Of a stretch of 31,199 bases of DNA, positions 1-31,199 are shown piece by piece (the first letter of the stretch is position 1; each line of letters begins with the position of its first letter). The notes beneath the pieces were generated by a model. It worked only from the letters and a program-made list of their open reading frames with translations, did no database searches and had not been told where the DNA came from. The DNA comes from a virus. Where the stretch lies: positions 1 through 31,199 of the IMG/VR virus record IMGVR_UViG_3300022744_000078; one strand, written 5' to 3'. Made by a program: the position numbers and the translations under genes.

Positions 1-457
1 ACTCTATGCAGTCTGGTGTGCTCGACAAGTGCAGCACTTGATGACAGACAAGCGGAGTCTGGACGCACTTGACGTTGCAGAGAGGTTTGCAAATGGATTA
101 GCGAGTGAGGAAGAATTAAAGATTGCGAGAGGCGATGCGTGGGCTGCTTCGAGTGAAACTTCAAGTGTTATGGCCCAGGCTGCTGCATGGTCTGCTGCAT
201 GGGCCACCTCTAGGAAGCATAAGGTTGCCGAGGTTACTGCCTGGGCTGCTGCAAGGACGGCTGCGATGAACGCTGCATATGCTGCACTGGGTACTGCGTT
301 GGAGGCAGCGTATGCTGCTGCGTGGTCTGAACGAGCCGCTGCGTTGGATGCTGCTACGGAGGCTACTACAAAGGCTGCGAGGGCCGTATGGGCTGCTGCA
401 CAAGTTGCCGCCAAAGAAGCCCAAGCTAAGAAACTAATCGAAATTTGCGAGGGCTAA
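1..457 (+). CDS. Alanine-rich protein, 5'-truncated (paralogue of next gene)
   Basis: The reading frame is open from the left edge (frame of position 2) to the TAA at 455-457, so the start lies outside the window. The visible part begins with LYAVWCARQVQHLM, which matches residues inside the next gene, so this is the C-terminal part of a paralogue and the GTG at 29 is probably not a start. It continues with a conserved block (DVAERFANGLASEEEL), then a long Ala/Trp/Tyr-rich helical segment, and ends with AAKEAQAKKLIEICEG. The layout recalls Imm-5-like putative immunity proteins and uncharacterised phage Ala-rich proteins. That resemblance is from memory and the function is unknown. Confidence 0.8.
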   Translation, partial: LYAVWCARQVQHLMTDKRSLDALDVAERFANGLASEEELKIARGDAWAASSETSSVMAQAAAWSAAWATSRKHKVAEVTAWAAARTAAMNAAYAALGTALEAAYAAAWSERAAALDAATEATTKAARAVWAAAQVAAKEAQAKKLIEICEG

Positions 458-458
458 C

Positions 459-980
459 ATGTACACAACCCTAAACAAAATCCGCACCCATGCGCCATGC
501 GCCGACGGATGGAAAAAGCTGATTAAACACCTCGGAAAAACTGAGGCAGATGATGAGCCATTGGGCATCAAAACAATTCTCGAATCGAATAGCCTTGAGG
601 ATGCTATCTGGTGCCTACGAGCAGTGGAAGGTAAGGACAAAGAAATCCGGCTATTTGCAGTCTGGTGCGCTCGACAAGTGCAACACTTAATAGCCGACCA
701 GAGAAGCCGGGACACACTTGACGTTGCGGAACGCTTTGCAAATGGATTGGCGAGCGAAGAAGAATTGAACGATGCTGCGAGTGCCGCTGCGAGGGCTGCT
801 GCGTGGGCCGCTGCTGGGGATGCTGCGTATGCTGCGAGGGCTGCTGCGTATGCTGCTGCTGGGGATGCTGCGTATGCTGCGTATGCTGCTGCTGGGGATG
901 CTGCGTACGCTGCGTGGGCTACGCGGGATGCTGCTAAAGAAGCCCAATCTAAGAAACTAATTGAAATCTGCGAGGACTGA
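459..980 (+). CDS. Alanine-rich repeat protein, full-length paralogue
   Basis: This 173-aa protein starts at an ATG one base after the previous stop. Residues 1-75 form a mixed domain (W/C/R-rich, with IRLFAVWCARQVQHL), followed by DTLDVAERFANGLASEEEL, an Ala-rich tract with three AAGDAAYAA units, and the tail AAKEAQSKKLIEICED. Head and tail match the upstream gene while the Ala tract differs in length and order, which fits tandem duplication with repeat-driven length change. It contains no membrane segment or catalytic motif. The Ala tract should be helical and may mediate protein contacts. Function unknown; Imm-5-like resemblance is tentative. Confidence 0.85.
   Translation: MYTTLNKIRTHAPCADGWKKLIKHLGKTEADDEPLGIKTILESNSLEDAIWCLRAVEGKDKEIRLFAVWCARQVQHLIADQRSRDTLDVAERFANGLASEEELNDAASAAARAAAWAAAGDAAYAARAAAYAAAGDAAYAAYAAAGDAAYAAWATRDAAKEAQSKKLIEICED
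810..914 (+). repeat. In-frame tandem repeat encoding AAGDAAYAA
   Basis: A 27-nt unit beginning GCTGCTGGGGATGCTGCG occurs at 810, 855 and 888. The first two copies are identical and the third differs by one silent T-to-C change. Spacings of 45 and 33 nt are multiples of three, so gain or loss of a unit keeps the frame. Confidence 0.8.
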
Positions 981-981
981 A

Positions 982-1422
982 ATGAACATTGAAACCATAA
1001 AAGCCAAACAAGCCGAACTTGAAAAGCTCATTGAGCAATTCCAAGCGCAGACGACCGTCATCGAAATCAAAGAACGCACAATCAAGCTGCATCCTGGCGA
1101 ACACTATGCTGGAGCAGTCCTTGATGCCGAGGGCAATCACATGCACGACTTGATTCTGTTGCCCCAGCGTCACGGCGAGCGCGTCAATTGGAAGGCTGCA
1201 CTGGAGTGGGCCGAAGAAGTCGGTGGTGCACTGCCAACCCGCCAGGAGCAAGCCTTGATCTTCGCAAACTGCAAGCCGCACCTAGAAGGCGTTTACCACT
1301 GGTCCTGCGAGGAATATGAGGGAAACGCCTCTTCCGCCTGGGGTTGCAACTTCAGCCACGGCCGCCAGGACGACGGCCACGAACTCACCGAGCTTTCGGC
1401 TGTTGCCGTGCGTAGAGTTTAA
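982..1422 (+). CDS. DUF1566-like (C-type-lectin-fold) protein
   Basis: This protein is 146 aa from the ATG at 982, two bases after the previous stop; an in-frame TTG at 961 would overlap the upstream gene and is less likely. Residues 1-20 are a charged helix (IKAKQAELEKLIEQF). The rest has the DUF1566/Lcl-type pattern: a WKAALEWAEEVGG segment, LPTRQEQALIFANCKP, YHWSCEEY, and a C-terminal AVAVRRV. Such domains adopt a formylglycine-enzyme/C-type-lectin fold and are common in phages and prophages of Burkholderiales. The exposed segment between YHWS and AVAVRRV is the usual variable, ligand-facing part. Ligand and role are unknown. Confidence 0.8.
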   Translation: MNIETIKAKQAELEKLIEQFQAQTTVIEIKERTIKLHPGEHYAGAVLDAEGNHMHDLILLPQRHGERVNWKAALEWAEEVGGALPTRQEQALIFANCKPHLEGVYHWSCEEYEGNASSAWGCNFSHGRQDDGHELTELSAVAVRRV

Positions 1423-1432
1423 GGAGAATGAA

Positions 1433-2044
1433 ATGAACATCGACAACATTATGAAGTTAGTCGCTGACAACTTCCAAGCTACCACATACAGCGCGGCAGA
1501 AAAACTCCGAACCGCCATCGAGCAAGCGCTGACGCCGGGGGAGCCGGATGTTGCTGGTGCCATCGAAAATGGCCGCGTCTACGCAGACAAACTTGAGGCG
1601 GACTACAACTTTGAGTGCGAAGCTGGCCCCCTGCGAATGTGCAGTGATTGGGTAGAGTTTCGGCGCTGCTTTGAATGGCTGTGCGAAAACATCACCGCAC
1701 CACAGCCGCAGCCCAAACAGGAGCCGGAGGCCCACGGAGCAACTCATCGTCAGCCAATAACTGGAGGACTGTATAAGCAGATAGGTGGCGTCTGGCACGT
1801 CTGGTCACGTATTGCAGACGAGCCTAAGAGCTGGATTAAATCACCTGGCACACACGCAAGTGGCTTGGAGAAGATTGACACTGCACCTCAACACCCCAGA
1901 TACGCAGGAGTTACCGTATGGCTTGGCGATAAGACAGTCACACAAGTCGTTAGCGAGCAGCAAATAAAGTATGAACTAGGCGACACCCTCAAGTACGCTG
2001 CTCAGAAGTGCCTTGATCTGCTGACCATTCACAAAGGAAACTGA
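1433..2044 (+). CDS. Hypothetical protein (203 aa)
   Basis: The start is chosen at ATG 1433 because AAGGAG lies at 1421-1426. A longer frame reaches back to 1316 but would overlap the DUF1566-like gene. The N-terminal half (MNIDNIMKLVADNFQ) looks helical. The C-terminal half has a GGLYKQIGGVWHVWSR stretch and ends in a helical KYAAQKCLDLLTIHKG segment. No catalytic motif, signal peptide or membrane segment was seen, and the family is not recognised. Confidence 0.75.
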   Translation: MNIDNIMKLVADNFQATTYSAAEKLRTAIEQALTPGEPDVAGAIENGRVYADKLEADYNFECEAGPLRMCSDWVEFRRCFEWLCENITAPQPQPKQEPEAHGATHRQPITGGLYKQIGGVWHVWSRIADEPKSWIKSPGTHASGLEKIDTAPQHPRYAGVTVWLGDKTVTQVVSEQQIKYELGDTLKYAAQKCLDLLTIHKGN

Positions 2045-2046
2045 AA

Positions 2047-2229
2047 ATGAAAGCAACGCAATCACCACCTGTATTCCGACCCATCACAATCGTATTGGAG
2101 AGTGAAGATGAAAGGGATAAACTGTTTCACGTTCTCAAGTGCGCTCTAAAGTCGCAAGATCATCTAGCCGCAACAAGGGCTAAAGAGTTTTTAGACCTGC
2201 TTAACGAAGCGGAGAACCAGAATGATTGA
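2047..2229 (+). CDS. Small hypothetical protein (60 aa)
   Basis: An ATG preceded by AAGGA eight bases upstream opens this short gene two bases after the previous stop. The protein has a short beta-like start (PITIVLESEDERDKL) followed by two probable helices (LFHVLKCALKSQDHLAATRAKE, FLDLLNEAEN). It overlaps the next gene by eight bases. It is not recognised, but spacing and RBS make it likely to be real. Confidence 0.7.
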   Translation: MKATQSPPVFRPITIVLESEDERDKLFHVLKCALKSQDHLAATRAKEFLDLLNEAENQND

Positions 2230-2761
2230 AAAATTAAAGACTGTGCTGGAGGCTTTGTATAAATCCAAGTACACCGAGCCAACCTGGGCAGAGATAGATC
2301 AGTCCATCACCGACCTTCACTCTGTAATCGCAGAGATGGAAGCAGCAGAGCCTGTGGCATGGCGTGTTTGGACAGGCAAACGCCCGGAATCTGACGACCT
2401 TGAATACACATACTCAGAGGATGGGGACGGTGAGCCGCTTTACACTTGCCCACAGCCAAAGGCCGAGCCAGCACCCTGCAACATTGCTCCCGATGGCGTG
2501 GATGGCTACACCTTTAACCTCAACGTGCGCTCTGCACCCACCCTTGAAGAGGGTGATATTAAAATGACACAATTACCAACACCCCTCTACTTTATAGAAA
2601 CAGCTGCCGATTCTAGTATTAGTTATATTCCATACTACACAGCAAAGCAAATGTTGCAGTTTAGGGTCGATGCTTTAACAGAAGCCCTGAACTGCTATTC
2701 ACCTGATGACACTGCTCAAGATTGGGCGGATAAGATTCAAACATTGAGGGAAACCAAATGA
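2222..2761 (+). CDS. Hypothetical protein (179 aa)
   Basis: The ATG overlaps the previous gene's end, typical of translational coupling here. The N-terminus is helical (EKLKTVLEALYKSK). The middle has EPVAWRVWTG...EPLYTCPQP, a pattern shared by many small phage accessory proteins of unknown role. The C-terminus is YYTAKQMLQFRVDALTEALNCY plus a helical end. No enzyme motif is visible. The gene ends in an ATGA overlap with the next membrane protein. Confidence 0.75.
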   Translation: MIEKLKTVLEALYKSKYTEPTWAEIDQSITDLHSVIAEMEAAEPVAWRVWTGKRPESDDLEYTYSEDGDGEPLYTCPQPKAEPAPCNIAPDGVDGYTFNLNVRSAPTLEEGDIKMTQLPTPLYFIETAADSSISYIPYYTAKQMLQFRVDALTEALNCYSPDDTAQDWADKIQTLRETK

Positions 2762-2940
2762 CCAAGTTACTTAAACTCGTAGCCCTACTTATTCTACCAT
2801 TCCCTGTGACATACCTAGTTTTCGGGTTCATCTTCTGGAATTGGGACATACAAAGTTGGGGTGTAGGTACAAGGGCCACCTATGTTTGGATTTCGTCTAT
2901 ATTTTCGGCCATCATGGGTCAGGCGGTTGTGGATATATGA
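2758..2940 (+). CDS. Small membrane protein (60 aa)
   Basis: The start overlaps the previous stop (ATGA at 2758-2761). Two hydrophobic stretches are visible: residues 4-26 (LLKLVALLILPFPVTYLVFG) and about 42-58 (YVWISSIFSAIMGQAVV), separated by a short polar loop. This predicts a two-pass inner-membrane protein. It sits among accessory genes far from the lysis cassette, so a holin role is not favoured. Function unknown. Confidence 0.65.
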   Translation: MTKLLKLVALLILPFPVTYLVFGFIFWNWDIQSWGVGTRATYVWISSIFSAIMGQAVVDI

Positions 2941-3209
2941 CCAACACTATCGACGTAACAGAAGACACAGCCGAACCCGCAAAGACGACACTAATCCCGG
3001 AGGCCAAGGCGAGCGGGTACCTTGGGTTCTACCGATCGAATAGCGCAGGGTTTTGGTGCTTAATTTCGGTCATTGACCCTGTAGGGGTGCCAAGAGACCT
3101 GTTCCGCACTCCCTACCCATTGGCAGAGACAAGGGAGAGGCTGATTGAAGAAGCCAAGAAATACCTGCCTAATGGTGGGGAACTGAAAATTGTAAGGATT
3201 CAATTATGA
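2937..3209 (+). CDS. Hypothetical protein (90 aa)
   Basis: The ATG at 2937 overlaps the previous TGA in an ATGA; the open frame extends upstream but would lie inside the membrane-protein gene. The protein contains KASGYLGFYRSNSAGFWCLISVIDPVG, suggesting a small beta-rich core, and ends in a helix (ETRERLIEEAKKYLP). No known motif was identified. It is coupled to the next gene by another ATGA overlap at 3206. Confidence 0.7.
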   Translation: MTNTIDVTEDTAEPAKTTLIPEAKASGYLGFYRSNSAGFWCLISVIDPVGVPRDLFRTPYPLAETRERLIEEAKKYLPNGGELKIVRIQL

Positions 3210-3559
3210 CCGACCGTGAACTACTTGAGATGGCCGCTAAAGCTGCGGGGATTGAGATTACATGGGCGCTGATGGGCGATACCTACGCTGCATGGCTACC
3301 AAATGAACTTTTGTGGAGTCCTCTCAATGACGATGGTGACGCATTGCGACTGGCGGTGCTTCTACGGTTTTGGGTAAAAGATTTTGCTCCATGTGAGGGT
3401 TTTAATGGAGAACAACCATTCGGTATGATTGAAATCTGGCGTGAAACAGATGATGACCCCATTTACGTCGAGTGGTACAAACCAGGCGAAGACCGTATCA
3501 CAGTAACCCGCCGTGCAATCGTCCTCGCCGCCGCCGAAACCGGAAAGAACTTAAAATGA
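3206..3559 (+). CDS. Hypothetical phage accessory protein (117 aa)
   Basis: The protein begins MTDRELLEMAAKAAGIE and contains LLWSPLNDDGDALRLAVLL, a layout shared by a common family of phage and prophage proteins of unknown function (DUF2591-like by appearance, from memory). The C-terminal end (TVTRRAIVLAAAETGK) fits the same family. It overlaps the upstream gene by ATGA and the next by four bases, so it belongs to one translated chain. No activity can be inferred. Confidence 0.8.
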   Translation: MTDRELLEMAAKAAGIEITWALMGDTYAAWLPNELLWSPLNDDGDALRLAVLLRFWVKDFAPCEGFNGEQPFGMIEIWRETDDDPIYVEWYKPGEDRITVTRRAIVLAAAETGKNLK

Positions 3560-3729
3560 ACTTCAAAACACAAACTCTAATCGCAGGCGTAGTCATTACG
3601 CTGACTCTAACTTTTGCTACAATACGGACTGTGACACAGTACCTAATCTACGATGCTGTGAACAAGGGTGCAGACCCAACTAAACTTGCGGTACTTGCCT
3701 GTCGAGGCAGTGTCGGAGAAGCTAAGTAA
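3556..3729 (+). CDS. Small single-pass membrane protein (57 aa)
   Basis: ATG 3556 overlaps the previous stop. Residues 8-27 (LIAGVVITLTLTFATIRTV) form one membrane segment after a short basic N-terminus, followed by a polar tail with one Cys (LAVLACRGSVGEAK). The frame is open further upstream, but only inside the previous gene. Function unknown. Confidence 0.65.
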   Translation: MNFKTQTLIAGVVITLTLTFATIRTVTQYLIYDAVNKGADPTKLAVLACRGSVGEAK

Positions 3730-3751
3730 TTTTTAACCAAGGAGAAACTAA

Positions 3752-3811
3752 ATGAAACTGACCAAAGAAATTATGAAGAAACAAGGGTGGCCAGTAGGAG
3801 CGAAGAAATGA
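3752..3811 (+). CDS. Putative 19-aa microprotein
   Basis: A short ORF (MKLTKEIMKKQGWPVGAKK) follows a strong ribosome-binding site, AAGGAG, eight bases upstream. Its stop overlaps the next start as ATGA. The product is highly basic with an amphipathic N-terminal half. It could be a functional microprotein or a leader that delivers ribosomes to the next gene; the RBS and overlap are the only support. Confidence 0.5.
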   Translation: MKLTKEIMKKQGWPVGAKK

Positions 3812-3963
3812 CCTGCTGCAACCAAAACTGCAACCAAGGGCGAACCTGCCCAGAGGGGAACGTGATGAAAAATACTACAGTCGATCTTTTGTCCTACGCT
3901 GCTGCAATTGTATGGATTGTAGTGGGTGTGTTTGTCTATATTGAATACATGTACGGAGTGTAA
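3808..3963 (+). CDS. Small Cys-rich membrane protein (51 aa)
   Basis: The ATG at 3808 overlaps the preceding microprotein stop. The N-terminus carries a cysteine cluster (MTCCNQNCNQGRTCPEG), followed by one hydrophobic segment (LLSYAAAIVWIVVGVFVYI) and a very short tail. I recall similar CNQxCNQGRxCP membrane mini-proteins in phages of Burkholderiales and Pseudomonas. The four Cys could bind a metal or form disulfides. Role unknown. The next ATG follows the TAA directly. Confidence 0.65.
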   Translation: MTCCNQNCNQGRTCPEGNVMKNTTVDLLSYAAAIVWIVVGVFVYIEYMYGV

Positions 3964-4089
3964 ATGCCAGACTGTCGAACTTGTGCTCACTACGTTGCTA
4001 AGGCGTGGCCCGGAGAGTGCTACTGCATTGTCACTTGCACTGACGGCTCACAATATCGTGCTACTGTACCTATAAGGCTATACAAATGA
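3964..4089 (+). CDS. Small Cys-rich soluble protein (41 aa)
   Basis: The ATG directly follows the previous stop and the TGA overlaps the next start (ATGA). The protein has five Cys within 25 residues (DCRTCAHY, GECYCIVTCTDG) and ends QYRATVPIRLYK. The CxxC spacing suggests a small zinc-binding or disulfide fold. I recall similar tiny DCRTC proteins in other phages. Function unknown. Confidence 0.65.
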   Translation: MPDCRTCAHYVAKAWPGECYCIVTCTDGSQYRATVPIRLYK

Positions 4090-4535
4090 AATACATTAAA
4101 GAACAGACAGACAAAGACAAACTTGCTTTCATGCGAACGAGAGCTAGAGGCATAAAGGTTTCACCCTACGGTCACGCAACCCTGCAAGATGAAATAAAGA
4201 CCCTACAGAAAGAGTTACACCTTGTTGTAGGTCAGCGTGATTCGGCTATCGAAAATTCTGCTGCATGGCAAAAGCAGGCTGAAAGACTCCGGCATGAACA
4301 AGAGGCCAAGGACTTCATAGCCCGAAGCATACCCGCCACCCCAACCGTCAACGCCAGTCGGACGGTGGCCGTCAACAAGTCCACACCTTGGCTCCGGGTG
4401 GGGCCAGACACGCCGCAAAACGTGAAGCTGCTGCTGATTGACGAAAGGGCAGGCGTGGCAACAACAGGCATCTACTCCAAGGAAGGCCCCTGGACGCACT
4501 GGCAAGGTCTGCCGTACTTTGAGGACGGCGTGTGA
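4086..4535 (+). CDS. Hypothetical protein with coiled coil and DUF551-like C-terminus
   Basis: The N-terminal half of this 149-aa protein is a probable coiled coil (LQDEIKTLQKELHLVVGQRDSAIEN, then AAWQKQAERLRHEQEAKD). The C-terminal third (TPWLRVGPDTPQNVKLLLIDE...GPWTHWQGLPYF) matches the usual DUF551 ending, in which a Trp-His-Trp plus Leu-Pro motif follows a short beta sheet. DUF551 domains are frequent in phage accessory genes and have no known activity. It starts in an ATGA overlap and ends in GTGA. Confidence 0.75.
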   Translation: MKYIKEQTDKDKLAFMRTRARGIKVSPYGHATLQDEIKTLQKELHLVVGQRDSAIENSAAWQKQAERLRHEQEAKDFIARSIPATPTVNASRTVAVNKSTPWLRVGPDTPQNVKLLLIDERAGVATTGIYSKEGPWTHWQGLPYFEDGV

Positions 4536-4858
4536 TTATTCACCCGCCAACGCCACTCGAAAGGGCAATCGTTGACCAGAAGATTGCCATTCTGCTGCTG
4601 CAAGAGGGCGAAGCCTGCGCAGAGTTTCTGGTCGGCCTCGCAGGCACCATGCAACTTGTGCATGAGGCTTGTAGAGGGGCCAAGCGTTCCTCACAAGGGC
4701 TGAAAGAGTGCCTGAATGTCTGCCTTGCCCAAGTGCTGCGAAACAGTTTCCAACTTGAGTCGATACCGAAAATCCTTGAAGGACTTGAACTATGCCTGAA
4801 AATAGCACCAACCTTACAGAAGGGGGCCATAGCCCAAGCATGGCAAAGAATGAAATGA
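4532..4858 (+). CDS. Hypothetical helical protein (108 aa)
   Basis: The start is GTG at 4532, overlapping the previous TGA as GTGA. The sequence is almost wholly helical, with repeated leucine/Cys helices (AIVDQKIAILLLQEGEACAEFLVGL, LKECLNVCLAQVLRNSF, ILEGLELCLKIAPTL). No known domain was recognised. The DUF1289 gene overlaps its last 67 bases if that gene starts at 4792. Confidence 0.65.
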   Translation: MIIHPPTPLERAIVDQKIAILLLQEGEACAEFLVGLAGTMQLVHEACRGAKRSSQGLKECLNVCLAQVLRNSFQLESIPKILEGLELCLKIAPTLQKGAIAQAWQRMK

Positions 4859-5055
4859 GGACGCACTCACCATGTATTGCAATTTGTGATACTCTTTATA
4901 GAGATATTTGTTCTGGTTGTGGAAGAACAGTTAAGGAGGTGTATGAGTGGATACAGATGACAGATGAAGAAAAAGAGGCTGTATGGGTGCGGATTGAAGC
5001 ACAAGCATCGGCCTATAGGTACACTACATATAAGGAGAGGGCGAATGGAAGATAA
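4792..5055 (+). CDS. DUF1289 family protein
   Basis: The core SPCIAICDTLYRDICSGCGRTVKEVYEWIQM followed by TDEEKEAVWVRI is the DUF1289 signature, with four Cys that may hold a metal. These small proteins are widespread in Proteobacteria and their role is not established. The start is uncertain: ATG 4792, 4840 or 4855 would give 87, 71 or 66 aa. All keep the conserved core, and 4840 has a GGGGG tract about 13 bases upstream. It overlaps the next gene by 11 bases. Confidence 0.8.
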   Translation: MPENSTNLTEGGHSPSMAKNEMRTHSPCIAICDTLYRDICSGCGRTVKEVYEWIQMTDEEKEAVWVRIEAQASAYRYTTYKERANGR

Positions 5056-5383
5056 TTCCCAAGACATAGGCTCTTGGTTTATGGAGATGCGAGACCTGCT
5101 CAACCGGATGCCCTTGCAGACAGAGGCTGTCCCGGCCAAGAGCAAGATCGTTGAATCAAAGTTACGGGCCTTGCTGCGAAAGGCCGAGGACGGGATGACA
5201 ACGGCTGAACTGGCCAAGGTTACCAAGCTCAAGCCCCAGGACATTACAGCAAGGCTCAGACGCCTGCCTGACGCCTACGTTGACCGATGGGTTGCCGCAG
5301 ACGGCAACGGCGGCCGACCTGCTGCTGTCTGGTGCGTCGTTATACCACCACCCGATTGCCCACCACCTGACAAAGGACGATGA
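5045..5383 (+). CDS. Winged-helix-like putative DNA-binding protein (112 aa)
   Basis: ATG 5045 is preceded by AAGGAGAGG, a good RBS; the frame is open upstream only inside the DUF1289 gene. Residues about 36-85 (KSKIVESKLRALLRKAEDGMTTAELAKVTKLKPQDITARLRRL) look like a winged helix-turn-helix, with a turn at TTAELAKVTKLKPQDITARL. The end is proline-rich (VIPPPDCPPPDKGR). It may be a regulator or accessory DNA-binding protein. No target can be named. Confidence 0.65.
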   Translation: MEDNSQDIGSWFMEMRDLLNRMPLQTEAVPAKSKIVESKLRALLRKAEDGMTTAELAKVTKLKPQDITARLRRLPDAYVDRWVAADGNGGRPAAVWCVVIPPPDCPPPDKGR

Positions 5384-5384
5384 A

Positions 5385-5669
5385 ATGACAAAACCACCCA
5401 TCTACAATTCCGAGGACTTCTCTGCTGAAACCTACATAGGTGACTGTCACTTGCGAGTGACGGCCAACTACCGGGCAATCCTTGACTCCGACGAAGACGG
5501 CTGGAGCATTGAAGTAAAACTGCTCTCAGTAATGACGACAGATTCTGATAACATCATCACCATTCTGTCAGAAGAAGTCCTGGACGACCTCGTTTCCGAG
5601 GGCGAGCAACTGTTTCAGGATAAACTTGAAACTGAAGATGAAATCGAAGAGTTGAAGAGTCACCGATGA
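5385..5669 (+). CDS. Acidic hypothetical protein (94 aa)
   Basis: ATG 5385 is chosen because the upstream part of the open frame lies in the previous gene. AAGGACG lies just upstream. The product is strongly acidic, with a beta-rich middle (DCHLRVTANYRAILDSD, WSIEVKLLSVM) and a Glu-rich helical end (LFQDKLETEDEIEELKS). No family was recognised. It ends in an ATGA overlap with the next gene. Confidence 0.7.
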   Translation: MTKPPIYNSEDFSAETYIGDCHLRVTANYRAILDSDEDGWSIEVKLLSVMTTDSDNIITILSEEVLDDLVSEGEQLFQDKLETEDEIEELKSHR

Positions 5670-5905
5670 AAGTTGAAATTTTTGGTCCCTACCCGTATGA
5701 GTTTGAGCACTTGTCTGCTCTGCTTCAACTCATACCACCCGAGGCCAAGCATGTCATCATTCAAGCACCCTATCGACGAGACCCTTATCTGAAAGCCTGC
5801 CAGCGCCCAAACACCCTTGAGTACGTGGCAAGCATAGATAATTCAAAATTTATTTTCTACTCACACCACCCAACTCAGGGAGTTGTGATAAAATCCCCAA
5901 CTTGA
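5666..5905 (+). CDS. Hypothetical protein (79 aa)
   Basis: This gene is coupled by ATGA to the previous one. The sequence MKVEIFGPYPYEFEHLSALLQLIPPEAKHVIIQAPYRRDP suggests a small alpha/beta fold with alternating strands and a helix. Its stop codon lies inside the hairpin that leads the next transcription unit. No motif was recognised. Confidence 0.7.
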   Translation: MKVEIFGPYPYEFEHLSALLQLIPPEAKHVIIQAPYRRDPYLKACQRPNTLEYVASIDNSKFIFYSHHPTQGVVIKSPT

Positions 5906-5917
5906 GCATACGCTCAA
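5886..5917 (+). promoter_or_regulatory. Extended -10 promoter with 5' hairpin
   Basis: The sequence TGATAAAAT (5886-5894) is an extended -10 element (TGn plus TAAAAT); no good -35 is visible. Transcription would start near 5901. The RNA would then begin with the perfect hairpin TTGAGC-ATAC-GCTCAA (5902-5917). A 5'-terminal hairpin often protects an mRNA from decay; here that is inference. Confidence 0.5.
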
Positions 5918-5949
5918 ACCTGTTTTTAACCACCACGAAAGAAGACACC

Positions 5950-6207
5950 ATGTCCATTACTCTGCACAATGACCTCCCCCTGCCCAAGCGCGGTTCTGCT
6001 CGCACTGCCAAGTACCCGTTCGATTCGCTGACCCAACCCGGCCAGTGCTTCATCGAAAATGACGTTCTGGTTGTGTCCAAAGCCGTTGGCCGCCTGACTG
6101 CTGCTGCTGGCAACTATCGCCGCAAGATGGGCGCAGACGCTCCCAAGTTCTCTATCCGTGTGACGCAAGTTGACGGCAAGGACGCTGTGGGCGTGTGGCG
6201 CGTCTAA
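5950..6207 (+). CDS. Small basic protein (85 aa), own transcription unit
   Basis: ATG 5950 follows GAAAGAAG; the frame extends to 5902, but that region is the hairpin and leader. The product is basic (MSITLHNDLPLPKRGSART, then VGRLTAAAGNYRRKMG) and ends RVTQVDGKDAVGVWRV. That resembles short DUF7303-like phage proteins (from memory), with PLPKRG near the start and GVRVWR-type ends. It is framed by a promoter/hairpin and a strong terminator, unlike its polycistronic neighbours, so high expression is likely. A nucleic-acid-binding role is plausible but unproven. Confidence 0.75.
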   Translation: MSITLHNDLPLPKRGSARTAKYPFDSLTQPGQCFIENDVLVVSKAVGRLTAAAGNYRRKMGADAPKFSIRVTQVDGKDAVGVWRV

Positions 6208-6229
6208 GCTGAACAGGCGTCCACAATCA

Positions 6230-6255
6230 ACCGGGCTTAGGCCCGGTTTTCTTTT
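6230..6255 (+). terminator. Rho-independent terminator
   Basis: The 7-bp stem ACCGGGC/GCCCGGT with loop TTAG is followed by TTTCTTTT. It closes the 5950-6207 unit and lies ten bases before the next start codon. Confidence 0.9.
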
Positions 6256-6264
6256 ACCTGAACC

Positions 6265-6519
6265 ATGCAATTACTACTTGACGTTGATCGAAAGACGATC
6301 ACAATACCTACCCCAGACGTGAGCATCCAAGTGCTCCAGCAAGTGATTGAGCAAAACCTGCAACACGGCGTCCGATGGAACATCATGTACATGAACACCT
6401 GTATAGGGCACATGCGCTTTGCTCCTATAACTAAGGAGCACGCAATCATCATCGACATTTCTACCAAAGAGGCTTCCAATGAAGTATCAACCCCCGGCGA
6501 CGGACTATCAGGGACTTGA
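6265..6519 (+). CDS. Hypothetical protein (84 aa)
   Basis: ATG 6265 lies ten bases after a terminator U-tract and has no clear Shine-Dalgarno sequence. The product begins MQLLLDVDRKTITIPTPDVSIQVLQQVIEQNL, suggesting a strand-helix fold, and contains MYMNTCIGHMRFAP. No family was recognised. It overlaps the next small gene by 41 bases. Translation probably depends on read-through of the terminator or a promoter not identified. Confidence 0.6.
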   Translation: MQLLLDVDRKTITIPTPDVSIQVLQQVIEQNLQHGVRWNIMYMNTCIGHMRFAPITKEHAIIIDISTKEASNEVSTPGDGLSGT

Positions 6520-6640
6520 GTTAAAGCCCTACGATGGCCGCCCACGCTGTAATGAATCCTTGGCCTGCCCAAGTCGAATTGGCCCCTATCTCTACTACAG
6601 AGATGGCCGCGTAGTTTTTGCACCTATTGAACCTCAGTAA
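6479..6640 (+). CDS. Small hypothetical protein (53 aa)
   Basis: ATG 6479 has AGAGG six bases upstream. The product MKYQPPATDYQGLELKPYDG, then RCNESLACPSRIGPYLYYRDGRVVFAPIEPQ, is compact and beta-like. It contains two Cys and a YYRDGRVVF strand typical of real small proteins rather than chance frames. It fills the gap before DNA ligase. Confidence 0.6.
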   Translation: MKYQPPATDYQGLELKPYDGRPRCNESLACPSRIGPYLYYRDGRVVFAPIEPQ

Positions 6641-6655
6641 TCTTTAAGGAACCCT

Positions 6656-7516
6656 ATGTTCAAGCCCAATCTCGCAACCGAGCCAGAAGGCCCCGTTTCT
6701 TTCCCCAAACTCGCCAGTGTCAAGTTGGACGGCATCCGTGTCGTCACCAAGTTCGGAGGGGCACTGACTCGCTCCCTGAAGCCTGTGCCCAACCTCTACC
6801 TGCGAGAGAAGTTGGCCCCCTACCAAAACCTCGATGGCGAAGTCATTGTCGGCCCCGAGAACGCACCAGACGTTTACCGCCGCACCAACAGTGCCGTCAT
6901 GTCCATCGAGGGCACGTTCGACTTCAAGTTCTACGTCTTTGACGACCTGCACAACCCGGTGGCACCCCTATCCCGCCGACTTGACGACTTGCGAAACCGA
7001 CCCCTGCCACCCTTCATCCGGGTTCTGGAGCAGACCACGGTGAACGACCAAGCCCACCTTGACAACCTGTATGCCCACTTCCTTGACCGAGGCTACGAAG
7101 GGGCTATCCTGCGCAATCCGCAGTCCATCTACAAGTACGGCAGGTCAACAGCGAAAAGCCAAGACATGCTCAAGCTCAAGCCGTTCACAGACTCCGAGGC
7201 TATCGTGCTGTCCACTTACGAAGCTATGGAGAACCAGAACGAAGCCTTCACCAATGAACTTGGGCAGACCGAACGCTCAACCCACCAAGAGAACCTTGTC
7301 GGTAAGGGCATGGTAGGTGGTTTCATTGTTAAAGACCTAAAATCTGGTGTAGAATTTAACTGCTCACCCGGAGCCTTGACCCACGATGAGCGACGAGAAC
7401 TGTTCTTGTCCAAGAACGAAGGTAAAATCTTGAAGTATAGGTCTATGGCCTATGGTGTTAAAGAGAAACCACGCTTCCCTCGCTTCATAGGGTGGCGTTC
7501 TACTTTGGATATGTAA
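6656..7516 (+). CDS. ATP-dependent DNA ligase
   Basis: This 286-aa enzyme seals nicks by forming a lysyl-AMP intermediate and transferring AMP to the 5' phosphate. Motif I is K23-L-D-G with the nucleotidyl lysine. Motif III region is LDGEV (59-63), then FYVFD (92-96). Motif IV is EGAILR (148-153) and motif V is MLKLKPF with K173 and K175. A C-terminal OB-fold-like part follows. It is somewhat shorter than T7 gp1.3 (359 aa) but has the same two-domain plan. AAGGA sits five bases before the ATG. It probably joins Okazaki fragments during phage replication. Confidence 0.95.
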   Translation: MFKPNLATEPEGPVSFPKLASVKLDGIRVVTKFGGALTRSLKPVPNLYLREKLAPYQNLDGEVIVGPENAPDVYRRTNSAVMSIEGTFDFKFYVFDDLHNPVAPLSRRLDDLRNRPLPPFIRVLEQTTVNDQAHLDNLYAHFLDRGYEGAILRNPQSIYKYGRSTAKSQDMLKLKPFTDSEAIVLSTYEAMENQNEAFTNELGQTERSTHQENLVGKGMVGGFIVKDLKSGVEFNCSPGALTHDERRELFLSKNEGKILKYRSMAYGVKEKPRFPRFIGWRSTLDM

Positions 7517-7518
7517 TT

Positions 7519-7689
7519 ATGGAAGACTGCTATCAGTGCCTAAGACCTTCGATACTCAGCCCACGCAGTCGTTGTGTAAATTGTGAGTACAGACGGGCAA
7601 AGGCAAACGAAGAGGAAAACGAGCAATTGCGAGAAGAACTTGAAGCACTCAAGGAAGAACTACAACAACTCAAATCAGAGGGCGTATGA
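7519..7689 (+). CDS. Zinc-ribbon/coiled-coil small protein (56 aa)
   Basis: ATG 7519 follows the ligase stop by two bases; the frame opens upstream inside ligase. Residues 4-7 (CYQC) and 19-22 (CVNC region) supply Cys pairs for a zinc ribbon. Residues 27-54 are a Glu-rich coiled coil (NEEENEQLREELEALKEELQ). It may be a small adaptor or DNA-associated protein; no function is known. It ends in an ATGA overlap. Confidence 0.65.
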   Translation: MEDCYQCLRPSILSPRSRCVNCEYRRAKANEEENEQLREELEALKEELQQLKSEGV

Positions 7690-7913
7690 AACTAGAATCC
7701 TGGCCAGACCCAAAGCGTAAGCACCATGAACCCTGCATAAGTTTCCCTGAAATGGTAGAACTTTCAGGGTTCTCAACTGCAACGCTACGGGCAAGATTGG
7801 TTCACTGGGGCGGCCCAAAGCCCACCCTCAAGCACATTAACTCGCCCGGCAGGGTCTGGTACAGGAAGTCAGAGTTTCTAGCTTGGCTTGAGAGCATTAA
7901 GGGTCGGACATGA
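7686..7913 (+). CDS. Putative excisionase/MerR-like HTH protein (75 aa)
   Basis: The sequence CISFPEMVELSGFSTATLRARLVHWGGPKP followed by a wing-like GRVWYRKSEFLAWLESIKG resembles AlpA/Xis-type winged-helix proteins. The helix-turn-helix is about residues 20-38, with a basic C-terminal region. No integrase is present in the window, so a transcriptional or architectural role is more likely than excision. It starts and ends in ATGA overlaps. Confidence 0.65.
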   Translation: MKLESWPDPKRKHHEPCISFPEMVELSGFSTATLRARLVHWGGPKPTLKHINSPGRVWYRKSEFLAWLESIKGRT

Positions 7914-8194
7914 AACGACCTATTCAAGCAGGAGACAAGTGCATCGTCGTCAACGGACTTGGCCAGAACAAAAGCCCAAACCTTGGGCTAACTGTGACGG
8001 TCAAGTCCCGAGAGGGCGAGCACTCAAGGTTCGGCGTTATCTGGCTCTGCGAAGGGCCAGGAATCAAGCAACTTACTGACGCCGGAACTTACCAGACGAC
8101 AGGGTGGGCCGGGTTCCCTGCCGCATGGCTACAGAGAATCGAACCCGATGCAACTACTAAACTTAAGGAAGAATCCTATGAAACCAATATTTAA
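7910..8194 (+). CDS. Hypothetical protein (94 aa)
   Basis: The N-terminal pattern GDKCIVVNGLGQNKSPNLGLTVTVKSREG and a middle FGVIWLCEGPG resemble a small SH3-like beta barrel. The end contains GFPAAWLQRIEP. Similar proteins are common in phages of Proteobacteria, with no known activity. It overlaps its upstream neighbour by ATGA and the next gene by 17 bases. Confidence 0.7.
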   Translation: MKRPIQAGDKCIVVNGLGQNKSPNLGLTVTVKSREGEHSRFGVIWLCEGPGIKQLTDAGTYQTTGWAGFPAAWLQRIEPDATTKLKEESYETNI

Positions 8195-8411
8195 CCCTAC
8201 AACAGTTCAGAAAATAGTAAGCTATGACTATGCACGAGGTATTGAAAAGCATCGTGTTGTAGTTAGAACCCACGATAGCGGAACAAGTATTACTGTGTTT
8301 CTCTTAGGTTCAAAAGGTGAAAAGCACAGAGTCATATGGCAGGCAGACTGTCTAGGCATGGATGCTTTACCAGCAGAAAACTTTACCTCTGTTAATGAAA
8401 GAAGCCTATGA
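8178..8411 (+). CDS. Hypothetical protein (77 aa)
   Basis: ATG 8178 has AAGGAAG eight bases upstream. The product is beta-rich (EKHRVVVRTHDSGTSITVFLLG, KHRVIWQADCLGM) with no recognised domain. Its base composition is lower in GC than its neighbours. It ends in an ATGA overlap with the next gene. Confidence 0.7.
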   Translation: MKPIFNPTTVQKIVSYDYARGIEKHRVVVRTHDSGTSITVFLLGSKGEKHRVIWQADCLGMDALPAENFTSVNERSL

Positions 8412-8758
8412 AGCAACTTGAACACCTATACAAGTGGTACTGGAGTCCAAAGCACCCCACCACCTACACCATAGCGCACCCCGAAGACGGCCGGCAATGC
8501 GGCCTGGGTACTCTCATCAAGAACGTGGAGGAATCCCGCCCGGCGTTCAACCTGACTTGGCTCAAGTTCAAGGACAAGTTGGGCACATGGGATGGTCATG
8601 GTCAAGCAGTGATGTACAACTTGCAGATACGCAAGTTGCTACTCCAACCCGCAGAGGGCGGCACCCTGGGTGAACTGTCCTGCCTCTTGTCTCAAGACGA
8701 ATTCCTTGCCTACTGCAAAGCCAAGAATGTCAAGATCAACTTACAACCAGTTCGCTGA
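8408..8758 (+). CDS. Hypothetical protein (116 aa)
   Basis: This protein begins MKQLEHLYKWYWSPKHPTTY. It contains FNLTWLKFKDKLGTWDGHG and a C-terminal QDEFLAYCKAKNVKINLQPVR. No domain was recognised. Its last 32 bases overlap the start of the helicase gene, so the two are probably translated together. Confidence 0.7.
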   Translation: MKQLEHLYKWYWSPKHPTTYTIAHPEDGRQCGLGTLIKNVEESRPAFNLTWLKFKDKLGTWDGHGQAVMYNLQIRKLLLQPAEGGTLGELSCLLSQDEFLAYCKAKNVKINLQPVR

Positions 8759-10136
8759 TCTGGACTCAACCCTCGCCTTCTCCGAGAAGGCGGGGTTTAA
8801 GTTGGCAGACAAGCAAGTTCAGGCGATTGAAGAACTTGCCACTTACCAACGCAGCGCAAACTTCAGCGAAGTTGGGACGGGTAAAACCGTTATGTCCACT
8901 GCTGTGTCCTTGATGAACAGCCACGGCACAACCCTGGTGATTGTGCCGCCCATCATCATCACACAGTGGTGCCGTTGGCTACGTCGATTCACACCCGACG
9001 TAGTTGACTACCGGGGCACCCCGGCAACACGGAAAAAGTTAAAGCTCAAGGTTCGATTCGTCGTAATGAGCCACGCTATCTTCCGTATGGACTTTGAGCG
9101 AATCTACAAGGAACTTGCACAGGCAAACCTAGAGGTAATTGTAGATGAAGCGCATGCACTTAAGAGCACAGCTTCTGTACTCTACCGAAATGTAGCCAAA
9201 CTATCCTTGGGCCACAACCTGCAATTTCTCACAGGAACACCTACAAGCAAGCCTGTAGATGCTTACGCCTACATCAAGCAGAAGACACCGAAAATCTACC
9301 GCAGCCTTGGGCACTTCGAGACGATACACGTTGCCGAGAGGGACTTCTTTGGCAAGGTCACACGTTGGCAGAATCTCAAGGGAGTGGCCGAAAGCCTAGC
9401 CCTGCAAACGGTCAAGTTCACCAAGGAAGACCTCTTTGGCCTTGACCTTGACCCGCAGTTCCCGGACTGCTCCTACGAACTTGACCCTGCACATGCCAAG
9501 TTGTACGAGAGGCTGCTCGAAGAACAGTTGCTGCTGCTCGGTGATGGAACCAAGATTGACGCCACGACAAGCACCCGCCTATTCCACGCTGCACAGCAAA
9601 TCGTGTGCAATTGGGACCACTTCAGCGGCGAGTGCCACCGCAGTGCCATCTACGACATTATCGACCAGACCCTTGAAGAAATTGATGTGAACAACGTCAA
9701 CAACTCCAAGATCATCATCTGGACCTACTACAAGTTGACGACAGGCAAAGTGCTCCAGTACCTGCTTGACAACGACTACAAGGCCGTGGCGGCCTACAGC
9801 GAGGCCAATAGCAACAAGTCCTTCGAGTTGTTCATGGAAGACCCCACAGTCCGGGTGCTTGTGGCCCAACCACAATCGGCCGGCGTAGGCCTGAACGCCC
9901 AGAGTGTCTGTAGCGAAATGCTCTTTGTAGAAACCCCCACCACACCCCTTCTGGCACGGCAGGCCATTGGCCGCGTCGTCCGTATGGGGCAGACAAGGAA
10001 GCCACGAATCAAGGTAGCAGTAGCCCAAAACACCATCCAGGTTCGGCTTCTCAACATGCTCATGTCGAACGACGACCTTGTTGCTCGTGTCGAAAATACA
10101 CGAGACAGCATACGATCATGGCTGAAAGGCACATGA
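8727..10136 (+). CDS. SNF2-like superfamily 2 helicase/translocase
   Basis: ATG 8727 gives 469 aa; an upstream GTG at 8670 lies well within the previous gene. Walker A is GTGKT (50-54) and the motif II box is DEAH (140-143), followed by LTGTPTSKP (motif III type). The C-terminal RecA lobe contains IIIWTYYKLTTGKVL, VLVAQPQSAGVGLN and motif VI QAIGRVVRMGQ (412-422). This is the SNF2/RapA-like architecture found in phage replication modules, with ATP-driven dsDNA translocation or remodelling expected. It sits directly upstream of the primase-helicase. It may remove proteins from DNA or remodel forks. Confidence 0.9.
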   Translation: MSRSTYNQFADLDSTLAFSEKAGFKLADKQVQAIEELATYQRSANFSEVGTGKTVMSTAVSLMNSHGTTLVIVPPIIITQWCRWLRRFTPDVVDYRGTPATRKKLKLKVRFVVMSHAIFRMDFERIYKELAQANLEVIVDEAHALKSTASVLYRNVAKLSLGHNLQFLTGTPTSKPVDAYAYIKQKTPKIYRSLGHFETIHVAERDFFGKVTRWQNLKGVAESLALQTVKFTKEDLFGLDLDPQFPDCSYELDPAHAKLYERLLEEQLLLLGDGTKIDATTSTRLFHAAQQIVCNWDHFSGECHRSAIYDIIDQTLEEIDVNNVNNSKIIIWTYYKLTTGKVLQYLLDNDYKAVAAYSEANSNKSFELFMEDPTVRVLVAQPQSAGVGLNAQSVCSEMLFVETPTTPLLARQAIGRVVRMGQTRKPRIKVAVAQNTIQVRLLNMLMSNDDLVARVENTRDSIRSWLKGT

Positions 10137-10225
10137 AATTGACAGAAGCGAGAGTAGAATTCGCGCTTCGTTTTTATGAAGACCACTATGCAAGACAACT
10201 TAGCCCTCGAACAGCAATACGCTGA
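10133..10225 (+). CDS. Possible 30-aa ORF overlapping next gene start
   Basis: The ATG overlaps the helicase stop as ATGA, the coupling used throughout this operon. It encodes a helical, charged peptide (MKLTEARVEFALRFYEDHYA, then RQLSPRTAIR). It overlaps the following gene in another frame and spans a hairpin at 10145-10169. It may be real, a coupling device or chance. Confidence 0.35.
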   Translation: MKLTEARVEFALRFYEDHYARQLSPRTAIR

Positions 10226-10655
10226 CACACTTTCCCAACGACTTGACCCCCTCACCACAGACCGTTGGCAAGCCTGCCGCAGCGTCCACCGCTTCGCAGC
10301 TTACCAAGACAAGCGGCTTGTCATCTTCAACCTTTTCTACGACGAACCCGAAACACTTGACGTGCTCACTTGCACTGACGTTGGGGCTTCACTGCAAGAC
10401 GGCCTGCACACTATCTGGCAGCGCACAGACGGCAAGACTATCAAGGTCGGGCACACCCCGGTAGAAGTTCACGACGGGATTTTCCTGTGGCACACGTTCT
10501 TCAGCGGCGTATCCTACGTGCCCTACAGGGGCCGCTTCGGCATGAAGTTGCCACTTGGGTATCGAAGTTCCCACAACATTCACAAGCACCGCGTTGACGG
10601 TGTGCCCTACATTCTGGAACAGGCCGTCTTCGACACCGTATTTCCGGGAGTCTGA
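10176..10655 (+). CDS. Hypothetical replication-module protein (159 aa)
   Basis: Two starts are possible: ATG 10176 (159 aa, no RBS, directly after GTTTTT) and ATG 10188 (155 aa, GAAGA seven bases upstream). The protein has DRWQACRSVHRFAAYQDKRLVIFNLFYDEP, a GRFGMKLPLGYRSS stretch and an HNIHKHRVDGVPYILEQ segment. No enzyme signature was recognised. It lies between the SNF2-like helicase and primase-helicase, so a replication-linked role is likely but unproven. Confidence 0.7.
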   Translation: MKTTMQDNLALEQQYADTLSQRLDPLTTDRWQACRSVHRFAAYQDKRLVIFNLFYDEPETLDVLTCTDVGASLQDGLHTIWQRTDGKTIKVGHTPVEVHDGIFLWHTFFSGVSYVPYRGRFGMKLPLGYRSSHNIHKHRVDGVPYILEQAVFDTVFPGV

Positions 10656-10657
10656 GC

Positions 10658-13498
10658 ATGGCAAAACTCTACCGCTACTACCAGAAGGTAGGTGGCACAG
10701 AGGTGTGGCAGCCGATTCAGGCCGACCACCCGATGGATGCCATACGCCCGACGTTCACGACCATTCTGGCAGTCGATACGCTACTCCCTGAAAAGCCCAC
10801 AAGGGAAGAACTCGACGCAGCCAAGTACAGCGGCCCACTCTACTTCGACCTTGACGCCGAAGACATTGAAGACAGCATTGCCGACGCCCGGACAACCATC
10901 CAGCGCCTGCAAGGCTATGGCGTTCAGGCTTCTGACGTTGAGATTTACCTGAGTGGCAAGAAGGGTCTGCACATCATCGTGCCAGAAGCAGTCTTCTCGC
11001 AGAAGACCTTGCTCATGCACCGCCTTTTCGATGCCTACAAGGAAATCGCGTACAAGTTGTCCACGCCAAGCACAGACTTGCGGGTCTACACTGGGCGCAA
11101 GGGCAGGATGCTGCGCACTTGCTACAACGTCCGTGAGAATGGTAACTACCGCGTTCCGATTTTGCTGGAAGAACTGGAAACCTTGGATGAGGAGAAGTAC
11201 CAGATTCTGTGCAAGATGCCAAGGCACTTGCCGCCTGCCCGGCCAGAGTTTCGCTTCCAGTTCGGCCTGCTGTTTGACGAAGCAGTGCAAAAGGCCGGCA
11301 CAACCAAGAAGCGGCGCAAGCCAAGGGTTGTCACTCCGGTGCAGTTGCAGCGTGACATGCCTGAAGTGCTCAAGTTGCTCAACGGCGAATCCGAAGCAGG
11401 CTTCAACTTGGTGGCCATTCAGCTTGCTCTCTACGCTCGGGAAGCCGGGTGGAACGAGGAAGAATTTATCAACCGTGCCCAAGGGTTGATAGCCAATCAC
11501 CAAGGCAGCGGCCGCTATGGCACCCCGTCCAAGCGTGAGCGTGAACTGCGCAACATGCTGCTCTATGTCGAAGACAACTTCGCCTACGAGTACAACGGCG
11601 CCGCCTACGCCAAACTGCTTGCGCCAGATTCACCACAGGCCGGAGACCTTGAGAATGGGTCCTCGGCAGAGTCCGAGGATTACGGCGGCTCCAGCGGCAT
11701 CTACACAAGTCCGGTAGGCTACTACACGAAGAACGAGGAAGGCATTGAAAACGTAGTGCTCAAGGGCACATTCAAAGACGTATCAACCTTGATCGACTCG
11801 TCTTCAGGTGCTATTGTTGCCGTGACTGCTCGACTGCATGGGCAGGACATGTCGATGGCTCCAGAGGATTTTCAGAGTTCGTCAGCAGTGCAACGTGCCG
11901 TGGCCAGAACAGGTGTTGCATTTACGGGAACAGACATTGTTGCCAGAAAGTTGTATGAAATGCTTGCAGAGGAATCAAAACGAAGCGGGAGCAATACGCT
12001 ACTCGTTGACAAGGAAGGGCTGACATGGTTCAAGGCCACCCGCTCGGATGAAGACGAACTTCGCAAGGGGTTTTTGGTCTATGCAGACGAGCGAGGCGTG
12101 CGCCCAAGCACCCTGGTTACCGGCACCTATCCGTTGAAGTTCAATGGCTACCCAGACCCGACCGGAAAGTTCCACAGCGACTTGAGCCGATGCCCGCCCT
12201 TTGATGACTTCCTAGCCATCGAAGGAAACCGGGAAAAAGCAGAAGACGCTTTGTGGAACCTGTTTAGGTCGCAGCCGCCAGAGGTGCTGTCCAAGTTGCT
12301 TGGGTGGCAAGTGGCCTGCTTCTACCGCAGCGTGTTTCAGGCTTGCTACGGCAAGTTTCCATTGCTGCACGTTGTGGGCCAAGCGGGTTCGGGCAAGTCA
12401 GAGACGAACCTGTCTCTGCTACGCCTGCACTACTACCATGCCGACCCTGTGCAGATCAGCCCCACGTCCACCGTGTTCGCCATCCAGGCCTACATGATGG
12501 CGTCAGCCAGCATCCCGCTGTTCGTGGACGAGTACAAGCCCAATGACATGAGCTATGACAAGCATCATGCCATGAAGTTGATGCTGCGGGATGCCTACAA
12601 CTGCCGCCCAGTCATGCGCGGTGGGGGTAAGCGAGGCGCAGACGGCTTTGCCAACGTGTCAGAGCAGACCTTGACCTCACCGGTTCTGTTCGTGGCCGAA
12701 GCAATTGAGTCGGAAACAGCCTTGCTTGAGCGTGTGATCTTGGCCACTTTCCGGCGTCTGCCCGGCCTGAAAGGTTCACAGCAGTTCAGCCACTTTCAGA
12801 AGTTTCAGCATAACCAAGAGGTGTTGAGCCACATCGGGGCTTACATATTGCAGACGATGCTGTCCAAACTTCAGAAAGACACGTTCATGGCCAAGTTCGA
12901 TGCCATCTACGCCGCAGCGCGGAAGAAATACTGCTTGCAGCCTGGTGACATGGAAACACTATCGCAGGCAGAGATTCGGCGCAAGTCTCACGGACGCGAA
13001 CGGATTGTGTACAACTACTCAGTGGCTGAGTTCGGACTAGGTGTATTCGGGTGGGTGTTGGGTGTTCACTTCGGGAACAAGTTTGACGCAGAACTCGCAG
13101 AAATGCGAAACGCTTGCTACAACCGAATGGGAGACCTTGTTCAAAACACAGTGCCAGAGTACATTCGAGTGCTGCAACACCTGGGCGATATGTCTCTCAT
13201 ATCCTCCGAGTCGCCAAGCCGAATCAACATGGGGTATGAGTACCAATTCAAGGACTTTGGGGGCAAGAAGGCCTTGGAAGTTGCAGTGCGGCCGGCGTAC
13301 AACAAGTACCGGGCCTACTGCAAGGGCTTGGGTGTACGACCCCTATTCAACGGCGAAGACTCATTGGCACTTGCTCTGCGAGACTGCGGCCAATTTCTCG
13401 ACATAGGTGGTGGGACTAAACACTTGCCAAGTAGTACAGTCAAGCTGGACTACGAAGCCTTGCTCGATATGGGCTGCACAATCTATGCAGAGAGATAA
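10658..13498 (+). CDS. Primase-helicase: archaeo-eukaryotic primase domain fused to P-loop ATPase
   Basis: This 946-aa protein starts at ATG 10658 with GGGAG eight bases upstream. The N-terminal domain has the AEP/PrimPol pattern: motif I FDLDAED (D64, D66), motif II SGKKGLH (99-105) and a motif III region with D140 and basic RKGRMLR. The middle and C-terminus carry a P-loop ATPase: Walker A GQAGSGKS (574-581) and Walker B LFVDE (D624, E625), of superfamily-3/DUF927-like type. A single chain that makes primers and unwinds DNA fits a phage replisome core. It is followed by a promoter/palindrome region that could be an origin. Confidence 0.85.
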   Translation: MAKLYRYYQKVGGTEVWQPIQADHPMDAIRPTFTTILAVDTLLPEKPTREELDAAKYSGPLYFDLDAEDIEDSIADARTTIQRLQGYGVQASDVEIYLSGKKGLHIIVPEAVFSQKTLLMHRLFDAYKEIAYKLSTPSTDLRVYTGRKGRMLRTCYNVRENGNYRVPILLEELETLDEEKYQILCKMPRHLPPARPEFRFQFGLLFDEAVQKAGTTKKRRKPRVVTPVQLQRDMPEVLKLLNGESEAGFNLVAIQLALYAREAGWNEEEFINRAQGLIANHQGSGRYGTPSKRERELRNMLLYVEDNFAYEYNGAAYAKLLAPDSPQAGDLENGSSAESEDYGGSSGIYTSPVGYYTKNEEGIENVVLKGTFKDVSTLIDSSSGAIVAVTARLHGQDMSMAPEDFQSSSAVQRAVARTGVAFTGTDIVARKLYEMLAEESKRSGSNTLLVDKEGLTWFKATRSDEDELRKGFLVYADERGVRPSTLVTGTYPLKFNGYPDPTGKFHSDLSRCPPFDDFLAIEGNREKAEDALWNLFRSQPPEVLSKLLGWQVACFYRSVFQACYGKFPLLHVVGQAGSGKSETNLSLLRLHYYHADPVQISPTSTVFAIQAYMMASASIPLFVDEYKPNDMSYDKHHAMKLMLRDAYNCRPVMRGGGKRGADGFANVSEQTLTSPVLFVAEAIESETALLERVILATFRRLPGLKGSQQFSHFQKFQHNQEVLSHIGAYILQTMLSKLQKDTFMAKFDAIYAAARKKYCLQPGDMETLSQAEIRRKSHGRERIVYNYSVAEFGLGVFGWVLGVHFGNKFDAELAEMRNACYNRMGDLVQNTVPEYIRVLQHLGDMSLISSESPSRINMGYEYQFKDFGGKKALEVAVRPAYNKYRAYCKGLGVRPLFNGEDSLALALRDCGQFLDIGGGTKHLPSSTVKLDYEALLDMGCTIYAER

Positions 13499-13522
13499 GT
13501 ATAATTACTGTGGAGTAATACT
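13498..13522 (+). repeat. Imperfect hairpin after primase-helicase
   Basis: AGTAT-AAT-TACT pairs with AGTAATACT around loop GTGG, a 9-bp stem with a 3-nt bulge that begins at the last base of the stop codon. No U-tract follows, so it is not a standard terminator. It could protect the upstream mRNA 3' end or be part of an AT-rich origin. Confidence 0.5.
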
Positions 13523-13545
13523 CATGTATAGTTAGTACCACTCAA

Positions 13546-13634
13546 AGGCAGGATGAAAATTCTGCCTAAAAATAAAATTCACACACTGCCAGAAATGGCA
13601 GTATAATTCTCAAAATCCTGCGGTTCTTCGCAGG
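13546..13634 (+). promoter_or_regulatory. Promoter with palindromic operator-like elements and 5' hairpin
   Basis: A sigma-70-like promoter has -35 TTCACA (13578-13583), an 18-nt spacer and a perfect -10 TATAAT (13602-13607). A palindrome CTGCCAGAAATGGCAG (13586-13601) fills most of the spacer and abuts the -10. A second inverted repeat, AGGCAG/CTGCCT (13546-13551 and 13562-13567), lies just upstream. Near the expected start, CCTGCG-GTTCTT-CGCAGG (13617-13634) forms a 5' leader hairpin. The arrangement suggests repressor-controlled expression of the next gene. Operator function is inference. Confidence 0.65.
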
Positions 13635-13679
13635 TTGACAGGCCGGAAAGAACGGCTAAAGCAAAAGGAACCTTAAATC

Positions 13680-14399
13680 ATGGCCCTCGTAAAAGCAAAC
13701 TCCACTTCTCCAGCATTTGAAACCGAAGCTGAAACTATGAACCAAGCTCAAACCGAAACTCCAAAGACCACCTCCGCACCCTCTGCTCCAGCAGCCAAGT
13801 CCACTGCCGTCGCCACCCAAGGCAGCCGCGCAGTAGCCGGATTCAACGGCATCGCAAATCCTATTACTGCATTGAAAGATGCTGTCCACGTCAGTTATGA
13901 TAGCCTTACCTCTATCGTTGCATCCAACGGTAACTTCTTGGAACGTGAAACCAAGAAGTCTGTCGGTGATGAAATCGTGTTTGAGTTGCTGTCTTGGCAA
14001 GACAGCTTTGTGGTGCAGGCTGGTGATGACAAAGCTGAAAAGACCACAGTAAGGTACAGTGATGATGGTATTGTATGTTCGGACGGAACTCTGGTCAAGG
14101 ACCACCTTGAAGAACTCCGCAACATGGGTTACGAGAAGGCCGCAGTCAAGGAACGAGCAGTAGTTGTAGGTAGTGTAATCTCTTGTGTTAAAGGCCCACA
14201 ACTGGTAGACGACCTTGTTCAGTTCGACTTGTCCCCCAAGTCAAAGGGTAAGTTCAGCCGCTACCAATTGCTTGCTCTGAACGCATTGCGCCTGGGCAAG
14301 GCCACACCTGAGCAAGTGACTAAAGTTCGTGCCCGCACCGAGATAGCGCAGGCAGGTTCCAACGCTTACACGGTTGTAGTGTTTGAAGTAGCCCAGTAA
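13680..14399 (+). CDS. Putative DNA-binding (ssDNA-binding?) replication protein (239 aa)
   Basis: ATG 13680 has AAGGA ten bases upstream. Residues 1-55 are a low-complexity linker rich in Ala/Pro/Thr. From about residue 60 the sequence has a beta-rich core (ALKDAVHVSYDSL, DEIVFELLSWQDSFVV, VRYSDDGIVCSDG, VVGSVISCVKGPQL, DLVQFDLSPKSKGKFSRYQL). This pattern recurs in phages next to primase and polymerase genes, usually annotated hypothetical. A flexible arm, OB-like strands, isolated transcription unit and replication neighbours would suit an ssDNA-binding protein. That is inference, as no acidic C-terminal tail is present (it ends VVFEVAQ). Confidence 0.75.
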   Translation: MALVKANSTSPAFETEAETMNQAQTETPKTTSAPSAPAAKSTAVATQGSRAVAGFNGIANPITALKDAVHVSYDSLTSIVASNGNFLERETKKSVGDEIVFELLSWQDSFVVQAGDDKAEKTTVRYSDDGIVCSDGTLVKDHLEELRNMGYEKAAVKERAVVVGSVISCVKGPQLVDDLVQFDLSPKSKGKFSRYQLLALNALRLGKATPEQVTKVRARTEIAQAGSNAYTVVVFEVAQ

Positions 14400-14414
14400 C
14401 CCGACTAGCTTATG

Positions 14415-14441
14415 AAAAGCCCAGAGTAATCTGGGCTTTTT
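14415..14441 (+). terminator. Rho-independent terminator
   Basis: An 11-bp stem, AAAAGCCCAGA/TCTGGGCTTTT with loop GTAA, ends in a T run. It closes the 13680-14399 unit. The next ATG begins two bases after the T-tract. Confidence 0.9.
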
Positions 14442-14442
14442 A

Positions 14443-15099
14443 ATGCACATGAACAACTACTTAATTCTCGATACTGAAACCGCTTCCCTATCTGGAGGCG
14501 TTTGCGAGATTGCATGGGTAACGATGGACGATGAACTAAACATCATCGACCAGCATGAAACCCTTGTAAACCCTGAGCGCCCTATAGAAGCTGGCGCTTT
14601 TGCCGTACACGGAATCTCAGATGATATGTGTGCAGGCAAACCTACCTTGGTTGAAGTAGCCAAGCTACTACCTGAAAACGGGTGGATGGTGGCCCACAAC
14701 TGTAGCTTCGATACCCGTATGATTTCTAGTGCTTACACACCAGAAGCCACACTGTGCTCTCTAGCCCTAGCGAGAAAGTACGTCAAAGGCACAAGCAATC
14801 ACAAACTGGCAACCCTGCAAAAAGAGTTGAACCTGCCTGACCGCAAGTCCCACTCGGCCCTTGGCGATATTCTGACGGTTCACGACCTGCTCAAGCATAT
14901 TCTGCCCATGACAGGCGTAGGCCTTGAGACCCTGTTCAAGCGTTCCAGCGCCCCGAAAATGCTGCACCTCATGCCCTTTGGCAAGCACAAGGGCATGCGA
15001 CTGCTCGAAGTGCCGAAGGACTACAGGGAATGGCTGCTCAAGCAAGAGAACCTTGACCCAGACCTGAAATACACACTGGAGAAAATGCAAAATGTTTAA
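14443..15099 (+). CDS. DnaQ-like DEDDh exonuclease with DUF3820-like C-terminus
   Basis: The protein is 218 aa from ATG 14443 (alternative ATG 14449), with no visible RBS. Exo I is LDTET (D10, E12), Exo II is HNCSFD (D90) and Exo III is HSALGD (H137, D142): the complete DEDDh set for Mg-dependent 3'-5' exonuclease activity. Residues about 175-210 (LMPFGKHKGMRLLEVPKDYR, EWLLKQ) match the small DUF3820 domain often appended to phage exonucleases. It may proofread or degrade host or RNA substrates. The polymerase has its own exonuclease domain, so a separate role is possible. Confidence 0.9.
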   Translation: MHMNNYLILDTETASLSGGVCEIAWVTMDDELNIIDQHETLVNPERPIEAGAFAVHGISDDMCAGKPTLVEVAKLLPENGWMVAHNCSFDTRMISSAYTPEATLCSLALARKYVKGTSNHKLATLQKELNLPDRKSHSALGDILTVHDLLKHILPMTGVGLETLFKRSSAPKMLHLMPFGKHKGMRLLEVPKDYREWLLKQENLDPDLKYTLEKMQNV

Positions 15100-15508
15100 C
15101 GACGTAAAGAAGTTCAACGAAATGTATGGCTTCCCTGCACCGGAAGCCCCAACGATGCCCGACAACTTCCCACTGAAGCTACTTAACTTCACAAAGATTC
15201 TGCGGGATGAACTCAATGAGGGCTTCGACATTATTGATGCCTACAACACTGAGAATCCGCCAAATATAGAAACCTTGACGAACCTTGCTGATTGGCTTGG
15301 AGACATTATGGTCTACTGTGCTTCAGAAGGTGCCAAGTATGGACTGCCCATGCAGCAAGTGATTAGCATCATCATGCAGTCTAACTTCAGTAAGATGGGC
15401 GCAGACGGAAAGCCTATTAAAGACCAGTACGGGAAACTCCATAAAGGACCTAATTATTGGAAACCAGAACCAAAGATTAGAAATCTTCTGGAAGGGAAGG
15501 TCGATTAA
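15092..15508 (+). CDS. MazG/PRA-PH-like NTP pyrophosphohydrolase
   Basis: This 138-aa all-helical protein has the metal-binding pattern DELNEG (39-44) followed by DWLGDIMVYC (67-76), as in MazG, PRA-PH and phage dCTPase-like enzymes. The segment SNFSKMGADGKPIKDQYGKL followed by KGPNYWKPE is a hallmark of the phage PRA-PH-like branch. These enzymes hydrolyse NTPs or dNTPs to monophosphates; the substrate here is unknown. It lies beside a dNMP kinase, which suits control of nucleotide pools. It overlaps the exonuclease gene by eight bases. Confidence 0.85.
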   Translation: MFNDVKKFNEMYGFPAPEAPTMPDNFPLKLLNFTKILRDELNEGFDIIDAYNTENPPNIETLTNLADWLGDIMVYCASEGAKYGLPMQQVISIIMQSNFSKMGADGKPIKDQYGKLHKGPNYWKPEPKIRNLLEGKVD

Positions 15509-16024
15509 ATGAGTCCACTACTGATCGGCCTTACAGGCCCCGCAGGCGTAGGCAAGGATACCGTCGGTAGCTTCCTTGCCTTGCTCAACTACCGCCGATA
15601 CGCCTTTGCCGGCCCGCTGAAAGAAGCCTTGGCTGCCGTAGGTATCCATGAACCAGCAGACAGGCTGCTCAAGGAAGAACTGCTCCCCGGACGTTCCTAC
15701 TCGTTCCGCAAGGCAGCCCAAACCTTGGGCACGGAGTGGGCAAGAAACCTTGACCCGGACTTCTGGATGAACTTGGCAGCCGCAAACATTGACTTCAAGA
15801 AGTACACCGTCGTTACCGACGTGCGCTTTGAGAACGAGGCTACATTCATCCGGCAGCGGGGTGGTGAAATCTGGCACATCGAAGGGCGAAGCACCACAGT
15901 CAAGGCTGAAAATGCTTCCCATGTCTCAGAGAAGCCGGTTCTGCGCTACCCACAAGACAAGGTACTTGTCAATGACAAAGACCTGGTTTACCTGCGAAGC
16001 CTTGTCTTCACAACTTTGAGGTAG
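15509..16024 (+). CDS. Deoxynucleoside monophosphate kinase
   Basis: The P-loop is GLTGPAGVGKDT (7-18) in a 171-aa protein beginning directly after the previous stop. The remainder (YAFAGPLKEALAA, QTLGTEWARNLDPDFWMNL, TDVRFENEATFIRQRGGEIW) matches the T4 gp1-like dNMP kinase family. These phosphorylate dNMPs, including modified forms in some phages, with ATP. It would feed dNTP synthesis along with ThyX and the MazG-like protein. No modified-base biosynthesis gene is visible in this window. A terminator follows. Confidence 0.9.
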   Translation: MSPLLIGLTGPAGVGKDTVGSFLALLNYRRYAFAGPLKEALAAVGIHEPADRLLKEELLPGRSYSFRKAAQTLGTEWARNLDPDFWMNLAAANIDFKKYTVVTDVRFENEATFIRQRGGEIWHIEGRSTTVKAENASHVSEKPVLRYPQDKVLVNDKDLVYLRSLVFTTLR

Positions 16025-16043
16025 AATCCTCGCCCGCACTAAC

Positions 16044-16074
16044 CGACCCGCCTAATCAGCGGGTCGCTTCTTTT
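16044..16074 (+). terminator. Rho-independent terminator
   Basis: The 8-bp stem CGACCCGC/GCGGGTCG with a 7-nt loop is followed by CTTCTTTT. It separates the nucleotide-metabolism genes from the polymerase gene. Confidence 0.9.
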
Positions 16075-16083
16075 GGAGGGCCT

Positions 16084-16143
16084 ATGGCTCGGGTATTTGT
16101 AATTGCGTTCTGGATTTGGTTGTTCTATATTTTAACTAAGTAA
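16084..16143 (+). CDS. Putative 19-aa membrane microprotein
   Basis: ATG 16084 is preceded by GGAGGG, a strong if slightly close RBS. The peptide MARVFVIAFWIWLFYILTK is almost entirely hydrophobic, with a basic residue near each end, so it should span the membrane once. It lies alone between a terminator and the polymerase gene. It could be a regulator of a membrane protein, a leader peptide or chance; the RBS and composition favour a real product. Confidence 0.5.
   Translation: MARVFVIAFWIWLFYILTK
16103..16131 (+). promoter_or_regulatory. Possible promoter for DNA polymerase
   Basis: TTGCGT (16103-16108), a 17-nt spacer and TATATT (16126-16131) form a plausible sigma-70 promoter inside the microprotein ORF. 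Transcription would start near 16138, upstream of the polymerase RBS. It follows a strong terminator, so a promoter is needed hereabouts; the -35 is weak. Confidence 0.35.
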
Positions 16144-16154
16144 AGGAATCTACT

Positions 16155-19100
16155 ATGAAGATAGCGTTTGACATGTCATCTGTTATGTGGACTTGCCTCT
16201 CTGTCGGAAAAGACAAGGAAGGCCAAGAGGTAATCGGTGAAGATGGTAAACCGTACTGGGTAAACACCCAAGCCTACGGGTATGAGAACGTGGTCAACTA
16301 CATTGTTGCCTCTCTCAAGAAATTCAACCTGACCCCCAAGGATGCAATCCTTGTGTTCGAGGGTCAGTCCAGCAAGGTCATGCGCGGCATGATCGACAAA
16401 GAGTACAAGGCGCAACGGGGCCGCCGCCCTAACGAAGCCTATGTCGAGTTCAACAACCTCAAGAACCAACTGCAAGAAGTCTTTGGCAAGTTGGGTGCTT
16501 TGGCCCTGACTCAAGACTACGTTGAGGGTGACGACATTCTTGGCTGGCTGGCACAGCACACCGAAGAAGACCTCGTGATTCGATCAGGCGATGGTGACTT
16601 GTCTGTACTCGCAGGGGTCAATACCTACGGTGCAACGGTGCATACAAGCATTGGTGACCGGGACCTGGACGAGAATCCTTTTGGGCCTTTCGAGAACCGC
16701 TGGATTGGCGTGTACAAAGCCCTTGTGGGTGATTCGTCTGACAACATCAAGGGTGTGCCCGGCTTCGGCCCGGCCGCCTTTGGCGAGTTCTACCGTACCT
16801 ACCAGGACGCCGGCCTGGAAGAACTTGCCCGGATGGCAGAGACAGGCACCTTGGACGAATTGCATAGCGAGTGCGACAACAAGGCTGTCAAGAAAATTTT
16901 TGACAACTCCGCAGAATTCCTCCAGTCATGGAAGTTGGCCAAGATTCACGCAGAGTGGGTCAACACCCTGCAAAACCCCCTGCAATGGTCGCCCGGCCTG
17001 ATTCGTGGGACGGTGGACGATGAGAGGTTGGCCAAGTGGGCAGGCAAGTCATACCTTGTGTCCGGCAGCAAGTGGGAGTCCTTCAAGTCGTGGGCCAAGC
17101 CTCTGATTGCCCAGTCCGACTTCGTGGCACTGGACATTGAGACTTCCACGCCTGACGAATCCGATGCGTGGGTCGAAGCCAATGGCGGTATCGTTGACGT
17201 TATCGGCTCCGAGTTGTCCGGTATGTCCCTCACCTTTGGGGATAACCTGCAATACACCGTTTACATTCCAGTCGATCATGTTGACACCGACTGCGTACCT
17301 CTTGACGACGTGGCTGACTTCGCCATGAACCTTGGCAAGCAATTGGTCATCCAGAACGTAGCGTTCGAGGGGCCTGTACTCTACAACGCTTGGGGCGAGC
17401 ACTTCAAGAACAACGGCTATGAGGGCTACCTACCTGACTGGCTGGACACTAAACTGGAAGCCTCCTACGTCAATGAGAACGAGCCCTTGGGCTTGAAGAA
17501 GTTGGCCAAAATGTACTTCGGCTACGACCAAGTTGAGTACAACACAGTGACAACCCTGGAAGGCCCTGCTGGCACTTTGCAGGGTGGTCAGTTGTTGAGC
17601 ACCATCGACAAGTGTGTCAAGGAAGCTGTAATCCGTGAGGTCACAGCAGTTGACGTAGAGATAGAGTCCCAGAAGTATGCCGTGGCAATGGTTGCATGGG
17701 AGCGAGATATGCTCTCACCGGACTGTGAGACTCCAAGGCCCGACGCCCCGGTTTTGGTCGAAGGGGCCACAATCGAAGTCGAGCCGGCAGTGTTCGAGAC
17801 CCTTGAGCGCCGCCAGTACAAGATGCGGGAACTCTCGGCTGCACACGTCAAGTCTTACGCCTGTGACGACACCATCGTTACTGCTTCGCTGCACAACTTC
17901 TTCAAGTTGCACATGCAACTTGAGCACCACTGGAAGGTGTACTTGGACGTTGAAATCGACGCCTCCTACCTACATGCCCAGAGCTACGTTCATGGTGTAA
18001 AAGTTGATCTGGCTAAGTTGCATGAGTTGGCGTCTGAAGACGAGAAGACGAAGACAACCGCCGAAGCAGTGCTGCACAAGTACCTGATTGCAAACGGGTG
18101 GGACGGCACCGTTGCACCTAAGTATGAAACCTTGGATGCAGCGGCCATCAAGCAAGCGGCCCTGATCTGTGGTCAAGAACTCAAGACTGCGGTGCGAACA
18201 CCGGCCAAACTGGCGGCCATGCTCGAAGACAAGCTGCTTGCCGAAATGGTCTTGGCTAACGACGCCGCAGGCGTGACTGCTTACGTCGGCCGCCGCTTCA
18301 TCGCTGCGCCAGAGTTCAACGCAGGTAGCCCCAAGCAGATCACACGGCTGCTCTACGAAGTGATGGGCTTGCCCCTACGTATGTTCAACAATACACAGGG
18401 AACCAAGTCGAATGAGTCGATTCGCAATGCGATGGACGTTCCTCTGCTATGGGCGCAGTACCAGGCGATGCCTCAACCTGGGGGCGGTGCCCGGCTACCG
18501 AATCCGTCCACAGACACCACGGCAATTGCCTATGCCATGCTTGACGCCTCACAAGATCAAAAGGAAACCCTTGAAGCCTTGAAACTAATCAAGATGGTAC
18601 AGACCAGACAAGGGCTGTACTATGAGACATACCCAAAACTTGTCCATTGGAAGACAGGTAGAATACACTCTACACATAATCAGTGTGGTACAAACACAAG
18701 GCGAGCCAGCAGTGCTGCACCTAATCTTCAACAGTTACCAAAGCACGCTAAGATTGAAGGTCAGGCAGCTAGGTTCCGGGAAGTAATCGTACCACATAAG
18801 CGAAAAGCTGTGATTGTGTCGATGGACTTCTCTTCACAAGAGATTCTGCTACTTGCCGAGTGGTCTAAAGACCCGGTGCTGTGTGACGTGTTTATAGGAG
18901 ACAACCCTAAAGATATGCACTCAATTACAGGTCTTGGAATTTATAACCAGAAGTATGAGCCAATTACATACGAGCAGTTTGTAACTGCCAAGGATGATAA
19001 GTCTGATACTCTCTACGAGCCGGTTAAGAAGTGCCGGTCACTAGGTAAAGCTGTAAACTTCGGCAGCCAGTATCGCATTAAGCCAGGTAAGTTAAGCCGT

Positions 19101-19640
19101 ATGTTAATGGTATCTAAAGCAGATGCAGCAGACATGTTGGCAGCTAAAGCAGAGGCTTTCCCTGTAGCTGAAGAGTGGGCAGAAAAAGAAATGGCAGCCA
19201 TCTACGAAGATGGCAAGGTCAAGACGATGATGGGCGCAGTTCGCCACTTAGCCAAGATGATCGACCAAGCCTCCAGTGGGGACGAGGAAGGGCCACAACG
19301 CCAAGCCTTGTCATTCCGAATCCAAGGTTCTGCGTCTGAGATGACCAAGTTGGCAGAGGGCCGTATGTGGAAGGCCAGACTTGAGCAGACCTTTGACTGC
19401 GAAGTCATTGCACCTATTCACGATGAGTGTGTCTTCTCTGTGGCACTCTCTGACCTGGTTCCGTTCATGGTTGTAGCTCATACCTGCATGGTCGGCAATT
19501 ATGCCAACATGACCTTGCCGATCAAGAGTAGCATCTCGTTCGGCCCTTCATTCGGTGAGCAGATTGAAATTGGTGACCAGCCTACGCCGGAAGCCATTGC
19601 TGAAGGGCTTTCCACAATGCAGGCACAGAAGGCAGTTTGA
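16155..19640 (+). CDS. Family A DNA polymerase with 5' nuclease and 3'-5' exonuclease domains
   Basis: This 1161-aa polymerase has AAGGA seven bases before its ATG. The N-terminal 5' nuclease includes VEGDDILGWLA and GDSSDNIKGVPGFG (G192-G205 region). The exonuclease domain has Exo I DIET (D327, E329), Exo II QNVAFE (E405 where Asp is usual) and Exo III YACDD (Y568, D572). The polymerase domain has motif A DFSSQE (D891-E896), motif B R961xxxK965xxNFG and motif C HDE (1089-1091). It is about 230 aa longer than E. coli Pol I, with much extra sequence near the exonuclease domain (about 505-560). One chain could synthesise, proofread and remove primers. A lower-GC patch covers motifs A and B. Confidence 0.95.
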   Translation: MKIAFDMSSVMWTCLSVGKDKEGQEVIGEDGKPYWVNTQAYGYENVVNYIVASLKKFNLTPKDAILVFEGQSSKVMRGMIDKEYKAQRGRRPNEAYVEFNNLKNQLQEVFGKLGALALTQDYVEGDDILGWLAQHTEEDLVIRSGDGDLSVLAGVNTYGATVHTSIGDRDLDENPFGPFENRWIGVYKALVGDSSDNIKGVPGFGPAAFGEFYRTYQDAGLEELARMAETGTLDELHSECDNKAVKKIFDNSAEFLQSWKLAKIHAEWVNTLQNPLQWSPGLIRGTVDDERLAKWAGKSYLVSGSKWESFKSWAKPLIAQSDFVALDIETSTPDESDAWVEANGGIVDVIGSELSGMSLTFGDNLQYTVYIPVDHVDTDCVPLDDVADFAMNLGKQLVIQNVAFEGPVLYNAWGEHFKNNGYEGYLPDWLDTKLEASYVNENEPLGLKKLAKMYFGYDQVEYNTVTTLEGPAGTLQGGQLLSTIDKCVKEAVIREVTAVDVEIESQKYAVAMVAWERDMLSPDCETPRPDAPVLVEGATIEVEPAVFETLERRQYKMRELSAAHVKSYACDDTIVTASLHNFFKLHMQLEHHWKVYLDVEIDASYLHAQSYVHGVKVDLAKLHELASEDEKTKTTAEAVLHKYLIANGWDGTVAPKYETLDAAAIKQAALICGQELKTAVRTPAKLAAMLEDKLLAEMVLANDAAGVTAYVGRRFIAAPEFNAGSPKQITRLLYEVMGLPLRMFNNTQGTKSNESIRNAMDVPLLWAQYQAMPQPGGGARLPNPSTDTTAIAYAMLDASQDQKETLEALKLIKMVQTRQGLYYETYPKLVHWKTGRIHSTHNQCGTNTRRASSAAPNLQQLPKHAKIEGQAARFREVIVPHKRKAVIVSMDFSSQEILLLAEWSKDPVLCDVFIGDNPKDMHSITGLGIYNQKYEPITYEQFVTAKDDKSDTLYEPVKKCRSLGKAVNFGSQYRIKPGKLSRMLMVSKADAADMLAAKAEAFPVAEEWAEKEMAAIYEDGKVKTMMGAVRHLAKMIDQASSGDEEGPQRQALSFRIQGSASEMTKLAEGRMWKARLEQTFDCEVIAPIHDECVFSVALSDLVPFMVVAHTCMVGNYANMTLPIKSSISFGPSFGEQIEIGDQPTPEAIAEGLSTMQAQKAV

Positions 19641-19650
19641 TGTACAATCC

Positions 19651-19678
19651 CCGAGCCGGACACCTCTCTCTGGCTCGG
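19651..19678 (+). repeat. GC-rich hairpin in polymerase-thyX gap
   Basis: CCGAGCC (19651-19657) pairs with GGCTCGG (19672-19678) around a 14-nt pyrimidine-rich loop. No U-tract follows, so it is not a standard terminator. It starts ten bases after the polymerase stop. Confidence 0.6.
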
Positions 19679-19708
19679 AGTGGAATCCGAAAATAGAAGT
19701 TTGTAAAC

Positions 19709-19778
19709 GCGATCAGCACTAGACCCGAGGCAACTTCAGCCTATTCCACCGGGACTTCTGCTGATCGCTTTTGCTTTT
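19709..19778 (+). terminator. Long-loop terminator or structured RNA
   Basis: A perfect 10-bp stem, GCGATCAGCA/TGCTGATCGC (19709-19718 and 19759-19768), is followed by TTTTGCTTTT. The 40-nt loop is itself structured: CCCG/CGGG (19724-19727 with 19750-19753) encloses AGGC/GCCT (19728-19731 with 19739-19742), with apical loop AACTTCA. It can end transcription after the polymerase gene. The nested loop is unusual and could be the 3' half of a small RNA or a leader for thyX. Confidence 0.7.
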
Positions 19779-19782
19779 GGAG

Positions 19783-19824
19783 ATGAATATGCCCACTAAA
19801 ACACCCAACAAAGGAACCCAATGA
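19783..19824 (+). CDS. Possible 13-aa leader ORF before thyX
   Basis: GGAG lies at or before ATG 19783 (alternative ATG 19789, with GGAG six bases upstream). The peptide MNMPTKTPNKGTQ is polar, and its TGA overlaps the thyX ATG as ATGA. It may couple translation to thyX or be chance. thyX has its own RBS (AAGGA, five bases upstream), which weakens the need for coupling. Confidence 0.3.
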   Translation: MNMPTKTPNKGTQ

Positions 19825-20624
19825 AAATAGAAGCAAAAATCATTAAAGACTCCATCTCTGAGGCTGGAGACCGATTGACTACTTTAGAGTTGTGCTACCC
19901 ACGCATAATTCATGGTGAAGTTATGACACATAGGGTTTTCTCTAGGAACGCTATGAGTTCACGAGCCATACCTATGAAAAAGGTATTGGCTGAAGTCTGG
20001 AATGACCCTTTCGTACCTATGCACTGGGGTAAGAACCAGCCCGGTATGCAGGCCAAGCAGGAACTGACAGGCATCAAGCGTTGGGTTGCTGAGGCCTTGT
20101 GGCGACAAGCCTCCAAGGCTGCCTGCATTTTCGCATGGGGCATGAACAAGGTTGGCCTCCACAAGCAGATCGGAAATCGAATTTTAGAGCCTTTCCAGTG
20201 GATGCGCGTCATTCTCACGGCAACCGAGTGGGATAACTTCTTTGAACTGCGTGACCACCCAGACGCTGAACCGCACTTCCAGGTTTTGGCCAAGGCAATC
20301 CGACAGGCAAGGGATGGCAGCAAACCCACCCTGCTCAGGCTTGGTGAGTGGCACTTGCCCTATGTTGCAGAAGGTGAGGGCAGGTGGCTGCCGTACATGA
20401 CACCGGCAAAACTCAGCGCAGCACGTTGCGCCAGAGTCAGCTACTTGACGCATGATGGGCGCAAACCATCGAACAAGGAAGACCTTGACTTGTTCAAGAG
20501 ACTGGCCGGAAGCCGCCCCTTGCACGCCAGCCCACTTGAGCACCAAGCCACACCGGGCACTGAAGACACCGGAAACTTCAGGGGCTGGACACAGTACCGG
20601 AAGCTGTGGGAGAAAGAAGTATGA
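19821..20624 (+). CDS. thyX: ThyX-like flavin-dependent thymidylate synthase
   Basis: The 267-aa protein carries THRVFSRNAMSSR (36-48), matching the ThyX motif RHRxxSxNxxSxR except for Thr in place of the first Arg. Near the C-terminus is SPLEHQATP (E240, H241), followed by NFRGWTQYRK, resembling the EH region that normally lies just before the ThyX motif. The family converts dUMP to dTMP using FAD, NADPH and methylene-tetrahydrofolate. The order of the two signatures is swapped relative to classical ThyX. It fits the dNTP-supply genes nearby. Activity is assumed from family and should be treated as probable. Confidence 0.8.
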   Translation: MKIEAKIIKDSISEAGDRLTTLELCYPRIIHGEVMTHRVFSRNAMSSRAIPMKKVLAEVWNDPFVPMHWGKNQPGMQAKQELTGIKRWVAEALWRQASKAACIFAWGMNKVGLHKQIGNRILEPFQWMRVILTATEWDNFFELRDHPDAEPHFQVLAKAIRQARDGSKPTLLRLGEWHLPYVAEGEGRWLPYMTPAKLSAARCARVSYLTHDGRKPSNKEDLDLFKRLAGSRPLHASPLEHQATPGTEDTGNFRGWTQYRKLWEKEV

Positions 20625-21037
20625 GCACCACCAATCGCGGTAAGGTGGCTGAGGGCCAAGTCAAGAAGGCCTTGGCCACCATCACCCGGCAGGACTTCGC
20701 ATGGAACCGCTTGCCGGACGCCCATGCAGGGTCAAGGCAGCCAACACTGGCTGACTTCTTGTTGATTAACAGGGGTCAGCCTATACTGCTCGAAGTGAAA
20801 GAAGTTGCCCATGACTATAGGCTTCCGGTCTACAACTTCAAACTAGAGAACCGAGCAAGGATGAGAATGTTTCAACTTGCAGGTGCTAAGTGTGTAGTTC
20901 TCATTTACCACTCAACCACTAAAGTTTGGAGGTACTTGACTTTGGACTACTTTGGAACTCAAGATACCGGCTCTTGGGACTTGCGAGAAATACCAGAACT
21001 TAAACTCAACGGAGTTTTACATTTATGCTTACAGTAA
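20621..21037 (+). CDS. PD-(D/E)XK nuclease, putative Holliday-junction resolvase
   Basis: ATG 20621 overlaps the ThyX stop as ATGA; the longer frame starts inside thyX. The 138-aa protein has E11, then D45-F followed by ILLEVK (E58-V-K60): the E...D...ExK pattern of PD-(D/E)XK nucleases. RARMRMFQLAGAKCVVLIYH fits a RecU/Hjc or VRR-NUC-like fold. Probable substrates are branched DNA or recombination intermediates. Its neighbours are SbcD/SbcC-like proteins, so it likely takes part in end processing or resolution. Confidence 0.75.
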   Translation: MSTTNRGKVAEGQVKKALATITRQDFAWNRLPDAHAGSRQPTLADFLLINRGQPILLEVKEVAHDYRLPVYNFKLENRARMRMFQLAGAKCVVLIYHSTTKVWRYLTLDYFGTQDTGSWDLREIPELKLNGVLHLCLQ

Positions 21038-22026
21038 TAAGTGATATACATATCGGTGCTATTCGTAGTGGCGGAACTACGCCAGCTTCTCAATGGGCGC
21101 TACGTAAAAACATTCTAAGTAAGTTCAAGGACCTGCTGCCACCTGAAGGCGACTTGCTGATTAACGGGGACCTTTTCGACTCAGCCAATATCCCGATTAG
21201 CGATGTATTAGCTACATACGAAATACTATCCGACTGGCTTCAAGCTCACCCTACGTCTAGGTTATACAACTCAGCCGGCAACCACGATTTACCCAAGACT
21301 TCTACAACGCTCTCTAGTTTTCAGTTCTTAGGTAAACTTCTAAGCAGAAGTTGCCCCAATTACCGACATATTGAGCAACCCACAATGACACCTTATGGCT
21401 ACGTGATTCCCCACCTAGTCAACCAAGAGGTGTTCAACGAGGCCTTGGAAAACACACCGCCCTGCGACTTTATATTCCTGCATGCCAATTACGACAACTT
21501 CTTTGCACAGCAGTCAGACCAAAGCCTGAACGTCTCCAAGGAGCAGGCCCAGGCCTTGCCCTGCAAGAACGTGATCTTCGGCCATGAGCACCACGGCAGA
21601 CGCTTGGGCAAGGTTCTGATTCCGGGCAACCAAGTTGCCAGTTCGGTTGCTGACTGGATTTCAGAAGGCGACAAGTATCACATCGTCATACGTGATGACC
21701 TCGTAACCTTCAACTTGACAGCAGCCCGCAACGACGAGTACATCGAACTTGACTGGCGCAACCTGACGGATACTGAACACAAGTTCATCCGAGTTGCAGG
21801 TAAGGCTTCACAGGAAGAAGCGCATGAAGTGGTCAATGCCCTGGCAGCCTACCGCCGCAAGTCAGAAGCCTTCGTCATCACCAATGCTGTGCAGATAGAA
21901 AGCGCAGACGGCTTGTCAACCGACTTCGAGGCTACACTTGAAGCTGCAAAAGGCTTTGACGTTATCAAGTGCTTATTAGAAACCTTAGACGCTGAAGAGC
22001 GTACTGTTGTAGAAAGTTTACTATGA
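21025..22026 (+). CDS. SbcD/Mre11-like nuclease subunit
   Basis: The 333-aa protein has the calcineurin-like phosphoesterase motif order: SDIHIG (D7, H9), GDLFD (48-52), GNHD (85-88), FLHANYD (H153) and GHEHHG (186-191). These residues bind two Mn ions for endo- and exonucleolytic cleavage. It pairs with the SbcC-like gene downstream through an ATGA overlap. It is shorter than E. coli SbcD (400 aa), like T4 gp47. Together the pair would process DNA ends or hairpins during phage replication and recombination. It overlaps the upstream nuclease by 13 bases. Confidence 0.9.
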   Translation: MLTVISDIHIGAIRSGGTTPASQWALRKNILSKFKDLLPPEGDLLINGDLFDSANIPISDVLATYEILSDWLQAHPTSRLYNSAGNHDLPKTSTTLSSFQFLGKLLSRSCPNYRHIEQPTMTPYGYVIPHLVNQEVFNEALENTPPCDFIFLHANYDNFFAQQSDQSLNVSKEQAQALPCKNVIFGHEHHGRRLGKVLIPGNQVASSVADWISEGDKYHIVIRDDLVTFNLTAARNDEYIELDWRNLTDTEHKFIRVAGKASQEEAHEVVNALAAYRRKSEAFVITNAVQIESADGLSTDFEATLEAAKGFDVIKCLLETLDAEERTVVESLL

Positions 22027-24086
22027 TTCAATACCTCAAACTCACTAATTTCAAACGCCACGAATCCCTAGAACTCAACTTCTCGGGTGGCCTGCAACTC
22101 ATCCGGGCCGCGTCCGAGGCAGGCAAGTCGTCCATGCTGCAAGCCATTGCCTATGCCCTGTACGGGGCTAGGGCCTTGCCTATGTCACTGGCGGCCACTG
22201 TCACCTACGACAAGCCTGAGTCTTCCTTGCGCGTTCTGCTTCGATTCTCGTTTAATGGCTCGGAATTTGAAGTCGAACGGCACAAGGGCGGGGCTGAACT
22301 GCGGGGCGATGGCGTCACAGCTTCCGGCCAAGCCGAAGTCACAGCCTTTGTCGAACGCCTGTTCGGCTGCAATGCTGCCACTGCCACCTCGCTCATGTTC
22401 GCCAACCAAGGTGCTCTGCGCGGCGCCCTCGAAGGCGGCCCCGGAGCCGCCGTTTCGCTGATCGAAAAGTTGGCCGACGTAGACGCACTTGACCGCCTTG
22501 TCGAAAAGGCCCAAGAGAACCTACCATCCGGCAACACCAAGTTGCTTGAGGCCCGCATTGCCGAATTGGCCGACGTGAAGCGGCCGGTGGCTGACTTCTC
22601 TACACTTGAGGCTACCCTAGCCGACTCAGAAAGCATTGCCGAAGCAGCAGCCCTGCGCATGGCCGAACTGCAAGCAAGTCTTGCAGAAGTCGATGTTGCG
22701 GCCCTTGGAGCCGCCGTTACAGCCGCCAAAGTTGCAGAGCAGGCCTTGGCTACCTCCCACGCCACAATGAGCCGCCTGAAGCCCATTGCTGAAGCCACGA
22801 AGCCAACCCTGATTGACTTAAAGCCTCTCAAGCAGGCAGTGGAAGACGGCAAGGGTGCAGACGCTTTGCGCCGGCAGTACCAAGAGTTCCTGGGCACTGA
22901 CCAATACGAGCACATGGCCGCCTCTTTTGAGGAAGTCTCAGAGAGCATCGACAAGATCAACAAACGTCTGGCCGAGATAAAGCCGCGCATCCGTGAACTG
23001 ACGCGGGAGCAGGCACAGGCTGAAATGGCCATCATCAAGGGCAACCTCTGCGACTTCTGCGGCAAGTCCTTTGACGACGTGCCAGAAGTTCTGGCCAAGA
23101 ACGAGAAGTGCCAAGTCATTGCAGCCGCCACGGCCTCCAGCATCAAAGCCTTGGAAGACGAAGAAGCCCAACTCCTTGACTCCTTGGGCGAGTGGAACCA
23201 GGTCGTGGATGCCGGAAACATTCTTGACCGGGTTATGTCTCGGCTGCCTGTTGAGGCTTTTGGCGGCTACCCCCGCAAGTACAAGTGGGTCGGCGGCAAC
23301 ATTCCAGAAGCCTCCAGTCTTGCCGATGCTCAAAAGGCCTTGACCTCTGCCGAGAAGAGCAACGTCACAGCGCAGAAGTTGGATGCAGAAATCGAGATGG
23401 CCAAGCGCACCCTGCAAGACTTGGACATGCCTGCCCTGGAAACCAAAGCACTGAAGGCCCGGCACATGGCAGACGCAGCAGAAGTTGTGCTCGCCAAGGT
23501 TCAGACATGGAACAGTCTGCTCACCGATGAAACGGCCATTGAGCGAAAGGCAATTGCTGCCGTTGCAAGCAACCGAAGCCTGCTTGCCGTTGCCCGTTCT
23601 GACTTCTCCATTGCCATGAAGTCCTACAGAGACTCCATAGATGCTTTGGACAAGGCCAAGGCCGACCTGTCCACCTACGTGCTGAACAACCGCGTCATCA
23701 AGAAGATTCGGGATGCCCGGCCTCTGGTAGCCAAGCAGTTGTGGGGCACAGTCCTCGGCACCGTGTCGCACTACTTCAGCCAAGTGCGCGGCACGCCGTC
23801 CTTGGTCACTCGTGAGGGTTCTGGCTTTCTCGTGGACGGCAAGCCTGTGGAGGGCTTGTCTGGCTCAACCCTGGATGCTCTGGGCTTGGCTATCCGCATT
23901 GCCCTGACAAGGACGTTCCTGTCCAACGTTCCGTGGTTGATTCTGGATGAGCCGGCCGCTGCCTGTGACGACAGCCGGGAAGCAGCCATGATGGGTGTGG
24001 TGTCTGGCTGCGGCTTCCCACAAGTCTTGATGGTCAGCCACAGCGAATTGGGTGAGGCTTACGCCTCAAATGTGGTAACGCTTTAA
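22023..24086 (+). CDS. SbcC/Rad50-like ATPase subunit
   Basis: This 687-aa protein has an N-terminal KLTNFKRHESLELNF strand and a Walker A segment AASEAGKSS (29-37), lacking the first Gly of the usual GxxxxGKS. Coiled-coil arms flank a hook CDFC (C343, C346). The C-terminal lobe has a signature LSGS (612-615, usually LSGG) and Walker B WLILDE (D642, E643). It is shorter than E. coli SbcC (1048 aa) but resembles T4 gp46 in plan. With the SbcD-like subunit it should form an ATP-dependent end-processing complex. Confidence 0.9.
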   Translation: MIQYLKLTNFKRHESLELNFSGGLQLIRAASEAGKSSMLQAIAYALYGARALPMSLAATVTYDKPESSLRVLLRFSFNGSEFEVERHKGGAELRGDGVTASGQAEVTAFVERLFGCNAATATSLMFANQGALRGALEGGPGAAVSLIEKLADVDALDRLVEKAQENLPSGNTKLLEARIAELADVKRPVADFSTLEATLADSESIAEAAALRMAELQASLAEVDVAALGAAVTAAKVAEQALATSHATMSRLKPIAEATKPTLIDLKPLKQAVEDGKGADALRRQYQEFLGTDQYEHMAASFEEVSESIDKINKRLAEIKPRIRELTREQAQAEMAIIKGNLCDFCGKSFDDVPEVLAKNEKCQVIAAATASSIKALEDEEAQLLDSLGEWNQVVDAGNILDRVMSRLPVEAFGGYPRKYKWVGGNIPEASSLADAQKALTSAEKSNVTAQKLDAEIEMAKRTLQDLDMPALETKALKARHMADAAEVVLAKVQTWNSLLTDETAIERKAIAAVASNRSLLAVARSDFSIAMKSYRDSIDALDKAKADLSTYVLNNRVIKKIRDARPLVAKQLWGTVLGTVSHYFSQVRGTPSLVTREGSGFLVDGKPVEGLSGSTLDALGLAIRIALTRTFLSNVPWLILDEPAAACDDSREAAMMGVVSGCGFPQVLMVSHSELGEAYASNVVTL

Positions 24087-24262
24087 TGCTCAACGTTACT
24101 GAATTTACCGCTTGGTATGGCCTCAAGGCCTTCCAAGTGGTCATTTGCGGTGATATGTCTATGGTTGTGGGGCCGGTAGAAGATGCCCCAAACCTGGACG
24201 ATTACGACGACGGCGATGACTTCCTTGAAGCCCTCAGTCTTTGGGCTTTAAGGCCTGTCTAG
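24086..24262 (+). CDS. Small acidic hypothetical protein (58 aa)
   Basis: The ATG shares a base with the SbcC stop (TAATG). The product begins MLNVTEFTAWYGLKAFQVVICGD and has an acidic stretch (NLDDYDDGDDFLEAL). It is the last + strand gene and overlaps the - strand spanin gene tail to tail by 29 bases. No family was recognised. Confidence 0.6.
   Translation: MLNVTEFTAWYGLKAFQVVICGDMSMVVGPVEDAPNLDDYDDGDDFLEALSLWALRPV
24223..24253. repeat. Hairpin at convergence of + and - gene blocks
   Basis: CCTTGAAGCCC pairs with GGGCTTTAAGG around a 9-nt loop; the single imperfect pair is G-U in the + strand RNA. It sits exactly where the last + gene and the last - gene overlap. There is no U-tract on either side. 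It may block convergent transcription or stabilise the 3' ends of both mRNAs. Confidence 0.55.
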
Positions 24263-24743
24263 CTGATTCGTAGGCAGCGTAGCACGAGAGCAGGTCTAGC
24301 CTTATCGTGTCTGCCCGTTCTGCTTCTCCAACCAAAGGTTCAGCCTCTGTACGAAGCTCGGCTCCGTGACTTCCTTCGGCAAAACCTTCAATTCGGGCAA
24401 ATTTGGGGGCTGTACCACTGGAGGTTTGCGGGGTTGGTTGCTCGCGCAGCCGGTCACGAATACCAGAAGCAGCAACACGCACAGCTTTGACTTGTTCATC
24501 TCTCATCCTTTGGTTGTCATTCATGGCCGTTTGCAGACCTTGTTCGGTTTCCCTTGCCAAGGTCTGCAACGCGGCATATTCCTCAGCCTGCTTTGCGGCC
24601 TGCTTTGCCGCAGCCACAGCAGCCTTCTGCACTTCTATCGTCAGCCCGTCAGCTTCGTACTTAAACTTGCACGAAGTTGCCGCAGCGGCCGCCAACAAGG
24701 CAGCGAGTAGCCACTTAGGCACCAAGTCAAGTATTGCCAGCAT
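24234..24743 (-). CDS. Rz-like inner-membrane spanin (i-spanin)
   Basis: ATG 24743 is preferred because GGAGAG lies just upstream; the frame also opens at 24770 (TTG) and 24758. The 169-aa product begins MLAILDLVPKWLLAALLAAA, a membrane anchor, then has a long Ala/Gln-rich coiled coil (about 30-105). It ends with a periplasmic region and DTIRLDLLSCYAAYESARQA. This is the i-spanin layout. It acts with Rz1 to fuse inner and outer membranes in the last lysis step. It overlaps the preceding membrane-protein gene by 17 bases and has Rz1 nested within it. Confidence 0.85.
   Translation of the reverse strand: MLAILDLVPKWLLAALLAAAAATSCKFKYEADGLTIEVQKAAVAAAKQAAKQAEEYAALQTLARETEQGLQTAMNDNQRMRDEQVKAVRVAASGIRDRLREQPTPQTSSGTAPKFARIEGFAEGSHGAELRTEAEPLVGEAERADTIRLDLLSCYAAYESARQALKPKD
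24302..24499 (-). CDS. Rz1-like outer-membrane lipoprotein spanin, nested in Rz
   Basis: A 65-aa frame lies wholly inside the Rz gene in another phase. MNKSKLCVLLLLVFVTGC is a lipoprotein signal with the lipidated Cys at 18. It is followed by a proline-rich part (NQPRKPPVVQPPNLPELKVLP) typical of Rz1. The start has an AGGATGAGAG leader. Complete embedding of Rz1 in Rz is known in lambda-like and other phages. Family and position make the assignment secure. Confidence 0.85.
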   Translation of the reverse strand: MNKSKLCVLLLLVFVTGCASNQPRKPPVVQPPNLPELKVLPKEVTEPSFVQRLNLWLEKQNGQTR

Positions 24744-24939
24744 TTTTGCTCTCCACATGCTTCTGCGCAACGTTGCCTGTTATGTAAGCTGCAACGGTAG
24801 CAATAATCACAGTCTGGTAAGTCGAGCCATTTGCGTCCAGCTTGCCGAGATACTGCAAGGCAGAAGTCACAATACCCGCCCCAAGTGTGAGCAAGAACCT
24901 GCGCCCGCCTGCTGTTTCAATGTACTTGTTTATCATCAT
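24727..24939 (-). CDS. Small membrane protein, holin candidate (70 aa)
   Basis: The product MMINKYIETAGGRRFLLTLG has two hydrophobic segments (about 15-32 and 41-58: FLLTLGAGIVTSALQYL; YQTVIIATVAAYITGNV) and a charged tail. Similar RRFLLT...GAG proteins are common in phage lysis regions. It lies between the endolysin (ATGA overlap) and Rz. Two membrane segments and this location make it one of several holin candidates; another is the 92-aa protein at 26142. Confidence 0.7.
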   Translation of the reverse strand: MMINKYIETAGGRRFLLTLGAGIVTSALQYLGKLDANGSTYQTVIIATVAAYITGNVAQKHVESKNAGNT

Positions 24940-25475
24940 GCTACCCTGTTAAGTTGCCACCCAAATTCAAAGTCTTCCTGATTAGGCGACTTCTCTGCTA
25001 TTTCCATGTACCGTACCGACTGCTGTGCATTAAGCATTTTCAGCACCACTTCCTCACCCGCAGGTCCACGCTTGGCCAACAAGGCTTTCAAGGCTGCAAT
25101 GGTCATGGCCCCAAGTGCTCCATCGACTTCCATATCGGGGTAAGTTGCTGACCCAAGGTTGAGTACGTTCAAGGCTCGTTGCAGAAACTTCGTTGCCGTG
25201 CTTGTGCCCATGTTGACGCCGGTGTCAAAGAGTTCCTCGGCAATCCTTGGTGAGATGGTGTTGATTTCATTGAAGCGAGGTTGCAGCCAATAGCGGGACA
25301 AGTAAATCCACTTAGCCTGATCGACCGTCATAGACTTCATGTCGCCCTCGTAACCAAAGGCCCGAGCAACTTGTTCAGTCACGCCAAAGTTCGTTGGCCC
25401 ACCCTTGTCGTTGGGATGGTCGGTGTAGCCGCCCTCGCGTCCGATCAGGTCTTCGATGTACTTTTCGACACTCAT
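24936..25475 (-). CDS. Endolysin, glycoside hydrolase family 108
   Basis: The start is ATG 25475 with AAGGA seven bases upstream; a TTG at 25505 is open but lies in the previous gene. The 179-aa protein has IGREGGYTDHPNDKGG followed by PTNFGVT near its start, the GH108 signature with catalytic Glu at residue 14. A C-terminal PG_binding_3-like region contains MEVDGALGAMTIAALKALL. It cleaves peptidoglycan glycan strands. No signal peptide is seen, so export needs a holin. It overlaps both neighbours by ATGA. Confidence 0.92.
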   Translation of the reverse strand: MSVEKYIEDLIGREGGYTDHPNDKGGPTNFGVTEQVARAFGYEGDMKSMTVDQAKWIYLSRYWLQPRFNEINTISPRIAEELFDTGVNMGTSTATKFLQRALNVLNLGSATYPDMEVDGALGAMTIAALKALLAKRGPAGEEVVLKMLNAQQSVRYMEIAEKSPNQEDFEFGWQLNRVA

Positions 25476-25777
25476 TTCTGGTCCTTGTAGGGGCAAGCGG
25501 CGCACTGCTGCGGCCGCTGCCTCAAGACGTTCATCTCGTCATAGGTTTCGCCCTGCAACTTGCGCAGGGCAGCAAGGTCTTGGGCAAGGGTCTGGTTCTG
25601 CTCCATGATGAACTTGTTGTGTTCCTGTTGCAGACGACTCGCAGACGTGCTTGCTTCCATGTCAACTTTTCTATAGTTGACCCATAATGCAAAAATACCG
25701 GCAGCAGTGGCTAAACCACCAGCAACACCGGCTGAGCCATTCCCTGCAAGGAACTTGACTATATCAATCAGTTCCAT
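25472..25777 (-). CDS. Membrane-anchored coiled-coil protein (101 aa)
   Basis: Residues about 12-34 (GNGSAGVAGGLATAAGIFAL) form one membrane span. It is followed by a coiled coil (about 40-88: SASRLQQEHNKFIMEQNQTL, AQDLAALRKLQGE) and a C-terminal CAACPYKDQK. The layout is a small anchor with a cytoplasmic or periplasmic rod. It sits directly upstream of endolysin, so a lysis role (antiholin or accessory) is plausible. Not recognised. Confidence 0.7.
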   Translation of the reverse strand: MELIDIVKFLAGNGSAGVAGGLATAAGIFALWVNYRKVDMEASTSASRLQQEHNKFIMEQNQTLAQDLAALRKLQGETYDEMNVLRQRPQQCAACPYKDQK

Positions 25778-26145
25778 ACATGGTGACGGCGAAGAAGATT
25801 TATGTTGATTACAAAGGCGTATAAGTTACCGATTCCCATCGTAAATGCAGGGAAGTCGGCCGGCACCGGCGGGCCGTCAGCCAATGATAGCCATACCCAG
25901 AAAGTCCCTGCTACCCAGGCCAGTAAGCACCGAAGCACCTCTGCCGAGGGGTGCAGCACCAAACTCCAGAACTGCAAAAGGCCCAGAAGGGCCAGGCATG
26001 TAATCCAGAAGTGGGCACTATGGGCAGTATTCAGTACCGATGAATCAACAAGTTTCAAGCCCATCCCAAAAGACATAACAATCATAGCCCACGCAGAGGC
26101 TATTTCTACAGCCCTCGAATCCTGCGGAAGCATGTTTTTAATCAT
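25768..26145 (-). CDS. Multi-pass membrane protein of lysis region (125 aa)
   Basis: Hydrophobic segments are visible near 17-34 (ASAWAMIVMSFGMGLKLV), 45-62 (HFWITCLALLGLLQFWSL), 72-90 (LLAWVAGTFWVWLSL) and 104-118 (MGIGNLYAFVININLL). This predicts four spans. The start overlaps the preceding gene by ATGA. No family was recognised. In this position it may belong to the holin/antiholin group or be an accessory membrane protein. Confidence 0.7.
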   Translation of the reverse strand: MIKNMLPQDSRAVEIASAWAMIVMSFGMGLKLVDSSVLNTAHSAHFWITCLALLGLLQFWSLVLHPSAEVLRCLLAWVAGTFWVWLSLADGPPVPADFPAFTMGIGNLYAFVININLLRRHHVWN

Positions 26146-26420
26146 TTGGTTCTACCGAGTGCGTTAGTCAGAAAGGTAGCCATCACCGTCGTGTTGAACA
26201 GTGTCCACAAGTTGTTGACCCAAGTGGGGTCATCGGCACCACCACCAGTCAGGGTGCTGTACCAACTTGTCTGGGCAATAATCAGCATGATGGCAGCCAT
26301 TGTGGACAGGGAAAAGACGATGCGGTCTTTAGAACGGCGGGCCTTGGTAAAGGCAGTGGATGCAATCAGGGCAACGGCAAAGGCCAAAGCCACTGGCACC
26401 AATTCAAAGAAAGTTTGCAT
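26142..26420 (-). CDS. Holin-like membrane protein (92 aa)
   Basis: This is the first gene of the lysis transcription unit after the terminator. Three hydrophobic segments are visible: about 7-24 (LVPVALAFAVALIASTAF), 34-54 (IVFSLSTMAAIMLIIAQTSWY) and 69-88 (NNLWTLFNTTVMATFLTNAL). The size and three spans resemble class I holins. This is a structural match only; several membrane proteins compete for the role. Confidence 0.7.
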   Translation of the reverse strand: MQTFFELVPVALAFAVALIASTAFTKARRSKDRIVFSLSTMAAIMLIIAQTSWYSTLTGGGADDPTWVNNLWTLFNTTVMATFLTNALGRTK

Positions 26421-26467
26421 GATGGTTGTGGGCGTTTGAGGACAACTGAATGATAGACAGACAAAAG
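26421..26467 (-). promoter_or_regulatory. Possible lysis-cassette promoter
   Basis: Read on the - strand, TATCAT lies 17 nt after GTGACG, which belongs to the terminator stem. The 47 bases between terminator and the 92-aa holin-like gene otherwise hold no gene. A promoter here would uncouple lysis from tail genes. The match is modest. Confidence 0.3.
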
Positions 26468-26498
26468 AAAGCCGTCACGACTTGAGTGACGGCTTTTT
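26468..26498 (-). terminator. Terminator between tail and lysis genes (bidirectional)
   Basis: The 11-bp stem AAAGCCGTCAC/GTGACGGCTTT has a 7-nt loop and T-rich runs on both strands. On the - strand it follows the 80-aa gene and is read as GTGACGGC followed by TTTCTTTTG. It separates tail from lysis transcription. Confidence 0.85.
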
Positions 26499-26512
26499 TA
26501 GAAGTGGCAGAA

Positions 26513-26755
26513 TTAAAGCGGTTTAGGTGCTTGCAGCCGTAGCATTTCCGACTCATAAGCCCTTTGGCAATGGTCTTTCTGGAATGGTCTGAAGATGAAA
26601 TCTACCAAGGGCCGGAAGAACCCAAAGAACTTGCCCTGCTGTTCAAGCCGCCACAGACAACTTGAAATTGTCTCGTCCGGGGCTGAGTCGCCAAGGGTCA
26701 GGATACTCAGAAGTATCTGGTCCAAGCAGATCAGGAAGTTAAGGATTCGCCTCAT
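26513..26755 (-). CDS. Hypothetical protein near lysis genes (80 aa)
   Basis: The protein begins MRRILNFLICLDQILLSILT, a hydrophobic N-terminus that may be a membrane segment. It continues LGDSAPDETISSCLWRLEQQ and GFFRPLVDFIFRPFQKDHC. This layout (LNFLI.LDQ.....LT.G...PDET.S...WR.E..G) recurs in phages and prophages of Proteobacteria near lysis or tail genes, always as a protein of unknown function. It overlaps its upstream neighbour by ATGA and is followed by a terminator. Confidence 0.75.
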   Translation of the reverse strand: MRRILNFLICLDQILLSILTLGDSAPDETISSCLWRLEQQGKFFGFFRPLVDFIFRPFQKDHCQRAYESEMLRLQAPKPL

Positions 26756-27192
26756 TGCAGGGTTCCTGAAAGAATTTCAGCCACTCGTGCTTCTGTGATT
26801 GCACCAAGCATAGCCAAGTACCCAAGGGCCTGCTGTGTTGAGTTCAATCCCAAGTCTACGTGTGACAACCTTGGGTCATCCACTATGCTGAAGAAATCAT
26901 CTACAACAGGATTAGTTGACCTTAGTGCTTTAAGTGCCACCCTCTCCTGTACTGTAAACAACAACTTAAACTCTACAGGGCTTACTTTGATGTAAGTTGG
27001 TGCTACAGGTGCTGCTTGCGCAACAGTTACCACCTGCTTTGTAAGTTGCCCATTAGCAAATCCATCACCACTTTCAGCATTATCTGGAACACTCACACTA
27101 TAGTGCGAGGCTACAGATGGGTGAAATAGGAGTGACGGGTCTTGAGAGCATAAATCTCTAATGCGTCCGTTTTCAATCCAAGCGTATTTCAT
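26752..27192 (-). CDS. Tail-fibre-associated hypothetical protein (146 aa)
   Basis: The N-terminus MKYAWIENGRIRDLCSQDPS and the position directly after a fibre/adhesin gene resemble phage tail-fibre assembly or fibre-tip proteins. The middle has a linker rich in Ala/Val/Pro (VTVAQAAPVAPTYIKVSP). The C-terminal half is helical (FKLLFTVQERVALKALRSTN, QQALGYLAMLGAITEARVAE). Role is inferred from context only. Confidence 0.7.
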   Translation of the reverse strand: MKYAWIENGRIRDLCSQDPSLLFHPSVASHYSVSVPDNAESGDGFANGQLTKQVVTVAQAAPVAPTYIKVSPVEFKLLFTVQERVALKALRSTNPVVDDFFSIVDDPRLSHVDLGLNSTQQALGYLAMLGAITEARVAEILSGTLQ

Positions 27193-27195
27193 AGT

Positions 27196-28446
27196 TTAGA
27201 ACCCTTCTGTCCAAGCCAACACCACAAAGCCGTTACCCCCCGCGCCGCCAGTACCTAGACCAGAGGTTACAGAAGCACCCCCGCCACCGCCAGCACCAAA
27301 GCCCCCAGCACCTCCCGTAGCCGCAGCCGCCGAAGTTCCGGCACCACCGCCACCACCTCCGAAACCACCTGCGCCGGCAACGCTGGCACCACCAGAAGCC
27401 CCACCGCCGCCACCACCGAAGCCCCCTGCACCGCCGGTTGCTGAAACTGGAGAAGCCCCAGAGCTCTGTGCCCCGCCCCCACCACCGCCATCTATACCAG
27501 ACCCGCCCGTGGAAACAGCGGAAGCTGTGGAAATGTAGTTTCCACCGCCGCCTGAGCCACGAGAGAACTGCCCAAGCAGGTAGTCAAATAGAGTGTAAGA
27601 GGCCTGTGACGCTGTAGTAATCCCAGCACCCCCCGCTGTTGATGTAGAACCAGCACCACCCGCAGCACCGACCCAACCGATGCCTCCAGTTGTCGCACTG
27701 TTGCCTGTGGATGCTGAAGATACACCACCACTCCCCCCACCTCCTGTTGCAGACTGATTGTTTGAGATAGCCCCGGCACCGAATAAAATACCTCCTCCAC
27801 CTGTTGCCGCAGAGGTTGCACTGGAGGAACCCCCATCAGAGGAAAGCCCTCCACCACCAAGTCCTGTGGCGGCTACCGCAGTGCCCGTGGCAGAGCCGCC
27901 ATTCCCCGGCCCACTCAACCATCCCATTGCCCCGCCGCCCGTACCGCAACCGCTTACAGTTGCGCTCGGTGCGCTACCACCAGCCCCGCCAGAAGAAGAA
28001 GCCAAGAACCGGCCAACGCCAAGGGCTACCGTCCCGCCTGCTCCACCTGTAACTGCCGCAGCAGCCGCACGACCACCTGTTGCACCGCCTGTGCAAGAGA
28101 CGAATGTTCCCACACTAGAAGTTCCACCTGCTGTACCCGCAGCGTTTGAGCCGCCTGCGCCACCTGCGCCAACAGTAATCGTTGGCAACAGTTGACCGGG
28201 TACTACGTCAATGATTGCAGCAGCAAAGGCCCCGCCACCGCCGCCAGCAGCATTGCCGTTGGTGAAGCCAGAACCACCACCACCGCCACCGACAACAATT
28301 GCCAGAACTTGAAAGACGTTCTGAGGTACAACGAAGTCAGTATATGTGCCTGGCTTTGTATAGAATTTCTGATTAGCCCACTTAGAAGGTGCAACCCTTG
28401 TAGGTGCATTAGGCGGCAATGGGTAACCGTATGTACCACGATTCAT
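27196..28446 (-). CDS. Glycine-rich tail fibre/adhesin-like protein (416 aa)
   Basis: A short N-terminal part (about 1-50, including NQKFYTKPGTYTDFVVPQNV) is followed by about 350 residues dominated by Gly, Ala, Ser and Thr, with many GGGG runs and GGAGGxG repeats. It ends GGAGGNGFVVLAWTEGF. This matches the Gly_rich domain found in phage tail fibres, which can pack as polyglycine-II-like helices. The middle should be flexible in sequence and adaptable in surface loops. It lies among tail genes, so host recognition is the likely role. The start overlaps the HNH gene by ATGA. Confidence 0.85.
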   Translation of the reverse strand: MNRGTYGYPLPPNAPTRVAPSKWANQKFYTKPGTYTDFVVPQNVFQVLAIVVGGGGGGSGFTNGNAAGGGGGAFAAAIIDVVPGQLLPTITVGAGGAGGSNAAGTAGGTSSVGTFVSCTGGATGGRAAAAAVTGGAGGTVALGVGRFLASSSGGAGGSAPSATVSGCGTGGGAMGWLSGPGNGGSATGTAVAATGLGGGGLSSDGGSSSATSAATGGGGILFGAGAISNNQSATGGGGSGGVSSASTGNSATTGGIGWVGAAGGAGSTSTAGGAGITTASQASYTLFDYLLGQFSRGSGGGGNYISTASAVSTGGSGIDGGGGGGAQSSGASPVSATGGAGGFGGGGGGASGGASVAGAGGFGGGGGGAGTSAAAATGGAGGFGAGGGGGASVTSGLGTGGAGGNGFVVLAWTEGF

Positions 28447-28967
28447 ACCCGCACCTCTTTAAGATAGTTGATTGCGTTTTGCATGATTTCCTCGCTTTCT
28501 TTCAAGTAACCAATTCCTGCATTACAGGGATGACACAGAAGCCCACGGATTCGCCCGGTGTCGTGGCAGAGGTCAACCGACAAGTTGTCGGAGTTTTTTG
28601 AACCACTATCCTTGCTTCCGCAAATTGCACATTTCCACCGCTGCGCTTCACCAAGTTCTTCGTATTCTTTCTGCGTGATTCCATACTTATTCTTGAGTCT
28701 TGCTGCGCGGTTCCTTTCAGCCACACGCTGTTTGTTCTCGGCGTTCCAGCGCCTCGCCCGTTCTTTGTCTCGCTCTGGTGCAGATCGGTAAGCTGCTGCC
28801 TTCTTTGCCTTTACCAAGGCCTCGTTTGCTTCCTTGTATGCCCTAGTTCTGGCAACCGCACACTCTTTGCAGGTGCTGCAAACGCCGAGCAGCTTTGACT
28901 TGTCTTTATGGAACATTTCAAGCTGCTTTTCTACTTTGCAAACTGAGCAGATCTTACTATTATTCAT
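28443..28967 (-). CDS. Endonuclease VII/HNH-like protein with altered catalytic site
   Basis: The 174-aa protein has an N-terminal Cys cluster (C7, C10, C30, C33, C36), a basic helical middle (about 40-100), then WKCAICG (C113, C116) and VDLCHDTGRIRGLLCHPCN (131-149). This is the endonuclease VII/HNH arrangement with a zinc site and the RGLLC..CN block. The expected DH at the active site (usually VDHCH) is D132-L133; H135 and N149 remain. One A-to-T change (CAC to CTC) would explain it. It overlaps both neighbours by ATGA/TAATG. It may be a resident homing-type gene, possibly inactive. Confidence 0.85.
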   Translation of the reverse strand: MNNSKICSVCKVEKQLEMFHKDKSKLLGVCSTCKECAVARTRAYKEANEALVKAKKAAAYRSAPERDKERARRWNAENKQRVAERNRAARLKNKYGITQKEYEELGEAQRWKCAICGSKDSGSKNSDNLSVDLCHDTGRIRGLLCHPCNAGIGYLKESEEIMQNAINYLKEVRV

Positions 28968-29365
28968 TAGAAGTCACCTCCAACAGCAATAACATTAAAT
29001 GTCTCTGTCTTTTCTGTAGATGCACGTAGCGAATAGCCAGTAGGCAAAATGATAGGAAAGATCTGAGACATAATGTTGGTATTCAACTGCGCTTCCCAAG
29101 AAGGTGTAGTCGCAGCAGGAGTAATCGCGCTTACGACTACTTCAGTCAATAGCCTTGCATTAGTACCATCGTGAATAAACAATCGAATAGCACCAGCAGT
29201 AGTTGCACCTACAGCTTTCATGTTAATAGCGTCAATACGAGAGCCAGAAGCTCCAGCAGTAAAGACAGTTGCGATGGTTCCAGTACCATCCCTTGCAGTA
29301 TTAGCCGTAGTCGCTTGTGCCATAGCACAGCGAGGAACGGAGGCGAAGTTGGCGTTCGTGCTCAT
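28967..29365 (-). CDS. Small structural/tail protein (132 aa)
   Basis: The product begins MSTNANFASVPRCAMAQATT. It is beta-rich with Thr/Ala-rich strands (TGTIATVFTAGASGSRIDAI, GAIRLFIHDGTNARLL, FPIILPTGYSLRAST) and ends NVIAVGGDF. Similar small proteins occur among tail-fibre genes in phages. It may be a fibre accessory or decoration protein. Nine bases separate it from the upstream fibre gene. It is not recognised with confidence. Confidence 0.75.
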   Translation of the reverse strand: MSTNANFASVPRCAMAQATTANTARDGTGTIATVFTAGASGSRIDAINMKAVGATTAGAIRLFIHDGTNARLLTEVVVSAITPAATTPSWEAQLNTNIMSQIFPIILPTGYSLRASTEKTETFNVIAVGGDF

Positions 29366-29374
29366 GTGTTTCCT

Positions 29375-30370
29375 TTATACGAATCCGAGAGTGTAATTCA
29401 GCAAGGGATTTTGCTGTGATTGTATTGCCTGTACCACCCTCAAGGGTGTCATAACCCGATTGGTGGCCGTCCCTGCCTGGGCCTCAGCCTGCGTAGCAAT
29501 CTGCCCCACCGCAGGCAAGTAGGCTGTGCATTTCCAATTGCCTGAACCAAGTGACAGGAACTCTGCCGAATCACCTGCCGCCGTCAAGATATTGTCGCCA
29601 CTTGGCAGAACCAGACTTGTAGCATTATGCGTCAAGGTCAGGGCACCAGCGAAGGTGACAAGTCTATGTGCTCCAGCTGCAACCGTACCTAATGAAGTTA
29701 TCGTTGCAGTTCCAGTTACATTTACCGTATTGGTAGTTGTGCTAAGGTCTACGGTAGCAGCAGAAGCCACAGTTGTTGTAGTGGCCCAATTCAACACACC
29801 AGTCATCGTGTCGCCTGCTCGGCTTACTGCTGCTGGGTTAGCAGGTGCAGACAAAGATACTACCCATGAAGCTATCGTACCTGAACCTCTTATCCAAACT
29901 ACGTCTACAACAAGTGCCCCTGTGCCAGACGTATAGGCTGTAATGTTGCCTGCCATCCAGTTAAGGCTAGGGTTAGCAGAGTCAGCAATCATAACCGGCT
30001 GACCTACTACGAAAGCCTTACCAGTTTGAACTGTCAGTGATTTACTTCCTGTACCTACAACTAAGCTAGAGGTAGAAGTGGCACTTGTACCTGGAGCATT
30101 AACCGCAGACGCAGCACTTGCAGCCGCTGCGGATTGTGATGCAGCCGCTGCATTGGCCTGATTAGTGGCAAGTGTCACCTGCGCTGCCGCCAAGTCTACT
30201 TTGGCCTGTGCTGCTGCAACACCACCACTCATCACTGCAACTGCCTGCCCCAGGGAGGGAACAAACCTAGCCCTATGGCCGCCATTGGCAAGACCTGTGG
30301 TGGCGTTTGTGTCGTCAGTTACTGTACTGCCGTCGCCGCCGAGGGCTGGAGGGAAGGTTACGCTTGCCAT
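29375..30370 (-). CDS. Tail fibre protein (331 aa)
   Basis: The N-terminus (about 1-45) is followed by an Ala-rich segment (VAAAQAKVDLAAAQVTLATN, QSAAAASAASAVNA) that should form a coiled coil or trimeric stalk. The rest is rich in Thr/Val/Ser strands (SSLVVGTGSKSLTVQTGKAF; TATITSLGTVAAGAH). It ends NRVMTPLRVVQAIQSQQNPLL, a pattern seen at the ends of many phage fibres. Trimeric fibre assembly is expected. The composition and neighbours support this, but no receptor-binding domain was named. Confidence 0.8.
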   Translation of the reverse strand: MASVTFPPALGGDGSTVTDDTNATTGLANGGHRARFVPSLGQAVAVMSGGVAAAQAKVDLAAAQVTLATNQANAAAASQSAAAASAASAVNAPGTSATSTSSLVVGTGSKSLTVQTGKAFVVGQPVMIADSANPSLNWMAGNITAYTSGTGALVVDVVWIRGSGTIASWVVSLSAPANPAAVSRAGDTMTGVLNWATTTTVASAATVDLSTTTNTVNVTGTATITSLGTVAAGAHRLVTFAGALTLTHNATSLVLPSGDNILTAAGDSAEFLSLGSGNWKCTAYLPAVGQIATQAEAQAGTATNRVMTPLRVVQAIQSQQNPLLNYTLGFV

Positions 30371-30381
30371 AGTTTGTCCGG

Positions 30382-31199
30382 TTACAGGATTTCCTGAATT
30401 TCAAGGTTGCAACTCCACGTATTGTAGTAGGGCTGCTCAACGGGGTTAAGAGATTTCAAGCGGCCAAGGAAAGAAACCTTGGCTTGATTAGCTGTATCTG
30501 TCACATCGGGCACAATCAAGACCTCACCCGTCACACCTTGCAGGCGTTGAAGTTCAAGAACGCGGTCCATGTACTCAGTCTGGTTCATAAAGCCAAGCTC
30601 AAAGCGGTGCCCACGCCTACGACGGCGAACGTCAAAAAATTCCTCACCTGCCAGAGAAGCCTCAATAACGGATATGTCTTCATACCCCATTGAAGCCCCA
30701 TAACTTCTATCGTAAGTGGGCTGCCAACTTGAACCAATGTAAACCCGCCCAATCTGCACATAGGCACTTGGGTTGGTAGTGTCTACAACTTCAATCTTCC
30801 AATAGCGTAGAGTCTGTGGGGAAGCCAAAGGCAATACGAATGGCGCATTGAAGCCTGCAACAGCTTCCTGACTTACGGTACCAAGCCAGAAGTTATCATC
30901 TTCCCACTCAAGCAGGCTTTGTGGGATTGTTCCTGACGGCCAGACGGAGGTGTAGCCGCTATCGTAGGTTACTCCTGCGTCTTGTACGAGTTGAGCGCCC
31001 CAGATATAGATGCCAGAAGTTCCGTCGCCTGTATAAGTCACATTCCCTCCCGCATCACATACGTTTACGTACAGCATGCGATTGGTCGATGCAATGGTCG
31101 TATTTATCGCAACGCGATACCAACCATTGCCTGCGGGCGAGATTGCAAAAGATGAGTTTGAAGAGCCGCCAATATCATTGCTAGACGTAATAGTACCTG
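30382..31199 (-). CDS. C-terminal part of a phage tail protein (start outside window)
   Basis: The frame runs without a stop to the right edge, so the ATG at 31077 is probably internal and the gene begins beyond the window. Sequence before it (SSFAISPAGNGWYRVAINTT, then IASTN) and after (YTGDGTSGIYIWGAQLVQDA) resembles the carbohydrate-binding/LamG-like repeats often found in phage tail and fibre proteins. The C-terminus contains GYEDISVIEASLAGEEFFDV, an Arg run (RRRRRG) and KVSFLGRLKSLNPVEQPYYN. Attachment or tail-tip role is inferred. Confidence 0.8.
   Translation of the reverse strand, partial: GTITSSNDIGGSSNSSFAISPAGNGWYRVAINTTIASTNRMLYVNVCDAGGNVTYTGDGTSGIYIWGAQLVQDAGVTYDSGYTSVWPSGTIPQSLLEWEDDNFWLGTVSQEAVAGFNAPFVLPLASPQTLRYWKIEVVDTTNPSAYVQIGRVYIGSSWQPTYDRSYGASMGYEDISVIEASLAGEEFFDVRRRRRGHRFELGFMNQTEYMDRVLELQRLQGVTGEVLIVPDVTDTANQAKVSFLGRLKSLNPVEQPYYNTWSCNLEIQEIL

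Follow-up and report, generated by a model that had tools for sequence, protein, structure and literature searches.

The window, the whole 31,199-base stretch of DNA analysed here, is a phage record in which a gap of 180 bases (19641-19820) separates a DNA polymerase reading frame, ending at 19640, from thyX, starting at 19821. Downstream of thyX follow genes for a Holliday-junction-type nuclease and for SbcD-like and SbcC-like proteins. Reading across the gap, we distinguished the following features.

16155-19640, plus strand: PolA-type DNA polymerase with N-terminal exonuclease, the upstream neighbour of the gap
19643-19648, plus strand: TACAAT, candidate -10-like hexamer abutting HP1 (by eye; weak, with no convincing -35)
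19651-19660/19669-19678, plus strand: hairpin HP1, ten pairs including one G-U (fold, pair check)
19680-19686, plus strand: strand a, GTGGAAT, with partner a' (pair check, nascent-RNA folds)
19696-19701, plus strand: strand b, GAAGTT, with partner b' AACTTC at 19732-19737 in the Q loop (pair check)
19702-19708, plus strand: A-rich linker TGTAAAC, in which GTAAA can extend P by pairing with the U-tract
19709-19718/19759-19768, plus strand: terminator stem P, enclosing 40 nt (fold, shuffles, pair check)
19728-19742, plus strand: inner hairpin Q, AGGC/GCCT, with the 7-nt loop AACTTCA that holds b' (fold, pair check)
19743-19749, plus strand: strand a', ATTCCAC, immediately 3' of Q (pair check)
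19769-19778, plus strand: U-tract TTTTGCTTTT, expected 3' end of the terminated RNA (read from sequence, terminator scan)
19779-19782, plus strand: Shine-Dalgarno GGAG, in a helix with 19686-19692 in the minimum-energy fold
19789-19824, plus strand: 11-codon ORF MPTKTPNKGTQ (by eye; its stop overlaps the thyX start)
19821-20624, plus strand: thyX, flavin-dependent thymidylate synthase, the downstream neighbour

The original prediction had described the gap, a hairpin and a 10-bp stem closing a 40-nt loop before a T-tract, all of which are present at their predicted positions; GAAGTT (19696-19701) and GTGGAAT (19680-19686) likewise match AACTTC (19732-19737) and ATTCCAC (19743-19749) exactly as placed. 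The strong GGAG at 19779-19782 and the 11-codon ORF, whose TGA overlaps the thyX ATG, are additions to that description. HP1 contains a perfect 7-pair core (CCGAGCC, 19651-19657; GGCTCGG, 19672-19678), and the arms of P, GCGATCAGCA (19709-19718) and TGCTGATCGC (19759-19768), form ten perfect pairs, six of them G-C. As in an intrinsic terminator, a stable, G-C-containing stem runs directly into a U-tract. The loop of P, in contrast, is 40 nt and structured rather than 3-8 nt, and P is unlisted in a short-loop scan; loops of 40-53 nt (in the window and the related contig L108) and pairing with upstream strands set the element apart from an ordinary terminator.

Other parts of the window also contain hairpins and repeats. 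Just upstream of the polymerase (16044-16154) lie a terminator-like hairpin, a U-tract, GGAG and a 19-codon hydrophobic ORF (16084-16143), and relatives have a different terminator-like hairpin at this place. Another such hairpin (14415-14440) stands immediately 5' of a dnaQ-like gene; L119 and L123 have one at the same place, with A-T replaced by G-C on both sides, and L127 has none. A perfect 11-bp hairpin at 26468-26496, T-rich on both sides, resembles a two-way terminator. At 29-980 lie two adjacent alanine-rich repeat proteins with an internal 12-base periodicity, in which the 119-base stretches 2-120 and 651-769 are 82% identical.

Shuffling separated the long stem from the short pairings. 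Among 5000 dinucleotide shuffles made from the gap, 34 contained a perfect 10-bp inverted repeat with a loop of at most 60 nt, bearing out the view that the stem exceeds chance. The gap folds at -62.8 kcal/mol (z = -5.18), with none of 200 shuffles equally stable; in a scan of 120-nt windows this stretch (19681, z -5.0) ranked fifth of 1036 by z, so the fold is strong but not unique. At least one perfect 7-mer complement occurred in 43% of the gap shuffles, and GTGGAAT/ATTCCAC compared with shuffled loops gave p = 0.48. Since a perfect 7-mer complement is thus expected anyway, the short pairings are not evidence in the window alone, and the original caution that matches of 6-7 bp could be chance was justified. 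They become evidence because relatives carry them too: the two pairings then doubted are found again, with altered bases, in two further phages.

We compared the polymerase/thyX junction among relatives. Ten contigs carry a relative of the C-terminal part of the polymerase, eight at 85-86% identity over that matched part and two at 47-48%. Such a gap is absent from all eight close relatives: in seven a nuclease gene follows the polymerase stop immediately, and in the eighth (L082) the two are separated by a small ORF. The two more distant contigs have other sequence after the polymerase. thyX is found elsewhere in the genome in four of the ten records; its absence from a record says little, because most are fragments. 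By eye, G006 (seen as L001) and G008 have no room for such an RNA before thyX. The contig L108, with 50% polymerase identity, has the order polymerase-thyX-nuclease as in the window and a polymerase-thyX gap of only 11 nt. The 180 nt are therefore not part of a conserved thyX unit, and the RNA would be an insertion or a remnant. In a further contig, L005, the RNA occupies the polymerase/thyX gap and is followed by an HNH gene, thyX and the nuclease. Across L086-L089, L108 and L005, the position of thyX varies: it lies behind the polymerase in the window, in L108 and, with the HNH gene between, in L005, and elsewhere in the close relatives of the window. In L096 (340-3507) the polymerase appears by eye to be mosaic, its N-terminal part nearly identical to L075 and its C-terminal part of a different type; the nuclease gene that follows is the same.

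These arrangements bear on the proposal of a regulatory leader for thyX. Its first half stands, as the gap does encode a structured RNA of regulatory type with a terminator; its specificity for thyX does not, given the eight close relatives without the gap and the arrangements in L108 and L005. In L108 the stems are missing from an 11-nt gap despite the conserved gene order, and here the thyX-leader idea fails. A leader or riboswitch dedicated to thyX would account for an element that ends just before thyX and for a small ORF overlapping the thyX start. However, the element is absent in L108 where thyX follows the polymerase, the L108 copy of the RNA lies two genes behind thyX and before another HNH gene, and in L005 the RNA and thyX have an HNH gene between them. 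Rfam returned no match to the window at the gathering score and no credible lower-scoring one for the window, L108 or L005, so an Rfam riboswitch identity was rejected; no folate or dTMP ligand is indicated. We regard a thyX-specific leader as highly improbable.

The counterpart in L108 was recognizable by anatomy. There, an HNH_3/AP2 gene is inserted between the nuclease and SbcD-like genes, and its leader (5728-5866) has the organization seen in the window: a hairpin, GTGGAAA directly behind it, a linker, a long stem, a U-tract, GGAG and a start codon. The long stem holds an inner 4-bp hairpin with a 7-nt loop and, directly 3' of it, TTTCCAC. Searches by sequence were uninformative. The gap sequence matched nothing among phages by blastn, and against 11 related records gave only one chance match, 19 nt long; the elements of L108 and L005 also matched no phage sequence. 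An exact-stem pattern gave eight matches, all unrelated palindromes, 12 bases shared by the Q region and window 1346-1371 (repeat D9) were taken as chance, and a loose descriptor was discarded for far too many matches.

We built a first descriptor from the window and L108 (HP1, a directly behind it, P, Q and a' directly behind Q) and applied it to 965,089 bases. With HP1 included, it found five distinct places, namely the window, L005, L039, L069 and L072, of which the last three were taken as chance after inspection of their sequences; a control of 1.95 M shuffled strand-bases gave no match. A C-C mismatch in HP1 kept L108 itself from being found. In L005, the RNA lies directly before an HNH gene (phrog_374, 2e-54), and b-b' reads CGAGT/ACTCG, though the descriptor did not require this pairing. 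Both other members thus carry the RNA directly before an endonuclease gene. A stricter descriptor found exactly three distinct places (nine rows from overlapping loci) in 1,227,727 bases, and 9.82 M shuffled strand-bases contained no match. This result measures rarity and is not an independent test, because the descriptor was tuned on the window, L108 and L005.

All three members share HP1 (5729-5753 in L108, 1222-1247 in L005), a, b, P, Q with a 7-nt loop and the U-tract, and in each a pairs with the 3' flank of Q and b with the Q loop. MAFFT alignments placed P or Q out of register, so no covariance model was built from L108 and L005 and pairs were counted in a register set by hand. Of 33 comparable pairs among the three members, 23 changed on both sides, 10 were unchanged and none changed on one side only; one position is a non-pair in L108. 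The a-a' pairing is 7/7 in every member. On its own, b-b' is weak (p 0.023 in the window; 0.14 and 0.13 in the relatives). The structure described in the original prediction is thereby supported by compensatory changes across relatives.

The same comparison weighs against an ordinary intrinsic terminator or attenuator within the operon, between polymerase and thyX, in which the extra pairings would be incidental. Other terminator-like hairpins do stand just before window genes (6229-6248, 14418-14437 and 16044-16066), relatives have a hairpin before the polymerase and some before dnaQ, and a-a' is not significant in the window alone. Those other hairpins, however, have short loops and no such partner strands, and both long-range pairings recur with changed bases in L108 and L005, which makes an ordinary terminator unlikely to be the full explanation. 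We rate lower still the chance that a small RNA is transcribed here independently, from its own promoter to the U-tract. The fold is discrete and ends in a U-tract, and -10-like hexamers resembling TACAAT adjoin HP1 in L108 and L005, as in the window. Yet there is no convincing -35, a consensus promoter scan lists neither TACAAT at 19643-19648 nor any other promoter in the gap, a start set by the hexamer would cut into HP1, and hardly any conserved sequence is available as a seed. Such a small RNA therefore appears doubtful.

Other HNH leaders were surveyed for similar organization. In the HNH/AP2 leaders of L142, L144, L145, L148, L150 and L146, hairpins carry a 6-7-nt loop whose complement lies in a loop or strand of the terminator stem that follows. 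The matches GTAGGAA/TTCCTAC and GTCGCAA/TTGCGAC are complete (7 x 7), which is at most suggestive. In an 8 x 8 table of hand-picked loops from these six leaders, the window and L108, each loop pairs best within its own leader, with ties only between the near-identical L142 and L144. These kissing-hairpin leaders at first looked like the same element and were set aside, as a loop-loop descriptor was not enriched (four distinct places in 2.46 M strand-bases, two of them HNH leaders, versus six in 4.91 M shuffled). None of ten HNH loci in named phages, all among the 1,227,727 bases searched, matched the strict descriptor, the leaders of nine having been inspected. By eye, stem loops in the HNH leaders of L183 (Pseudoalteromonas phage AL), L187 (Klebsiella phage YX3973) and L179 look complementary to the ribosome site or to sequence just before it, and L183 and L187 have GGGTAGCTCC in common. 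A genome scan with an HNH/AP2 alignment yielded a single, distant locus that was not useful, and a viral scan with the L005 HNH protein found only L005 itself and one distant relative.

Folding predictions were obtained for the full and the growing RNAs. The three RNAs fold by the same scheme (z -8.75, -4.67 and -6.24). Minimum-energy folding cannot combine the long-range pairings with P, and in these folds a and a' are unpaired in all three members. The A-rich linker pairs with the U-tract, the GTAAA pairing of the window being the same in L108 and L005, and GGAG lies in a helix in the window and L108. In growing-RNA folds taken when a' has just emerged, before P is possible, a-a' is 7/7 in the best fold of all three; b-b' is also in the best fold of L108 at this stage, and not in that of the window or L005. 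Four bases later in the window, P-side pairing displaces a-a' from the best fold by about 1 kcal/mol, and in L108 and L005 a-a' persists until roughly four bases of P's 3' arm have emerged.

These folds suggest that the element attenuates transcription and also masks the ribosome site. Strand a would pair with a' as soon as a' is transcribed; on emergence of its 3' arm, P would form beside the U-tract, and a-a' would be displaced or left as a pseudoknot. By opposing or timing the terminator, a-a' would act as a kinetic attenuator. Most transcripts would stop at 19769-19778, and in read-through RNA the GGAG would be kept in a helix, limiting translation. As L005 lacks the GGAG of the window and L108, ribosome-site masking is not common to all three members. 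Attenuation would hold down production of a harmful endonuclease; where that gene has been lost, the element would set how much of the polymerase transcript reaches thyX. In all three members, 4 to 10 nt separate the upstream stop codon from the start of the element. A ribosome terminating there would touch HP1, which makes coupling to upstream translation possible.

Several known phage systems resemble this arrangement. As described in the part of the source consulted (PMC2988022), hairpins masking the ribosome-binding site hold down the homing endonucleases I-TevI, II and III, segB and mobE, terminators restrain T4 mobE and segF, and promoter placement restrains phage homing endonucleases as well. 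The element shares with I-TevI/II/III, T4 segB, Aeh1 mobE and T4 mobE a structured RNA 5' of an endonuclease gene, a ribosome-binding site in a helix (window and L108) and a terminator cutting read-through (PMC2988022; PMC3014915, in the parts consulted). Unlike those controls, which are hairpins in the accounts consulted, it combines a terminator stem with two long-range pairings, and the window has no endonuclease frame. Also from that part of PMC2988022, the endonuclease gene seg43 of Aeromonas phage 25, a neighbour of a DNA polymerase gene, carries a stable hairpin just 5' of its RBS. A relative, phage 44RR, has noncoding sequence, the IC-UTS, at that place; these lie inside the PolB gene of T4-like phages. 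The T4/T2 gene 32 leader is likewise a phage leader pseudoknot upstream of a ribosome site, but a simple one bound by gp32 and with no terminator, as far as the consulted part of PMC3014915 goes. A literature search for an RNA such as the one described here found no paper, which is no proof of absence.

Overall, we consider it fairly likely that the gap holds a leader RNA from the 5' end of a free-standing HNH homing endonuclease gene, and that the window lacks the frame of this gene. Comparison shows a predicted fold of the same anatomy, with both long-range pairings and compensatory changes, before HNH genes in two related contigs. Besides this shared anatomy and the pair changes on both sides, the rarity under the strict descriptor, the fold z-score, the nascent a-a' pairing and the 11-nt gap in L108 argue for this reading. 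Weighing against it are a set of three members drawn from fragment records, a tuned descriptor, the three chance places of the first descriptor, the hand-made register, the weak b-b' and the absence of GGAG from L005. Directly downstream of the RNA, the window has no endonuclease frame, only the 11-codon ORF and then thyX, which is why we refer to a leader without its gene. An Endonuclease VII family gene (PF02945, 6e-23) is encoded at 28443-28967 on the minus strand, among minus-strand genes and with no leader gap before it. The overlap between the 11-codon ORF stop and the thyX start resembles that between the HNH stop and the thyX start in L005, and this ORF (19789-19824) may be a remnant of the endonuclease frame; beyond the start and stop context, no endonuclease remnant is demonstrable in the window. 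In the simplest history the frame would have been deleted, L005 having both RNA and HNH gene at the window's own junction; in the reverse history, the RNA would have been present first. The same doubt is raised in PMC2988022 about the IC-UTS that adjoins gene 43 in Aeromonas phages.

Leader-RNA control of homing-endonuclease genes is known, and the covarying terminator with long-range pairings would be a variant of it. Relatives of the L108 HNH protein occur in 3,043 of 50,697 phage records, so HNH endonuclease genes are very common in phages. HNH genes are known to restrain their own expression, but few examples have the role of RNA documented. Found before two different HNH genes, and once alone, a covarying terminator with long-range pairings offers an attenuator open to testing and a marker of homing sites that are empty or have been lost. 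It also illustrates that chance-looking short pairings in one genome may prove real once relatives are found by anatomy, not sequence. In the window, the leader probably still limits read-through from the polymerase gene into thyX. More tentatively, the element may represent a mobile class of leader, a pseudoknotted attenuator that travels with different homing endonuclease families and can outlive them, acting here as a throttle between DNA polymerase and thymidylate synthase. If so, its sequence would be almost free to vary while the long-range pairings are kept, and the pairing itself, rather than a ligand or a bound motif, would therefore be the regulator. A selfish gene's device for self-restraint would then have been turned into a phage operon switch.
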